DNA of 59,264 bases from a bacterium. GTDB taxonomy: Bacteria; Bacteroidota; Bacteroidia; NS11-12g; UBA955. Made by a program: the position numbers and the translations under genes. Under the pieces are notes generated by a model, which saw only the letters and a program-made list of their open reading frames with translations, was not told the origin of the DNA and made no database searches. The stretch is taken from the NCBI GenBank assembly GCA_029945665.1, contig JAQSCZ010000111.1:1-59264 (forward strand). Direction: 5' to 3'. Shown piece after piece: positions 1 to 59,264 of this stretch (the stretch's first letter is position 1; every line of letters starts with the position of its first letter).

Positions 1-103
1 ATTCGGTGCCATTAATATGGAAAAGCATAGGGTACTATGTGGGGTATCGGTTTGAATTTTAGAATTTTCGATATTTACCAAAATGATATTCAAAGTTTTT
101 TTG

Positions 104-111
104 TAGCTTTG
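104..111 (+). promoter_or_regulatory. Bacteroidota -7 promoter box
   Basis: TAGCTTTG fits the TAnnTTTG -7 element of the Bacteroidota housekeeping sigma factor. A transcript from it would begin a few bases after 111, so the GTG at 111 cannot be the start of the next gene; this decides for the ATG at 144. No clear -33 TTTG element is seen. Confidence 0.5.
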
Positions 112-143
112 TGTTTCGTGCATTATTATCAATTCATTTATTC

Positions 144-764
144 ATGACAATTAAAACCTATTGCCTTAGATTTTCTGTAATTGCTATATCGCTTTTGCTA
201 TATTGCAATGCTGCTGCTCAGAATACTCCTGCGCTAGCGGATTTTAATGTATTTAGAATTGAAAACAGCATTTATTTAAGATGGACCCTTACATCAGGTA
301 GTATTTGCGATGGTATTCAAATATACCGATCTACAGATAGTACTAACTTTTCTCAAATAGGGGAAATTCCTGGCATTTGCGGCAGTTCTTCAGAGCCTAG
401 GCAATACTCATTTACAGATAAAAATCCTGTTAAAAATAAAACCAATTACTATCGGCTCGCTTTTGGCGGAGGGGGAGTCTCAGAAGTACTTTCAATTGAA
501 ATAATTGATGTGCAATTTGGTGGCATTCAAATTCGACCCAACCCTGCCACCGGTCCTGTGAAAATATATTTTAATAACACCTACAATCAAGCATTTCAAT
601 TACTAGTTTACAATTTAAATGGTCAAAACATTTTGAATTTAAATACCAGTGAAAAATTCTTCCAATTAGACACAGAAAACTTTTCACCAGGCGTTTACCC
701 ATTCACCATTGCCCTGCTGGATGGCACTTCAAGAAAAGTTTTAGGAAAGCTTGTTGTTCAATAA
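144..764 (+). CDS. Secreted fibronectin-III-like protein with T9SS type A sorting domain
   Basis: About 206 residues. Residues 1-26 form a signal peptide (MTIKTYCLRF... ending CNAAAQ). Residues about 27-120 look like a single fibronectin type III fold (pattern 'FRIENSIYLRWTL', 'IYRSTDS', 'TNYYRLAF'). The last ~80 residues form a T9SS type A sorting domain ('IQIRPNPATGPVKIYF', 'LVYNLNGQ', final 'GKLVVQ'), so the protein is probably exported across the outer membrane and cleaved or anchored there. The start is set at the first ATG after the promoter box rather than the upstream GTG at 111. The ligand or substrate is unknown. A small hairpin follows the stop codon. Confidence 0.75.
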   Translation: MTIKTYCLRFSVIAISLLLYCNAAAQNTPALADFNVFRIENSIYLRWTLTSGSICDGIQIYRSTDSTNFSQIGEIPGICGSSSEPRQYSFTDKNPVKNKTNYYRLAFGGGGVSEVLSIEIIDVQFGGIQIRPNPATGPVKIYFNNTYNQAFQLLVYNLNGQNILNLNTSEKFFQLDTENFSPGVYPFTIALLDGTSRKVLGKLVVQ

Positions 765-766
765 TG

Positions 767-795
767 AGCGTTGCCAAGACGCTTTATCTTTTTTA
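767..795 (+). terminator. Probable intrinsic terminator
   Basis: Short inverted repeat AGCGT / ACGCT with a 7-nt loop, followed by the T-rich run ttatctttttt, just after the stop codon at 764. The stem is only 5 bp, so this is modest evidence. Confidence 0.4.
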
Positions 796-844
796 GCAAT
801 GCTAACAAACAAAAATAATATTTATTTAACCCATTAATACTGCT

Positions 845-3376
845 TTAAGCCACCCCTTCCAACTCACCCAAAGCAATTAAATGATTCTTTACATACCTTA
901 ATTCATTGTATGAGAATGTATCCCCCAATATACCTTTAATTTCTGTTAAGGTTTTATCAGGACTGGCTTTAAATACTTTGGCAATTAATACTACATTTTC
1001 TTCGCTTACCAAGTCTTCTATTTTTACTTGACCCATGCTAATTAAATCTGCCAGGTGGGTGGCAATTGTTGATGGCGACATACTGCGTTGCATGGCTATT
1101 TGCTCCATGCTATAGCCTTTGCTAAACAGCTCGTAGGTTTGTTGCATTGAATCGCCTGCAGTTTGTTTTTTCTTTGGTGATTCCTCCTGCTTTTCTGTTG
1201 GCATATCCATCACAGATTCCTGAAAAGTTTTTTCTATTTTATGGTCTATACAATAGTCTTTAATGATTGTAATAATTGAACTTCCAAATTGCGAAATTTT
1301 CTTTTTACCTAAGCCTTTAATGGCCATTAATTCTGTTTCGGTTACAGGCAATTTGCTCACAATTTCTATCAATACTTTTTGTGCTAAAATCATGTATGGA
1401 TCAATGTCCTTATCGCTTGCCATTTCATCGCGCCATTGTTTTAAACTGATGTACAACTCGCCATGCTGCATCGATTTAGGGACGTATACTTTGGATAATA
1501 CCTGACTTTTAATATTAGGCTTAAAATCAATTTCGGCATTGGCTTTGGCATGCATATAATCTGAAGACACAAAGCCAAACATCATTTTTTTGAAGCATTG
1601 AATTTTTACAAACACATTGCGTTGAAAATCTTCTAATCCCTCGTATACCGATTCCTTCACTAATTTATTATCCGAATCGATAATAATTTCTTTGGTCTTT
1701 TCATAAAAATCAACATCTAATTTATGTGCAAAATAAGCACTTGCTTTCTTCACCCTATCCTGCAATTCCATGTTCGTTTCGGGCAACGATTCATCACCCA
1801 ATAATTGTCCCATTTGCACTTTAAATTTCTCATTCACCAAATGGATGTCTTTGGTATAAGCATCGTTCAGTAATTTTATTTCGGGCTCTAAATTGCCATG
1901 CAATATGTTGCTATTCCCTTCTATTAATTTATTGAAATAACGGATGTCTTTTTCAATGGCAGAGAAATCAAATAAATCTGCCAATAACAATTGCTGGAAT
2001 CGTGTTTTAGATTCATTTAAATCGCCTGCATTGGGCAAATTGCGATGAATATCTTTGGTAAACTCGGCTACCACTTCGTCGGTCTTAATACTATTGCCAA
2101 TAATGGGCGTGCTGAGCACCATCCCTTCGAAGGTTTTACAACGACTTAGCGCAACATACACCTGACCATGTGCAAAGGCCGCATTGGCATCTATAATGGC
2201 TTTTTCGAAGGTTAAACCTTGGCTCTTGTGTATCGTAATGGCCCAAGCCAATTTCAAAGGATATTGTTTAAAGGTTCCCAGCACCTGCTCTTCAATCTCT
2301 TTTGTATTTTGATTAAGCACATATTTTATGTTTTGCCATTCTTCTTGCCCTACCAATATTTCTCCTAAATCGCTATCACATTTTACATAAATATCTTTGC
2401 CTTCTATTTTGGTTACACGACCAATTTTACCGTTATAATAATTCTTATCGCGCGAGCTGTCATTTTTAACAAACATCACTTGGGCATTTACTTTCAATTC
2501 GAGTGTTACTTCGGTTGGATAAGCGTAGCTAGGAAAATCATCCTTAATGTCGGCATTGAAATAAGAAGAGCCCAACTTCAATTCACTGAGCTTGGTTTGA
2601 TTAATGGTTTGTGCACTGTTATTATGTGTCGTAAGCGTAATATAACCTTCTTCATCACCTGGCTTAAAATCGGGGATGTACCGTTCGTTTAATTCATTTA
2701 ATAAATCGTAGTCGATATTGTTATCTCTGATGCTGTTTAACATCTTAATAAAATACTGATCGGATTGTCTGTAAATATGCTTTAACTCAATGCTAATTGG
2801 CTCCGTTTTCTGAAGGGCTTTACTACTAAAAAAATATACGGTATCGTAATACTCTTTGAGCATGCTCCACTCATCATCTTTAATTACAGGCGACAACTGG
2901 TGCAAATCGCCTATCATTAAGAGTTGCACGCCACCAAATGGTTGGTAATGGTTTTTGTATCTGCGCAGTACTTCATCTATGGCATCTAACATATCGGCCC
3001 GCACCATACTAATTTCATCTATCACCAATAAATCTAAACTTTGAATGAGTTTAATTTTTTCTCGGTTGAATTTTTTATTGTTGGCAGCATTCTGCTGAGC
3101 ACCGGGATTAAAACTACTGCCTTTTTGCAAATGCTCGGGTATGTGTGGACCAAAAGGCAATTGAAAAAACGAATGAATGGTTACACCACCTGCATTAATT
3201 GCAGCTACGCCAGTAGGCGCCACCACTGCCATTCGCTTTGGCGAACTCTTTTTTAAGTTGTGCAAAAAAGTGGTTTTACCAGTACCCGCTTTTCCTGTAA
3301 GAAAAATATTCTTATTGGTATATTCCACATAATCAAGGGCCAGTTTTAGTTCAGGATTTTCTTCAAAAGTTTTCAT
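845..3376 (-). CDS. Pif1-like DNA helicase with HRDC and HTH tail
   Basis: An 843-residue superfamily 1B helicase of the Pif1/RRM3 family, ATP-dependent and 5'-3' in characterised members. Walker A GKAGTGKT is at residues 28-35, Walker B 'LLVIDEISMV' near 115-125, and motif III 'LLMIGDLHQLSPV' follows. The C-terminal helicase motif 'AWAITIHKSQGLTFEKAII' and 'VYVALSRC' are present. After the helicase core comes a region of unknown function, then an HRDC domain ('KLPVTETELMAIKGLGKKKI') and a helix-turn-helix of the HTH_40 type ('LFSKGYSMEQIAMQRSMS'). This Pif1-HRDC-HTH layout recurs in Bacteroidota helicases. It probably acts in replication or repair at difficult structures. It stands alone in its transcription direction with its own promoter box near 3440. 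Family call secure; cellular role inferred. Confidence 0.9.
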   Translation of the reverse strand: MKTFEENPELKLALDYVEYTNKNIFLTGKAGTGKTTFLHNLKKSSPKRMAVVAPTGVAAINAGGVTIHSFFQLPFGPHIPEHLQKGSSFNPGAQQNAANNKKFNREKIKLIQSLDLLVIDEISMVRADMLDAIDEVLRRYKNHYQPFGGVQLLMIGDLHQLSPVIKDDEWSMLKEYYDTVYFFSSKALQKTEPISIELKHIYRQSDQYFIKMLNSIRDNNIDYDLLNELNERYIPDFKPGDEEGYITLTTHNNSAQTINQTKLSELKLGSSYFNADIKDDFPSYAYPTEVTLELKVNAQVMFVKNDSSRDKNYYNGKIGRVTKIEGKDIYVKCDSDLGEILVGQEEWQNIKYVLNQNTKEIEEQVLGTFKQYPLKLAWAITIHKSQGLTFEKAIIDANAAFAHGQVYVALSRCKTFEGMVLSTPIIGNSIKTDEVVAEFTKDIHRNLPNAGDLNESKTRFQQLLLADLFDFSAIEKDIRYFNKLIEGNSNILHGNLEPEIKLLNDAYTKDIHLVNEKFKVQMGQLLGDESLPETNMELQDRVKKASAYFAHKLDVDFYEKTKEIIIDSDNKLVKESVYEGLEDFQRNVFVKIQCFKKMMFGFVSSDYMHAKANAEIDFKPNIKSQVLSKVYVPKSMQHGELYISLKQWRDEMASDKDIDPYMILAQKVLIEIVSKLPVTETELMAIKGLGKKKISQFGSSIITIIKDYCIDHKIEKTFQESVMDMPTEKQEESPKKKQTAGDSMQQTYELFSKGYSMEQIAMQRSMSPSTIATHLADLISMGQVKIEDLVSEENVVLIAKVFKASPDKTLTEIKGILGDTFSYNELRYVKNHLIALGELEGVA

Positions 3377-3436
3377 AGCATTGTTATCAAATCCGATTAT
3401 TCTATGCCAATTAGAACATCAAATTTCATATCCTTA

Positions 3437-3444
3437 CAAATCTA
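3437..3444 (-). promoter_or_regulatory. -7 promoter box of the Pif1-like helicase gene
   Basis: Minus-strand TAGATTTG matches TAnnTTTG, about 60 nt before the ATG at 3376. The leader between them has no obvious Shine-Dalgarno sequence. Confidence 0.4.
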
Positions 3445-3500
3445 AAATAAATTGCTTTGAAATTCTATAAAGTGGATAAATAAATACCCTTCCAATTGCA

Positions 3501-4685
3501 CTACTCTACCATCAACACCAAGCCCTTTAAATACTCACTCTCTGGATGGTAAATATTCACAGGATGATCGGCTGGCTGCGTAAGGCGATGTAAAATCTTG
3601 ATGCTGCGTTTGCTCTCAATGGCAGCCGACAAAATGGTTTGATTAAAAGTAAAACTATCTACCACTTGCGAGCAACTAAAAGTGAACAATAAGCCGCCTT
3701 TTTTTACATATTTCAAACCTTCCATGTTCAAACGTTTGTAACCCATTAAGGCATTGTGTTTAGCACCACGGTTTTTTGCAAAAGCAGGTGGATCTAATAT
3801 CACAATATCGTATTGTGTTTCGAATGTTTTAAAATAATTAAAGGTATCGGCCGCTATGCCTTGGTGGTTGGTTGCATTTGGACTATTCGTCGCCATGTTT
3901 TCATTCAGTAATTCTATAGCACTTTTCGACACATCAACCGAATCAACTTGCAAGGCTTGATGCATTAAAGCATACACTGAAAACCCACCGGTATAAGCAA
4001 AGGTATTGAGTACTGTTTTACCTTTTGAGTATTGCCCTACCAACTGTCTGTTGTCACGCTGATCAATAAAAAATCCTGTTTTTTGCCCTGTGGTAAAATC
4101 TACTTTAAATTGATGGCCATTTTCTAGCACCATTTTATCTTCTTGTTGACCATATAAAAATCCATTGGCAGCCTCGGGAACGGCCCCATGGAGTGTTTCA
4201 AAACTCTTGTCGAAGACGGCCTTTAACTGTTTGCCCAATACATTAATAAGGGCTTGGGTAATTAAGTCGCGGTGGGCATATATACCACTGGTATGACATT
4301 GAATGACGCAGGTACCGGCATAATAATCAATGACCAAGCCTGGAATATAATCGCCCTCGCCATGCATTAAGCGAAAACAATTGGTAAGTGTATTGTCTGT
4401 AAATCCCAAACGTTGGCGCATGTCCCAACTACTTTGAACGGCATTGTTCCAAAAGTCCTGATTGATTTCAGTCTTTACAAAAGAGAGAATCCGTACCGCA
4501 ATACTTCCATGTTGGACATAGCCTGTGCCCAAATAATTCCCCTTATTATCCTCCACATTCACCAAACTGCCTTCTGGTGAGTGTTTAATATCTTTGGCCA
4601 AGGCACCGCTAAACACCCAAGGATGAAAACGTTGCAATGATTTTTCTTTTCCTGAATTAAGTTTTAGGCTTGGATAGTCGTTCAT
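3501..4685 (-). CDS. rlmI: Class I rRNA methyltransferase, RlmI family
   Basis: 394 residues, the usual length for RlmI, which methylates C5 of C1962 in 23S rRNA using S-adenosylmethionine. An N-terminal PUA domain (residues ~1-75, 'PWVFSGALAKDI') is followed by the EEHEE-like linker and a Rossmann methyltransferase domain with motif I 'VLNTFAYTGGFSVYAL', the 'DIVILDPPAFAKN' motif and the cysteine-bearing 'FTFSCSQVVD' motif that carries the catalytic Cys. The ATG at 4685 places the PUA domain at the expected distance. It is divergent from the M1 aminopeptidase gene, with about 70 bp between them. Family assignment is strong; the exact target base is inferred from E. coli RlmI. Confidence 0.88.
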   Translation of the reverse strand: MNDYPSLKLNSGKEKSLQRFHPWVFSGALAKDIKHSPEGSLVNVEDNKGNYLGTGYVQHGSIAVRILSFVKTEINQDFWNNAVQSSWDMRQRLGFTDNTLTNCFRLMHGEGDYIPGLVIDYYAGTCVIQCHTSGIYAHRDLITQALINVLGKQLKAVFDKSFETLHGAVPEAANGFLYGQQEDKMVLENGHQFKVDFTTGQKTGFFIDQRDNRQLVGQYSKGKTVLNTFAYTGGFSVYALMHQALQVDSVDVSKSAIELLNENMATNSPNATNHQGIAADTFNYFKTFETQYDIVILDPPAFAKNRGAKHNALMGYKRLNMEGLKYVKKGGLLFTFSCSQVVDSFTFNQTILSAAIESKRSIKILHRLTQPADHPVNIYHPESEYLKGLVLMVE

Positions 4686-4733
4686 TCGACTGCAAAAATC
4701 AATTTTTACCTTTACATTCCATCATTTTTTTTG

Positions 4734-4741
4734 TAACTTTG
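4734..4741 (+). promoter_or_regulatory. -7 promoter box of the M1 aminopeptidase operon
   Basis: TAACTTTG matches TAnnTTTG and ends 13 nt before the ATG at 4755, predicting a leader of only about 7 nt. Confidence 0.5.
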
Positions 4742-4754
4742 TTATATAATTGTT

Positions 4755-6671
4755 ATGAGACCCTTATTCGCCTTGTTTATTTTTTCGTGTTTTACTTTCG
4801 ATTTGAAATCTCAAGTAGATTTAGAAAGCATTGCTAAAAGTGAATTGGCGCAGTATTACAAATTAAAAAACTATAGCACTAAACGCGCCAGTGGTGAGAA
4901 TATAGACATTGTTTATGCTGGCTTAAATTTAAGTCCGAATATGAAAACAGCTTATCTCAAAGGCGATGTCAATTTTTATTTCAAAACATCTGCACCAGTC
5001 AATCAATTGCACTTTGACTTAAGAACTGAATTAACGGTGGATAGCATAAAACACGGCTTAGAAAAATTAGTGTTTGTGCATGCTATGGATGATGTGATTA
5101 CCATTGCATTCAATCAAACAATTTCCGCTAACACACTTGATAGTGTTCGCATTTATTACCAGGGCTCGCCATTACAAAACAACCGAGCTTACGAAAGAAA
5201 TGTAACAGCTTCAGGCCCGATTATTGCTACCCTTTCCGAACCCTATGGCGCTCATTACTGGTGGCCATGTCGCGAAAATTTAGTGGATAAAATTGATTCG
5301 CTCGATGTACGTGTAACGGTTGACACCGCCTATAAGGTTGCTTCAAATGGCTTGCTACAAGCGATTACCTTAAAAGATTCTGTACATACTTATTATTGGA
5401 AACACCGCTATCCAGTGGCTACCTATTTGGTCGCTTTTGCAGCTTCGCGATACAGTGTTTATTCAGATTATGCTTTGCTTAAAAGCAATAAAAACTTAGA
5501 AATCCTTAATTATGTTTTCCCCCATAATGAAGCTGATGCCCGCTCTAAAACAAGTGCAACCATTCCGGTTATTCAATTATTTGACAGCCTATTTGGCACC
5601 TACCCTTTTGAAAACGAAAAATATGGGCATGCCCAATTTACAGTAGGTGGAGGCATGGAGCACCAAACCATGAGCTTTGTTGGTAATTTTGGCTATGATT
5701 TGATTGCACACGAATTGGCCCACCAATGGTTTGGAGATAAAATTACTTGTGGCACCTGGCACGACCTATGGCTGAACGAGAGTTTTGCCACTTATTGCAA
5801 CTTATTGTGCTACGATTTTTTAAAACCCCGCGAAGAATGGTACTCGCAATTGCGCAATTTCAAACGCGATGTGTTGACCCAAACCTATGGTTCAGTTCGG
5901 TCGCAAGACACAGTGAATACGGGGGCCTTATTTGAATACAGAACGACTTATCAAAAAGGTGCAATGGTATTGCACCAATTGCGCTGGTTAATTGGCGACC
6001 AAGCTTTTTTTGCAGGACTCAGAAACTATCTACAAGCGAACAAACATGCCTATGGATTTGCAAGGTCTAACGATTTGCAATATTATTTAGAGCAAAGTTC
6101 GGGCATGAACCTAAACGACTATTTCAATGATTGCATTGTGGGTGAAGGCTACCCTATTCACGCCATCAAATGGAACCAAAAAGGCAACAAAGTTATAATC
6201 GATATTGTACAAACTCAAAGTCACCCTTCGGTTGAATTATACAATGTTCCATTGCCAATATTATTAAAAGGACTCAATAAAGATACCTTGTTGCGCATCC
6301 CCATTAACAAGGCAGTAGAGACCTATGAAATCACCTTGCCTTATATTGTGAATGACCTGATATTCGACCCCAATGAATGGATATTGGGCAAATCAATTAT
6401 TAGTTTTCCGAAAAAAAATGACGGAGAATCCATTACCATGTATCCAAATCCTGGCGTAAGCGATTTTTATGCCGAATTAAACAACACAGATGCCACTGGA
6501 TATACCATTTATGATGCTTCATACAAAACAGTTTTAACACACCAATACCGTGAAAAGAAATTAAAGGGCACTATACTTTACTTGGATTTAAGTGTGCTTT
6601 CAAATGGCACTTATATTATTCAATTCGCTACCCCAACAGTAACAATTACCAAACGCATTATTATTTATTAA
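4755..6671 (+). CDS. Secreted M1 family aminopeptidase with T9SS type A tail
   Basis: 638 residues. A signal peptide covers about residues 1-19. The catalytic domain holds the zinc motif HELAHQ near residue 319 with the third ligand Glu 18 residues later in 'WHDLWLNESF', and the exopeptidase motif appears as GGGMEH near residue 298 in place of classical GAMEN. The last ~80 residues ('MYPNPGVSDFYAELNN' to the end) are a T9SS type A sorting domain, so the enzyme is likely exposed on the cell surface or released, trimming extracellular peptides. It sits 12 bp upstream of mbnP and may be co-transcribed with the MbnP-MbnH pair. The GAMEN variation to GMEH is worth noting but does not suggest inactivity. 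Confidence 0.9.
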   Translation: MRPLFALFIFSCFTFDLKSQVDLESIAKSELAQYYKLKNYSTKRASGENIDIVYAGLNLSPNMKTAYLKGDVNFYFKTSAPVNQLHFDLRTELTVDSIKHGLEKLVFVHAMDDVITIAFNQTISANTLDSVRIYYQGSPLQNNRAYERNVTASGPIIATLSEPYGAHYWWPCRENLVDKIDSLDVRVTVDTAYKVASNGLLQAITLKDSVHTYYWKHRYPVATYLVAFAASRYSVYSDYALLKSNKNLEILNYVFPHNEADARSKTSATIPVIQLFDSLFGTYPFENEKYGHAQFTVGGGMEHQTMSFVGNFGYDLIAHELAHQWFGDKITCGTWHDLWLNESFATYCNLLCYDFLKPREEWYSQLRNFKRDVLTQTYGSVRSQDTVNTGALFEYRTTYQKGAMVLHQLRWLIGDQAFFAGLRNYLQANKHAYGFARSNDLQYYLEQSSGMNLNDYFNDCIVGEGYPIHAIKWNQKGNKVIIDIVQTQSHPSVELYNVPLPILLKGLNKDTLLRIPINKAVETYEITLPYIVNDLIFDPNEWILGKSIISFPKKNDGESITMYPNPGVSDFYAELNNTDATGYTIYDASYKTVLTHQYREKKLKGTILYLDLSVLSNGTYIIQFATPTVTITKRIIIY

Positions 6672-6683
6672 ATAAAATTTAAC

Positions 6684-7454
6684 ATGAACTTATCATCTCA
6701 TCAATCGTTACCATCTAAGCTTAGAACCATTGGCTTCATTGCGCTCAGTGTTCTATTTCTTTCAGCTTGCAAAGAAAATCCAGTTGATCCACCTAAAGAG
6801 GAGATACCTACTGACGTGGTCAATTTAACTTTTAAGTTTAACTCTTTTTTAACAGGTCCTTTTATCAGCTCTGCAGGAGATACCATTGCTATTAATAAGT
6901 TAAAATTTTTAATGTCCGGTTTCATACTTGAAAAAACCACAGGTGAATTTGTGGTTTTACCTGACGCCTACGGATTCTTAAGTTTAACCGAAAGAATCGA
7001 TAGTTTTATTCTTAAAAATGTCCCTAAGGGCGAGTATAAATCTGTGCGCTTTATGGTTGGTATCGACTCAGCAATTAACCACGCCAATCCACAACAATGG
7101 GCACTAACTCACCCTATGAACCCATCAGTAAACGATATGCACTGGGGCTGGTCGGGCGGCTATATTTTTAATGTGATAGAAGGGTATTATAAAAACAATG
7201 GTTTTGACAAAGCCTTTTCTTTTCACGTGGCGCTCGATAAAAACGCTAGACGATATAGCTATGTCACCAATTATACCATTATTAGAAATAGCACCTTCAC
7301 TTTTAACGTGGATGCTCAAAAATATTTCAGTAATGTCATTAATTTTGGTTTAAAGACAGACGGTGATTTTTCTCACTCGGGCGATCCCGATCCAGTAATG
7401 GATAAATTCATGCAAAATATTGGTGGAGTTATAGATTTTACAAGTTTCAAATGA
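6684..7454 (+). CDS. MbnP-like copper-binding lipoprotein
   Basis: 256 residues of the MbnP family. A lipoprotein signal peptide ends in 'LFLSAC' (Cys near residue 29), predicting a membrane-anchored periplasmic or surface protein. Family hallmarks seen: an early beta strand 'VNLTFKFNSF', the 'INKLKFLMSGF' segment, 'YKSVRFMVGIDSAINH' and 'DMHWGWSGGYIF' with the conserved Trp pair, then 'FSFHVALDKN'. In the characterised Methylosinus MbnP, a Trp is oxidised to kynurenine by the diheme enzyme MbnH to make a copper(I) site; a Trp of the HWGW motif is a plausible equivalent. The stop overlaps the next gene by ATGA, so translation is probably coupled to the MbnH-like partner. No methanobactin genes are visible in the window. 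Confidence 0.85.
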   Translation: MNLSSHQSLPSKLRTIGFIALSVLFLSACKENPVDPPKEEIPTDVVNLTFKFNSFLTGPFISSAGDTIAINKLKFLMSGFILEKTTGEFVVLPDAYGFLSLTERIDSFILKNVPKGEYKSVRFMVGIDSAINHANPQQWALTHPMNPSVNDMHWGWSGGYIFNVIEGYYKNNGFDKAFSFHVALDKNARRYSYVTNYTIIRNSTFTFNVDAQKYFSNVINFGLKTDGDFSHSGDPDPVMDKFMQNIGGVIDFTSFK

Positions 7455-8545
7455 TTAGAAAAATTTCACTCACCGCATTTATATTGGTATTGCTAATCAT
7501 GAAAAGCTGTACCAAAGATCCTTTGGTCAAGATAGGTTCAGATAGCTTTGCAGCAACTCCCTATACTTTGGTGCATCAACCTTGGTATCCTCCTTTTAAT
7601 TTGCCTATTGATAATCCATTAACAGAAGAAGGGGTGATGCTCGGCCGTATGTTATTTCACGACCCTATTATGTCGGGCGATAGCACCATGAGCTGTGCAA
7701 CCTGCCACCGCCAAAACAAAGGCTTTAGCGACCCGCGCAAAGTGAGCCAAGGTATAACAGGTGAATTAGGAAACAGAAACGCCATGCCGCTTCATAATTT
7801 AATGTGGAACCATTTGTTTTTTTGGGATGGAAGAGCAAAAAGCATAAGAGAACAAGTGCTTATACCCATTCAAGCACACAATGAAATGAACCTGAATTTA
7901 TTTACTTTGGTAAAAAAACTTTCACGTTCACCGCGTTACCAAACACAATTTAAAAAAGCTTTTAATACGAATGAAATTGACCCGCAATACATTGCCAAAG
8001 GATTGGAACAATTTCTTGTTACCATGATTTCATTTAACGCACCCATCGATAAATTGTGGAACCGAACAGATACACTTAATGTAATAGATGTATCCGCATT
8101 AAGGGGATTAAATTTATTTATGCGCCCAACGCAAGATGGTGGCGCAGATTGTTTTCATTGCCATAGCAATATACCCTTTTTTGGTATTACCAGTGTCAAC
8201 GGTTCTATGTCGAATAATGGATTAGATGAAGTATTTACTGACAAAGGTTTTGGAAGTATTACTGGCCGATTCGAAGACATGGGCAAATTCAAAATACCGT
8301 CATTGCGCAATGTAGCAGTAACAGCGCCATACATGCATGACAGTCGATTCTCAACCCTCGAGGAAGTTATAGATTTTTATTCCGATAATATCAAATTCAA
8401 ATCGCCCAACCTGGATGTTAACATTGCTTCGCACAATGCACAACTCAATTTAAACATTCAGCAAAAAGCAGATTTGGTTGAATTTTTAAAGACCTTAACG
8501 GATACAAGCTATTTGAATAATCCTGCATTTAAGAGTCCGTTTTAA
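7451..8545 (+). CDS. MbnH-like diheme cytochrome c peroxidase family protein
   Basis: 364 residues. The N-terminus has a lipoprotein-like signal ('LVLLIMKSC'). Two c-type heme motifs are present: CATCH near residue 78 and CFHCH near residue 235, the layout of the bacterial diheme peroxidase/MauG/MbnH superfamily. Other landmarks are 'LGRMLFHDPIMSGDSTMSC', 'RNAMPLHNLMWN' and the C-terminal 'FKIPSLRNVAVTAPYMHD'. Its 4-bp ATGA overlap with the upstream MbnP-like gene and the known co-occurrence of the two families argue that it modifies that partner, forming kynurenine from Trp, rather than acting as a detoxifying peroxidase. It converges on the next gene with a 4-bp overlap of stop codons. Confidence 0.88.
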   Translation: MIRKISLTAFILVLLIMKSCTKDPLVKIGSDSFAATPYTLVHQPWYPPFNLPIDNPLTEEGVMLGRMLFHDPIMSGDSTMSCATCHRQNKGFSDPRKVSQGITGELGNRNAMPLHNLMWNHLFFWDGRAKSIREQVLIPIQAHNEMNLNLFTLVKKLSRSPRYQTQFKKAFNTNEIDPQYIAKGLEQFLVTMISFNAPIDKLWNRTDTLNVIDVSALRGLNLFMRPTQDGGADCFHCHSNIPFFGITSVNGSMSNNGLDEVFTDKGFGSITGRFEDMGKFKIPSLRNVAVTAPYMHDSRFSTLEEVIDFYSDNIKFKSPNLDVNIASHNAQLNLNIQQKADLVEFLKTLTDTSYLNNPAFKSPF

Positions 8546-8901
8546 ACGTCTCTTCTTACCAAAATATAGCGATTTTCTTCAATTCGCATGTAGCCAAATT
8601 CATAGCAGAGGCGATATGTGGTGCCCGTTTTAGTTTCATAGATACCGGTATGGAAATCGAAATTAAAACCAGCTTCTTTGAGTTTTTTTTCGCTTACGGT
8701 AATCTTGCCTTCTTTGGGAATGGTGGCTTCGAGTATCTTTCTATTCTTGCGCAAGGCATTGTTAACCTTTTTTACAAAAGCCGTTGAATCGGTGTGTTGT
8801 TTATTGTTAAAGTTATTGCGACAGGCATCATCGCAGAATTTCTTATCGCTTCGCCCATTGATAGGTTTGCCACAATCCAGGCATTGTTTGATTTCAGTCA
8901 T
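8542..8901 (-). CDS. Small zinc-ribbon protein
   Basis: 119 residues. An N-terminal treble-clef-like zinc ribbon with four cysteines (CLDCGKPI near residues 8-11, then 'KKFCDDACRNNF') is followed by a basic helical stretch and a C-terminal beta-rich part ('FDFHTGIYETKTGTTYRLCY', 'YGYMRIEENRYILVRR'-like pattern). It resembles short zinc-ribbon proteins widespread in Bacteroidota that are annotated DUF2116-like. A nucleic-acid or protein binding role is possible but not shown. Its stop overlaps that of the MbnH-like gene on the other strand by 4 bp. Confidence 0.7.
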   Translation of the reverse strand: MTEIKQCLDCGKPINGRSDKKFCDDACRNNFNNKQHTDSTAFVKKVNNALRKNRKILEATIPKEGKITVSEKKLKEAGFNFDFHTGIYETKTGTTYRLCYEFGYMRIEENRYILVRRDV

Positions 8902-8982
8902 GTTTTAGAGTTTAGTTAAACAATTATAGGAAAAAAAATCGAAAAGGCAAAAACGGGGGTGGTTTTGTGAGGTATTTGGTGG

Positions 8983-9207
8983 AAGGGTTTGTCACTTTTT
9001 TTGCAGAGCAAAAAACCGCCAAACCCTTTTCTTGGGGGCATGTTATCAGTATAGCTGCGCTATACTGTTACCGATATGTCGCTCCTTCGGAGCTATTCAG
9101 ATTGAACCCTTCTGGGGTTCTGAAATTTTCTACAAACCTTTGATGTGCAATAACTGAATTTCGCAATTAATTCTAGGTGCGGTCAAATTGAACCCTTTCA
9201 GAGTTCT
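8983..9207. repeat. Cluster of intergenic hairpins in a gene-free spacer
   Basis: The spacer 8902-9334 has no gene. It holds consecutive inverted repeats: AAGGGTTTG (8983-8991) with CAAACCCTT (9020-9028), enclosing an inner stem TTTTTTGC/GCAAAAAA (8997-9015); CAGTATAGC-TGC-GCTATACTG (9047-9067); GCTCC-TTC-GGAGC (9081-9093); and GAACCC-TTCTG-GGGTTC (9104-9120). A diverged direct copy of the 21-nt block 9101-9121 lies at 9187-9207. The TTC-loop stems resemble short palindromic repeats scattered through many Bacteroidota genomes. The first hairpin may also act as a terminator. Confidence 0.6.
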
Positions 9208-9334
9208 TAGATAAGATAAGTGTAAAAACAAAAAACATACAGATTGGTCTGTTTTTTTTAAATATTTACAACCAAAATACTCAAACAAAGAATTGCGAAA
9301 ACAAGCCTAACTGTGTTGCATATCAATAACAGGA

Positions 9335-10003
9335 TTAGTATTGATGAAACATGTGCACACTCCCATTCACAGGTGTTTCGTAGGTGTGGCGACCCATTAA
9401 GTGGTATTTAAAAATGTAGTAATAGGTGCCATCGGGGCAATCTTCTTTGCCATTATTAAGTCCACCGTTCCAACCTTCCTCCATGTCTGTGGTTTCGAAT
9501 ACCTTTTTACCTGATCGGTCGTAGATAATAAAATGCACACTGTCTACAGGTAATAGGTCATCACTGAATTTAAAAACATTGGGTTTATTGTCGATGCGAG
9601 AATCGATTGCAAATACACTAGTAGGCACAGCGATAGCGGTTTTTTTAGGCCTTATTTCCTTGCACATCGTATCACGTTGACCCTTCGCATCAGTAGCCTC
9701 TAAACACACCCAATGCCACCCGTAATAATCAATACACACTGTACTATCTTTTTCCTGCATGCCTGGCATTTCTTCGAAATCAGTATGGGTTAATCGAATA
9801 TCTACTTTGTGATAAAAACCCCAACGGTAAGTGTAATTCGCTTGAGGTTTAAAGCTATAGCAATGGTTATTTTCCCCAATGGTATCGATTTTAAAATTGG
9901 CGCTTTGTGCCCTTAGAGAAGAACCAATAATTCCTATTATCAAATAAAAGAAAATGAAATAAACTTTCCGTTTACACTTTAATTGAAAAATTTGATGACC
10001 CAT
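9335..10003 (-). CDS. Small T9SS type B-like secreted protein, copy 1
   Basis: About 222 residues from the ATG at 10003; a TTG four codons upstream at 10015 is less likely. A signal peptide with a long hydrophobic stretch ends near 'SSLRAQS'. A ~95-residue module ('YTYRWGFYHKVDI', 'DYYGWHWVCLEATDAKG') follows, then a gliding-motility-associated type B C-terminal domain ('VHFIIYDRSGKKVFETTD', 'GWNGGLNNGKEDCPDGTYYY'). It is a clear paralogue of the gene directly upstream (10032-10685), with matching motifs in the same order. Probably exported by T9SS; function unknown. Confidence 0.7.
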   Translation of the reverse strand: MGHQIFQLKCKRKVYFIFFYLIIGIIGSSLRAQSANFKIDTIGENNHCYSFKPQANYTYRWGFYHKVDIRLTHTDFEEMPGMQEKDSTVCIDYYGWHWVCLEATDAKGQRDTMCKEIRPKKTAIAVPTSVFAIDSRIDNKPNVFKFSDDLLPVDSVHFIIYDRSGKKVFETTDMEEGWNGGLNNGKEDCPDGTYYYIFKYHLMGRHTYETPVNGSVHMFHQY

Positions 10004-10031
10004 TCTTAATGTCAAAGATTATATTAACAAT

Positions 10032-10685
10032 TTACCTAAAAAGCTGAACCGTACCATTGACTACTGGTTCGTTCTTATCCTCTCCCATCAATTGGTACTT
10101 TAATATGTAATAATAAGTTCCATCGTTACAAGGTTTCCCATCATTATTGATATTTCCATTCCAATGCATATTTTTATCTGTGGTCTCGAAAACTTTCAAA
10201 CCCCACCGATCATATATAACTAAGGACATTGAAAAAATATTCAATCTATCTAAAGAAATATGAAAAGTTGTCTTATATTTTGAATCCTTGTTATCTGGGA
10301 AAAAAACCATCGGATAGTAAAAAGTGCTTTCAATTCTATGTGCAATTCTCTTACAAATTGTATCCTGTATACCATTGCCATTAGTTGCCACCAAACAAAC
10401 CCAATAAACACCCATGGAGTCGCGATAATCCACACAAAACTGAGTGTCCTTGCTTTCTACTTTGTCATTGCGAACAAAGGGTAGTTTCCCTTTGGAAATA
10501 TCCGCTTTATGGTAAAAACCCCAGCGATAACTTGTGTTAGGCTGGGGTTTATAATCAAAACAAAATATTGGGCTTCGAGATGTATCTATTCCAAAATCAA
10601 CTCTGGATTTTGTGCTTCCGTTTTGAGCAAATACAAAACCAGTATTATATAACAACAAACAAGAAAAAACAATAAATCTCGCCAT
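10032..10685 (-). CDS. Small T9SS type B-like secreted protein, copy 2
   Basis: 217 residues. A signal peptide ends near 'NTGFVFAQN'. The middle module has 'TSYRWGFYHKADISKGKLPF' and 'DSMGVYWVCLVATNGNG', and the C-terminal domain has 'LVIYDRWGLKVFETTDKNMH' and 'DGTYYYILKYQLMG', the pattern of gliding-motility-associated type B T9SS domains. It shares order and motifs with the adjacent gene at 9335-10003, so the pair arose by tandem duplication. It starts 25 bp after the M16 protease gene in the same direction, so the three genes may form an operon. Function unknown. Confidence 0.7.
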   Translation of the reverse strand: MARFIVFSCLLLYNTGFVFAQNGSTKSRVDFGIDTSRSPIFCFDYKPQPNTSYRWGFYHKADISKGKLPFVRNDKVESKDTQFCVDYRDSMGVYWVCLVATNGNGIQDTICKRIAHRIESTFYYPMVFFPDNKDSKYKTTFHISLDRLNIFSMSLVIYDRWGLKVFETTDKNMHWNGNINNDGKPCNDGTYYYILKYQLMGEDKNEPVVNGTVQLFR

Positions 10686-10710
10686 TATTTAGTAAACTAA
10701 GTTGACTAAA

Positions 10711-13635
10711 TTAATAACCAAATATTTCCTCTAATGTAACGATGTGTAACTCGCCATATTTTTTCAAATCACTCATCTTAATTTTATCCTTAGAACCTAA
10801 AACACTTATGAGCCATTTCTGACCTTTTACATACTGTTCTTGGAAAGCCTTTACATCTTTGTATTGAATGGTTTTAATGGCACTGTATATTGCTATTCTA
10901 TTGTCAATCTCAATGCCTTGATCTAAGGCACTTAAATACGTAAAAAATACATCCGTTTTATTGATACGCTCAGCTTCAATGCCACTTAAAATAGATAGCT
11001 TAGCCTGATTAAAACTCTCTTCATTATCGGGCATATTATTTAACAGTTCGTTCATTGCTGTGATCGCATCATTCATTTTATCAGCTTGTGTGCCAACATA
11101 AGCAACCAAAATATCATTCTTGCCTTTTTCGGCTGCCTGACTGTATACAGAATACGTTGAATAAGCCAAGGCTCTCGATTCTCTGATCTCTTGAAATACC
11201 ACACTGCTCATTCCTCCACCAAAGTACTCATTGTAAGCTTTGATAATTGGGGCTTTGTTAATATCAAAAACATCTGAAGTATGGCGCCAGTTAATTTCTG
11301 CTTGTACCATTTCGTAATTGGTAAAATAGACTTGATTGGTAAGCGCTGTTAATGGTTTAAATACATAAGCTGCCGGTGGTACTATTAAATTAGGCACTGT
11401 TTTGTGATTCGCCAATAAAGTAGCCTGCAATACATTCAATGGCTCTGGTCCATAATACATAATTTGATGCTGATGTTTGGTTAAATTTTTAATAATCGTT
11501 ACCAATTCTTCTGCTTTTAACATCTTTAATTCAGCACTGCTTAATATATAGGTGCGCGGATTAATTTTACCATAGAGTGCATAGGTTGTAAGTGCCGAAG
11601 AAATGGCACGCTTGTTTAATTTTGCATCGGCTCTGTTCTTTAATTGTCTATCAATATATGCATTCAATGCAATTTGATCTGGCTTGGCATTGGCTAATAA
11701 ATCTTCGAATAATTTCAAGGCTTCGTTGAAATTTTGTTGAGGCCCAGTTAAAGATACATAGCTTCTTTTTTCGCCAGCAGAAATATTGAAATTACATGCC
11801 AATTGATAGAACTTAGCGCCTAAGTCGGCTGCAGTCATTTTATCGGTGCCTAAGAACTGCAAATAATCTAATGCCAACGCTAATTTTTTATCATTTAAAC
11901 GGCCCATATCTACTACATAATACAAGGTAAACAATTGATTTGACGTATTCTTTTTATACAATAATTTTGTATTGCCTACCATGGCACGTTCCATGTCCTT
12001 TTCAAAATCTATAAATACAGGATAAATTGTATCCGATTCTTCCTCCAATAAATCAGTTACAAAAGGCGATGTTTTATCTCTGTTCAATGCCACTTCGGTA
12101 ATAACTGGCTTTTCTATTTTCTCTTGTTTAGCATCTTCACCAGTGCGTTTGTAAACAATTGAATAGCCATTGGTGTAATATTCGTTTGCAAAATCAACGA
12201 TTTCTTGCTTTGTTATTTTACTCAATTCATAATTACTATTCAATACATCAATCCATCTGCGGCCTGTTACAAATGCATCTAATTGGGTGTAAGCAATTCC
12301 TTGATTGCTTTCTAATTTTTGTATTTCCTCCACATTACTATTCGCTATAATGGCTTTCATTAAGGTGGTATCAAAATTGCCCTTTTTAATATTATCCAAT
12401 TGACCTAATAATAGGTCTCGCAACTGCTCTAAGGTTTGTCCTTCTTTTGGTTTACCAAATAACATGTGTACAGAATAATCTTTCATGAAATCGGGTGATG
12501 AACCAGCTGATAAAACCTTTTGATCTTTCACTAAGTTTAAATCAATTAAACCTGCTTTACTGTTGTTTAATAACAAGTCAATAATTCGCACCATCATGGC
12601 ATCTTTAGTACCTGCACCATCAAAACGCCATGCCATCATTAAGTTTGCTGCGTCAGGACCTGTTACTGAGATACTGTCTGGAAGACCTCGGGGATACTCC
12701 GGTTTAAAAGTAAAGGCAGGTAAAGGCTTGCTTACCATGCCGCCAAAATGTTTATCTATCATTTCAATAACACCTTCGGGGTCGATATCTCCCGACATAA
12801 TAATGGCCATGTTATTTGGCACATAATACGTATTAAAATAATTTCTAATTTTTATTAAAGAAGGATTTTTTAAATGTTCAACTGTGCCAATGGTTGTTTG
12901 GGTACCATAAGGGTGCGTGCGAAATAAGCTGGCATATAATTTTTCATAGGCTTCTTCTCCATCATTGTCCAACGAAATATTTTTCTCTTCGTATACAGCC
13001 TCTAACTCGGTGTGAAATAAACGAAATACTGGATTTCTGTAGCGTTCTGATTCTAATTCTACCCATTGGTGTATCATGTTCGCAGGAATATCATTTACAT
13101 AAACCGTTTGTTCAACACTGGTAAAGGCATTGGTGCCTTGCGCCCCCATCGATTGACAGATTTTATCATATTCGTTTGCGATACTATACTTTGCAGCCAT
13201 GCCGCTTACGCTATCAATCTGACGGTAAATGGCTCGGCGTTTTGCTGGGTTTGTGGTTTTATTGTATTGTTCGTATAAATTATCAATTTGATCGAGGTAT
13301 ACTTTTTCTTTGGCGTAATCCTGGGTACCATATTTATCGGTGCCTTTGAATAACAAATGTTCTAAATAATGGGCCAATCCTGTATTGTCTGCTGGATCGT
13401 TTTTGCTTCCGGCTTTGGTTGCTATTAATGTTTGAACCCTCGGTTGGTCTTTGTTTACTGAAAGAATAACAGTTAAGCCATTGGACAATACATACCAGCG
13501 ACTGTTGGTAGGATCATTGGCCACCTTGGTATAGGTGTACTTTCCTTGTTTCTCTTGACCATAAGTACCGTAACGGATTTGTGCTTTAAGGCCCATGCTG
13601 CCAATTAGCAAGAAGGCAATTATTATTTTATGCAT
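10711..13635 (-). CDS. M16 family zinc metallopeptidase (pitrilysin/insulinase type)
   Basis: 974 residues, the size of a two-half M16 peptidase. A signal peptide (residues ~1-19) predicts export. The inverted zinc motif HxxEH appears as HYLEH at residues 89-93 in 'TGLAHYLEHLLFKGTD', with a downstream acidic segment 'ELEAVYEEKNIS' supplying the third ligand. The second half has the structural repeat with 'YFGGGMSSVVFQEIRESRALAYS', typical of the non-catalytic partner domain. It probably degrades peptides in the periplasm or at the surface. It is the first gene ahead of the two tandem T9SS proteins and has a promoter box at 13664-13671. Confidence 0.92.
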   Translation of the reverse strand: MHKIIIAFLLIGSMGLKAQIRYGTYGQEKQGKYTYTKVANDPTNSRWYVLSNGLTVILSVNKDQPRVQTLIATKAGSKNDPADNTGLAHYLEHLLFKGTDKYGTQDYAKEKVYLDQIDNLYEQYNKTTNPAKRRAIYRQIDSVSGMAAKYSIANEYDKICQSMGAQGTNAFTSVEQTVYVNDIPANMIHQWVELESERYRNPVFRLFHTELEAVYEEKNISLDNDGEEAYEKLYASLFRTHPYGTQTTIGTVEHLKNPSLIKIRNYFNTYYVPNNMAIIMSGDIDPEGVIEMIDKHFGGMVSKPLPAFTFKPEYPRGLPDSISVTGPDAANLMMAWRFDGAGTKDAMMVRIIDLLLNNSKAGLIDLNLVKDQKVLSAGSSPDFMKDYSVHMLFGKPKEGQTLEQLRDLLLGQLDNIKKGNFDTTLMKAIIANSNVEEIQKLESNQGIAYTQLDAFVTGRRWIDVLNSNYELSKITKQEIVDFANEYYTNGYSIVYKRTGEDAKQEKIEKPVITEVALNRDKTSPFVTDLLEEESDTIYPVFIDFEKDMERAMVGNTKLLYKKNTSNQLFTLYYVVDMGRLNDKKLALALDYLQFLGTDKMTAADLGAKFYQLACNFNISAGEKRSYVSLTGPQQNFNEALKLFEDLLANAKPDQIALNAYIDRQLKNRADAKLNKRAISSALTTYALYGKINPRTYILSSAELKMLKAEELVTIIKNLTKHQHQIMYYGPEPLNVLQATLLANHKTVPNLIVPPAAYVFKPLTALTNQVYFTNYEMVQAEINWRHTSDVFDINKAPIIKAYNEYFGGGMSSVVFQEIRESRALAYSTYSVYSQAAEKGKNDILVAYVGTQADKMNDAITAMNELLNNMPDNEESFNQAKLSILSGIEAERINKTDVFFTYLSALDQGIEIDNRIAIYSAIKTIQYKDVKAFQEQYVKGQKWLISVLGSKDKIKMSDLKKYGELHIVTLEEIFGY

Positions 13636-13663
13636 ATTGAATATTATACTTTAAAAAGGATGC

Positions 13664-13671
13664 CAAATTTA
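13664..13671 (-). promoter_or_regulatory. -7 promoter box of the M16 peptidase gene
   Basis: Minus-strand TAAATTTG, 28 nt before the ATG at 13635, fits TAnnTTTG and predicts a leader of about 20 nt. Confidence 0.45.
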
Positions 13672-13804
13672 AGAAAAAACAAACAGATGGCTTAATTTTT
13701 TTTAATTCTATCAAAACCTGACTTAAATAGCGTCCTCTATTTTTCAGTTGTGGTTATTAACCCATTGAGTAACCTATACCAACCACCTCCAAAAAAACGG
13801 ACTA

Positions 13805-14257
13805 CTAAACACCAAATTGTCTCAAATGGTGGTCAGTGTGTTTCATTAGTAAAACATCCCAATCACTGGTACTCATAGGACCAAAGAAAGGATGTGTTTG
13901 ATCGCCTATAGCCGCACTTCCCCTTTCTGACATTTCGCTAATCAAAACTTTGAGCTTGGTTTTCTCTGTTTCAAAATCTCTGTTATCAGTAATAATAAAA
14001 TGCGGTTCAGTAGGTGAATTTCGCACCAAAGGGGCATCATCCGCAATCATTTTTTTCTTTATCATTTTACCAAACAAAAATCCAATTAAGTTGCGTTTTA
14101 AGTTTAATTCACCCTTGGCCGAACGAAAAGATTGTTGACAATGGGCTAACATTTTATCGACGGTCATTTTACCCCAAAGGGCTTGCGATTGTGGAGTTAA
14201 ACTATCAATACGCGATAAAAGTTTAGCATTGGCACTTGAATCAAAAATACTTTCCAT
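13805..14257 (-). CDS. DUF1569 (DinB-superfamily) protein
   Basis: 150 residues. It shows the DUF1569 pattern: 'LWGKMTVDKMLAHCQQSF' near the N-terminus and 'HPFFGPMSTSDWDVLLMKHT' with 'DHHLRQFGV' at the end. The spaced histidines (AHC; KHTDHHLRQF) are the metal-binding positions of the DinB-like four-helix fold. Enzymatic role unknown; related DinB proteins include thiol-S-transferases. The ATG lies only 5 nt after a TAGTTTTG box, so the mRNA may be leaderless. Confidence 0.78.
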   Translation of the reverse strand: MESIFDSSANAKLLSRIDSLTPQSQALWGKMTVDKMLAHCQQSFRSAKGELNLKRNLIGFLFGKMIKKKMIADDAPLVRNSPTEPHFIITDNRDFETEKTKLKVLISEMSERGSAAIGDQTHPFFGPMSTSDWDVLLMKHTDHHLRQFGV

Positions 14258-14262
14258 GGGTT

Positions 14263-14270
14263 CAAAACTA
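14263..14270 (-). promoter_or_regulatory. -7 box immediately before the DUF1569 start codon
   Basis: Minus-strand TAGTTTTG is followed by AACCC and then the ATG at 14257. With transcription beginning ~5-7 nt after the box, the message would start at or next to the AUG. Confidence 0.5.
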
Positions 14271-14285
14271 GCACATTATTTTGAA

Positions 14286-14678
14286 CTAAAGCATATACCC
14301 CATTTTTTGCCAAGCATTTAAACCAGCTTGTAATAATTGAGCCAATTCTACAACATCTACTGCATCTTCTGTCTTAAAATGAAAACAGGTTTTACCTTTT
14401 AAACATTTATACAGTGCAGGCGCATGGACTGGCATATCAGGATTCATATAAGCAGGGAAAAAATAAAAAACCACACTGTCTTTGCGTTGGGCAATTGAAG
14501 CAAAATACATGCCCGGTACTATCCTTTTATCATGTCCATAAGGAACAGGTTTATTGCCCATCATTTCGTAAGTCATGGCCTCATCGTTACTTTTGGCAAC
14601 CATGGGTGGACTTATAGCATCCAGTTCATTTTTTAATTTATTAAAAATAAGCCTTCTTGTTACATCGCTAATAGCCAT
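14286..14678 (-). CDS. DUF1801/YdhG-like small protein
   Basis: 130 residues resembling the DUF1801 (YdhG/YjbR-CyaY-like) fold. Seen: 'KSNDEAMTYEMMGNKPVPYG' with the acidic-methionine stretch typical of the family, 'GMYFASIAQRKDSVVFYFFP', and the closing 'LKGKTCFHFKTED' plus an amphipathic C-terminal helix. No catalytic role is established for the family. It starts 5 nt after the stop of the DUF1361 membrane protein, so the two are probably in one operon. Confidence 0.6.
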   Translation of the reverse strand: MAISDVTRRLIFNKLKNELDAISPPMVAKSNDEAMTYEMMGNKPVPYGHDKRIVPGMYFASIAQRKDSVVFYFFPAYMNPDMPVHAPALYKCLKGKTCFHFKTEDAVDVVELAQLLQAGLNAWQKMGYML

Positions 14679-14683
14679 ACTAA

Positions 14684-15388
14684 TTATTTGTTAATTTTGA
14701 CTTTTTGTTGGTCATTTATTTCTTTACTGATGTATACCAATCCAATATGTATAAGGTATATCAATAGGCCAAATCCGAAGGTTATAAACCATGTTTTAGA
14801 ATAGGAAAACGGGTCAATCAAACGCTCTCCAATTTGTAAAAATAACACATCAGGCTTGTGTAATATATCCCAACTATTGAAGCGCAAATAACGCCCCAAA
14901 TAAATGCCAAACCCAGCCAACATACTCAAGCCCAAAACCATGACAGAAACCCTTTTTCTATGGTATCTTGAAAGTAGCACATTTGAGACATCATTCATAG
15001 AAATAAGCGCTGCTAAAAGCGCTGACACCGCGAACCAACTAATGGTTAAAATATCTAAAAACATCCAATGGGGATGGCCATATGCAATGTGAATAAAATC
15101 GGTAAGCATATAAGGTGCATTTGGGAAAAATAACATCCAACAAACGCCAACAAAAAGCATGGCACTTACTTTCATTTTTTGCTGATTCATTTGCAATAAA
15201 AGTGAACTTAAAGCCAAGGGAATCAATGCTAAAAAGAAATTCCATAACAGGAACAAGAAAGTGCGATCGGTATGCACAATAAATCGCAAGCCTATGAGGG
15301 CCACACAACCTGCAATAATTACAGAAAACAAACGAATAAGTCGATGCCTATCGCGTATACTATTACTGATAAGTGATAAATACTTCAT
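14684..15388 (-). CDS. DUF1361 integral membrane protein
   Basis: About 234 residues from the ATG at 15388; an in-frame TTG at 15427 would add 13 residues but lies upstream of a near-consensus box (TAAATTCG) that ends 5 nt before the ATG. Six or so membrane helices are visible. DUF1361 landmarks: 'LLWNFFLALIPLALSSLL', 'WMLFFPNAPYMLTDFIHI' and 'GIYLGRYLRFNSWDIL'. Function unknown. It is followed at 5 nt by the DUF1801-like gene. Confidence 0.78.
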   Translation of the reverse strand: MKYLSLISNSIRDRHRLIRLFSVIIAGCVALIGLRFIVHTDRTFLFLLWNFFLALIPLALSSLLLQMNQQKMKVSAMLFVGVCWMLFFPNAPYMLTDFIHIAYGHPHWMFLDILTISWFAVSALLAALISMNDVSNVLLSRYHRKRVSVMVLGLSMLAGFGIYLGRYLRFNSWDILHKPDVLFLQIGERLIDPFSYSKTWFITFGFGLLIYLIHIGLVYISKEINDQQKVKINK

Positions 15389-15514
15389 GTGTTCGAATTT
15401 ATATAAAAGCGAGTCGCTAAGTGGCAATTGGTCTGCGAAAAGGAATAATAATTCGTTGAAAACTTAGCGTAAAGGATGAAAGCAGATTATACTCCGACCA
15501 ATGTTAGGGGTCTT

Positions 15515-17461
15515 TTAAAAAGCTTTGGCCAATATCTCGCAGTCTTTCCAAATATTATAATGGGTAGCGTACAATAAATTTAAACTGCTGATGAGTGAAG
15601 GTTCGATTTGTTTATTTTTAATGGCCGATGTAACAGAAAAAACACCCGTTTTCAATTTGGGTAACAACTCGGTCTCTACACTTGTATCGTAGCCTACCCA
15701 AGTCATTTGACCACGTATAACAGACATCCAATTATTAAAAATAATAGCAAAGTTGCGCGGTCGTAATAGTGCAAGAGGCATTAACACAATGAACAAAATA
15801 CCTAACAAAATATCCAATAACCGTTTGCGCTTTTGTATGTATTTAAATTTCAATAAGGGGGTAATGTCCACACTATAAAATTCGCCAGTAGTATTTTTAG
15901 AATTGCTACCAATGATATAATCGCCTGACTCGGGCATTATTTTAAATTTTACTTTTGGCAAATCGGTTTTGCCCATGGTTTGCATAATCTCGGCACTGCT
16001 CACATCGCGGGCACAGAAAATAATTTCGTTGGCTTTATAAATCTCGGCCAACATCGATAAGTTTTCGCTATTGCCCACCCAGTCGCCTTGTGTGGTAACC
16101 CCTTGTGGTTTTATAAATCCTAAAATCTTAAATCGCAATGCATAATTACTTAAAATATGTCGCACCCTTTCGCACTCGGGCATATCACCCACGATTAATA
16201 CCTGCGATATCTGACTGGCTTGTGTATCCAAATGCTTGTAGCGCATAAAATGGAACACCAAACGTGTCGCTATAGTGATAAGCAAAGCCCATACAGAACC
16301 CAATAAAATAAGGGCTCTAGAGAACCTCAAATACTCGGGCAAAAGCGCATAAACAGACAACAAGACAATCGAACCTGCAATAACACCTCTGCCTGTTTTA
16401 TTGAGTCTAAATGGATTGGCATAACCACCACTTAACCAGATACCACCTACCCAAAATAAGATATAAGCTGGCACATGGTAATACAAATATTCTGGCGGAT
16501 AGAAACCTCCCACCACATACTTATTGTAAATTTCCCAATACCGCATGAGGCCATAGAAGCCTGTAAAAATAAATACAAAGTCGAGGGCCAAAAACTCAAT
16601 TGACTTAAAAAAACGAATGACCAAAGCTAAAAATGCTCTTGCATAAATGGCCGCATAAATTAAAAAGGCAAACCACCAGCCTTGTTGTTTGCTATAATGT
16701 TTCTTAGCAAAAATAGCCATGGCTTGGTAAAATATCTTCACATAATTAATGCTGTGCTTCTTGGTACTCTCGCCTTTGTAATGAATGATGGTGGTATCGG
16801 CAAAATAATAATTTTTATATCCTGCTTTTACAATGCGATAACTCAAATCAATGTCTTCGCCATACATGAAAAATGTTTCATCAAGTAAGCCTACTTTATT
16901 AAGCACTTCTTTTTTTACCATCATAAAAGCACCGCTCAAAATATCGGCCTCGTGGGTTTCAAATTCATTGAGGTAACTTAAATGGTATTGACCAAAGGTT
17001 TTAGATTGAGGAAACAATTTTGCCAAACCTGTCATTTTATAAAAAGCAACAGCTGGTGTTGGCAAGCCGCGTTTCGATTCGGGCAAAAAATGCCCTCGCC
17101 CATCTATCATGCGCACACCTAGAGCCCCTGCTTCGGCATGACTATCCAAAAAAGCCACTGTCTTAACAAAGGTTTCTTCACTCACCACCGTATCTGGATT
17201 GAGCAGCACAATATTGCGACCATTGGCTATGTGAATGCCTTGGTTATTCGCTTTACTAAAACCCTTATTATCTGTATTAGCGATTAGAATGGCATTCGGA
17301 AAACGATCCTGTACCATCTCACACGAACCGTCGGCCGAATGGTTATCGACCACAATAATTTCTACTTGTAGATGCTGTATAGCCTTGTATACTGAGAGCA
17401 GGGTTTGCTCGAGCAAGGCTTTAACATTGTAGTTAACGATAATAATAGATAAATCTAACAA
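15515..17461 (-). CDS. GT2 glycosyltransferase fused to a degenerate sugar-transferase-like membrane half
   Basis: 648 residues, start TTG at 17461. Residues ~1-230 are a family 2 glycosyltransferase of the rhamnosyltransferase type: 'LSIIIVNYNV', 'IIVVDNHSADGS', 'GRNIVLLNPDTVV' and 'FFMYGEDIDLSYRI'. Then come several membrane helices (~265-400), a Rossmann-like segment ('QVLIVGDMPECERVRHIL') as in the CoA-binding-like domain of polyprenyl glycosylphosphotransferases, and a terminal part resembling such a transferase ('KRKRLLDILLGILFIVLMPL', 'GQMTWVGYD' where 'MSLVGPRP' is usual). The catalytic loop with the KFRSM-type motif is missing, so the C-terminal half is probably not an active transferase. 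Likely acts in surface polysaccharide assembly. Promoter box at 17475-17482. Confidence 0.8.
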   Translation of the reverse strand: MLDLSIIIVNYNVKALLEQTLLSVYKAIQHLQVEIIVVDNHSADGSCEMVQDRFPNAILIANTDNKGFSKANNQGIHIANGRNIVLLNPDTVVSEETFVKTVAFLDSHAEAGALGVRMIDGRGHFLPESKRGLPTPAVAFYKMTGLAKLFPQSKTFGQYHLSYLNEFETHEADILSGAFMMVKKEVLNKVGLLDETFFMYGEDIDLSYRIVKAGYKNYYFADTTIIHYKGESTKKHSINYVKIFYQAMAIFAKKHYSKQQGWWFAFLIYAAIYARAFLALVIRFFKSIEFLALDFVFIFTGFYGLMRYWEIYNKYVVGGFYPPEYLYYHVPAYILFWVGGIWLSGGYANPFRLNKTGRGVIAGSIVLLSVYALLPEYLRFSRALILLGSVWALLITIATRLVFHFMRYKHLDTQASQISQVLIVGDMPECERVRHILSNYALRFKILGFIKPQGVTTQGDWVGNSENLSMLAEIYKANEIIFCARDVSSAEIMQTMGKTDLPKVKFKIMPESGDYIIGSNSKNTTGEFYSVDITPLLKFKYIQKRKRLLDILLGILFIVLMPLALLRPRNFAIIFNNWMSVIRGQMTWVGYDTSVETELLPKLKTGVFSVTSAIKNKQIEPSLISSLNLLYATHYNIWKDCEILAKAF

Positions 17462-17474
17462 GGTGTGAAAGTGG

Positions 17475-17482
17475 CAAATTTA
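17475..17482 (-). promoter_or_regulatory. -7 promoter box of the GT2 fusion gene
   Basis: Minus-strand TAAATTTG, 13 nt before the TTG start at 17461. The short distance supports that TTG as the start. Confidence 0.45.
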
Positions 17483-17605
17483 TCGAAATAGAGAGGATAA
17501 GGCAAATAATAAATCGTAATAAGATTTAATTAGGATAAGATTCGGTCGAAAGGATTTCCAAAAGCTATTGAAACTAGCCAACCAACTAATATTAAATCCC
17601 TAGGG

Positions 17606-17784
17606 GATAGTGTTTGGTGCGTTAGGTCTTGTCCTTGCAGATATTTCATTCCGCTGGGATGAGGACTAAGTGTATTGACAAAACATAATCAATCGAGAAA
17701 AAAATATTTTAGGAATTCAAAATGTTAGAAATAACCAAAGCTCACATCGGAGATTAAATGTCGTTGACAGGCATTGGTTTTTTG
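17606..17784. repeat. 179-bp direct repeat, left copy
   Basis: Begins GATAGTGTTTGGTGCGTTA and ends GGCATTGGTTTTTTG. A second copy of the same length lies at 18239-18417 with roughly a dozen substitutions. It includes a hairpin CATTCC-GCT-GGGATG enclosed by GTCCT/AGGAC pairs. In the right copy the outer arm is GTCTT, which still pairs if a G-U is allowed on the plus strand. No open reading frame of substance. Confidence 0.85.
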
Positions 17785-17872
17785 TGAGGTGTAAAAAATG
17801 AAAGATCGAAACAGCAATGGCTAGCGTTACCAATAAAATGATTGGGAAATAAACATTTGTTGTTGCAAAAAA

Positions 17873-18240
17873 AACATTCAACCACTTCGTGGTTGGGAAT
17901 ACCGTGGTGATGAATAACCACCGATTGTATCGGCGGCTATTCATATTCAACCACTTCGTGGTTGGGGAAATAAAACAAACTGGTTGGTATGTTTTTATTA
18001 AACACTTAATACCTGCGTGATGAATAATCGCCAATCTTATCGGCGGCTATTCATATTCAACCACTTCGTGGTTGGGGAAATAAAACAGACTAGTTGGTAT
18101 GTTTTTATTAAACATTGAATACCGATGCGATGAATAAACACCGATTGTATCGGCGGCTATTCATATTCAACCACTTCGTGGTTGGGGAAATAAAACAAAC
18201 TGGTTGGTATGTTTTTATTAAACACTGAATACCTGCGTGA
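17873..18240. repeat. 110-bp tandem repeat array (about 3.3 units)
   Basis: Units begin CGGCGGCTATTCATATTCAA at 17931, 18041 and 18151, exactly 110 bp apart; the third is cut at 90 bp where the right 179-bp repeat begins, and a shortened unit precedes the first. Each unit carries the perfect palindrome CAACCAC-TTC-GTGGTTG (17879, 17948, 18058, 18168) and a second hairpin between TGAATA and TATTCA whose mismatches are mostly G-U pairs on the minus strand. The gene-free stretch 17462-18484 otherwise holds only the flanking 179-bp repeats. A 105-codon minus-strand frame across it is a repeat artefact. Confidence 0.85.
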
Positions 18241-18417
18241 TAGTGTTTGGTGCGTTAGTTCTTGTCTTTACAAATATTTCATTCCGCTGGGATGAGGACT
18301 AAGTGTATTGACAAAACATAATCAATCGAGAAAAACTTATTTTAGGAATTAAAAATGTTAGAAATAACCAAAGCTCAACTCGGAGATTAAATGTCGTTGA
18401 CAGGCATTGGTTTTTTG
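18239..18417. repeat. 179-bp direct repeat, right copy
   Basis: Partner of 17606-17784, same orientation, 633 bp away. Differences include GTCTTTACAAAT for GTCCTTGCAGAT and AACTCGG for CACATCGG. The two copies enclose the 110-bp array. Confidence 0.85.
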
Positions 18418-18484
18418 GGATGCATTTTTTTTATTTGCTACTGTGTAAGCCCCAGCAACCGTTAACCTACCATTCAAAATTCAA

Positions 18485-19090
18485 TTACACCTCGTAAGGA
18501 ATTCGGTTGGTAATGGAGCGACCTAAGGTAATCTCATCGGCATACTCCAACTCACCGCCCACAGCTATACCTTTGCTAATGGTGGTAATTTTAAAATTGA
18601 AGCCTTGCAATTTGCGGGCAATGTAAAACGAGGTGGTATCGCCTTCGATGTTCGCATTTAGGGCAATGATGATTTCCCCACTGCCTTGTTCGGCTACCCT
18701 TTTTACCAGTTGCTCAATATTCAAAGCATCCGGACCAATACCATCAATGGGCGAAATAAGGCCGCCCAAAACATGGTATAAACCATTGAACTGAGCGGTG
18801 CTTTCTATGGCCATTACATCTTGCATATCTTCTACCACACAAATGAGCTGATGATTGCGGTTATGGGCACTGCAAATATTGCATACTTCGGTATCGCTAA
18901 TATTGCAACAGATGTTGCACTGCTGCAATTCGGTTTTTAATTTATTAATGGCGATGGCTAGAATTTCTGCTTCGGCTTTTGGTCGTTTTAACAAATGCAT
19001 AACCATGCGCAAGGCACTGCGTTTGCCAACGCCCGGAAAACCCGATAGAGCTTCTACTGCATTTTCGACTGTCTTGGAAGAGAAATTCAC
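18485..19090 (-). CDS. recR: Recombination mediator protein RecR
   Basis: 201 residues, normal RecR length. An N-terminal helix-hairpin-helix ('LSGFPGVGKRSALRMVMHLL'), a C4 zinc finger (CNICCNISDTEVCNIC) and a Toprim domain ('LICVVEDMQDVMAIE', 'IIALNANIEGDTTSFYIA') appear in order. RecR works with RecO/RecF to load RecA at gaps. The start is GTG at 19090, giving MNFSSK as in relatives; the TAAATTTG box ends only 4 nt before it, so the mRNA may be leaderless. RecO/RecF are not nearby. Confidence 0.95.
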   Translation of the reverse strand: MNFSSKTVENAVEALSGFPGVGKRSALRMVMHLLKRPKAEAEILAIAINKLKTELQQCNICCNISDTEVCNICSAHNRNHQLICVVEDMQDVMAIESTAQFNGLYHVLGGLISPIDGIGPDALNIEQLVKRVAEQGSGEIIIALNANIEGDTTSFYIARKLQGFNFKITTISKGIAVGGELEYADEITLGRSITNRIPYEV

Positions 19091-19094
19091 GGTG

Positions 19095-19102
19095 CAAATT
19101 TA
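19095..19102 (-). promoter_or_regulatory. -7 box immediately before the recR GTG
   Basis: Minus-strand TAAATTTG, then CACC, then the GTG start. Predicted transcription start falls at or inside the start codon. Confidence 0.5.
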
Positions 19103-19179
19103 AGGGGAAAAAGAACAAGATAATTTAGATAATGAATAATGTTAGAGTTCTTATTTATGAATCAGCTAATAAATTTTAG

Positions 19180-21774
19180 CTATCTCATTAAGGTGACACT
19201 TCCTGTTTTCAGTTGCAATTTATTCGTGGTTGGATTAATGTATTTTATCATCCATACATATACGCCATTTTGCAACACATTCCCCTTGGAGTCACAACCA
19301 TTCCATGTAGGTAGATAGGTAGTGGTTTTGTAAATTACCCCTCCCCATCTGTCATAAATCTCTAAACTTATTTCGTTAAGATTGCACTCTGTTACAGGTA
19401 AAAATACATCATTAATAAAATTCTTATCTGGACTGAATGCATCTGGCACAAAGACAATACAATCGCAGTCCTTAATGCTAACACTAATATCACGTTTTAA
19501 ATATAAACCATCTTTGTAGTAAATGTAATTTATATTATAAGGTTTGATATCCAAATATAAATTTGAAAAATAATGAGATTTTTTAAATGAATTTACCCGA
19601 CCATCTCCAAAGTTAAATTGAAAGGAATCTACTTCATCTGATTCTAATTGAAATGTTGTACTATCATTTACACAAAAGCCATTGATTGAAAGGTCACAAT
19701 TTAAATTAATTATTTTTATGGTATCTGAATTAAGGCAATTTTTATTCTTAACCCTCACCCAATAATATCCTGATTTAGATACTTGCAAATTACTTTGAGT
19801 ACTTCCAGTAATCCACTTAATAGAATCATAACTATTGTTTGAAACTGAAAGGTCAAAATTTTCATTACTACAAATGATGGTGTCATTGCCCAATTGTGGT
19901 TTTTCCACTTGAATAATATTGGCAGTAAAGGGTAGTTCAATTCTCGCATTTTTGTATACTATATGAACAGTTCCATTGTGATTTTTTGGCGATGCATACT
20001 TATGTTTGATAGATATATTCTCTGATGTATCCATAAAATTGTCACCCCATTTTACAATTTTCTGATGGTCATTTGTATCATTAAAATTTAGACTTGTGCT
20101 ATCACCAAAACATATCCCATTTATTTTTAAATCGCAGTTTATTTTATATATTTTGATTGTATCTGCCTCCTTACAATAGTCATTCTGAACAGATACAAAG
20201 TAGGTCCCAGTATCTCTTATGGTAAGGGTATTATTATTGCTACTATCCTGCCATAGAATACTAGTCCATGAAGGATTATTTATAGTTAAGGTTAAATTAC
20301 TTTGATTACATATTATTGTATCATTGCCAAGCCTTGGTTTATCAATTCCTCTTATATGAACTTTGCCTTCTAATGTATCAAAACCCTCACTATTTTTAAC
20401 TATAGCCAGTACTTTATAAGTTCCTGTATCTTTAAAAAAATGTTTAATAGAATTATTGGTAGAGATTCCCGTATCCCCATCACTAAATTGCCACCTAAAT
20501 GGCCCATAATAGGAATTGTGTGCTATAAATTCAATTGAATCAAGATTGCATTTTCCATTTATCTCCATTTTTTTAGTTATGGGCATTGCTAAAATTTTGG
20601 GGAATAAAGAAGCGATTGAATAAGGTTTAGTTCCAAAAGTAGCAGCAATATTGATGTAATCTTTCTCATATTTTATGTTATTGACAGGACTATTTGGAAA
20701 ATGAATAACCCCAATATAAGTATGGGATGTGAATTCTTGTTGAGAGGAGCAATATATTTTACCGTCAGGCCCCAAAAGCAAATCCTGAATATCTTCATTG
20801 GCTATAACTTGACAGTCTGAGATCTCTGTTACTTGTTTCAATTTCTTAAGATCACATTGATAAAAAATGAAATTCTTAGTTTTATTAACAGTAGATGTAT
20901 CACTTGAAAAATAAATAAACTGGCTATTTGGCGAAAACTCAAAACCACTTCTATTTAATGTGTTTATATACTTGTCTTCGTTTATTTGACCATTTGAATC
21001 ATTGAATCTGAATACATGTAATTTTTGATTAGCCTTGCCATATTTGCCTTCTACTGGCTCGCTAATTGCAAAATATTTACCATCCAAAGAAAATTTAGGC
21101 ATCGACCTAGTGTTACTTACAACATTAGATTCGCTTACAAAACTTCTGCTCACCATTTCTACTGATAAGCCTTTATCTGATAAGAGAAAGGTTTGCAAAG
21201 TATTTTCTAGTCGGTTACTCAATAATATCCAAATATCCTTTTTATTGGCATGATAGACAGCAGTTACATCTCCTATTAATAATTGCTTATCGTAAATTTT
21301 TACATTCTTTTTTAAAACCATACCATTACCGCTATTGCCATTCATATCAACAATGGAATAGGAAAATCCAGGTTCAGAATCAATAACTTTTTCGTTGTTA
21401 ATATAATGACCCCTTATTCGAAAAACATAATATAAATTGTTGGATAATGGCTTCTTAATTATTAGTGTGGTAAAAGGGGCTTGAACTGGATTGTAAATTG
21501 AATTGATAGTCCAGTTGATGAGCCGTTTGCCCTTTCCATTCATCAAAGAATCACCCGTTGAATAAAGTAAAAGCTTTCCCTGTGAATCAGAGATACCAGA
21601 ACGCCTCGAATAATAAAAAAACCAACTGAGCTTATTATCAAAAAGTCGAGGTTTAATAGAATCAAAATTTATCCCTAAATCTTGACCACCTATCCAATTA
21701 TAATTTTCTTTTTGCGCAAAAGCATAAAAATTAATGAATAATAAAACTGATACTATGTTGACTTTTAAATTCAA
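19180..21774 (-). CDS. Large T9SS type B (gliding-motility-associated tail) protein with PKD-like domains
   Basis: 864 residues. The start TTG at 21774 gives a signal peptide (MNLKVNIVSVLLFINFYAFAQ, split: residues 1-21). Residues ~30-390 contain beta-propeller-like repeats ('YFAISEPVEGKYGKANQKLH', 'FEFSPNSQFIYFSSDTS'). A PKD domain ('FRWQFSDGDTGISTNNSIKH') follows. Two related Ig-like modules start 'KPRLGNDTIIC' and 'KPQLGNDTIIC' and each end '...DTIKI..NCDL.I'. The C-terminus is a type B T9SS domain ('VFVPDAFSPDKNFINDVFLP', 'LEIYDRWGGVIYKT'). Expected to be secreted and attached to the surface; binding partner unknown. Promoter box at 21783-21790. Confidence 0.82.
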   Translation of the reverse strand: MNLKVNIVSVLLFINFYAFAQKENYNWIGGQDLGINFDSIKPRLFDNKLSWFFYYSRRSGISDSQGKLLLYSTGDSLMNGKGKRLINWTINSIYNPVQAPFTTLIIKKPLSNNLYYVFRIRGHYINNEKVIDSEPGFSYSIVDMNGNSGNGMVLKKNVKIYDKQLLIGDVTAVYHANKKDIWILLSNRLENTLQTFLLSDKGLSVEMVSRSFVSESNVVSNTRSMPKFSLDGKYFAISEPVEGKYGKANQKLHVFRFNDSNGQINEDKYINTLNRSGFEFSPNSQFIYFSSDTSTVNKTKNFIFYQCDLKKLKQVTEISDCQVIANEDIQDLLLGPDGKIYCSSQQEFTSHTYIGVIHFPNSPVNNIKYEKDYINIAATFGTKPYSIASLFPKILAMPITKKMEINGKCNLDSIEFIAHNSYYGPFRWQFSDGDTGISTNNSIKHFFKDTGTYKVLAIVKNSEGFDTLEGKVHIRGIDKPRLGNDTIICNQSNLTLTINNPSWTSILWQDSSNNNTLTIRDTGTYFVSVQNDYCKEADTIKIYKINCDLKINGICFGDSTSLNFNDTNDHQKIVKWGDNFMDTSENISIKHKYASPKNHNGTVHIVYKNARIELPFTANIIQVEKPQLGNDTIICSNENFDLSVSNNSYDSIKWITGSTQSNLQVSKSGYYWVRVKNKNCLNSDTIKIINLNCDLSINGFCVNDSTTFQLESDEVDSFQFNFGDGRVNSFKKSHYFSNLYLDIKPYNINYIYYKDGLYLKRDISVSIKDCDCIVFVPDAFSPDKNFINDVFLPVTECNLNEISLEIYDRWGGVIYKTTTYLPTWNGCDSKGNVLQNGVYVWMIKYINPTTNKLQLKTGSVTLMR

Positions 21775-21782
21775 TTTACTAT

Positions 21783-21790
21783 CAAAAGTA
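21783..21790 (-). promoter_or_regulatory. -7 promoter box of the T9SS type B gene
   Basis: Minus-strand TACTTTTG, 8 nt before the TTG start at 21774, supporting this start and a very short leader. Confidence 0.45.
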
Positions 21791-21844
21791 AGTAATATAA
21801 TGAAAAAAGCCTACTTAAAATTCAGATAAGTAGGCTAAATAATT

Positions 21845-22348
21845 TTACCGAACAGTTATTTGAATCCAATTTGCATTAATAACTTTTACGTCAACAAATG
21901 AGAATGCACCGAGACAGCCGCTAGTAGGCGTTACAGAGTAAGTTATTGTAAATGGATAATAAGGAGGAGTGGCAGGTGGCGGTGGTGGGGGTGTTATTGA
22001 AGAGAAAGTGAGATTTAAAATGGCGACAGTTGAACCCGCTTCCAAAAGATATATTCCACAAGGGCACTGACAATCCTGACCTGGGCATTTTGCACAAGGA
22101 CCAAAAATACGAAGATGATCCAGCCCATCAACGCCCCATGTTGGAAGGTCTCCACAAGTACTTGGGTTTCCACAATAACGCCAAAACCATGTAGCATTTG
22201 CACAACTTTTTCCGCCCGCCAAAAAATCTACTCGCATACATGGAGGGCAATCCGCGGAATCACAAAACGTTGGTTGGGCTTCCGATGTATTAGTGAAACA
22301 GAAAACCACTAAAGAAATTAGAAAGAGTTTTTTAAATAATTTTTTCAT
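21845..22348 (-). CDS. Small secreted Cys-rich protein of unknown family
   Basis: 167 residues. A strong signal peptide (MKKLFKKLFLISLVVFCF..., ending near 'SEAQ') precedes a mature part with 12 cysteines, including 'CDSADCPPC' and 'CAKCPGQDCQCPC', then a proline run ('PPPPPPATPPYYPF') and a beta-rich end. I do not recognise the family. It has no obvious T9SS tail. Disulphide-rich extracellular folding is likely. Upstream (22539-22784) lies a nearly identical copy of the leader of the beta-helix T9SS gene at 28983, so it may be transcribed from that duplicated promoter. Confidence 0.6.
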   Translation of the reverse strand: MKKLFKKLFLISLVVFCFTNTSEAQPTFCDSADCPPCMRVDFLAGGKSCANATWFWRYCGNPSTCGDLPTWGVDGLDHLRIFGPCAKCPGQDCQCPCGIYLLEAGSTVAILNLTFSSITPPPPPPATPPYYPFTITYSVTPTSGCLGAFSFVDVKVINANWIQITVR

Positions 22349-22538
22349 TTTTGTTATTTTTTATTGAATTGAGTTTAATTTTTGTGCTTTATAGTTATGG
22401 TTTAATCGATAGTTATTATTAGTTTATTTTTTTATTTACTTCCTCCTTTCTGTTTTAAAAAATTATATTTCTATGAAAGACTAATTGCATCACTTTCAAA
22501 TAAAAACAAGGCATGATCACAACAGAGTATCAAATCCA

Positions 22539-22625
22539 TTAAACCCAAATAAAATCCACGAAATAATTTGTTGATTTCTGATTGCTAATTGCATACATAG
22601 CGCAATCTTGTAATTGTTTGTTCAT
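22539..22625 (-). pseudogene. 28-codon remnant of the 5' end of the beta-helix T9SS gene
   Basis: The minus-strand ATG at 22625 opens a frame (MNKQLQDCAMYAISNQKSTN...) that matches the first 25 residues of the gene starting at 28983 apart from a few substitutions, then runs into unrelated sequence and a stop at 22539. It is carried by the 233-bp repeat 22552-22784. Probably a truncated duplicate; too short to be a functional secreted protein, since it ends before the signal-peptide core. Confidence 0.75.
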
Positions 22626-22784
22626 ATTTATATTTATTTAAAAAGTGACTTTCTAAACGATATTAATAAAACAACTAGCTGTAATCTTGTTGTATAAATA
22701 AAGTAAAATTTAAAATTGCTTTTGCCTGTTTATAAAGCAATTAAAATCTTAATGCAAATATGAAAAAAAAATGATTAATCCTAA
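22552..22784. repeat. 233-bp direct repeat (gene leader), left copy
   Basis: Nearly identical to 28910-29145, with about five substitutions and two small indels seen by eye. It holds the leader and first ~25 codons of the beta-helix gene, including an AATTGCTTT/AAAGCAATT hairpin at 22714-22742. The rest of the gene-free stretch 22349-22863 is AT-rich sequence in which I see nothing else. Confidence 0.88.
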
Positions 22785-22863
22785 TGCAAAATTGCAAAGC
22801 ATTAATATTCAGTATATTTAATTTTTAAGGGATAGAATAATAAATGATTTACAAACAATTTAA

Positions 22864-23460
22864 TTACGATCTTGCAAATTCTAAAAGTAAATGATAATTA
22901 TGCTTATCGGCTGCCTTTACCGCTTTGAGATATTTCTTCCTTACATCCGTTTGATTAGAAAGATTGGCGGCTCCCCAACTAAATACATTTTGTTTGTATC
23001 CCTTTTCAATAATAATATCCGCCAATAAGCGGCTATGCCTGCCATTGCCATTAGAAAAGCAATGTATACTTACAATTCTGTGTTTCAAGCGCACTGCAAT
23101 TTCATCCATACCATAGGTTTCATTCGCTATCCAATAAAGTGCATCATCCAATAATGTTTTTAATAACACAGGAATTTGCCAATGATTTGCACCAAGATTT
23201 TTATTGGATTTTCGGTACTCCCCTGCCCAAGCCCACACATTTCCAAACATTCTTTTATGAACTTCACATACAAAAGATTCAGTGAAAATATCTTTCATTT
23301 TAAAATTTTTAGTCATTACCCAATACATAGCATCTTCTATGTTCTGCTGTTCAAATTCATTCAGCTCGCCATGTGTTGTTATGCCTTGAATTAGCAAACC
23401 ATCTTTTTCTTCATCATCTAATGGTGTTTGACCTTCGGAAAAATCAAAATCTAATCCCAT
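22864..23460 (-). CDS. Fic-domain protein, mobile mystery protein B family
   Basis: 198 residues. The order 'TPLDDEEKDGLLIQGITTHG', 'ELNEFEQQNIEDAMYWV', 'VHKRMFGNVWAWAGEYRKS', 'KNLGANHWQIPVLL' and the C-terminal 'LLLEFARS' matches mobile mystery protein B, a Fic/DOC-type protein. The Fic core reads HCFSNGNGRHSR, with Cys in place of the usual Pro of HPFxxGNGR; the catalytic His and the GNGR anion loop remain. Fic proteins usually transfer AMP or another nucleotide moiety to target proteins. It overlaps the upstream HTH partner by 10 bp, as in toxin-antitoxin pairs. Confidence 0.88.
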   Translation of the reverse strand: MGLDFDFSEGQTPLDDEEKDGLLIQGITTHGELNEFEQQNIEDAMYWVMTKNFKMKDIFTESFVCEVHKRMFGNVWAWAGEYRKSNKNLGANHWQIPVLLKTLLDDALYWIANETYGMDEIAVRLKHRIVSIHCFSNGNGRHSRLLADIIIEKGYKQNVFSWGAANLSNQTDVRKKYLKAVKAADKHNYHLLLEFARS

Positions 23461-23909
23461 AAAACCTTAGGCATTTCATTGATAATTTTATTTGCTCTTT
23501 CCTGGATGGCTTTTTTAATGCGCTTCTCAGAATTTGCCTGATTTTCCAATTTCATAGTGGCTGCCGCTCGCATTACTATTTTTGTAGCCAATGCCGTTGC
23601 TCTTTTTTTTACCAAAGCATCTAAAGTGCCGTCATTGGGAACAAACCCATACACCAATTGCATATCCATAGCTTTAGCAATTTCTTTTAAAGATTTAATG
23701 GTGATAGCACCTTCCTTCTCTCTATTTTCCATATCCAATATACCTTGCTTGGAGACCAATAATTTATTACCCAGTTGTTGCATTGTCATGCCCAAAGTAG
23801 CGCGAATGGTTTTTATCCAACCATTTGTTGGAATAATAACATGTTTAAGATTTTCAAAACCAGAAATTTTATTGTTAAGTTGCTGAAATTGAAGTGTTTT
23901 ATTTTCCAT
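23451..23909 (-). CDS. HTH protein, mobile mystery protein A family
   Basis: 152 residues. An XRE-type helix-turn-helix sits in 'GWIKTIRATLGMTMQQLGNK' through 'LLVSKQGILDMENRE', followed by 'ITIKSLKEIAKAMDMQLVYG', which identifies mobile mystery protein A, the constant partner of the Fic protein downstream. The two probably form a toxin-antitoxin-like unit in which this protein represses the operon and may restrain the Fic enzyme. Upstream DNA contains a promoter box, a 16-bp palindrome and two 18-bp direct repeats, consistent with autoregulation. Confidence 0.88.
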   Translation of the reverse strand: MENKTLQFQQLNNKISGFENLKHVIIPTNGWIKTIRATLGMTMQQLGNKLLVSKQGILDMENREKEGAITIKSLKEIAKAMDMQLVYGFVPNDGTLDALVKKRATALATKIVMRAAATMKLENQANSEKRIKKAIQERANKIINEMPKVLWD

Positions 23910-23919
23910 AAAGTAAATC

Positions 23920-23935
23920 TATTAGTTAACTAATA
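23920..23935. promoter_or_regulatory. 16-bp palindrome, candidate operator of the mobile mystery A/B operon
   Basis: TATTAGTTAACTAATA is a perfect palindrome lying between the -7 box (23941-23948) and the ATG (23909), overlapping the expected transcription start. Likely binding site for the HTH protein encoded downstream. Confidence 0.55.
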
Positions 23936-23940
23936 AAATA

Positions 23941-23948
23941 CAAACGTA
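23941..23948 (-). promoter_or_regulatory. -7 promoter box of the mobile mystery A/B operon
   Basis: Minus-strand TACGTTTG fits TAnnTTTG, 31 nt before the ATG at 23909. Confidence 0.45.
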
Positions 23949-23999
23949 AAGCTTTTACTTGACATAATCAAATTATAAAAAAAGCTATTACTTGACATA
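23949..23999. promoter_or_regulatory. Two direct repeats upstream of the mobile mystery operon promoter
   Basis: AAGCTTTTACTTGACATA at 23949-23966 and AAGCTATTACTTGACATA at 23982-23999 differ at one base and are 33 bp apart, about three helical turns, directly behind the -7 box. The spacing suggests a protein-binding site on one DNA face. Confidence 0.5.
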
Positions 24000-24050
24000 T
24001 TTTGATATAAAAACTACTAATACAAATAAATATATTTCTAAATTTTGCAG

Positions 24051-24148
24051 TTACCCAAATGCTAAATAATAACAAAAAGTAGTAAACGGTAAGGCTATCA
24101 GCAAAGCATCAAACCGATCTAACACTCCGCCATGAACGGGTAAAATAG
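24051..24148 (-). pseudogene. Divergent 3'-end fragment of a cdsA gene
   Basis: On the minus strand this encodes 'TILPVHGGVLDRFDAL' followed by 'LIALPFTTFCYYLAFG' and a TAA at 24051. That is the C-terminus of CdsA; the intact gene at 29310 has 'TILPGHGGVLDRFDAL' and 'IIALPFTTMVYYLML'. The differences include Gly to Val next to the conserved HGG. Homology stops near 24148, just beyond the end of the T9SS gene at 24162. It is a leftover of a second, diverged cdsA 3' end. Confidence 0.85.
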
Positions 24149-24161
24149 TTTTAAAACCAAC

Positions 24162-26987
24162 CTACTTTAGTAGATTAACAGTAACTCTTTGATTTAATTT
24201 GATACCCGCATTGGTGGTATATTGTACCATAATTAAATAAACACCCTCTATTGCTTTACTACCATCCCAAGCTTGTTTATCCGCCCCGCTAAACACCAAT
24301 TGCCCCCAACGATTATAGACAGTTAAGCTGTAATTTTTTAAGCCAAAACCTGTGATATCATAAACATCATTGATACCATCATCATTTGGGCTGAAGGCTG
24401 TAGGCACAAACAAAGTGGGGATATAGGGAATACATACCTCATTGCTATGCGTAACTATTTGCGGTTGTGATTTTTCAAAGGCTTCTATTCGATAACATGC
24501 CTGCAATTCGCTTCTATTTAAAAACAATGCATCATTGTAGGGTGCATTGTTAGCTTGAATATTAATAGCACTCCAATTGCCCATGCTTAACTTCTGTATG
24601 CTGTAGGTTATATTGTTACCAAGCCATTGCTGGTATGGCGAAAAATAAATCACAGAGGCTTCGTTATTTCCTATCATTTGGCCTTGTAAAAAAATCGGCT
24701 TACCAACTCTACCTGCACTGCATTGGGTGCCGCAGCTATCAATACCTGCTACAGAGTATATCACATCTTTTGTATAGGGACTTGTTTCGATTAAAAAAGT
24801 ATCGGTAGTTTGCAAATAGAATTTGCCATCTTTGTATATTTGATAGCGAACAGCTGCGGTTTGCTTAGGCCAATATAGGAGTGCGTTTTTTTGTTCAATT
24901 GATGAATTAATAATTGATAAAGTATCTAAAGTTGTTAAGCCTTTTGTAATATTAAAGATGATAGAATCTGTTTGAATAATGCAACCGGTAAAACCCGTCA
25001 ATCTTTGCAAAGCCGTATAAACACCAAGCTTCTCAAACCGATGTGTAAAATTTGGTGTTGTTATATTTATATTTTGCCAACCTATTAAATCCGAAAAGTA
25101 GTAATCCTTTTGTTTAACATTAAGTGTTACAGTATCTGTAAAATTGGCGATGAAAGGCGAACACCCTTGTTTATATTGAACATTAAAACCCGGCTTGGGG
25201 GCATCAACTACCCTTATGTATTGATTCTTCACCAAAGTGCTATCACAATACCCATTGCGGTATAATAAGCTCACTGAATATAGCCCTGGATTTGTGTATA
25301 TATGTGTTGGGTTTATTTCACTACTTGTTGTACCATCTCCAAAACTCCACAGATATTTATTACTAATCGTATCTTTTGATTTACTCAAATTAAAAAACCT
25401 TAATCCAGTATAACGACAAACAATGCTATCTTTTGCATAGAAATTTGCAACTGGTTTGGGTGGAATACGAATCTTAATGGTATCGATGTACCATTCACCA
25501 TAACCACTGCCACGAGGACTATACCCAAATAATTTTACAATATAATCTCCATTTTTTTTATACGTTAATGGCGTAGGTTCCTTCGTATAATAATAAATTT
25601 CTTTGCCTGTTTCATCTTGAATATGCCATGTATAATTTGTAAATCCTATCCAATATTGGCTGTTGTTTTTAATGCTAACTTGAGCTGCACAATCATACTT
25701 AATATTCATTGAAGTTCTTAAAAAATCATATTGGTGTCGGGGACTGGTAAAAGAGTATAAAAATGGAAAACTGGAAATATTTTTTTTAAGAATTAAAGCT
25801 GGAAATACTAAATTGGGGGTTAATATTTTATTTATGATCGTTTGAGTCAAATTAGAATTGCCATATGTATAAAAAAACTCTCCCAAATGGTTTAAATCCG
25901 AGTAATAACCAATGTTTGCAGAATTGAAGCTATCAACTAAACCAAATTTTTTATTGTAAAAATCATTTTGCATTAACTTATAATTTGAAGACCCGGTACC
26001 ATAAACAGATTTCTCCTCATTTAAATAATATAGCATACTGTCATTCGGTGAAAATACTTGGTTTGTTATCGTATTTCCGATATCACTTTTAGAAATTTTG
26101 TAGTGCCATAAATTCTCAGTAATAAGTTGGGGGGGGGCAAACTTCCCAGTCTCTTTATTGAACGCCATAGAATTCAACCCGCAATACTGCATGATAGCTA
26201 AATTTAAATATGAAACGCCTCCGCTATATTCATTTGTAAATGAAATATAATTTCCGTTATTGGAAACGGACATATTAGAATATAGAATTCCAGCACCATA
26301 TCTGTTAAATGTTAGTTTTGGATTGAATAAAAAACTATCTGCGATTACAGCCTTCTGTGGATAATAAAAACTATCCATTAACTGGGGTATACCGCCATTC
26401 AAAAACTTTAAAGCATAAAAGTAATTATTTGTCCTTAATACCATAACAGGTTGACCTGCTCCGTTTCTAAAAGCCACCTTAGCTAATACTGTATCCTTAA
26501 AAGCAATGCTATAATTTTTTCTATTGGCGGGTATAATGTAACCCGTAGCTTCATTTCGGTCCCTTTTAACATAATTAAAATAAATTTTTTTAAAATCTGT
26601 GGTTCGGCTTTTAATATCATAATAATGCCCATAAATAAGATAATTACAGGTATCTATTGTCAATGTATATTTAGAATTCAGGAAGCCCATTTGAGTACAT
26701 TTTAAACTATCCCCATTTGCTATGACCAGGTTTTTACTGTTATAAACTTTATCATCTACACTATATATTGCTAATGAACCATTAAAATCTGCAACTGAAT
26801 GACAATTATCAACTCCAGTTGTAAAATTCGTTTTTACTAAATTACCATCTATGAGAAAATTGCCTGCCTTATTAAAAGTAAAACCAAAGCCTCCGTAATT
26901 CTGTACCCAAAAATTATTGGTTTGCGCAAATACCCCATAGCTATTCGCTATGAGGTATGCTATTAATAATTTTCTTATGAGGTGCAT
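24162..26987 (-). CDS. Large PKD-containing T9SS type B protein
   Basis: 941 residues. Signal peptide 1-21 ('LIAYLIANSYGVFAQ'). The N-terminal ~400 residues are beta-rich with propeller-like character. PKD domains are visible ('KYLWSFGDGTTSSEINPTHI', and a further one beginning 'GFNVQYKQGCSPFIANFTDT'). The end is a gliding-motility-associated type B domain ('FVPTAFSPNDDGINDVYDIT', 'LTVYNRWGQLVF'). Predicted to be exported by T9SS and surface-attached, perhaps as an adhesin. It follows the split beta-helix gene by 4 nt, so both are likely in one operon. Confidence 0.85.
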   Translation of the reverse strand: MHLIRKLLIAYLIANSYGVFAQTNNFWVQNYGGFGFTFNKAGNFLIDGNLVKTNFTTGVDNCHSVADFNGSLAIYSVDDKVYNSKNLVIANGDSLKCTQMGFLNSKYTLTIDTCNYLIYGHYYDIKSRTTDFKKIYFNYVKRDRNEATGYIIPANRKNYSIAFKDTVLAKVAFRNGAGQPVMVLRTNNYFYALKFLNGGIPQLMDSFYYPQKAVIADSFLFNPKLTFNRYGAGILYSNMSVSNNGNYISFTNEYSGGVSYLNLAIMQYCGLNSMAFNKETGKFAPPQLITENLWHYKISKSDIGNTITNQVFSPNDSMLYYLNEEKSVYGTGSSNYKLMQNDFYNKKFGLVDSFNSANIGYYSDLNHLGEFFYTYGNSNLTQTIINKILTPNLVFPALILKKNISSFPFLYSFTSPRHQYDFLRTSMNIKYDCAAQVSIKNNSQYWIGFTNYTWHIQDETGKEIYYYTKEPTPLTYKKNGDYIVKLFGYSPRGSGYGEWYIDTIKIRIPPKPVANFYAKDSIVCRYTGLRFFNLSKSKDTISNKYLWSFGDGTTSSEINPTHIYTNPGLYSVSLLYRNGYCDSTLVKNQYIRVVDAPKPGFNVQYKQGCSPFIANFTDTVTLNVKQKDYYFSDLIGWQNINITTPNFTHRFEKLGVYTALQRLTGFTGCIIQTDSIIFNITKGLTTLDTLSIINSSIEQKNALLYWPKQTAAVRYQIYKDGKFYLQTTDTFLIETSPYTKDVIYSVAGIDSCGTQCSAGRVGKPIFLQGQMIGNNEASVIYFSPYQQWLGNNITYSIQKLSMGNWSAINIQANNAPYNDALFLNRSELQACYRIEAFEKSQPQIVTHSNEVCIPYIPTLFVPTAFSPNDDGINDVYDITGFGLKNYSLTVYNRWGQLVFSGADKQAWDGSKAIEGVYLIMVQYTTNAGIKLNQRVTVNLLK

Positions 26988-26991
26988 TTTT

Positions 26992-27897
26992 CTATTGATT
27001 TACCATTATTTTTTTACTCAAAACCAAATTGTCGAACAAGGTAGCACTAATATTATAAATGCCTGACCCAAGATTTTCAATTTGTATGGTAACGCTGTAA
27101 TCATTCACATTATTGTTTTGATATACCAATTGACCAAGTTGGTTATACAAATATATGGATTTAATAAGTTCATTACTAGATAAATTTATTGATTTGTTCG
27201 AAGGGTTGGGATAAACAATCAATAAATTATTATACTCCAATTTATTAATTCTAGTGAATAATTGTTCACAAGTCAGTGTACATGCTGGTTCATTATTTAG
27301 TGAGGTACTAATTACATTAATAGAAATAGGAATTGGCAATGCATCACAATTTGTACATGTAGCACTTGAAAAATAGGAGGTAATAGTTGGATTACCGCTA
27401 TTGTCAATTCTATACCTATTTGTCAAGACACTTGAGAAATCATTATTTGCAGAAGCAGTATAATTCATTGCGGCATCTCTTCCTTTGATAGGAGTTTTAA
27501 CTGTTGCTCCTGATGCTATTTTTATATCAGTGCCCAAAAAATTAAATTTATTGCAATACATTTCTTGGCGATTATTACTTCCGACAACTTTAATTCCAGT
27601 AACATTATCAGAAGCAATTGTATTTATATTTGAGTTAGTAAAAGTATTATTTGAAATCCGCCCACCATTAGCGTTTGTGGTTACCGTAATATGGTTAATA
27701 TTGCTTCCAATGAAATCAAATTGATTGTCGTAAATATCATTTGGGCAATTCAATAAATCTATATTTTTGATCAAAGTGCTGCTTGCATAACAACTGCCCG
27801 CGCCGCTGTTATCAAATACGGCATCTAAGTCAGCTCTATTACCTCCAGTAAAATTATTTTTATAAATTTTAACAATTCCTGCTTGCCCACTTACCAT
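26992..27897 (-). CDS. C-terminal part of a T9SS beta-helix gene split by an in-frame TAG
   Basis: 301 codons from an internal ATG at 27897. It is in the same frame as the frame ending at 27961: between them lie 21 sense codons after the TAG, reading 'GRGLGVSNSDFKNNITDIYA'. The content is the rest of a right-handed parallel beta-helix ('NQFDFIGSNINHITV', 'RISNNTFTNSNINTI') and a T9SS type A sorting domain ('LLIVYPNPSNKSINL', 'IYLYNQLGQLVY'). Alone it has no signal peptide and would not be exported. The complete gene would run 28983 to 26992 (663 residues if the TAG coded for an amino acid). Pseudogene, sequencing error or readthrough cannot be separated here. Confidence 0.8.
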   Translation of the reverse strand: MVSGQAGIVKIYKNNFTGGNRADLDAVFDNSGAGSCYASSTLIKNIDLLNCPNDIYDNQFDFIGSNINHITVTTNANGGRISNNTFTNSNINTIASDNVTGIKVVGSNNRQEMYCNKFNFLGTDIKIASGATVKTPIKGRDAAMNYTASANNDFSSVLTNRYRIDNSGNPTITSYFSSATCTNCDALPIPISINVISTSLNNEPACTLTCEQLFTRINKLEYNNLLIVYPNPSNKSINLSSNELIKSIYLYNQLGQLVYQNNNVNDYSVTIQIENLGSGIYNISATLFDNLVLSKKIMVNQ

Positions 27898-27960
27898 TTG
27901 AGCATAAATATCTGTAATGTTATTTTTAAAATCCGAGTTACTAACGCCTAAACCTCGACC

Positions 27961-28983
27961 CTAACTATTGGTGTAATTGATGCCATATGATAATTTAGCG
28001 AATGTGCAACGGGTGGTTCCACAATTTACAAAACATCCAAGTGCATCTGTACAAAAAGTTGTACCAGATGTTGAAACAGCAAAAGTTGCGTTATCCGAGT
28101 ATATTCCAGCGCCTCTCTCATCTTTGCAATGCTTTGTTGCATCATTATTTGAAAACGTGCAACCTCCAATATTTACCCCCTGAATTGCTCTCAAAGAAAT
28201 TCCTTTGAGATTGGTTAAAGTAAAAGTAGGTATTGTCTTAGTCCATGTAAAATTGCAATCCATAAAATAACACGCATTTACTTCGGCTCGCACATTGGAT
28301 TCATATTGATAAATATCCGCACAAATTTGACAGTCTTCAAATGCCGTACCTCTGCATCTAACAATTCCACCATCAATAGAATAAATACCATTTACTGCAT
28401 GCGAAATTTTACCTCCAGTAGAAACTACGCAAGACTGACTTGGACTACTTGCACCAGTATTTGTATAAACATTTAAAACCCCATCCCAATCGGCTGTTGT
28501 TGTACCATTAGGATTTGGCATTGTAAGAAATTGTTCTTTTATGTTATTGCCCGGTAAATTTAATCTAGGTCCAATGCAAGTAATTCCTGCCCAGGTAACA
28601 TTTCCAGAAGGATTGGAAGATGTAATAGTTACGCCATCTAATATCAATATACCACCTGAACTAACGGTAATACTTTTGCCTGCATTCATTCCCAAAGGGC
28701 CAGCTGTACTTCTAATTGTTAAAGTAACTTGACTATTAATTAAAATACCTTCTCGATAGTCATTTCCAAGTGCAGTTGGTGCTGCTATTTCTCCACTACC
28801 TGTGCCCCATACTTGGTCAGATGATATGACGACTTGTGCCTTTAAATTGTTGCAAAATAAATGCAAAATAATGGCGATCAATGAGATTTGTGGAATCTGT
28901 TTAGAAAGGAAATCTACGAAATAATTTGTTGATTTCTGATTGCTAATTGCATACATAGAGCAATCTTGTACTTGTTTGTTCAT
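27961..28983 (-). CDS. N-terminal part of a T9SS beta-helix gene split by an in-frame TAG
   Basis: 340 codons, ATG at 28983. A long N-terminal extension precedes the hydrophobic signal core 'ISLIAIILHLFCNNLKAQ'. The mature part is a right-handed parallel beta-helix of the pectate-lyase-like type with repeated 'GGxV/GxxF..C' turns ('GGIVRCRGTAFEDCQIC', 'GVNIGGCTFSNNDATKHC'). It stops at TAG (27961-27963) in the middle of the helix ('YGINYTNS'), and the same frame continues to a T9SS tail at 26992. As it stands the product lacks the sorting signal. Its leader and first 25 codons are duplicated at 22552-22784. Confidence 0.8.
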   Translation of the reverse strand: MNKQVQDCSMYAISNQKSTNYFVDFLSKQIPQISLIAIILHLFCNNLKAQVVISSDQVWGTGSGEIAAPTALGNDYREGILINSQVTLTIRSTAGPLGMNAGKSITVSSGGILILDGVTITSSNPSGNVTWAGITCIGPRLNLPGNNIKEQFLTMPNPNGTTTADWDGVLNVYTNTGASSPSQSCVVSTGGKISHAVNGIYSIDGGIVRCRGTAFEDCQICADIYQYESNVRAEVNACYFMDCNFTWTKTIPTFTLTNLKGISLRAIQGVNIGGCTFSNNDATKHCKDERGAGIYSDNATFAVSTSGTTFCTDALGCFVNCGTTRCTFAKLSYGINYTNS

Positions 28984-29145
28984 ATTTATATTATATTTAA
29001 AAAGTGACTTTTTAAACGATATTAATAAAACAATTAGCTGTAATCTTGTTGTATAAATAAAGTAAAATTTAAAATTGCTTTTGCCTGTTTATAAAGCAAT
29101 TAAAATCTTAATGCAAATATGAAAAAAATAAAATGATTAATCCTA
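28910..29145. repeat. 236-bp direct repeat (gene leader), right copy
   Basis: Partner of 22552-22784 in the same orientation, about 6.4 kb away. It includes the start region of the beta-helix gene and about 160 bp upstream. The remaining gene-free DNA up to 29309 is AT-rich with no further feature seen. Confidence 0.88.
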
Positions 29146-29309
29146 ACTATATTTTTTAACTCATTGACTAACAATTAGTATTAATTTTTATAGGCCATTT
29201 TAATGGACGTATTTTTCGTTAAAATAATAGGTTTAATATGTAGAAGAAGTCAACTTTTATTCAAAATCATGTTAACTTTTCGGAAATTTAATACTTGGCT
29301 TTAAGATAA

Positions 29310-30125
29310 CTACAACATCAAATAATAAACCATGGTCGTAAATGGCAAAGCAATGATCAAGGCATCAAACCGATCTAACACTCCGCCATGACCGGGTAAA
29401 ATAGTGCCTGAATCTTTGATATTAAACTCACGCTTCAGCATGCTTTCTACCAAGTCGCCCAAAGTGCCAAAAACCACTGTTAGTAAAGCTAGTGCTATAT
29501 TCACTCCAAAAGGTATATTGAAAAAATAAGCCAACACAAATGAGGTGCCCATGGTTAAAATACCGCCCCCAATAAAACCCTCCCAAGTTTTTTTGGGCGA
29601 TACAGATTCGAATAATTTATGCTTGCCAAAAGCACGGCCACACAAATAAGCAAATGTATCACTGCACCAAATTAGTATAAATAAATTAAGGGCCAATAAG
29701 GGTTTAAATACCACATCGGCATACTCCGAAAAACCCTCTTTTTGAAAACTGTTGTTGTAAAATAATGTCAATGGCAATACAATGTAAAACAAGCCTGATA
29801 CCAAGTATCCAATAGACTTCCAATGCCTGTGTTTGGAAAGCAATACCCCAACAGCTGTAATTGTAAATAACAAGGTAATACCTTGTAAAACCAAAGCAGG
29901 TTCGCACCAATGACGCGAAGCTATGATGGCTAATCCTGCAAAAATATAAAGTGTTTGTAAACCACTGTATTGTTTGTGTAATACAATTCTATAAAATTCG
30001 AACAAGGCCCCTGCTCCTATGGCCATTAATAAAATTAAAAAAGTAAACTGACCATACAAGGTTAAGCCAACAATGGCACTAACAAATACTGCGCCTGTAA
30101 TGGCCCTTTGCCAAAAATTATTCAT
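29310..30125 (-). CDS. cdsA: Phosphatidate cytidylyltransferase CdsA
   Basis: 271 residues, a polytopic membrane enzyme that makes CDP-diacylglycerol from CTP and phosphatidic acid, the entry to phospholipid synthesis. About eight hydrophobic segments are visible. The family signature is complete: 'VSPKKTWEGFIGG' and, near the C-terminus, 'SMLKREFNIKDSGTILPGHG' followed by GVLDRFD, holding the conserved acidic and HGG residues. It overlaps the CPBP protease gene by 8 bp, so they form an operon. A diverged copy of its last ~33 codons is found at 24051-24148. Confidence 0.93.
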   Translation of the reverse strand: MNNFWQRAITGAVFVSAIVGLTLYGQFTFLILLMAIGAGALFEFYRIVLHKQYSGLQTLYIFAGLAIIASRHWCEPALVLQGITLLFTITAVGVLLSKHRHWKSIGYLVSGLFYIVLPLTLFYNNSFQKEGFSEYADVVFKPLLALNLFILIWCSDTFAYLCGRAFGKHKLFESVSPKKTWEGFIGGGILTMGTSFVLAYFFNIPFGVNIALALLTVVFGTLGDLVESMLKREFNIKDSGTILPGHGGVLDRFDALIIALPFTTMVYYLML

Positions 30126-31023
30126 AAGTAGGGGTGTTTAAAATTTGATGTTTTTTAATAAGCCAATAAAAAAAGCCGCCAATAACCATAAAAGCCAGTA
30201 CAATCGTCACTACCGGTGGTGTGTAATTATCGGCAGCAATGGCTTTGGCTACTGGCAATTGGTGTTGGTAATAGGTTACAAATACTGCAAAACCATTGTT
30301 TAAAAAATGAAGAATGACGCTTGGCCAAATACTGCGGGAATAATAACATACATAACCCAATACCAAAGCTAAGAAAAACATAGGAATAAACTGCTCAGCA
30401 TTTAAATGGATAGCGGCGAAGGTAAAACTGCAAAAAAGAATACCATAATGAACATTGCCAAATAATTCTATCAATAGACGTTGCAGCGTGCCTCTAAAAA
30501 ATATCTCTTCGAACAAGGCAGGCGCTAGAGCTATCATTAATAAATTAACCATAAGCTGATTGGTGTTATCCATGCGCAAGAAATCTTCCATCATCTTTTT
30601 GTTTTCTTGCGAAGTAAAATGCTTGATACTTTCTGGCAAAGGCAATTGTGCATTCAGATTTAATAAAAAGGCCGAAGCAAAAATTAAGGCCAAAAATAAG
30701 ATGGGTAAAAACATCAATACACCGCTCGGTTGTGGGGCCTTAATTTGCCAACTGTCAGCTACAGATTTACCTTTTATACGCAGCAATACCCAGGCTGATA
30801 GCACCCAGGTACCAAACGCGGTAACGGTGGTAAAAAGCTTGATATATGGCACATACTTTGGATCTGCATTGGACTTTGCTAAACCCAAAATTTCAATAAA
30901 ACTTAAATGAATATAAGGCATGGTTAGCAGCGCAAATAGGCAAGCCACTGCCAAACTACCGATAATCACTAGTCCGATTAAAATGAAAATATCCGATAAA
31001 GTTTGAAATCTATTGAACTGCAT
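30118..31023 (-). CDS. CPBP family intramembrane metalloprotease
   Basis: About 301 residues from the ATG at 31023 ('MQFNRFQTLSDIFILIGLVI'). A frame-internal earlier ATG at 31074 would add 17 residues but overlaps the divergent dusB start and promoter. It is hydrophobic with several membrane helices. The CPBP (Abi/CAAX-like) motifs are 'FEEIFFRGTLQRLL' with the EExxxR glutamates, and 'FTFAAIHLNAEQF' and 'ILHFLNNGFAVF' with the two histidines. Related proteins cleave prenylated or other membrane substrates, or serve in bacteriocin immunity; substrate here unknown. Co-transcribed with cdsA. Confidence 0.85.
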   Translation of the reverse strand: MQFNRFQTLSDIFILIGLVIIGSLAVACLFALLTMPYIHLSFIEILGLAKSNADPKYVPYIKLFTTVTAFGTWVLSAWVLLRIKGKSVADSWQIKAPQPSGVLMFLPILFLALIFASAFLLNLNAQLPLPESIKHFTSQENKKMMEDFLRMDNTNQLMVNLLMIALAPALFEEIFFRGTLQRLLIELFGNVHYGILFCSFTFAAIHLNAEQFIPMFFLALVLGYVCYYSRSIWPSVILHFLNNGFAVFVTYYQHQLPVAKAIAADNYTPPVVTIVLAFMVIGGFFYWLIKKHQILNTPTYE

Positions 31024-31024
31024 G

Positions 31025-31056
31025 TACTTTTGTAAATTAATAACGCGTACAAAAGT
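31025..31056. promoter_or_regulatory. Divergent promoter with 9-bp inverted repeat (CPBP/cdsA and dusB)
   Basis: Plus-strand TACTTTTG at 31025-31032 is a -7 box for dusB. The mirror sequence gives CACTTTTG on the minus strand at 31050-31057 for the CPBP gene. The arms ACTTTTGTA (31026-31034) and TACAAAAGT (31048-31056) are perfect inverted repeats. The two polymerase sites overlap, so the genes may compete or share a regulator. Confidence 0.5.
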
Positions 31057-32056
31057 GGTAAAAATAGCTGACATATCATTGGGTGAATTTCCTTTATTAC
31101 TTGCACCTATGGAAGATGTAAGCGATCCGCCCTTCCGTTATTTATGCAAGAAACACGGTGCCGACCTTATGTTTACTGAGTTCATAAGCTCCGAAGGACT
31201 GATTAGAGATGCGGTTAAAAGCCGTCAGAAACTCGATATATTTGATTACGAACGCCCCATTGGCATTCAAATATTTGGTGGCGATGAAGAAGCAATGGCC
31301 TTGGCCACACGCATTGTAGATGTTACCCAACCCGATATTGTAGATATTAACTTTGGTTGCCCTGTTAAAAAAGTAGTGTGTAAAGGGGCTGGTGCAGCCG
31401 TTTTAAAAGACATTCCTCTCATGGTGCGATTAACCGAAGCCGTTGTTAAATCAACCAATTTACCTGTAACAGTAAAAACCCGTTTGGGTTGGGACGAGCA
31501 AACCAAAAACATTGAAGAAGTAGCCGAGCGTATGCAAGATATTGGTGTAAAAGCACTTTCAATTCATGGTCGCACCCGCACCCAATTGTACAAAGGCAAT
31601 GCAGATTGGACTTTAATTGCTAAAGTAAAAAATAATCCCCGCATTCACATTCCAATTTTTGGTAATGGCGATATTGACACACCCGAAAAAGCGGTTGAAT
31701 ATAAAAATCGCTATGGAGTAGATGGTATTATGATTGGTCGCGCTAGCATTGGACACCCATGGATATTTAGAGAAATAAAACATTACATGGCAACAGGCGA
31801 ACACTTGGCCCCACCAACTTTCGAAGAACGCATAGAAGCGTGCATGATGCATTTCGAAAAATCGGTGGAATGGAAAGGCAAGGTAATCGCTATGAACGAA
31901 ATGAAAAGGCACTATGGCAATTATTTTAAAAATGTACCCCATTTCAAACCCTATCGTACCGCTTTGGTAACCAGTAATGATATTGGAGAAATTTATGGTA
32001 TTTTCGAGGAACTAAAATCGGGCGCTCGCAAATTCAGTCCGGCAGAAATTGAATAA
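31055..32056 (+). CDS. dusB: tRNA-dihydrouridine synthase, DusB type
   Basis: About 333 residues from the GTG at 31055 ('VKIADISLGEFPLLLAPMED'); upstream in-frame TTG (31013) and ATG (31022) lie before or inside the promoter box at 31025-31032. It is a flavin TIM barrel that reduces uridine to dihydrouridine in tRNA. Motifs: 'APMEDVSDPPFR', 'DINFGCPVKKVVCKGAGAAV' with the catalytic Cys, 'SIHGRTRTQLYKGNADW' and 'IPIFGNGDI', then 'GIMIGRASIGHPWIF'. It is followed at 2 nt by the RDD gene. Function assigned by family; the modified position is not provable from sequence. Confidence 0.93.
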   Translation: MVKIADISLGEFPLLLAPMEDVSDPPFRYLCKKHGADLMFTEFISSEGLIRDAVKSRQKLDIFDYERPIGIQIFGGDEEAMALATRIVDVTQPDIVDINFGCPVKKVVCKGAGAAVLKDIPLMVRLTEAVVKSTNLPVTVKTRLGWDEQTKNIEEVAERMQDIGVKALSIHGRTRTQLYKGNADWTLIAKVKNNPRIHIPIFGNGDIDTPEKAVEYKNRYGVDGIMIGRASIGHPWIFREIKHYMATGEHLAPPTFEERIEACMMHFEKSVEWKGKVIAMNEMKRHYGNYFKNVPHFKPYRTALVTSNDIGEIYGIFEELKSGARKFSPAEIE

Positions 32057-32058
32057 AC

Positions 32059-32517
32059 ATGGAAAGCCAATTAATAATAGATGAAGAGGAAGCAATAAAG
32101 GCTGTTTTAGAGGCTGGCAAAGGCCTACGACTGATTAACTTTATCATCGATTATTTTGCTATTGGTTCCATTTTTATTTTGTCAAGTTCTTATTATCAAT
32201 TCCTGTATTTCAATTCTGATTCTTTATTTCTAGAAGAACTTAATTTGTTTCTAATTTTCGAACTCATTTATTTTACCTATTACTTTCTACTTGAATGGAT
32301 CACCAATGGTAAAACACTTGGAAAACTGATTACCACAACCCGTTCTGTTAAAGAATATGGAGAACATTGCACCATAGCCGATTTTGCGAAACGTTCATTG
32401 GCACGATGTATACCCTTCGAAGCCTTAACAATATTTGGCACTCAGGTGTTTCACGACTATACTGTTAGCATGATAGTAATCAAAGAACGCAAAGTCAGTA
32501 CAACCTTTTACAACTAA
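32059..32517 (+). CDS. RDD family membrane protein
   Basis: 152 residues with three to four hydrophobic segments. The RDD pattern is seen as 'GLRLINFIIDYFAIG' (Arg and Asp of the first helix) and 'ITNGKTLGKLITTTRSV' before a last amphipathic part. The family has no agreed function; some members are linked to ion or antibiotic transport. It starts 2 nt after dusB, so it is likely co-translated with it. Confidence 0.75.
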   Translation: MESQLIIDEEEAIKAVLEAGKGLRLINFIIDYFAIGSIFILSSSYYQFLYFNSDSLFLEELNLFLIFELIYFTYYFLLEWITNGKTLGKLITTTRSVKEYGEHCTIADFAKRSLARCIPFEALTIFGTQVFHDYTVSMIVIKERKVSTTFYN

Positions 32518-32533
32518 TCAAGTCTAATATAAA

Positions 32534-33349
32534 ATGAAAAAAATACATTTACTAAGTTTCGCTTTTTTGTTTATCCTAAGTGCTTTTGCACAACAAGTGC
32601 CCAATGGGAATTTTGAAGCATGGAGTTATAATCCAAGCTCTTTTTCATACGAACCAACAGGTTGGAAAACAGCCAACTTTGGTCAATATGGTGATTCGGC
32701 AGTTAGAAGATATAAACCAGCACATGGTGGCAATTATGCTTGCGGATTTCAAACTAGCTTTGTATTGAACACCTTTGCATTGCCAGGCGTATTAAGTACT
32801 ACGTTTCCAATTTCTGTTCAACCCAAAAATTTAGTTGGCTATATCAAAGGCAATTTAGCACTCGATGATACTGCGATTTTAATCATTGAATTTAGCAAAG
32901 ACACCAATGTTATTGGAGATGGTTTATATTATTTAACACAATCACAAAACAATTACATAAAATTTGTTGTTCCCATTAGTTTTTACGGCATGGGCAATCC
33001 AGATTCGTGCACGATAACAGTGTTTAGCGGAGGCACTTCAATTGATGATACACTCACAAGTTTTGCCATAGATGATTTAAGTTTCGAATATCCTGTGAAT
33101 GTAAATTCAATATTCAACAATGCAAAGAAATTAAATCTGTATCCGAATCCGGCCAATAGTTTTATTTCAATTGCGAGCTCTGAAGACTATCATTCTGTAT
33201 TGGTGTATAACGATATGGGACAGCAAGTTGCCACCTTTGGCAATATTGAAACCATATCGATTGAAGATTGGAACAAAGGCCTTTATTTCTTACAAATAAA
33301 AGATCAAAACAATCAGGTTATCGAGACGGCTTCTTTTTTGAAGCAATAG
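32534..33349 (+). CDS. Secreted protein with T9SS type A sorting domain
   Basis: 271 residues. Signal peptide MKKIHLLSFAFLFILSAFAQ (residues 1-20). The mature part begins 'QVPNGNFEAW', a beginning common in Bacteroidota PCMD/carbohydrate-module-like jelly-roll proteins, and continues as a beta sandwich ('FAIDDLSFEYPV'). The C-terminal ~75 residues are a T9SS type A domain ('LNLYPNPANSFISIAS', 'VLVYNDMGQQVATF'). Probably surface-exposed; binding target unknown. Downstream is a 10-bp inverted repeat and an 8-bp tandem repeat. Confidence 0.75.
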   Translation: MKKIHLLSFAFLFILSAFAQQVPNGNFEAWSYNPSSFSYEPTGWKTANFGQYGDSAVRRYKPAHGGNYACGFQTSFVLNTFALPGVLSTTFPISVQPKNLVGYIKGNLALDDTAILIIEFSKDTNVIGDGLYYLTQSQNNYIKFVVPISFYGMGNPDSCTITVFSGGTSIDDTLTSFAIDDLSFEYPVNVNSIFNNAKKLNLYPNPANSFISIASSEDYHSVLVYNDMGQQVATFGNIETISIEDWNKGLYFLQIKDQNNQVIETASFLKQ

Positions 33350-33353
33350 TTTT

Positions 33354-33399
33354 ACCATATAGCGTGAACGAAATGAAATGGAGTTCTCTGCTATATGGT
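33354..33399. terminator. Long inverted repeat after the T9SS gene
   Basis: ACCATATAGC (33354-33363) pairs with GCTATATGGT (33390-33399), with an inner GAAC/GTTC pair. There is no strong T-run, so it may be a transcript-end hairpin rather than a classic terminator. Confidence 0.4.
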
Positions 33400-33428
33400 T
33401 ATTGGGTTATTGGGTTATTGGGTTAATA
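33397..33428. repeat. 8-bp microsatellite-like repeat
   Basis: GGTTATTG occurs three times in a row, followed by one degenerate unit GGTTAATA. It lies between two convergent genes. Confidence 0.8.
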
Positions 33429-33479
33429 GGGACCGCAATAGAAGTTCCCTTAATAACGATTAACTAATAACTTGTTCCC

Positions 33480-34133
33480 CTACACTTTCTGCATCATCAT
33501 AATGCCATCGCGAATTGGCAATAATAAATTTTGCACCCTTTTGTCGGCTTGTATTTTTTGATTGAACTGATGCAACAATCTGGTGGCCTCATCCGTTTCA
33601 ATTGCTTTATCATCCACAACTTTACCACTCCACAATACATTATCGGCCATTATTAATCCACCTTTGCGCACCTTGTCGATACACAGTTCATAATATATTT
33701 CATATTCACTTTTTTCTGCATCTATCCATACAATGTCCCAAGCAGGTACTAAAAAATTTATTTCTTGTAGCGTTCTGGTAGCGTCGCCTTTTTGCAAAAT
33801 AATTTGTTCGGCCAATGGCGATTTTGAAATATGCGCCTGTGCAATTTCGGCATATTCTTCGTTGCCTTCAAGTGTATAAAGTTTGCCCGATTTTTGCAAA
33901 CCTTCGGCCAAACACAACGCGGAGTATCCGGTATAGGTACCAATGTCCAAAATATGATCGGGGCGCATTAATTTGCTTATCATCGATAAAAAACGCCCTT
34001 GAATATGACCGCTTAACATGCGCGGCTGCAGCACATTGGTGTGGGTATAGCGATTCAATGCATATAAATAATCAGGTTCGATGGCTGTATGCGCTTCGGC
34101 ATAGTTTTGTATTTTTTTATCGATAAAATCCAT
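33480..34133 (-). CDS. O-methyltransferase family 3 (COMT-like)
   Basis: About 217 residues from the ATG at 34133; the upstream TTG at 34142 lies inside the promoter box. It is a class I S-adenosylmethionine-dependent methyltransferase. Motifs: 'HILDIGTYTGYSALCLAEGL' (motif I, SAM site), 'LYTLEGNEEYAEIAQAHI' (acidic ribose contact), 'WDIVWIDAEKSEYEIYYE' and 'GGLIMADNVLWSGKV' (metal-binding Asp/Asn). Family members methylate catechols or tRNA (TrmR-like); substrate not determined here. Divergent from the EI24 gene. Confidence 0.85.
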   Translation of the reverse strand: MDFIDKKIQNYAEAHTAIEPDYLYALNRYTHTNVLQPRMLSGHIQGRFLSMISKLMRPDHILDIGTYTGYSALCLAEGLQKSGKLYTLEGNEEYAEIAQAHISKSPLAEQIILQKGDATRTLQEINFLVPAWDIVWIDAEKSEYEIYYELCIDKVRKGGLIMADNVLWSGKVVDDKAIETDEATRLLHQFNQKIQADKRVQNLLLPIRDGIMMMQKV

Positions 34134-34139
34134 GGTTGG

Positions 34140-34147
34140 CAAAGTTA
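34140..34147 (-). promoter_or_regulatory. -7 box 6 nt before the O-methyltransferase ATG
   Basis: Minus-strand TAACTTTG, then CCAACC, then ATG at 34133. Predicts a leaderless or nearly leaderless mRNA. Confidence 0.5.
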
Positions 34148-34172
34148 CCTAATTCTAATTTTAGATTTTATT

Positions 34173-34180
34173 TATATTTG
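34173..34180 (+). promoter_or_regulatory. -7 box 6 nt before the EI24 ATG
   Basis: Plus-strand TATATTTG, then AAACCA, then ATG at 34187. It rules out the in-frame start at 34136 and suggests a leaderless mRNA. Confidence 0.5.
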
Positions 34181-34186
34181 AAACCA

Positions 34187-34981
34187 ATGCAACAGTTTTA
34201 CCTAGGATTTAGACATTTTATAAATGCGACTGCTTTTTTATCGAAGCATAAATTACTGCATTATTATCTTTATCCATTACTTCTAAGTATCGCATTTTAT
34301 ATGGGCATTACTGCCTTTACAATCAGATTCGCCGAAGACATCACGAATCATATAGTATACTTGCGATTACCCATACCTGAAATTCGCATGCAAAGCACAT
34401 TTCAATCATTTTTTAAAAGTGATTTTATAACAGGCCTTGTTTCAATTGTGGTAGGTTTAATTGTTTTTTATATCGCTTCTAAAATTTCGAAATATCTAGT
34501 GCTTATTATGCTCTCACCTTTGTTTGCTTACCTAAGTGAAATAGTTGAAGAGAAAATAACTGGGGTCGTTTACCCTTTTAATTTCATTCAATTTTTAAAA
34601 GATATCTTAAGGGGTATCAAAATAGCCTTTCGGAATTTTATTTTAGAATTTGTATTGATAGGCCTATTTACAATCGCGGGTTTTTTTGTGGGACCATTTG
34701 CCCTTTTAATTGTGCCCTTTCTTTGGCTAATAAGTACCTATTTCTATGGATTCAGTATGATAGATTATACTTGCGAACGCCGCAAATTAACAGTTGCAAA
34801 AAGTGTTGAATTTATTCGCCAACATCGCTATTTGGCCATAGCAAATGGCAGTGCATACACCCTGCTAGAAATGTTGCCAATTGTAGGTTTAATGATTGCA
34901 CCGATTAATGCGGTAGTAGGCGCCACAACGGCTGTTTTGGAATTGGAAGCAAAGACTACCAAAACACATCACCCTTCTTAG
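34187..34981 (+). CDS. EI24/CysZ-like membrane protein
   Basis: About 264 residues from the ATG at 34187 ('MQQFYLGFRHFINATAFLSK'). Several hydrophobic helices and the EI24 (CysZ-like) patterns 'LSKHKLLHYYLYPLLLSI', 'LSPLFAYLSEIVEEKITG' and 'FSMIDYTCERRKLTVAKS' are seen. CysZ of enterobacteria is a sulphate transporter, but the wider EI24 family is not tied to one substrate, so only the family is claimed. It converges on the outer-membrane protein gene with a 26-bp overlap. Confidence 0.75.
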   Translation: MQQFYLGFRHFINATAFLSKHKLLHYYLYPLLLSIAFYMGITAFTIRFAEDITNHIVYLRLPIPEIRMQSTFQSFFKSDFITGLVSIVVGLIVFYIASKISKYLVLIMLSPLFAYLSEIVEEKITGVVYPFNFIQFLKDILRGIKIAFRNFILEFVLIGLFTIAGFFVGPFALLIVPFLWLISTYFYGFSMIDYTCERRKLTVAKSVEFIRQHRYLAIANGSAYTLLEMLPIVGLMIAPINAVVGATTAVLELEAKTTKTHHPS

Positions 34982-35822
34982 CGGCTTGTTCGCTGTCGTC
35001 AATTAATTTATAACGGAAGCCAAAATTAAGTAGCGTATTCGATATCCAAGTATTGGTTTTCTTTAATCCTTTGTAATAATATTGGAACCCTAGCTGTGCC
35101 TCGAAAAATAAATTTATTTCGCAACTCACATTGTATTTAATACCCAATGGCAAGTATAGCGAACCACTTTCAGTTGTATAATTTTCCAGTGGCAAAGTTT
35201 GCGTTTTTTCTGACACTTGATTGTTCTGTAACGTTAACACTTGTCTTTTATAACTGCCTGCTCCGCCATCATAATCGGTTCGCCAAGTACTAAAGCCAAC
35301 ACTGGCCCCTATGCCCCCATATAAGGCAAAATGCTGTTTAAAAATTCTGCTATTTAACAAATATGAAAAATGAATTCGCTGACTGTTATACTTGTACTGA
35401 TAATACATATTTCTAACTTCCTTTTGAACACCGGTATGAAGGGTATCCCATTTTAAATTCATGCTGCTTGCATTGTTTAACAATGTAAAACTAACACCTA
35501 CTCTAAACTCTTCGCGATAGAATAATTTATTTTTAACATAATAATTAGGCACCAATACAACACCCACATACATATCGGAAATACCACGCCCTTTAATATT
35601 AAAAGCGTGTGCATTGTTAAACTGATAGTAATTATTTTGATCGTTTGTAAACTTTGAAGCCAAAGCTGTTTCGTTAGCACTTGCAATCGAATATCGGCCA
35701 AACCCATACCGAAAATCGATGCCTTTCATTCTGAATCCATTTTGATTGGTGCTATCGTTGCCACCTATTGCAAATAGACGTGCACAACAGAATAGACTCG
35801 ATATTAGAAAGAATTGCTTAAT
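34956..35822 (-). CDS. Outer-membrane beta-barrel-like protein, start codon probably ATT
   Basis: An open frame runs from 35822. The first ATG (35729) would leave the protein without a signal peptide, but the 31 codons in front encode one: (ATT)-KQFFLISSLFCCARLFA followed by 'IGGNDSTNQNGF'. The codon where ATG is expected is ATT, and there is no in-frame GTG or TTG. A TAGCTTTG box ends 4 nt before the ATT. The mature part (~270 residues) is rich in alternating strands ('FALYGGIGASVGFSTW', 'INLFFEAQLGFQYYY', 'LLNFGFRYKL'), like a Bacteroidota porin-type barrel. No specific family recognised. Either ATT initiates or the start was lost. Confidence 0.65.
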   Translation of the reverse strand: MKQFFLISSLFCCARLFAIGGNDSTNQNGFRMKGIDFRYGFGRYSIASANETALASKFTNDQNNYYQFNNAHAFNIKGRGISDMYVGVVLVPNYYVKNKLFYREEFRVGVSFTLLNNASSMNLKWDTLHTGVQKEVRNMYYQYKYNSQRIHFSYLLNSRIFKQHFALYGGIGASVGFSTWRTDYDGGAGSYKRQVLTLQNNQVSEKTQTLPLENYTTESGSLYLPLGIKYNVSCEINLFFEAQLGFQYYYKGLKKTNTWISNTLLNFGFRYKLIDDSEQAAKKGDVFW

Positions 35823-35826
35823 CTTT

Positions 35827-35834
35827 CAAAGCTA
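35827..35834 (-). promoter_or_regulatory. -7 box before the ATT-start outer-membrane protein gene
   Basis: Minus-strand TAGCTTTG, then AAAG, then ATT at 35822-35820. The 4-nt spacing equals that of the recR and marR-like genes. Confidence 0.45.
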
Positions 35835-35872
35835 ATAATTTTTAAAACATTCTGCAAAAAAAGTAACAGTGC

Positions 35873-37732
35873 TTATTGCAGATGCAAGATCGCAGCAATT
35901 GTATTTCGCGAAACTGCATGGTAACTATCCTTTACCTTTTCAAAAATTTGTTGTCCGAATTTCAGACCTTCAGGGGTTTTTGATAAGTTCTCATACACTG
36001 GCTTTAAAAATTTCCTGCGACCTACATTGCTCAAATAATTTTCGATTGCAGGGTAGGCGGTTTGGTAGTTATTTTTAATACACAACACATACCAATCGCA
36101 CTGAATTTCGGCATTATTACTAGCAGTTAAGTTAAATGCAGAATCCAATGCTGCCATGTTATTTTTGATAGAATCTGCATTCAAATTTCGCAATAAATAC
36201 AACCAATGGTGAGTGGTAAATCCTGCTGTATCCAAATCCTTCATAGCATGGTTTAGATTGTAATCGTTTGCCATTGTGGCCACCCTTTTTAATTCGGTGC
36301 TATTAATTTCAGGACAATTTTTAGGTAAGTCAATGTTAAATATCCATTCTTCGTAATTAATTTTAGCTTTAGGGTATTTAGCAATTAAATTTTCTTTTAA
36401 AAATCCAATGAAATCATCTGTGGTTACCGTTTTGAATTTAAAATGATTGAAATAGGCTTTAACAAACTCATCCCATGCAGGGCGACCAACCTGCTCTTCT
36501 ATCATTCTTAAAAACATACATCCTTTGACATAGGCAATATCTGTTACCCCATCGTCGGGATTGCGTCCAGCGAGGTTCAACTTTAATTTGGTATCGCCCG
36601 GGGCGCTGGTCATTAAATCGGCTATGGTCACTTTCAGTTCACCCAAACTAAGTTCAGACAACATATCGGCATAAGGTTTGCCATATAGCTTCTCCATAAT
36701 GCGTTCTTCGAAATAAACAGTAAAGCCTTCATTGAGCCAGAAATCATCCCATGTTTGATTGGTTACTAAATTACCACTCCAGCTATGTGCTAGTTCATGG
36801 GCAATTAAAGAAACTAAACTTCTATCGCCAGCAATAATGGTTGGTGTGGCAAAAGTAATTCTTGGATTTTCCATGCCTCCAAATGGAAAACTCGGAGGCA
36901 AAACAAGCACATCGTAGCGGCCCCAAGCATAGTCGCCATATAATTCACTAGCACCTGCTATCATTTTTGGTAAGTCAACAAACTCATACGCAGATTTCTC
37001 TAACATCTCTGGTTCAGCAAACACCCCACAGTTTTCGCCCAATGACTGAAATTCTAGGTGACCGACAGCCAAAGCCAATAAATAACTTGGAATAGGTTGA
37101 GGCATTTCAAAATGGTACTTGCCTTCTTTATTTCTAACAAAATTATTTTCGGCACTCATTAGCGGCAAATAGGCCGTATCGCAAGTTATATCGGCAGAAT
37201 AGGTAAAACGGACGGCAGGCGCATCCATACATGGCACCCAAGAGCGGGCCAATATGGCTTGACTTTGGGTAAATAAAAAAGGATATACTTTTCCTGCGGT
37301 TTGTTCTGGACTCAACCACATTAAAGCATCGGCTTCGGGCGATGTGTGATAATAAACTGCCACTTGTTTTGTGTTTTTTTCTATGGCAATCACTAACGCT
37401 TCCCCTAAATGGGTTTGTTCTTTGCCCAAGGAAAAAGCGGTCTCAACTTTATCTTCTAATAATACCTTTTCAATGTTAAGTTGCTTGGTATCTAATATTA
37501 AATATTGGGTACCACTGTGATTATTGATGTCAATAACGGCCTTACCACTTAGTTTTTTGTGGTCGAAATCCACCGCCAAGTTAAGATAAATATGTTGAAG
37601 CGTTACAGAATCATAATTTGAAAAGGAATGGTTGTTAGCTGAAAGGTTGGGCATATGTTTAATGGTTTTATGAGTACAAGATACTAGTGCCACTGCGGCA
37701 AGGAAGGAAAACAAAGGAAACTTTAAATTCAT
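35873..37732 (-). CDS. M1 family aminopeptidase, LTA4-hydrolase-like lipoprotein
   Basis: About 619 residues from the ATG at 37732 ('MNLKFPLFSFLAAVALVSC'), which gives a lipoprotein signal ending in VSC; the in-frame ATG at 37795 lies upstream of the promoter box. The catalytic part has 'GGMENPRITF' (the GxMEN exopeptidase motif) and HELAH in 'LIAHELAHSWSGNLV', with the third ligand Glu 18 residues on in 'DDFWLNEGF'. The C-terminal helical domain resembles leukotriene A4 hydrolase ('EEWIFNIDLPKNCPE', 'NAEIQCDWYVLCIKNNY'). Bacterial relatives act as periplasmic aminopeptidases. Epoxide hydrolase activity is not implied. Confidence 0.9.
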   Translation of the reverse strand: MNLKFPLFSFLAAVALVSCTHKTIKHMPNLSANNHSFSNYDSVTLQHIYLNLAVDFDHKKLSGKAVIDINNHSGTQYLILDTKQLNIEKVLLEDKVETAFSLGKEQTHLGEALVIAIEKNTKQVAVYYHTSPEADALMWLSPEQTAGKVYPFLFTQSQAILARSWVPCMDAPAVRFTYSADITCDTAYLPLMSAENNFVRNKEGKYHFEMPQPIPSYLLALAVGHLEFQSLGENCGVFAEPEMLEKSAYEFVDLPKMIAGASELYGDYAWGRYDVLVLPPSFPFGGMENPRITFATPTIIAGDRSLVSLIAHELAHSWSGNLVTNQTWDDFWLNEGFTVYFEERIMEKLYGKPYADMLSELSLGELKVTIADLMTSAPGDTKLKLNLAGRNPDDGVTDIAYVKGCMFLRMIEEQVGRPAWDEFVKAYFNHFKFKTVTTDDFIGFLKENLIAKYPKAKINYEEWIFNIDLPKNCPEINSTELKRVATMANDYNLNHAMKDLDTAGFTTHHWLYLLRNLNADSIKNNMAALDSAFNLTASNNAEIQCDWYVLCIKNNYQTAYPAIENYLSNVGRRKFLKPVYENLSKTPEGLKFGQQIFEKVKDSYHAVSRNTIAAILHLQ

Positions 37733-37754
37733 GTGTCTAATATAATTAACGCTA

Positions 37755-37762
37755 CAAATGTA
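37755..37762 (-). promoter_or_regulatory. -7 promoter box of the LTA4H-like gene
   Basis: Minus-strand TACATTTG, 22 nt before the ATG at 37732, decides against the upstream ATG at 37795. Confidence 0.45.
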
Positions 37763-37802
37763 CAATCGAGTAAACGATAACAATAATTTAATCATTTTTA
37801 TT

Positions 37803-37810
37803 TATGTTTG
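37803..37810 (+). promoter_or_regulatory. -7 promoter box of the DUF4468-like gene
   Basis: Plus-strand TATGTTTG; the transcript would begin near 37817, so translation starts at the ATG at 37882, not at 37804. Confidence 0.45.
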
Positions 37811-37881
37811 CAATTCACGTTTTAAAATTTGGTATTGGATTTGCTATAATTATCGAACTTAAAACTGAACACTATAAAAAA

Positions 37882-38631
37882 ATGAAATACTTTCTAGCCT
37901 TCCTTTCTGTTGCTTTTGGCTTTTCCGCCATAGCGCAGGAGACTTCCGATCCATTCGGTACCAGCTACAATTACGATTCCACTTCCTTTGTTGACACCAG
38001 TTCATACTTGGAAAGTGAATCGAAATCCAATGAAAATCCAAGTGCACCTACGTTCTTACCTTATGTAAGATTTAAGGCACCTATGGATACTATCACACAG
38101 AAAGTTACCTACATGGGTGTGGTTCCTTTTAAGGCCATGGCAAACGACCTTTACGATGGTGGCAACATGGACTCGTTGTATTGGAGAGCTAAGAAATTTT
38201 TACTGACCTCTTATGTGAAAAATTTCAGAGCCAAGGCAACCAAAGATTTTGTATTTCCAAAAGATATTTTAGTAGAAGACTTTAAGCCAGATGGAGATGT
38301 TGGTCGCATTATCATTACGCCAACCATTCCTTTGGTATTAAGACAAGGTAGAACCAATTCTTCTCAAAACGGCAGCATTACTTTTAAACTTGAAATAAGA
38401 GTAAAGGATGACAAATACAAATATAAAGTGACCAATTTTGTGCACCATACCAAAGAAGCCATTACAGAAAAACCAATCGACAACTATGCCGAATACTATG
38501 TAAACTCTAAGCATTCTGCTAGAAGTAACGACCAAATTTTATTGGCAATTGACAGAGAAGTTAAAACTTTAGTTAAGGCACTTAGCGCGGTGATGAAGGA
38601 TCCTATCATCCTTGATGAAGACGCTTTCTAA
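37882..38631 (+). CDS. Secreted DUF4468-like protein
   Basis: About 249 residues from the ATG at 37882, giving signal peptide MKYFLAFLSVAFGFSAIAQ. After a Ser-rich linker, residues ~60-230 resemble the DUF4468 TBP-like fold: 'DSLYWRAKKFLLTSYVKNF', 'VGRIIITPTIPLVL', 'ITFKLEIRVKDDKYKYKV'. The domain occurs widely in Bacteroidota exported proteins; function unknown. The upstream in-frame ATG at 37804 would precede the transcription start and destroys the signal peptide. A strong terminator follows at 38659. Confidence 0.65.
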   Translation: MKYFLAFLSVAFGFSAIAQETSDPFGTSYNYDSTSFVDTSSYLESESKSNENPSAPTFLPYVRFKAPMDTITQKVTYMGVVPFKAMANDLYDGGNMDSLYWRAKKFLLTSYVKNFRAKATKDFVFPKDILVEDFKPDGDVGRIIITPTIPLVLRQGRTNSSQNGSITFKLEIRVKDDKYKYKVTNFVHHTKEAITEKPIDNYAEYYVNSKHSARSNDQILLAIDREVKTLVKALSAVMKDPIILDEDAF

Positions 38632-38658
38632 AGCTTCCTATTAACCCTATTTTAAAAG

Positions 38659-38687
38659 GCGAACTATTTAATTAGTTCGCTTTTTTT
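38659..38687 (+). terminator. Intrinsic terminator
   Basis: GCGAACTA (38659-38666), loop TTTAAT, TAGTTCGC (38673-38680), then seven T. A textbook rho-independent terminator for the DUF4468-like gene. Confidence 0.85.
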
Positions 38688-38748
38688 ATGCAATAGCCAC
38701 TCATATTTGCCTATACCAACAATTTCTTTTACTTTCGAACATTCATTT

Positions 38749-39744
38749 ATGAGTTTTGAAAGTTTAAAAAACGCAAGAGTTTTAGTTACTGGTGGAGCCG
38801 GTTTTATAGGCAATAATTTAGTGCGAAAACTGTTGCAATGCGAAGTATCACAAATTGTGGTACTCGATAATCAATCTTCGGGCATGGCTGTTTTCTTGCC
38901 AAACGATGTGCGCATTACATTTGTCGGTATGGATATAGACCGTTACGATAAATTAAATTTTGTTATCAATCAACATGAGTTCGATTATGTTTTTCACCTG
39001 GCAGCGCACTTTGCAAACCAGAATTCTGTCGATCATCCATTTAGTGATATTCAAACCAATATAGTCGGGACTGTTAGTCTTTTAGAAATCCTTAAATTCC
39101 ATAAGAGTTTAAAGAAATTTGTGTATGCCAGCAGCAGTTGTGTGTATGGCACTACCGAAAATATGCATGAGGAATCTTATATTTATCCTTCAGAAACACC
39201 CTATAGTATAAATAAATATACGGCCGAATTATACACCCAATACTACGCACATTTGTTCCATGTACCGACCCTTTCGATTCGTATTTTTAATACTTACGGA
39301 CCCTACGAATTGGCTGGCAAATACCGCAATGTAATTCCCAATTTTATTGAAAAAGCAATTAATGGTGAAGAGCTTTCAATTACTGGAACAGGTAAAGAAA
39401 CAAGGGACTTTACGTATGTCGAAGATTTAATAGAATTAATGTTATTAGGCGCTTGCAGTACTCACCACGAAGGTGAAATATTTAACGGTGGCACAGGGGC
39501 AAAAACCGAGATATTAAAAATGGCAGAAATTATTAAAGAACATACCCAATCTGTATCACAAATATCATTTAAGCCCGCCCGGAATTGGGACAAAGTAAAA
39601 GATAGAATGAGTGATACTTCTAAATCTGCCAAGGCTTTAGGTTACGCACCAAAAACAAGTATTGAAGAGGGATTACAAAAAACCATTAAGTGGTACAAAG
39701 ACAATTACGACAAGGTTAAATCATTAAAAAACTACTTCGAATAA
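38749..39744 (+). CDS. NAD-dependent nucleotide-sugar epimerase/dehydratase
   Basis: About 331 residues from the ATG at 38749 ('MSFESLKNARVLVTGGAGFI'); the longer frame from 38707 overlaps the near-consensus box TACTTTCG at 38730. It is an extended short-chain dehydrogenase: GGAGFIG nucleotide-binding loop, 'FVYASSSCVYG' with the catalytic Ser, and YSINK (YxxxK) as active site. It probably converts a UDP- or GDP-sugar for the glycan made by the next two genes. The gene overlaps the following GT2 gene by one base (TAATG), so they are translationally coupled. Confidence 0.88.
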   Translation: MSFESLKNARVLVTGGAGFIGNNLVRKLLQCEVSQIVVLDNQSSGMAVFLPNDVRITFVGMDIDRYDKLNFVINQHEFDYVFHLAAHFANQNSVDHPFSDIQTNIVGTVSLLEILKFHKSLKKFVYASSSCVYGTTENMHEESYIYPSETPYSINKYTAELYTQYYAHLFHVPTLSIRIFNTYGPYELAGKYRNVIPNFIEKAINGEELSITGTGKETRDFTYVEDLIELMLLGACSTHHEGEIFNGGTGAKTEILKMAEIIKEHTQSVSQISFKPARNWDKVKDRMSDTSKSAKALGYAPKTSIEEGLQKTIKWYKDNYDKVKSLKNYFE

Positions 39745-40502
39745 TGACTGAAATAAGAAACAGAAGGGTTTTAGTTGTACTGCCTGCCTACAACGAAGAA
39801 GAAAATATTGGCGAACTTTTAAGTCAAATTCAGTTTGCATTAGAAGAAGATAGCAAAACAGAATACAAGGTTTTTGTAGTGAATGATGGTTCAAGGGATC
39901 AGACCGCAGCCATTGTGCAGGAGCGTTCCAAAACCATGCCTATAGAACTTCTTACACATCCTGTAAACCTTGGCCTTGGTGCTACCATTCGCGACGGCTT
40001 ATATGCGGCTGTGCAATATAGCGGACCAAAAGATATTGTGATTACCATGGATGCCGATGCGACACACAACCCTGGTTTAATATTGCGTTTAATTCGCATG
40101 ATCATAGAAGGTCACGATGTAGTAATTGCATCGCGCTTTCAATCGGGTGCGCGTGTAATCGGTTTGGTATGGTATAGGCAATTACTGAGTATTGTGGCCT
40201 CATTAATATTTAGAATAACTTATCCGATTAAAGGCGTGAAAGATTATACTTGCGGTTACCGTGCATTTAGAGCAGATGTATTAAAAAGTGCGATGGATGA
40301 ATATGGCGATCGCTTTGTAGACCAAGATGGTTTTCAATGTTTGGTTGATATTCTTCTAAAACTTCGCAGAAGAAAATTATTATTCGGTGAAACACCGCTA
40401 ATTCTAAGATATGATCAAAAAGGGGGCATGAGCAAAATGAATGTTTCCCGCACCATTAAAAATACTTTGATATTAATTGTAAAACGTTTTTTTGTAAAAT
40501 AA
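39744..40502 (+). CDS. GT2 polyprenyl-phosphate hexose synthase (DPM1-like)
   Basis: 252 residues. N-terminal 'VLVVLPAYNEEENIGELLSQ', 'VFVVNDGSRDQTAAIV' and the DxD-type 'IVITMDADATHNPGLILRL' identify a family 2 transferase of the dolichol-phosphate-mannose-synthase type, here without C-terminal membrane helices. Such enzymes load a hexose on undecaprenyl or polyprenyl phosphate. The next gene, a GT39-type membrane transferase, needs exactly such a lipid-linked donor, so the pair probably works in sequence. The sugar cannot be read from sequence. Confidence 0.88.
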   Translation: MTEIRNRRVLVVLPAYNEEENIGELLSQIQFALEEDSKTEYKVFVVNDGSRDQTAAIVQERSKTMPIELLTHPVNLGLGATIRDGLYAAVQYSGPKDIVITMDADATHNPGLILRLIRMIIEGHDVVIASRFQSGARVIGLVWYRQLLSIVASLIFRITYPIKGVKDYTCGYRAFRADVLKSAMDEYGDRFVDQDGFQCLVDILLKLRRRKLLFGETPLILRYDQKGGMSKMNVSRTIKNTLILIVKRFFVK

Positions 40503-40503
40503 A

Positions 40504-42549
40504 ATGGCCAAACAAAAAGTAGTTACGCCTCCAAAACAAGCGCCTAAAGTAGCCGCAAGAATTGTTAAATCAGGACCAAGTTTCATCGAAAAAAATGCGC
40601 TGAAAATTGCCATTGCATTAGCTGTGGTTGGCCTTTTCATAAGATTATACCGCATTGGGTTTCTATCCTTGTGGGTAGATGAATACATGCATGCCTTGGC
40701 TGCCATACATGGCCATTTTAAGCATGGCGAAAACAACGGCATACTCTTAACTTGGTTCAATACCACCTTTGCATTTTTTCTAGGCAATACTGAGTTCTCC
40801 ATGCGTTTACCGGTAGCCTTATTAGGTGCTGCACTTATACCAATTGTATATATTTTGGGTAAAAACCTAATCAACTATCGAGTGGGATTAATGGCCGCCT
40901 TATTAACAACTTTTTCATTATATCTAATTTTCTGGAGTCGTGTTGACCGGCCTTATGGAATGGTAGCAACTTTCTATGTTCCACTGCTAATTTGTTTTTG
41001 GCTTATGTTAGAGCGCGTTGCAAAAAATCCAGATGCAGGACTCGCTAAATTTGGCGTCAACAAAAAATATCTTTTATGGCTGCCATTGGCTTTAATATTG
41101 GCAATGATGAGTCAGCTTATCTGTTTTTTATTCCTATTTACGGCAGGTTTTTACGGCTCATTTGTAGCCATTGAAAGTTGGGTAACAAAAAAATCAAATC
41201 CATTTAAGTTGAACGCATACAATGTCTTATTCTACTTAAATATTATAGCCGTTGTTTTAATGTTTACGCCATTAAGTATTACACTTATGCGCCCAATTAT
41301 TGAATTGTTTCTACCACCAAATATTGCTACTCTAATATTACCAGATATGAAGGCTGTCTTTTTGGCTTTAGAGGGTCCAGATTGGTTGAAATCCTATAAT
41401 AAGTATGCGGATATATCGACTGTAGACTTTAAAATGGTTACTGTTTTAGGTTGGGCTGGCTTTATTTTAGCCTTATTCAAAGACCGCAAAGCAGGATACT
41501 TTTTAATTTCGGCTTATGTTATTCCTTTTTTATTAATGGGCTTTGTATTTCGCGAACCTGCCCATGCAAAATACTTAAGTTACATTTATCCTGTATTTTT
41601 AATAAGCGCAGCCTATAGTTTATATTTTATTGCATTCTATGGCATGAAAGTAATAAGTAAGAACTATAACAGTTCAAACAAAAATTATTTAACCATGTGC
41701 AATACTGGTTTTGTTATCATTTTGGTATTGATGGTAAATGGTAAAGATATCAAAGCAATGCTCAATACCCAAGTGCATGGCAATGTGGTACCAAAAGAAA
41801 TTTCAGAAATTCCGTTCGTTAATTGGAACCAGCCTTGTGAATTCATTAAAGCTAATATGAAACCAGGTGATATTATAATGGCCACAGTTCAAGACGCACC
41901 AAAGTTTTACTTAAGAGCCGATTCTGTTGTATGGTTCAGACAAATGCATTTTGATGCCAAACAAAAAACCTATGTGCCCAATTTACCGGATGGCAGGCCA
42001 AAAAGTGCCTACACATACGAGCAATTGGTAAAAACATTTAACGAAAATCCAAGGGGATGGTTAATGGCTGATTACTATTTCGAAAATGCTTTAACAGATC
42101 CAAGAGCGAAAACATTTGTAGAAGAAAACTTTGTTTATCATTTTGATGCTTGCACAGACGGTGCCGTTAAAGTATTCAGTTGGGATAAAGCGAAGCCAAA
42201 AACCTATCAAAGTTCGTTCGTTATTGAATTGGGGAAAAATGAAATGCACATGAATTCACAAGAGTTAACATTTAATATTAATAAAGCAGCGTTGCCACCA
42301 AAAGTTAATTTGGTGTTTCTAGCCCAAGGTATTGATAGCGACGCCGAAGCATTTGTTGTTATTAATGATAAATCCCAAGTTGCCATTCGCAGCAATGGCA
42401 GTCCACTTGCAATGGGTATGAACAGTTGCCAAGTAGATGCTTCTATTTTCTCTGAGGGAGTCAACAAAGTTATGTTCGCTTATAACACCGACGAAAATAA
42501 TGGCGATGTAAACAAAGGATTTGTGCTATACAGTATGGATATCCGATAA
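40504..42549 (+). CDS. GT39/ArnT-type membrane glycosyltransferase
   Basis: 681 residues. About ten membrane helices, with the first external loop holding the catalytic acidic pair 'LSLWVDEYMHALAAI' and, after it, 'FSMRLPVALLGAALIPIVYI' and 'LYLIFWSRVDRPYGM', the pattern of PMT/ArnT family glycosyltransferases. The last ~200 residues are a soluble extracytoplasmic domain. It uses a polyprenyl-phosphate sugar, presumably made by the gene 2 nt upstream, to modify a protein or lipid outside the membrane. Acceptor unknown. Last gene of the three-gene operon. Confidence 0.85.
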   Translation: MAKQKVVTPPKQAPKVAARIVKSGPSFIEKNALKIAIALAVVGLFIRLYRIGFLSLWVDEYMHALAAIHGHFKHGENNGILLTWFNTTFAFFLGNTEFSMRLPVALLGAALIPIVYILGKNLINYRVGLMAALLTTFSLYLIFWSRVDRPYGMVATFYVPLLICFWLMLERVAKNPDAGLAKFGVNKKYLLWLPLALILAMMSQLICFLFLFTAGFYGSFVAIESWVTKKSNPFKLNAYNVLFYLNIIAVVLMFTPLSITLMRPIIELFLPPNIATLILPDMKAVFLALEGPDWLKSYNKYADISTVDFKMVTVLGWAGFILALFKDRKAGYFLISAYVIPFLLMGFVFREPAHAKYLSYIYPVFLISAAYSLYFIAFYGMKVISKNYNSSNKNYLTMCNTGFVIILVLMVNGKDIKAMLNTQVHGNVVPKEISEIPFVNWNQPCEFIKANMKPGDIIMATVQDAPKFYLRADSVVWFRQMHFDAKQKTYVPNLPDGRPKSAYTYEQLVKTFNENPRGWLMADYYFENALTDPRAKTFVEENFVYHFDACTDGAVKVFSWDKAKPKTYQSSFVIELGKNEMHMNSQELTFNINKAALPPKVNLVFLAQGIDSDAEAFVVINDKSQVAIRSNGSPLAMGMNSCQVDASIFSEGVNKVMFAYNTDENNGDVNKGFVLYSMDIR

Positions 42550-42670
42550 TCGTTATAGTTGGGATTTTCAAATTGGATTTTCAAATTAAACAAAGTCCTA
42601 CTTATCTAGTCATTTATGGCTGCATAACCAATTATCAATATTAATGATACGAATTAATGCTTTGGTGTTG

Positions 42671-42678
42671 TATTTTTG
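42671..42678 (+). promoter_or_regulatory. -7 promoter box of the OsmC/CDGSH genes
   Basis: TATTTTTG fits TAnnTTTG, 19 nt before the ATG at 42698 of the broken OsmC gene, which places the real start upstream of the in-frame stop. Confidence 0.5.
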
Positions 42679-42697
42679 AACAACAATATTTCAAATT

Positions 42698-43084
42698 ATG
42701 GTGACCGTTAAAGCCAATATTCAATCAGAACATTATACTACCAAGCTTACTGCACAAGGCCATTCATTAGTAGCAGATGAGCCCAAATAACATGGTGGAA
42801 CAGACACAGGTTTTAGCCCATCTGAGCTGTTAGCGGCGTCCTTATCGGCTTGTACTGCTATTACTTGTCGCATGTATGCAGATCGCAAAGAATGGAAACT
42901 TGACGGTGTAGATGTGCAAGTTGAATTGCAAACAAATGATGGAGTAGCTCAATTTTCTAGGGTCATCCATTTTTTAGGTGAATTGGATGAAGCCCAAAAA
43001 GAGCGTTTAACACAAATAGCAAATAACTGTCCTATCCATAAAATTTTAAGAGGCACGATACAAATAACAACAGAGATATTATGA
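42698..43084 (+). pseudogene. OsmC family protein interrupted by an in-frame TAA
   Basis: From the ATG at 42698 the frame encodes 'MVTVKANIQSEHYTTKLTAQ' to 'HSLVADEPK', hits TAA at codon 31 (42788-42790), and continues in the same frame as 'HGGTDTGFSPSELLAASLSA' with the OsmC cysteines in 'SACTAITC' and 'NNCPIHKIL'. The uninterrupted product would be 128 residues, a normal OsmC length. A restart at the ATG at 42872 would lose the first Cys and the N-terminal strands. Either nonsense mutation, sequencing error or readthrough. The end overlaps the CDGSH gene by ATGA. Confidence 0.85.
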
Positions 43085-43515
43085 AAGATATTACAAAAAA
43101 ATATACAAATGGCGAAGTTACCATTGTATGGAAACCAGCCACCTGCATACATTCAACGCTATGCTGGAAGGGAGCTACTGGCCTCATAGATGTTTTTAAT
43201 CCAGCAGAAAAGCCTTGGATTAAACCAGAGGGTTCGACAACAGAAAAGATTGTTGAACAAATTAGCAAATGTCCTTCTGGTGCCCTAAGTTTTTACTATA
43301 ATACTGATGAGAATTTACCTGAACATACGGCATCGGAATGTATCGTAGAAACAACCCCCAACGGACCACTCATGGTTTATGGAAACATAACTGTAAAATT
43401 ACACAATGGAGAAGAAACTCAAAAACACAAAGCAACTGCCTTTTGTAGATGTGGAGCTTCAAGTAACAAACCATATTGCGACGGCTCACACCGCAAAATC
43501 GGATTTGAAGGTTAA
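43081..43515 (+). CDS. Divergent 4Fe-4S domain fused to a CDGSH iron-sulphur domain
   Basis: 144 residues. The N-terminal half is a mono-cluster divergent ferredoxin-like domain (Fer4_19: 'WKPATCIHSTLCWKG' and 'ISKCPSGALSFYY'). The C-terminal half has 'FCRCGASSNKPYCDGSH', the CDGSH motif that binds a 2Fe-2S cluster through three Cys and one His, usually redox-sensitive. Overlap by ATGA with the OsmC gene and adjacency to a second OsmC gene point to a thiol/peroxide stress role. Substrate or partner unknown. Confidence 0.88.
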   Translation: MKDITKKYTNGEVTIVWKPATCIHSTLCWKGATGLIDVFNPAEKPWIKPEGSTTEKIVEQISKCPSGALSFYYNTDENLPEHTASECIVETTPNGPLMVYGNITVKLHNGEETQKHKATAFCRCGASSNKPYCDGSHRKIGFEG

Positions 43516-43545
43516 TATAAAAATCATATAAATAAATATACAAAA

Positions 43546-43956
43546 ATGAAAAGATCAGCAACAGCCGTATGGCAAGGGAGCGGCAAAGAAGGCAAAGGTC
43601 ATCTAAGCACTCAAAGTACTACTTTAAATCAAACCCAATATTCATTCAGCAGTCGCTTTGAAGAGGGTGTTGGCACTAATCCAGAAGAACTAGTTGCAGC
43701 AGCCCATGCTGGTTGTTTCGCGATGAAATTGAGTTTTAATTTAGGCGCTGCAGGATTTACACCTGAGCAATTGGAAACTAAATGTACTATTAATCTAGAG
43801 AACGGAAGCGTCATTGGTTCGCACCTAGCATTAAACGCAAAAGTACCTGAAATAACTTTGGAGAAATTTACTGAATTAGTGCAGGATGCAGAAAAAAATT
43901 GCCCAATTTCAAAGTTGCTAAATACAGCCATAACGGTTGAGTTTACATTGGCTTAA
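43546..43956 (+). CDS. OsmC family peroxiredoxin-like protein
   Basis: 136 residues. The OsmC-subfamily layout is clear: 'ATAVWQGSGKEGKG', 'FSSRFEEGVGTNPEELVAAA', and the two redox cysteines in 'HAGCFAMKL' and 'EKNCPISKLLNTAITVEFTL'. OsmC proteins reduce organic hydroperoxides through this Cys pair. It is a paralogue of the interrupted gene at 42698 and lies 30 bp after the CDGSH gene. A bidirectional terminator follows at 43973. Confidence 0.88.
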   Translation: MKRSATAVWQGSGKEGKGHLSTQSTTLNQTQYSFSSRFEEGVGTNPEELVAAAHAGCFAMKLSFNLGAAGFTPEQLETKCTINLENGSVIGSHLALNAKVPEITLEKFTELVQDAEKNCPISKLLNTAITVEFTLA

Positions 43957-43972
43957 AATCAAACACTTCATA

Positions 43973-44003
43973 AAAAAACCCGCCTATTAGAGCGGGTTTT
44001 TTT
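43973..44003. terminator. Bidirectional intrinsic terminator
   Basis: AAAAAACCCGC (43973-43983) pairs with GCGGGTTTTTT (43992-44002), with A- and T-runs on both sides, between the convergent OsmC and DUF4197 genes. Confidence 0.85.
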
Positions 44004-44023
44004 ATTTAAATATTTTTTAATGC

Positions 44024-44740
44024 TTAAGGTGTTTTCTTTTGTGTATCGGCATAAGCAAATGCTTTCTTCATAAGAGCAGTAGCGCGTTGGGCAGGATTTT
44101 CTCTAATTAAATTTTCTTCAGATTCTACTTTGTTAAACAAAGCTGCTAAGGCCTTTTCTGTTACAAAGCCATTTAAATCTGGGTTCATTTTAGTGACTAA
44201 TGGAATTTTATTGTAAATATTAACAAGGTCACCCCAGTTTTTAGTTACACCAATTTGATCTAACGAAGCTTGAATTTGAGGACGGAATAAGGAAGTTAAT
44301 TCTGTAGTAGTAGTTTGTTTTAAATAATTTGTTGCGGCACCTTTACCACCTGTTAAAATACCCATGGCATCTTTAAAACTCATACTTTTTACAGAGTTCA
44401 AAAAAACTGGTTTAGCCGTAGCAACAGCATTTTCTGCACCTTCGTTAAGTTTTGCAATAACACTGTTAACTTGATCGCCCATGCCTATAGCTGTCAATTT
44501 ATCGGCTACTTTCTGAGCATCTGCAGGTAATAATATTTTGATTGCTGGATTATTTCCAAAAGCGCCTTTTGAGGATAAAGCAGTAACGCCATTGCTAAAA
44601 CCTTGACTCAAGGCATCTTTTAAACCACCAGCCGCTTCATCAGTTGTTGGAATTGTGAGAATATCGGACGCAACAGTGCTGAGTACATCGCAAGATGAAA
44701 TAAGCAATGTGAAAATAGAAGCATAAATTAATTTTTTCAT
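44024..44740 (-). CDS. DUF4197 domain lipoprotein
   Basis: 238 residues. The N-terminus 'IYASIFTLLISSCDVLST' is a lipoprotein signal with Cys near residue 17. The remainder is helical and matches DUF4197: 'GLKDALSQGFSNGVTALSSK', 'IKILLPADAQKVADKL', 'SFKDAMGILTGGKGAATNYL' and the end 'ENPAQRATALMKKAFAYADT'. Function unknown. It shares the terminator at 43973 with the OsmC gene. Confidence 0.82.
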   Translation of the reverse strand: MKKLIYASIFTLLISSCDVLSTVASDILTIPTTDEAAGGLKDALSQGFSNGVTALSSKGAFGNNPAIKILLPADAQKVADKLTAIGMGDQVNSVIAKLNEGAENAVATAKPVFLNSVKSMSFKDAMGILTGGKGAATNYLKQTTTTELTSLFRPQIQASLDQIGVTKNWGDLVNIYNKIPLVTKMNPDLNGFVTEKALAALFNKVESEENLIRENPAQRATALMKKAFAYADTQKKTP

Positions 44741-44813
44741 TTGATGATTTTGTAATTAATATGCAATTTTACAAATATCATTCCAAAATACAGAACATAA
44801 AGTTCAGAAAGAA

Positions 44814-45263
44814 CTAAGCACGCATGGAATCTAGTAATGCAGAGAGCATTTCCAAATCTTTATCATTAATTTTTGCCATTTCAAGAATAGCTGCATCCAT
44901 TTGTGGATCAATTTTTTTAAGGATATTTAGGCCATTTTTATTAATACTTAAGAGAACTTCTCTCCTGTTATTTTTATTTAATTGACGGGTAATTAAATCT
45001 TTATCCTTTAATTTATCGCATATTCTGGTAACATCAGGATTCTTATCAATCATTACTTTTTTGATATCACCACAATTGCACAATTCACCTTTTCTGCCTC
45101 TGAGAATCCGCAATATATTATATTGAGGTTGCGTAAGATCAAATGGCTTTAACACTTCTACCATACTATTATTTATTCGTGAAGCAGTGTACAAAATATT
45201 TATTAATACCTTGGTCTGCGAATTATTAAATTTAGATTGATTTATTTCTTCTTCGATCTTCAC
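44814..45263 (-). CDS. MarR family regulator with paired cysteines
   Basis: 149 residues, a winged-helix MarR-type repressor. Landmarks: 'LTQPQYNILRILRGRKG' , 'KNPDVTRICDKLKDKDLITR' (recognition helix) and 'NRREVLLSINKNGLNIL' (wing). Unlike most MarR proteins it has 'GELCNCGDIKK', two cysteines at the turn before the recognition region, plus a third in RICDK, so thiol or metal sensing is possible. The start GTG at 45263 is 4 nt after a TACTTTTG box. OsmC genes lie about 1 kb away, a common target of such sensors; this link is inference. Confidence 0.85.
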   Translation of the reverse strand: MKIEEEINQSKFNNSQTKVLINILYTASRINNSMVEVLKPFDLTQPQYNILRILRGRKGELCNCGDIKKVMIDKNPDVTRICDKLKDKDLITRQLNKNNRREVLLSINKNGLNILKKIDPQMDAAILEMAKINDKDLEMLSALLDSMRA

Positions 45264-45267
45264 GAAT

Positions 45268-45275
45268 CAAAAGTA
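45268..45275 (-). promoter_or_regulatory. -7 box immediately before the MarR GTG
   Basis: Minus-strand TACTTTTG, then ATTC, then GTG at 45263. Same 4-nt spacing as recR. Confidence 0.5.
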
Positions 45276-45364
45276 GACTTTTTAAAATAATAATAGCATT
45301 GTTTTAAAAAATTAGATCCTTTTATTTAGAGAATCTTGGGTCAAAGTTAATTATATTTGGCGCA

Positions 45365-46798
45365 TTATGCAGCAGAATAAGCCGTCTTACCGTCAAGGGT
45401 ATAAAGATTTTCTGTTTTTATAACATCGAACCCAGCTTTATTAAAATTTTGCAACAACTCAATGACCTGTGAAGGACTGCAATCCTCTGAATTCACAAAT
45501 CTACAACTCCAATGGTTGGTGCAAAAGGTTGCAGAATGTCCCGCAGGGTATACCTCTACCCCTCTATTTGAAATTTTCGTTAGTTTTAAATTTAGTACAC
45601 CTAGTTGACTAATTATTTCGCCTAATAACTTACCATTTCTAGCCTCGCTGCTCCAATCTATGAATACATCTGTCCCAACAAGTTTTTTTACGATTGGTTT
45701 TTTATCATCCGTTTTAATCACTATTGGTTTGGCATCACTATTTAACTTCACTGGCTTGAATGTTTTTGGTAACTGACCTAAACGCTCAATGATTGCTTTG
45801 GCAAATGCCTTAGTTCCGACCTTTTGCTGACTTAAGCCAGACTTGTATATATCACCAGTATGTATGCCATCTTCCAGGGTCTTTAGCAAGGCGTTTTGAA
45901 TTTTTTCAGCAATACTTGCTTTACCTATTTGAACCAACATCATACAAGCACCATTAATTAAACCACTTGGATTAGCAATATCTTTTCCTGCAATATCTGG
46001 CGCTGAACCATGGATGGCTTCGAACATTGCAAAATTCTCTCCTACATTACTACTTCCACCCAATCCTATAGAACCAGCAACATCTGCTGCAATATCAGAA
46101 ATAATATCTCCGTATAAATTTAAGGTAACAACCACATCAAAACGCTCTGGATCACTTGCTAACTTGGCAGCACCGATATCAATGATGTAATGATCAGTTG
46201 TTATTTCTGGATACTCAAGCGCAATTTTATTGAACATTTTATGAAACATCCCATCCGTTAGTTTCATAATATTGTCTTTACTCATGCAAGTGACATGTTT
46301 TCTGTTATGGGCTTTAGCGTATTCAAAGGCGTATCGAATGATTTTTTCGCTGCCCTGAACGGACACTAATTTTAAACATTGCACCACTTCATCTGTTTGC
46401 TGATGTTCAATACCAGCATATAAATCCTCTTCGTTTTCTCTTACAATTACCAAATCAATATTGGCAAAATTAGTATCAACAAATGGCGCGTAGCTTACAC
46501 ATGGGCGCACATTGGCTAAAAGACCCAAGGTTTTGCGAATAGCAACATTTAAACTTTGGTATCCGCCACCCTGTGGCGTTGTAATTGGAGCTTTTAAGAA
46601 TATTTTATTTTTTTCAAGTGTAGTCCAATCACTGTCTGAAATCCCAAATTTACTGCCAGAGAGATAAACTTTTTCACCTATTTCAATGACATCATAAGCT
46701 AATTCAGCACCTGCTGCATTTAACACATCAACAGTCGCTTCCATAATCTCCGGGCCTATGCCATCGCCATAAGCGATTGTTATTTTATTTGAATTCAT
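45365..46798 (-). CDS. icd: NADP-dependent isocitrate dehydrogenase
   Basis: 477 residues. The catalytic domain shows 'ITIAYGDGIGPEIMEATVDV', the substrate loop 'VNVAIRKTLGLLANVRP' in the form 'SLNVAIRKTLGLLANVRP', 'VRENEEDLYAGIEH' and the metal-site 'NLYGDIISDIAADVAG'. An extra C-terminal domain of ~130 residues follows residue ~345, as in the longer Thermus-type isocitrate dehydrogenases found in Bacteroidota. It oxidises isocitrate to 2-oxoglutarate in the TCA cycle. Divergent from the amidotransferase gene, with promoter boxes at 46827 and 46867. Confidence 0.93.
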   Translation of the reverse strand: MNSNKITIAYGDGIGPEIMEATVDVLNAAGAELAYDVIEIGEKVYLSGSKFGISDSDWTTLEKNKIFLKAPITTPQGGGYQSLNVAIRKTLGLLANVRPCVSYAPFVDTNFANIDLVIVRENEEDLYAGIEHQQTDEVVQCLKLVSVQGSEKIIRYAFEYAKAHNRKHVTCMSKDNIMKLTDGMFHKMFNKIALEYPEITTDHYIIDIGAAKLASDPERFDVVVTLNLYGDIISDIAADVAGSIGLGGSSNVGENFAMFEAIHGSAPDIAGKDIANPSGLINGACMMLVQIGKASIAEKIQNALLKTLEDGIHTGDIYKSGLSQQKVGTKAFAKAIIERLGQLPKTFKPVKLNSDAKPIVIKTDDKKPIVKKLVGTDVFIDWSSEARNGKLLGEIISQLGVLNLKLTKISNRGVEVYPAGHSATFCTNHWSCRFVNSEDCSPSQVIELLQNFNKAGFDVIKTENLYTLDGKTAYSAA

Positions 46799-46826
46799 TA
46801 CTAGTTGAAGCTATTTTTAAAGGCTG

Positions 46827-46834
46827 CAAATTTA
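46827..46834 (-). promoter_or_regulatory. -7 promoter box of icd
   Basis: Minus-strand TAAATTTG, 28 nt before the ATG at 46798. Confidence 0.45.
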
Positions 46835-46866
46835 CGTTTTATTTAGAGAAGTTGCGATTAAATCTA

Positions 46867-46874
46867 TAATTTTG
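46867..46874 (+). promoter_or_regulatory. -7 promoter box of the amidotransferase gene
   Basis: TAATTTTG, 13 nt before the ATG at 46888. The icd and amidotransferase promoters lie back to back within 50 bp. Confidence 0.45.
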
Positions 46875-46887
46875 AAAGCTTCTTGTT

Positions 46888-47454
46888 ATGCTATTGCTAT
46901 TAGATAATTACGATTCATTTACTTTTAACCTAAAAGATTATTTCGAACAATTGGGCGAAAGGGTAATGGTAATTAAAAATGACGCTTTAAGTGCAACAGA
47001 ATTATCAAACCTTTCTTTCGATCAATTGGTATTATCGCCTGGTCCGAAAACACCTGATACCGCAGGCAATATGATGCAAATAATAGAAAGTTTTCACACC
47101 CAATTACCGATACTAGGCATTTGTCTTGGCCATCAAGCATTGGGAACCTATTTTGGCGCCCAACTGGTAAAAGCCTTAAAACCTATGCATGGCAAAGTAT
47201 CGACCATAACACACCAAGGTAAAGGCATTTATAATACAATAGAAAATCCGCTAAAAGTTTGCCGCTATCACAGTTTAATTTTAAAAAAATTAGAGCCCAC
47301 TATGCTTTCAATTACAGCAGAAAGTGCGGAAAAAGAGTGTATGAGTTTTCAGCACAAAGACTTGCCCATTACGGGCCTTCAATACCATCCTGAAGCCATA
47401 TTAACAACTAATGGTTTACAAATTTTGCAAAATTGGCTGCAGATGATTCACTAA
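46888..47454 (+). CDS. pabA: Glutamine amidotransferase, component II of aminodeoxychorismate/anthranilate synthase
   Basis: 188 residues, a stand-alone class I glutamine amidotransferase. 'LLLLDNYDSFTFNLKDYFEQ', 'LSPGPKTPDTAG', the nucleophile elbow 'PILGICLGHQALGTYFGA' with catalytic Cys, and the His-Glu pair in 'ITGLQYHPEAIL' are all present. It supplies ammonia for para-aminobenzoate (PabA) or anthranilate (TrpG) synthesis. No trpE or pabB is adjacent, which favours the folate role or a shared subunit, but sequence alone does not decide. Confidence 0.88.
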   Translation: MLLLLDNYDSFTFNLKDYFEQLGERVMVIKNDALSATELSNLSFDQLVLSPGPKTPDTAGNMMQIIESFHTQLPILGICLGHQALGTYFGAQLVKALKPMHGKVSTITHQGKGIYNTIENPLKVCRYHSLILKKLEPTMLSITAESAEKECMSFQHKDLPITGLQYHPEAILTTNGLQILQNWLQMIH

Positions 47455-47498
47455 CAATATTGCAATCATAGTTATAGATATCTAAAATATATTATTAC

Positions 47499-50252
47499 TT
47501 ACCTAAGAATGGTTAATTTTTGCACTGCTGTTTGACCTTGACTTTTAATTTGCAACCAATACATACCCGTTGGAATTTTTGTAATATTCAATCGCAAAGA
47601 ACGCGAAGTAAGTATATTATTTTCCAGTAATTCTACCTTTATTTCCTGCCCCGTGGTATTGTACAACTTTACTTCTGGTAAATTCATCCAATCTGTTTTC
47701 AAAATTACATCAACAAGCTCACCACTGCATGGATTCGGGTAAATAGTAAAATCAAAATTATTAGTTTTAGATTGTACTTTTTCTACTGCGGTGGTTTGCC
47801 ATTCCTCGGCAATATTTGCGCTAAAAACGCCAGCACCATGAGTAGCTGCTGCAATGTAATAATCCTGAGGTCGCACATCAATCATATTAACAATAGTAGT
47901 GCCTATTTCATTGTTCGCTTGACGGGTCCATATTGTGCCATTATCTACCAAACCCGTGGTGGCATATAGACCAGTGCTAGTTCCTACAAACCAAGCCCTT
48001 TTCCCGTTCCTCAAAGGCATTACAGCGGCCCATCTACAACTCGGTCCCGAGCCACTGCCATTGGCATTTTCTTCTAAATTACCAGAAACATTAAGCCATG
48101 ATATACCACCATCTTCTGTAGCGAACAAACTGATAATCCCATAATTTGAAAACACCACCATCATATTATTACTGTCTAATGGATCGGTTGCAACACAATT
48201 GAGATTGCCAATACTGAATTTAGAGCCGGTAATATTAATGGGAGTTGGCTGGCCAATACTGGCATTGCTTACCTTAAATAACTTACCCATACTTGTACCA
48301 TAATATACAGTATTAGGCTGACTTCTTGAGGTCGTTATTGCAGAAAATTCGCTTCCCGCAGGTGGCACACAATTCAATAATTCTTGCCACAATGGTGTAT
48401 TCCAACGGGTACTGTCTAAAGCGGTGCTTAAAGCTTTTGCATCAATATCTGTATTTCGAAATAAGCGTGTTTTAGCTGGCTGATAGAGTATCTTCTGATT
48501 GTTTGGATCAATGCTAAATGGATTGATAAAATCATAATTCGAGCGGTACAGTTGTGAGGGGTCGATTCTCGCATTTTTAATAGGCCGACCAATGGCATCT
48601 ATCTGAACATGCGAAATACGACCTTGCTGAGCACTTAAATACACATCGGTTCCTCCATCTTTTATAAAACAAAATGAACCATCGGAATTGCCAGACATTT
48701 GCCATGAGCCCATGCCATATTGATCCATAAATTGGGTACCATTATCCTGCAAACCACCAAGTACTTTATTATCACCAATGCTGCCATGATCAATTGCTAT
48801 TGAATAAAACAAGGATGTTGTATAGTTATTATTTAAATCCTCCCATTCCACTTGCGGAGCCATTACATTTTCAGTTAAACTCAAACCTCCGTCGTGGGCG
48901 GTAACAGCGCGTATATTACTACCCTGAAAAAACACCATACTATGGTTATCTGGATGGTGATTTTTGTATATCTGATAATTCGGACGGGTGGTATTAACTG
49001 CATATCCACCAATCCAAGTTGTATTATTATTTGAAGTAAAACCATCGGTACTTCTCCATAAATTTGCTGCACCTAAAAATATGACATTGGCATCGTCTGG
49101 CTTTACTTTTACATATAAATCGTAACCACCTTGTGTATTAAACTGACCAAAATCGCCTCCTTTATTGGGTAAATTTAAGCTGCGATCTATCCATGCACCG
49201 CCAGCACCAGAGCCATCGCCCGAATTATAGGTGTATTTCCAAAAACTATTCCACTCCACATCGTTTTGAAAATTGGTACTAGACAGACCTGCGTTTAAAG
49301 TTTCGGCTGCCAAAAAATACACCTGATTTGGGTCGGAAGGTGCTATGCCAATAACAATTCTGCCATAATTAACCGGGAATCCAATGGGGGTAATTTTAAT
49401 CCATGTTAGACCATCGGTACTTCGCCAAATACCTTTCTGTGGAGCCTCGCTGCTTAAGGTTGCATATACTACACCATTGGCTGTGATGGCTACATCTGTT
49501 TTATATGAATAGGCTTTCATTCTGGTCCAGCTTACCCCACCATCCATCGACCTATAAATGCCTTGATAAGTGGCTGCATATAATTCATCATCTATTGAAT
49601 TTGAATTATCAATAACGATGTTGTAAACTCCATCAAAATCACGATCGAACAAAGTTGAACTTGTACCAACCGTTGACGCCAATTTACTCCAGTTATTACC
49701 CCCATCAGTACTTTTCAAAATGCCGTCGCCACCATAATAAGCGCCAGCACCCGATCCACTAGCACCAAGTAATTCACCTGTGCCAGCATACCAAATATTG
49801 GTTTTACCAGCTCTTTGGTCTTGCACCAAACAAGTAATACTTAAAACTGGGCAATTAACCTTGGTCCATGATTTACCGCCATTACTTGATTTAAAAATAC
49901 CACCGGCCACAGCCCCTGCCAACATTTCGTTTGCATTGTCTTTATTAATACCAAATGCCCTGGTGCGCCCACCCACATTATTGGGCCCGCGGGCAATCCA
50001 TGTTTCCGAACGCTTGGTGCTTCTATAAAATGGCAATGTTTGAGCATAAGCTTGCTCTTTTGCATAGATGCCTTTTGGTATTTCGCCAGTTGTAGGGTCG
50101 GCTAATAATTTCTTGTAATATTCTTTCCAACCTATGTGTTCATTAGCTTCTTCTTCATCATTTTCAAACACATTTTTATTTTGAGAACCCGTGTAAAGTA
50201 CAAAGGCTAAAGGCAGACAAATGACGAAAGAGAAAACAAAAAATTTCTTCAT
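47499..50252 (-). CDS. Large beta-propeller (BNR/sortilin-like) T9SS type A protein
   Basis: About 917 residues from the ATG at 50252 ('MKKFFVFSFVICLPLAFVLY'); an ATG five codons upstream gives a weaker signal peptide. The body is built of WD40/BNR-like propeller repeats with the 'STDGGxxW' Asp-box pattern many times ('GIFKSSNGGKSWTKV', 'GILKSTDGGNNWSKL', 'GIYRSMDGGVSWTRM', 'LFATEDGGISWLNV'). A T9SS type A tail closes it ('DFTIYPNPCSGELVDVIL', 'VKLYNTTGQEIKV'). Such proteins bind or hydrolyse extracellular glycans or proteins; no glycosidase active site is identified. It converges on pabA. Confidence 0.85.
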   Translation of the reverse strand: MKKFFVFSFVICLPLAFVLYTGSQNKNVFENDEEEANEHIGWKEYYKKLLADPTTGEIPKGIYAKEQAYAQTLPFYRSTKRSETWIARGPNNVGGRTRAFGINKDNANEMLAGAVAGGIFKSSNGGKSWTKVNCPVLSITCLVQDQRAGKTNIWYAGTGELLGASGSGAGAYYGGDGILKSTDGGNNWSKLASTVGTSSTLFDRDFDGVYNIVIDNSNSIDDELYAATYQGIYRSMDGGVSWTRMKAYSYKTDVAITANGVVYATLSSEAPQKGIWRSTDGLTWIKITPIGFPVNYGRIVIGIAPSDPNQVYFLAAETLNAGLSSTNFQNDVEWNSFWKYTYNSGDGSGAGGAWIDRSLNLPNKGGDFGQFNTQGGYDLYVKVKPDDANVIFLGAANLWRSTDGFTSNNNTTWIGGYAVNTTRPNYQIYKNHHPDNHSMVFFQGSNIRAVTAHDGGLSLTENVMAPQVEWEDLNNNYTTSLFYSIAIDHGSIGDNKVLGGLQDNGTQFMDQYGMGSWQMSGNSDGSFCFIKDGGTDVYLSAQQGRISHVQIDAIGRPIKNARIDPSQLYRSNYDFINPFSIDPNNQKILYQPAKTRLFRNTDIDAKALSTALDSTRWNTPLWQELLNCVPPAGSEFSAITTSRSQPNTVYYGTSMGKLFKVSNASIGQPTPINITGSKFSIGNLNCVATDPLDSNNMMVVFSNYGIISLFATEDGGISWLNVSGNLEENANGSGSGPSCRWAAVMPLRNGKRAWFVGTSTGLYATTGLVDNGTIWTRQANNEIGTTIVNMIDVRPQDYYIAAATHGAGVFSANIAEEWQTTAVEKVQSKTNNFDFTIYPNPCSGELVDVILKTDWMNLPEVKLYNTTGQEIKVELLENNILTSRSLRLNITKIPTGMYWLQIKSQGQTAVQKLTILR

Positions 50253-50378
50253 GGTAATAATATTCAAACCTATGAAAAAAAATTGAGTAAAAAAATAAAC
50301 GGTTTTAAGTCCAAGGTAGTGCTATGTTTTCATCAACATCGCAATTTTATTAGGTCTTAAAACTGTAAAATAATTACT

Positions 50379-50396
50379 TGATATTTGTAAATATCA
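50379..50396. promoter_or_regulatory. 8+2+8 inverted repeat upstream of the Omp28 gene
   Basis: TGATATTT-GT-AAATATCA, about 40 bp before the ATG at 50438. It could be an operator of the Omp28-like gene or the divergent propeller gene; no evidence for either beyond symmetry. Confidence 0.35.
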
Positions 50397-50437
50397 TCGA
50401 TTTTTATTAATGTTGATTATAAATTCAATAAAATAAA

Positions 50438-51250
50438 ATGAAAAATATGCGTTTAATGTCAATTTTAGCAGTTGTTTTACTGTCTCTGACAAATTGTAAG
50501 AAGGAAGATAAGGGCTCAGTGCCCCCTCCAGCGAAGATTTCACCAATCATAGTGGCTGAAATGAACACCCCAATTTATGGAAAATTAACAGCAACTTGGT
50601 GTGGGCCATGCGGCGCATGGGGTTGGACACTCAATGACGAGGTTATAGCAGCGATTGAAACCAAAGCGATTCCAATGGGTTTGTATGGCAGTAATACTAG
50701 TAATTTTACAAATGCTACTGTTAATAAATGGTTTACTGATTTTGGCGGCAAAAGCTACCCTAATTTTACTGTAAATGGCACCAATAAAACTGCGTTTTCT
50801 TCAAATGGAGGAATATATACTACAACAACCAAAACTGATGTTTTAGCTGCAGTTGACAATTTCATTGCAACACCAGTGCAAGCTTCAGCAGGTGGAAATT
50901 TAACTTGGGCAGGCCAAACCCTGAGTGTTAAATCTGCTGTTAAATATTTCATTAATCAAACAGGAGACTTTTATATTGGCGCCTACATGATAGAGAATAA
51001 AGCAAAAAGCATTCAAAATAGTCAAGTAGGGGAAGTTGAGCACCATTATGTTTGCAGAGGCTCAATGAGCGCAGATGTTTATGGCGTAAAATATGCAGGT
51101 GCATTGACCGCTGGGACACAAACTGAGTTGACTGATTTCACTTTTGATGTACCATCCACGTGGATTAAAGAAAACATATCCGTCGCTATCATTATATGGA
51201 AAAAAGTAGGTGCAAGTTATACGTTTGTAAATGCTGCTAAGATAAAATAA
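50438..51250 (+). CDS. Omp28-related outer-membrane lipoprotein with thioredoxin-like motif
   Basis: 270 residues. A lipoprotein signal ('LAVVLLSLTNC') gives Cys near residue 21. Omp28 features follow: 'VAEMNTPIYGKLTATWCGPC' with the CxxC pair (WCGPCG) as in thioredoxin-fold thiol proteins, 'SYPNFTVNGTNKTAF', and the beta-sandwich end 'FDVPSTWIKENISVAIIIWK'. In Porphyromonas Omp28 is a surface lipoprotein. Redox activity is possible but unproven. A strong terminator follows. Confidence 0.85.
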   Translation: MKNMRLMSILAVVLLSLTNCKKEDKGSVPPPAKISPIIVAEMNTPIYGKLTATWCGPCGAWGWTLNDEVIAAIETKAIPMGLYGSNTSNFTNATVNKWFTDFGGKSYPNFTVNGTNKTAFSSNGGIYTTTTKTDVLAAVDNFIATPVQASAGGNLTWAGQTLSVKSAVKYFINQTGDFYIGAYMIENKAKSIQNSQVGEVEHHYVCRGSMSADVYGVKYAGALTAGTQTELTDFTFDVPSTWIKENISVAIIIWKKVGASYTFVNAAKIK

Positions 51251-51267
51251 TAACGGCTTTAAAATAT

Positions 51268-51308
51268 AAACAGGAATAAGTCTTGCAAACTTATTCCTGT
51301 TTTTTTTG
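51268..51308 (+). terminator. Intrinsic terminator
   Basis: CAGGAATAAGT (51271-51281), loop CTTGCAA, ACTTATTCCTG (51289-51299), then eight T. Strong. Confidence 0.9.
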
Positions 51309-51374
51309 TCTCTTTTTGATCAAAATAAGGATATACGTATACCTAAACATAGCTGCCAATTAATAACGAAATAT

Positions 51375-51464
51375 TTGATGCCTTATAAAACATTCACAAG
51401 CATTTTCTATTTTGCAGCTTATACTTTATGCGCACGACACTAAATATTAAACCACCACCAAATT
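51375..51464 (-). pseudogene. Divergent leftover of the leuS 3' end and its downstream hairpin
   Basis: Aligned with 52559-52648: shared blocks include ACAAGCATTTT(t/c)TATT, TTTATGC and ATATTAAACCACCAC. On the minus strand the last codons read SNLVVV-stop, against IVNVVV-stop of leuS. Only about six codons plus ~70 bp of the downstream region are kept, with a decayed hairpin. The rest of the gene-free stretch 51309-51720 holds nothing else that I recognise. Confidence 0.75.
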
Positions 51465-51720
51465 ACTAAATAGCAATAAAAATAACATTCTTTAAAAGTC
51501 GCTTAATTCCATGCCTTTTAATTGATTGATAATACCTAGATTTGTTGTTAGGGAAATAAATAAAACAAAAGTTCGAGAAGCAAAACATATTTGAATGTAA
51601 ATACAAGATTAAAGTTCGCATATACAAGTTAAACTGCTAGATGCCGGCCGACTGAATTAGACTTTTTTTCGACCGAAAATTCAGTTCCTTTTTAACAATA
51701 ACCAGTCAAACATATAGACC

Positions 51721-52014
51721 ATGAAGCAAGTATTTTTCATTACGTCAATCATTTTTTTACTGTCAATTTTTGCGTGTAAAAAGGATCGTAATAAAACGAT
51801 GACAGTCATAAAGGACTGCACAGGGACTTATCTCCGTTTAGACGGAAAAGACTATCATGTTTGTAATCTTGAAAAAGTTTCTGCCTATACAAACGGGGCT
51901 AAAATAACTGTGACCTTTAAAATACTAGAAGATTGCGCGCATTCAAAAGAGACAATTACTTGTTACATGTTACATAAAAATGAAGGTTGGATAGAAGTAG
52001 AGAAAATAAAATAA
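51721..52014 (+). CDS. Small lipoprotein of unknown family
   Basis: 97 residues. Signal with lipobox 'LLSIFAC' (Cys near residue 19), followed by a lysine-rich linker and a short beta-rich domain ('CTGTYLRLDGKDYHVCNLEK', 'ITVTFKILEDCAHSKETI') with four further cysteines, probably two disulphides. I do not recognise it. It lies between the leuS leftover and the Cys-rich copper-type protein, so it may be part of the same acquired segment. Confidence 0.65.
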   Translation: MKQVFFITSIIFLLSIFACKKDRNKTMTVIKDCTGTYLRLDGKDYHVCNLEKVSAYTNGAKITVTFKILEDCAHSKETITCYMLHKNEGWIEVEKIK

Positions 52015-52098
52015 AGTCTTGTTTAGCATTGTTTTAAACAGAAACTCAACCCTTTTTTTTATATGAGAATGATGTAACGTATTTACAATATTATACAA

Positions 52099-52111
52099 TG
52101 TACTAAGTACA
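52099..52111. promoter_or_regulatory. Palindrome upstream of the Cys-rich protein gene
   Basis: TGTACT-A-AGTACA, a perfect 6+1+6 palindrome about 55 bp before the ATG at 52166. Position fits an operator of a metal-responsive regulator; not proven. Confidence 0.4.
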
Positions 52112-52165
52112 GAGATTTACAACTTTGCAGTGTAATAATTCTGTTACAAAAAATTATCAAAAAAA

Positions 52166-52498
52166 ATGGATACTAAAAAAATCGAAAACTGTATTGCAGC
52201 ATGTCGTAAATGCGTAGATACATGTGAAACTTGTTCTACAGAAAATACAGGAAAAGCAGGAATGGAAAATTCTGTAAAACTTTGTATTGCCTGCAGAGAT
52301 GCTTGCACCAACTTAATTAATGCAAGTAAAAACACCGCTACCAATTTAGAAGAACTTTGCAAAAAATGTGAAGAAGCTTGTATTGCATGTGCAACAGAAT
52401 GCGAAAAACATGCCGATATGCACCATTGCAAAGTATGCGCAGAAGCCTGTCGCCAGTGCGCAAAAGAATGCAAAGCCATGCTTGCCGAAACCGCATAA
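52166..52498 (+). CDS. Four-helix-bundle copper-storage-type (Csp/DUF326) protein
   Basis: 110 residues with 18 cysteines arranged as CxxC and CxxxC along helices ('CIAACRKCVDTCETC', 'LCIACRDAC', 'LCKKCEEACIACATEC', 'CKVCAEACRQCAKEC'). This is the pattern of copper-storage proteins (Csp), four-helix bundles whose Cys line the core and bind many Cu(I) ions. No signal peptide, so a cytosolic Csp3-like store or buffer is likely. Preceded by the palindrome 52099-52111 and followed by a terminator. It lies in the segment between the leuS leftover and leuS. Confidence 0.88.
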   Translation: MDTKKIENCIAACRKCVDTCETCSTENTGKAGMENSVKLCIACRDACTNLINASKNTATNLEELCKKCEEACIACATECEKHADMHHCKVCAEACRQCAKECKAMLAETA

Positions 52499-52561
52499 AT
52501 AAATTTGTAGTTACAGGCGCGCTTTCAAAGCGTGCATTTTTTATTCAAAGAAACTTCATTG

Positions 52562-52599
52562 ATGCTTGTAAGTGCCAACACATTTACAAGCATTTTTTA
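52562..52599. terminator. Terminator between the Csp gene and leuS
   Basis: ATGCTTGTAA (52562-52571) pairs with TTACAAGCAT (52584-52593), followed by a T-run, for the plus-strand Csp gene; on the other strand it also lies just after the leuS stop. Confidence 0.85.
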
Positions 52600-52632
52600 T
52601 TCTGCAACCACCTAGTTTATGCAGATACGATA

Positions 52633-55600
52633 TTAAACCACCACATTCACAATCCGCCCTTTTACTACAATTACCTTTTTAGGTGTTTTGCCTTCTAAAT
52701 ATTGTTGTGTTTGTTCATTCGCAATTACTTGTACTTCCACTTCTTTTAAATCCATATCCAAAGCAAAGTTTAAATTGAATCTTACCTTGCCATTAAACGA
52801 GATTGGATAATAAAATTCATTTTCAATTAAATAATCTGCATTAAAACTTGGCCAACTAGCTTTCTCGATACTATCTGCATGTCCACATAGTTTCCAAAGC
52901 TCTTCGCAAATATGAGGTGCATAAGGCGATAATAAAATTAAAAAGGGTTCTAAAATACTGCGCTTATTGCATTTCAAATCCTGCAATTCGTTTACACAAA
53001 CCATAAAGGCACTTACGCTGGTATTGAAACTAAAATGCTCAATATCCTCTGTTGCTTTTTTAATGGTTTTATGCAGAATTTTTAATTCAGCCTTGGTTGC
53101 AACTTCTTCGCTAATTTCAAAATCTTCCGTTGGATTATTATGAAACAAACGCCAAGCCTTTTTCAAAAAACGGTGCACCCCTTCTATGCCTTGTGTACTC
53201 CAAGGTTTGGCATCTTGCAAAGGACCTAAGAACATTTCATACATGCGCAAAGTATCAGCACCGTATTGCTGGCAGATATCATCAGGATTAACGACGTTGT
53301 GCCAACGCTTAGACATTTTACCAACCTCTGCCTGACAAATGAGTTTTCCATCTTCCAATACATATTCTGCATCTTTAAACTCAGCTGGTCTCCATGCTCT
53401 AAGTTTTTCAATATCAACAATGTTATTAGTTACTAAATTAACATCAATATGAATTGGAGTAGTTTCATATTTACTTTTCAATCCTTCTGATACAAATTTA
53501 TTTTCATTATTTACTCTGTGTACTAAACATGAAATTCCCTGTATCATTCCCTGATTCACCAATTTCTTAAACGGCTCTTCAAAAGGCACCTTCCCAATGT
53601 CTTTTAAAAATTTACACCAAAACCTAGCATATAATAAATGCCCCACAGCATGCTCGCTACCGCCAATATATAAATCAATATTTTGCCAATAATCTACCGC
53701 CTCTTTACTTACAAATTCCTTTGTATTTCGAGGGTCCATGTAACGCAAATAATACCATGATGAACCTGCCCAACCTGGCATGGTCGTGGTTTCTAAAGGA
53801 TATCCTTTGTAGCTCCAATTGGCAGCGCGCGCCAATGGTGGCTCACCTGTTTCCGTTGGCAAGAACTTATCTACAGCTGGCAATATAATTTGATCTAAGT
53901 CTTGTTCATCTACCGCAAAAGGAATTTCATCTTTATAATAAATTGGAATCGGCTCGCCCCAATAACGCTGACGACCAAATACAGCATTGCGCAAACGGTA
54001 ATTGGTTTTACCTTGGCCCAATCCTTCTGCTTCAATTTTTTCAATCGCTTTTTTTACTGCCACTTTTACTTCCATTCCATTCAAAAAATCTGAGTTAATC
54101 AATTGGCCCTCTTTGGCATCATAAGATTCTAACTCAATATTTCCGCCTTCCACCACTTGAGGAATCGGTAAATTAAAATGTTTGGCAAATGCATAATCGC
54201 GACTATCATGGGCCGGCACTGCCATGACAGCACCTGTACCATAACCAGCTAAAACATAATCTCCAATCCAAATTGGTATAGGCGCACCAGTAAATGGATG
54301 CACCGCGTAAGCCCCAGTAAATTGACCGCTAATGGTTTTGACATCGGCCATGCGCTCGCGTTCACTGCGATTTTTCGAGGCAGTTACATAAGCATCAACT
54401 GCTGCTTTACAGTCTTGTGTTGTTATCTGTGCTACCAATTCATGCTCGGGCGCAAGGGTTAAAAACGAAACGCCGAAGATGGTGTCTGGGCGTGTGGTGA
54501 ATACTTCGATGTGTGGGTTGACCTCATCCCCCACCCCCTTCTCCCTGGGAGAAGAGGAGGTAGATTTCGTTTTTTTTATAATATCCCTTAATCTTGATAA
54601 CACGCCTTCTAAATCAGCATTTACCTCCTCATTGGTGAAGCGAATAATTGCAAATCCGTGGTCGTTTAAAATACCTGTTCGTATTTCATCAGAAATTTTA
54701 TTTTCTTCCAAACTATGAATCAAACCATCTATTTCAATAATTAATTTCAATTCAAAAGAAACAAAATCCGCAATAAATCTATCAATAATATGCTGCCTTC
54801 TGAATTTTACATTCTCAACTTGTCTGTCGCGAATATTTTGCCAAATAATATCTTCTGAAAAAGTTTGATTCTTTCTGTTTTCAAGTGCAAATTCTTTTAG
54901 CCTAGCATAGATTTTCTTATCTGCTGTAACAAACCAAAGGTCCTCATCATCACCTTGCTTCTCTATAGCCGAGATGCGTTCCCCTCTCCCTTGTAGAGGG
55001 GCTAGGGGTGAGGTCAACAAAAACCGCAACGATGTTCCCTCGCTCTTGCCGATCCAATTTCTTTGTGCCTCTTTGATACTATCCGTCCAATCGAGGGTAT
55101 CCAATCCTTGTAATAATCTTTCTGCATAAGCAGAGATTCTTAAACTCCATTGCGTCATTAATTTTCTTTCAACCAGATAACCACCGCGTTCGCTCACGCC
55201 ATCCTTCACCTCATCATTCGCCAATACAGTGCCCAACTCTGGACACCAATTCACCATGGTTTCACTTAAAAAAGCCAAACGGTAATTTAACAATATTTTC
55301 TGTTGTTCCTTTTCTGAATAGGCCTTCCATTGGGCTGCATCAAACAAAACTGTTTCTTCGCAAGCGGCTTGAATACCCTTGTTACCAATCGTTTCAAAAG
55401 TTTTAATCAATTCAGAAATAGGCTCGGCTTTATCACTTTGTTTATTGTACCACGCATTAAACAATTGCAAAAATATCCATTGGGTCCAACGGTAATAATC
55501 GGGGTTAGTTGTGCGCACCTCACGACTCCAATCAAAAGAAAAACCAATATTATCTAATTGTTCGCGATACCGCTTAATATTTTCTTCAGTAGTAATGGCG

Positions 55601-55890
55601 GGGTGTTGACCAGTTTGAATAGCATACTGCTCTGCAGGTAAACCAAATGCATCGTAACCCATTGGGTGTAATACATTAAAACCATTGTGGCGCTTGTATC
55701 TAGATACAATGTCACTGGCAATGTAACCTAAGGGATGCCCTACATGCAAACCGGCCCCGCTTGGATAAGGGAACATGTCTAGCACATAGTATTTCGGCAG
55801 TTTGCTATTATTCTCGGCTTTGAATGTTTGATTTTCAGCCCAAAACTTTTGCCAGTTTTTCTCTATGGTATTAAAATGATAAGACGCCAT
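52633..55890 (-). CDS. leuS: Leucyl-tRNA synthetase with in-frame DUF559 insertion
   Basis: About 1085 residues from the ATG at 55890 ('[20 protein letters not shown]'), preceded by a TATTTTTG box at 55906; the longer frame from 55941 lies upstream of the box. Class I synthetase signatures: '[16 protein letters not shown]' (HIGH), '[16 protein letters not shown]' (KMSKS), the editing-domain '[20 protein letters not shown]', and the C-terminal anticodon-binding part. Typical Bacteroidota LeuRS is roughly 920 residues; the surplus of ~167 lies after 'SEGTSLRF' (residues ~291-458) and is a DUF559 nuclease-like module. The frame is intact through it. As the only leuS seen, it is presumably functional. 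Confidence 0.93.
54517..55018 (-). mobile_element. DUF559 endonuclease-like module with inverted-repeat ends inside leuS
   Basis: Ends are inverted repeats: GTTGACCTCATCCCCCACCC from 54517 and, read on the other strand from 55018, GTTGACCTCACCCCTAGCCC. In frame with leuS they translate as '[14 protein letters not shown]' and '[14 protein letters not shown]'. Between them lies a DUF559 domain (PD-(D/E)XK fold, related to Vsr): '[15 protein letters not shown]', '[16 protein letters not shown]', '[12 protein letters not shown]' and '[20 protein letters not shown]', with the expected Glu, Asp and ExD residues. No intein splice motifs are present. No target-site duplication is apparent. Confidence 0.8.
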
Positions 55891-55905
55891 GGTAAATTTA
55901 GGGAG

Positions 55906-55913
55906 CAAAAATA
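55906..55913 (-). promoter_or_regulatory. -7 promoter box of leuS
   Basis: Minus-strand TATTTTTG, 15 nt before the ATG at 55890; excludes the start at 55941. Confidence 0.45.
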
Positions 55914-56079
55914 TTGAAAAGAAATCAGCTAACCATAGCAATGGCCTAAATTAGCTAATAAGAAAAACCCGAGCGTCTAAAATGCTACTTTACCGATAGA
56001 TAACCCTATAAATTGTGGATACTATCCCGTTTTAATTTTTGTTTAAACCCAACTACTACACTAACTTGCACCCTTCAAT

Positions 56080-56958
56080 TTGAGCAATAACAATACATAC
56101 AAAAAGCGTACTTCCTTTTGGCCCACTATCATCAGCATGTCGTTGGTATTATTTATTGTAGGCCTTATAGGCATCATCAGTATTTTTGCCAATCACCTTT
56201 CTTCATACTACAGAAATAATTTCGAAGTATTCGTATTTTTTAATGCCGATACCGATGCGCAAACTGCTCAAAAAACAGAAACTGAAATCAAAAAGCTTAG
56301 TTATGTTAAGGCCTCTTTATTTGTAGATAAAGAAATTGCCGCGCGTAAAGAAATTGGGCGTACTGGCAACGATTTTATTAAAACATTAGGATATAATCCA
56401 TTTCCTCATAGTTTGGAATTGCATTTGAATTCAGATGCGGCAGATGAGAAAACCATGGGTGATATAGAAAAGAAGTTACGTCAATTTCCGCAAGTCGATG
56501 ATGTCGTTTTTGCCAAAGATGATTTTGGCCATAACTTGCTTACACAAATCAATCAGAATTTTAAAACTATTGAGTTAATATTAGCCTCAATTGCATTTAT
56601 TTTTTTAATAATTGCCATTGCCTTAATCAACAGTACCGTTCGGTTAAACATGTTTGCTCGCAGGTTTATTATTAAGAGTATGCAGTATGTAGGTGCATCA
56701 GATTGGTTTATTATTCGTCCCTTTTTAAGCATGTATTTGGTTTACTCTTTAGTCTCCACTGGCATTGCATTATCTCTTTTAGGGGGAATCGTTTATCTGA
56801 CAGAAAAGGAACTTCAGTCGAATAATTGGCAATTATTTTTGCCTAAATATGGGATTTTAGCTGGAATTTTACTAGTTTTGGCAATTGTAATAATATTAAT
56901 AAGTGTATTATTCTCCACCAAAAGGTATTTAAAATTAAAAATTGAGCAATTATATTAA
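56080..56958 (+). CDS. ftsX: FtsX-like ABC transporter permease
   Basis: 292 residues, start TTG at 56080. One N-terminal membrane helix, a ~120-residue external domain ('VFVFFNADTDAQTAQKTETE', 'LPFSLELHLNS'-like stretch reading 'PFPHSLELHLNSDA'), and three C-terminal helices with 'TVRLNMFARRFIIKSMQYVG', as in FtsX. FtsEX controls cell-wall hydrolases at division. ftsE is not adjacent, as usual in Bacteroidota. Followed at 2 nt by the DUF3098 gene and then uppP, a conserved Bacteroidota gene order. Confidence 0.88.
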   Translation: MSNNNTYKKRTSFWPTIISMSLVLFIVGLIGIISIFANHLSSYYRNNFEVFVFFNADTDAQTAQKTETEIKKLSYVKASLFVDKEIAARKEIGRTGNDFIKTLGYNPFPHSLELHLNSDAADEKTMGDIEKKLRQFPQVDDVVFAKDDFGHNLLTQINQNFKTIELILASIAFIFLIIAIALINSTVRLNMFARRFIIKSMQYVGASDWFIIRPFLSMYLVYSLVSTGIALSLLGGIVYLTEKELQSNNWQLFLPKYGILAGILLVLAIVIILISVLFSTKRYLKLKIEQLY

Positions 56959-56960
56959 TC

Positions 56961-57260
56961 ATGGCAACAGCAACCAATAAAGCAAAAAGCACCACTGGCA
57001 AACATTCAGATAAAAAGCCAGTAAATAATTTCATGGTGTTCAAAAAGCAGAATTATATGTTATTAGCAGCAAGTGTACTTGTATTAATAATAGGCTTTAC
57101 AGTGATGGGTAGTGGCGATAATCTTCCTTTTGATGCGCCCATTAAAATTACAGTTGCTCCAATTATTGTAATCCTTGGATTCGCATTAGGCGTTTATTCT
57201 ATTCTGCATACCCCAAAAGACGATCAAAAGTCTAACAACCAAGACGCACCAGTTAAGTGA
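56961..57260 (+). CDS. DUF3098 small membrane protein
   Basis: 99 residues. A charged, low-complexity N-terminus is followed by two membrane helices ('YMLLAASVLVLIIGFTVMGS' and 'APIIVILGFALGVYSIL'), the DUF3098 pattern. Its place between ftsX and uppP is characteristic of Bacteroidota, which points to a cell-envelope role, but no function is known. It overlaps uppP by 4 bp (GTGA). Confidence 0.88.
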   Translation: MATATNKAKSTTGKHSDKKPVNNFMVFKKQNYMLLAASVLVLIIGFTVMGSGDNLPFDAPIKITVAPIIVILGFALGVYSILHTPKDDQKSNNQDAPVK

Positions 57261-58063
57261 GCATACTACAGGCCATTATAATAGCCATTGTAGAAGGTCT
57301 GACTGAATTCTTACCCGTTTCTTCTACAGCACACATGATTTTTACCAGTACCTTTTTAGGTATTGAAAAAGATGAATTCGTAAAAATGTTTCAGGTATCC
57401 ATTCAATTTGGAGCCATATTAGCTGTTGTAGCTGTTTATTGGCGTAAGTTCCTCGACTTCTCAAACTTTTATTTTTATATTAAATTGGCTTGTGCCGTAA
57501 TTCCTGCCTTGGTTCTAGGTTATTTATTTGACGACATGATTGAATCGGTGCTTGAAAAACCTATACCCATTGCCATCGTCATGGTACTTGGTGGCATTAT
57601 GCTATTATTTATTGATAAATTGTTTCAAAACCCTACCATCCTTGATGAAAAAAATATTACCATACCTAAAGCAGTGACCATCGGGTTTTGGCAATGTTTG
57701 GCTATGATGCCAGGAGTTAGCCGTTCGGCTGCATCCATTATCGGAGGGATGCAACAAAAGTTAAGCAGAAAATCTGCAGCTGAATTTTCGTTTTTTTTAG
57801 CAGTGCCTACCATGTTAGCAGTAACCGCTTATTCAATCTTTCTAAAACATTGGCACTTGGCCAGTGGCGATCAGAAAGGCTATGAAATGATTACGGCTAG
57901 TAGCAATAACTTAATCTTGTTTTTCACAGGTAATTTGGTCGCATTTATTGTAGCTTTATTAGCCATTAAAGGTTTTATTGGTATTTTAAATAAACACGGA
58001 TTTAAGATCTTTGGTTGGTATAGAATCATCTTAGGTCTTGCCATCTTATTCTTTTTAAGATAA
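57257..58063 (+). CDS. uppP: Undecaprenyl-diphosphatase UppP
   Basis: 268 residues, start GTG at 57257. A polytopic membrane phosphatase (BacA/UppP family) that recycles undecaprenyl pyrophosphate to the monophosphate carrier used for peptidoglycan and other glycans. Signature motifs: 'AIVEGLTEFLPVSSTAHMIF' with the catalytic Glu-rich loop, and 'MMPGVSRSAASIIGGM' with the conserved Ser-Arg. It also confers bacitracin tolerance in other bacteria. Last gene of the ftsX-DUF3098-uppP set in this window. Confidence 0.95.
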   Translation: MSILQAIIIAIVEGLTEFLPVSSTAHMIFTSTFLGIEKDEFVKMFQVSIQFGAILAVVAVYWRKFLDFSNFYFYIKLACAVIPALVLGYLFDDMIESVLEKPIPIAIVMVLGGIMLLFIDKLFQNPTILDEKNITIPKAVTIGFWQCLAMMPGVSRSAASIIGGMQQKLSRKSAAEFSFFLAVPTMLAVTAYSIFLKHWHLASGDQKGYEMITASSNNLILFFTGNLVAFIVALLAIKGFIGILNKHGFKIFGWYRIILGLAILFFLR

Positions 58064-58531
58064 TTGTTTACAGATATAAACTTCTGAAAATATTAATTGC
58101 ATCTAATAAATATGTTGCAATAATTATTTGGCATAACAGCCTAAGTTGAAAATTTATAGGAAGTTGCATAATCTATGAGATGACTTCAACTTGAATTTTT
58201 GGATTAAATACAAATGCATTTTATTGACTTTAAATTAACCTAAAAGTATTCAAGTTAAGGAAATTTATTCTATGCAAAAAGACAACACTTTGTTCAAAAT
58301 TTTGCTAATTAAACTTTAATTATACCCTGTAAAGCTTACAATAGATTGAACTGCTTTTGATCAGTTTTTGAGGTAAATAGTTATGACCTTAGGCTTTCTA
58401 TAAAATTACAAAGCGCGCTAAATGCTTGTCCCTGCAAGCAATAACTGTTTTGTCTATATAGTTATAAAATAATATAGGTTTTATCAATACTTAATTGGTT
58501 TAATTGATAAGCATAGCCAGGACATTGTACC
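58064..58531. other. Gene-free AT-rich stretch
   Basis: No open reading frame, tRNA-like fold or repeat was recognised between uppP and the promoter of the catalase-peroxidase gene. Confidence 0.5.
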
Positions 58532-58539
58532 TACTTTTG
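58532..58539 (+). promoter_or_regulatory. -7 promoter box of katG
   Basis: TACTTTTG, 29 nt before the ATG at 58569. Confidence 0.45.
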
Positions 58540-58550
58540 CAATTCTATAA

Positions 58551-59264
<714 letters not shown>

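Follow-up and report, generated by a model that had tools for sequence, protein, structure and literature searches.

The gene for leucyl-tRNA synthetase (LeuRS) in a Bacteroidota bacterium of the UBA955 lineage carries, in frame and at the entry to the editing domain, a DUF559 nuclease domain between two inverted hairpin ends. This insert is probably an autonomous, non-splicing, translated mobile element of the Bacteroidota, which for the most part is retained at its site or homes to it, and occasionally enters new genes. The DNA analysed, hereafter the window, is the whole 59,264-nucleotide stretch of contig JAQSCZ010000111.1 (assembly GCA_029945665.1). Movement of the element is well supported by the comparison of genomes, and we infer that the nuclease takes part in it. 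The mobility is seen in related genomes and not in the window's own, because just one copy was found there.

The initial annotation had read leuS as open across about 167 extra residues, and this was borne out: the minus-strand frame is unbroken throughout the insert (Table 1). Pfam matches to the catalytic and editing domains of LeuRS flank the DUF559 match (PF04480, E 5e-29, 100.8 bits against a gathering cut-off of 20.6, aa 348–452 of a 1102-aa frame). Mapping of the sequence onto T. thermophilus LeuRS showed that the insert replaces the turn between residues 234 and 242, from which it would loop out. A full-length LeuRS model built without an alignment had a pLDDT of 33. The segment LWFVTADKK in the linker occupies the position of a GYxTxD motif seen in many other inserts. 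In two other loci (L057 and L027), tandem translated repeats such as FSPQERGEG and EINSEKG were observed in the LeuRS linkers adjoining the insert, as if the linkers grow. The genome of the window is a 98.8% complete draft of 126 contigs, in which one LeuRS match and one DUF559 copy were found. Since this LeuRS match is the only one in a genome of such completeness, the insert-bearing LeuRS is presumably the working synthetase of this bacterium.

Table 1. The leuS gene of the window, its insert and the parts of the insert.
Feature	Position	Strand	Remarks
leuS (leucyl-tRNA synthetase including the insert)	52636..55893	-	1086 aa from the ATG of MASYHF
In-frame putative mobile element (DUF559 frame with a hairpin at either end)	54517..55018	-	about 167 residues
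N-terminal-side end of the element	54981..55018	-	head GTTGACCTCACCCCTAG and hairpin 54981-55001; 14 residues when translated
Linker from left hairpin to DUF559	54901..54980	-	holds the LWFVTADKK segment
DUF559 (PF04480), Vsr/EDxHD-like nuclease domain	54586..54900	-	Pfam, fold, conserved residues
C-terminal-side end of the element, inverted	54517..54560	-	head GTTGACCTCATCCCCCAC (plus-strand reading) and hairpin 54538-54554; 13 residues when translated

If the element were removed at the protein or RNA level, as an atypical intein, as an intron or by translational bypass, its tolerance in essential enzymes would be accounted for, and its inverted ends could pair. Such removal is very unlikely. 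No intein (Hint splicing) domain was among the Pfam matches at E ≤ 1 in LeuRS or the insert, and no Rfam family, and hence no catalytic RNA of a group I or II intron, was found at E ≤ 1 in positions 54200-55300, which agrees with the earlier remark that intein and intron motifs are lacking. Furthermore, the frame stays open and the protein sequence is constrained. As no splicing domain was found, the mature protein is expected to retain the insert.

The acidic residues of the DUF559 domain had been described as apparently intact. The residues E25, D54, E65, D67, H71 and D80, candidates for the E, D, xH and D catalytic residues of the EDxHD type, were found to be invariant in all 41 aligned inserts, among twelve invariant positions in all. 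A model of the domain had a pLDDT of 89.6. Its best Foldseek match was 3hrl, a DUF559 structure from Neisseria (E 2.6e-7), and the homing endonuclease I-Bth0305I (3r3p_B) was matched with E 1e-3 and a TM-score of 0.73 by target. By this model, the insert is predicted to have the Vsr-like catalytic fold of the EDxHD/Vsr-type homing endonucleases. The suggested kinship with Vsr-like endonucleases is consistent with both matches; E. coli Vsr itself (1vsr) was matched weakly (E 0.33). The dN/dS of the inserts could be computed for 12 of 13 pairs and was 0.02–0.20 in these; several dS values are saturated, including that of the window's own pair, and the low-divergence pairs therefore carry most weight. 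These comparisons indicate that the nuclease is conserved and under constraint.

The occupancy of the LeuRS site was surveyed in 59 genomes, including the window's own; LeuRS was matched in 56 of them and DUF559 in 15. Two genomes of the same genus (G014, locus L071, and G006, locus L073) have an empty site, at which the short turns ALAKGENS and ALAQTDAS replace the insert. Another genome of the genus (G002) is empty at site 1 and carries a related insert at a different position of the editing domain. A fixed domain carried by all close relatives, the outcome named beforehand as contrary to a mobile element, was thereby found false, as the nearest relatives are empty. On a LeuRS tree of 21 of the 23 loci (G012 and G013 could not be parsed), the filled state needs five changes for five filled rows, and four of these are forced by well-supported branches; the clustering of the filled state does not exceed that of shuffles. 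The five inserts of the window genus form one clade (SH-aLRT 99) that spans LeuRS sites 1 and 3. On this evidence, the DUF559 insert is not a fixed domain of LeuRS, and its occupancy in the genus ignores kinship. That the window genome is a draft with one copy would be compatible with an insertion that is decaying or arose by accident, or with an artefact of the assembly. Such an origin is extremely improbable: the insert is found at the same LeuRS site in separately assembled genomes of the genus, the element type is present in named isolates (e.g., Winogradskyella sediminis, Flavobacterium frigidimaris and Ilyomonas limi), and the frame is open with invariant residues and a low dN/dS.

DUF559 was found in 139 of 295 genomes of the class and in 138 of 247 genomes of a phylum sample; 72 of the 150 copies among the matches listed sit in frames of at least 300 aa. 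A first set of loci contained 99 DUF559 ORFs, 84 of at least 300 aa, picked for long frames or high scores. A second set, taken from the best 80 of 566 related stretches in named genomes, contained 82 ORFs, 72 of at least 250 aa, of which L200, L201 and L268 duplicate copies of the first set and were removed from the counts. As both sets were selected for long frames, high scores or best matches, the counts are not unbiased rates. Internal insertion, with at least 80 residues of frame on each side, was found in 72 of the 84 long-frame ORFs of the first set and in 64 of 69 of the second, i.e., in 136 of 153 distinct ones. The other 17 long-frame copies lie at a gene end or a contig edge (TsaC, HisF, Gmk and others), where the neighbouring frame may simply be open. 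An ATG is present near the domain start in 34 of the 84 long-frame and 11 of the 15 stand-alone copies.

The internal hosts comprise LeuRS (31 cases in the first set and 16 in the second, at three sites) and about 20 other families. Representatives of the following were named by NCBIfam above its curated cut-off: MetH (9 + 22), IleRS (3 + 9), RecG (3 + 6), IcmF (3 + 3), acetyl-CoA synthetase (Acs; four in total), RecJ (three), UvrA (three), MutS (two) and, with one case each, TsaD, CinA, WecB, adenine deaminase and PaaZ. RecB-like and PseC-like hosts (one each) fell below the cut-off; TsaB, a CoA-transferase and an M23-type protein (one each), two PP2C-type and seven restriction/methylase-type proteins were named by eye. 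The remaining members of each host group were assigned by BLAST likeness. By their titles, all of the 80 named loci belong to Bacteroidota except one MAG, Candidatus Nitrotoga. The contig so labelled (L238) bears a Bacteroidota-type MetH with an insert and is possibly mis-binned. In a scan of viral contigs, no relatives of the window insert were found.

This host range bears on the idea that the insert is an old LeuRS domain that serves the synthetase and has been lost repeatedly. The idea is favoured by the concentration at site 1 (21 of 32 first-set LeuRS cases, two rows being reassigned by hand), by the constraint on the insert and by the clustering of inserts by host site on their tree, some having been inherited. 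Yet the same element type is found in unrelated enzymes and at three LeuRS sites, the nearest relatives are empty, and hairpin ends also surround stand-alone copies. An old LeuRS domain is contradicted already by the host range and is highly improbable.

The tree of the inserts was built from few columns and has many unresolved forks. It contains an insert clade of 68 of the 99 DUF559 domains (SH-aLRT 97) with 21 host/site labels, in which RecJ inserts stand beside Acs inserts (90) and an IleRS insert falls within the RecG group (91). The host/site labels are strongly clustered on the whole tree, with 39 changes (40 when L133 is counted as a second IcmF site) versus a shuffled mean of 71.4; LeuRS site 1 needs seven changes on the best tree, two of them forced. 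This clustering suggests that the inserts mostly keep or home to their site and that new genes are entered occasionally; jumps to new genes do not appear from the tree to be frequent. A closer fit of the tree to taxon than to host gene was considered and dropped, as the insert clade needs 28 changes for the 21 host/site labels versus 34 for 24 family labels.

Alleles of the same site were compared in several genes. The Acs comparison was readable in 17 of 19 loci. The turn in question is empty (KEAE and similar) in 10 loci and holds a full element in G144, G262, G269 and G146. The same turn holds a lone hairpin in G184, one in the opposite orientation in G214 and, in G063, a hairpin that is shorter and less perfect. 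Of the species of one genus compared for RecJ, three are filled and three empty, and one was partly seen. Divergence at four-fold sites was compared between inserts and hosts in nine pairs, with p values uncorrected for this number. In G065, the inserts of two different phosphatase-type genes differ at 3 of 36 four-fold sites versus 15 of 22 for the hosts (p 3e-6); the second of these genes starts at the contig edge, with its left flank outside the contig. The corresponding differences were 5 of 29 versus 108 of 195 for RecJ of G214 and G073 (p 1e-4), and 6 of 28 versus 128 of 291 for LeuRS of G011 and G005 (p 0.03). The insert is thus younger than the surrounding host gene in three of the nine pairs; in the other six, the divergence is alike, as by descent. 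Co-conversion of the flanks was not evident in these pairwise insert/host comparisons. The proposal that a mobile element is tolerated here as a protein insertion was upheld by the empty sites, the second LeuRS site, the other host families, the lone-hairpin alleles and the near-identical copies.

The initial annotation had also described inverted-repeat ends that are themselves translated. The arms were confirmed (54517-54537 and 54998-55018; 21 nt, 81% complementary), and each is accompanied by a perfect 7-bp C-rich hairpin. The 10-mer GTTGACCTCA is not the part that recurs. With at most one mismatch, it occurs twice in the window, equal to the shuffle expectation (mean 2.0); both occurrences are the ends of the insert, and ends of like build recur on related elements. 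What recurs is a hairpin of REP-like build, with a C-rich stem and a CCTCACCCC-type head. As single-stranded DNA, the two ends of the window insert do not fold more stably than composition-matched shuffles (z -0.98 and -0.58). Elsewhere in the window genome, neither other DUF559 copies nor further ends of the tested patterns were found; the second outcome named beforehand as contrary to a mobile element, an absence of related copies from the same genome, therefore holds as far as searched.

Among related elements, hairpins were scored when a stem of at least 6 with a pyrimidine-rich 5' arm lay within 250 bp on both sides of a DUF559 copy. In the first set, such two-sided hairpins were found at 57 of 83 long-frame copies (one at a contig edge being omitted) versus 0 of 415 shifted windows, and at 14 of 15 stand-alone copies versus 0 of 41. 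In the second set without duplicates, the values were 41 of 68 versus 0 of 357, and 10 of 10 versus 2 of 54, both of the latter matches being tandem copies in L244. In this locus, from Pedobacter sandarakinus, three stand-alone DUF559 ORFs, each of 134 aa, lie in tandem. Many inserts, including the flavobacterial MetH ones, are without perfect hairpins. Those in L208, L211 and L222 retain the protein motifs and have no perfect hairpin ends, as if fixed and ageing. The stem sequences vary between elements and agree within one: identical 6-nt arms were found in 30 of 68, versus a mean of 7.3 and a maximum of 16 in 5000 shuffles. The heads of the two ends likewise agree more than shuffles do at most of the positions between 8 and 13 nt outward from the stem; part of the end-to-end agreement may reflect the likeness among all repeats of a genome. 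In a search for a palindromic target (103 elements, including two duplicates), the likeness of the two ends fades at about 13 nt from the stem. Direct repeats of 3–9 nt were no commoner than in shuffled sequences (101 elements), i.e., there was no sign of the target-site duplication of DDE transposons and MITEs.

Hairpins also occur by themselves. In 87 of 295 genomes, one common end pattern occurs as a dispersed repeat, with up to 84 copies each, and the reversed pattern occurs at most once per genome. DUF559 is present in 71 of the 87 repeat-bearing genomes versus 68 of the 208 others, uncorrected for kinship; it was undetected in two of the 26 genomes with at least 10 repeats, both less than 90% complete. 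The 34 pattern sites examined in 28 loci, two of which are the ends of a MetH element, mostly lie in short, intergenic-looking frames and in a few cases in frame in genes. A histidine-kinase-like ORF was seen to contain a lone hairpin in frame, and another ORF to contain two in its C-terminal part (L166 and L167; identities by eye).

Such repeats might be non-autonomous, REP- or MITE-like sequences that are moved by another enzyme, e.g., a RAYT/Y1 transposase, with DUF559 as a passenger between two of them. RAYTs are the usual movers of REPs. RAYT genes were present in 16 of 16 genomes tested, lone hairpins exceed DUF559 copies in some genomes (84 versus 4 in G214), and no target-site duplication was found; we know of none in REPs either. 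However, a C-rich hairpin of this kind was found near only one of the 26 RAYT loci scanned (30 were fetched), so that the REPtron arrangement, in which repeats flank the RAYT gene, was not seen as a rule, and yet the hairpin lies beside most DUF559 copies. The two ends of one element match beyond shuffles, and the nuclease is conserved. A passenger role of DUF559 is therefore unlikely. At one locus (L181, G196), a RAYT gene is flanked on both sides by a different palindrome, AGCAGGGGATTTAAATCCCCTGCT, which looks like an ordinary REP-RAYT pair. Some REPs are located inside repair genes (PMC3733652). The element resembles REPs and REPtrons in its small hairpins, which look intergenic when alone and form inverted pairs round a gene, but it differs in its head and its C-rich stems, and DUF559 takes the place of the Y1 transposase.

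The mobile nuclease element favoured here resembles three further systems. Rickettsia palindromic elements (RPEs) are described in a review (PMC10969869) as palindromic repeats of about 150 bp that lie in frame in unrelated genes and are retained in the protein. The comparison with RPEs and homing elements, drawn at the outset, stands as regards palindrome-bearing in-frame inserts in unrelated genes and fails as regards an element that is short and nuclease-free: here, a conserved nuclease domain lies between two hairpin ends, and members of the family occur across a phylum. To our knowledge, RPEs encode no nuclease. Inteins with homing endonucleases are likewise in-frame selfish nucleases in conserved genes with empty and filled alleles, but the LeuRS insert has hairpin ends and is without a splicing domain. 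With I-Bth0305I, the element shares the fold of the catalytic domain. In addition to this domain, I-Bth0305I has regions that bind DNA, and its target is very long (PMC3943268), whereas here the domain measures about 120 aa and sits by itself between linkers within a host enzyme. One study (PMC9403480) assigned a DUF559 gene from Thermosynechococcus to the EDxHD family.

In this reading, the element is a Vsr/EDxHD-type (DUF559) nuclease frame with a C-rich hairpin at one end and an inverted hairpin at the other, all in one open reading frame; copies are found in protein-coding genes as well as by themselves. DUF559 may cut the target, whereupon repair would copy the element in, or it may process the hairpin ends; either route would leave no target duplication. 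Where the element lands in frame within a surface turn, its hairpins would be translated as Pro/Ser/Gly-rich linkers, and the nuclease would persist unspliced as an extra domain of an enzyme that is otherwise intact. The linkers, being flexible, could keep the host enzyme active. In the gene-internal copies, the frame of the host is kept open, and it was by such open frames that these copies were found.

The selfish DNA known from essential genes consists mainly of splicing elements (introns and inteins) or of short palindromes (RPEs). We know of no described element that combines the in-frame logic of RPEs, the fold of a homing endonuclease and the hairpin build of REPs, and a literature search, mostly of open-access papers, found no description of such elements. 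They look like a little-noticed form of selfish DNA. It is plausible, at an even balance, that they represent a further homing-type lifestyle beside introns and inteins, in which autonomous, translated and never-excised hairpin-ended nuclease elements use essential enzymes as vehicles, and in which copies without their own start codon yield the nuclease only within the host enzyme. If this is true, a frameshift that silences such a copy would kill the host gene, because the nuclease is then made solely within the host enzyme. A folded nuclease domain is apparently tolerated unspliced, phylum-wide, in aminoacyl-tRNA synthetases, mismatch and excision repair proteins, helicases and metabolic enzymes. 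The inserts are a likely reason for the odd length of some housekeeping enzymes of Bacteroidota. The element serves as a natural experiment on the insertion of domains, may give rise to new nuclease fusions and is a test case for the spread of REP-like hairpins; its mechanism is open to testing through the empty, lone-hairpin and full alleles.
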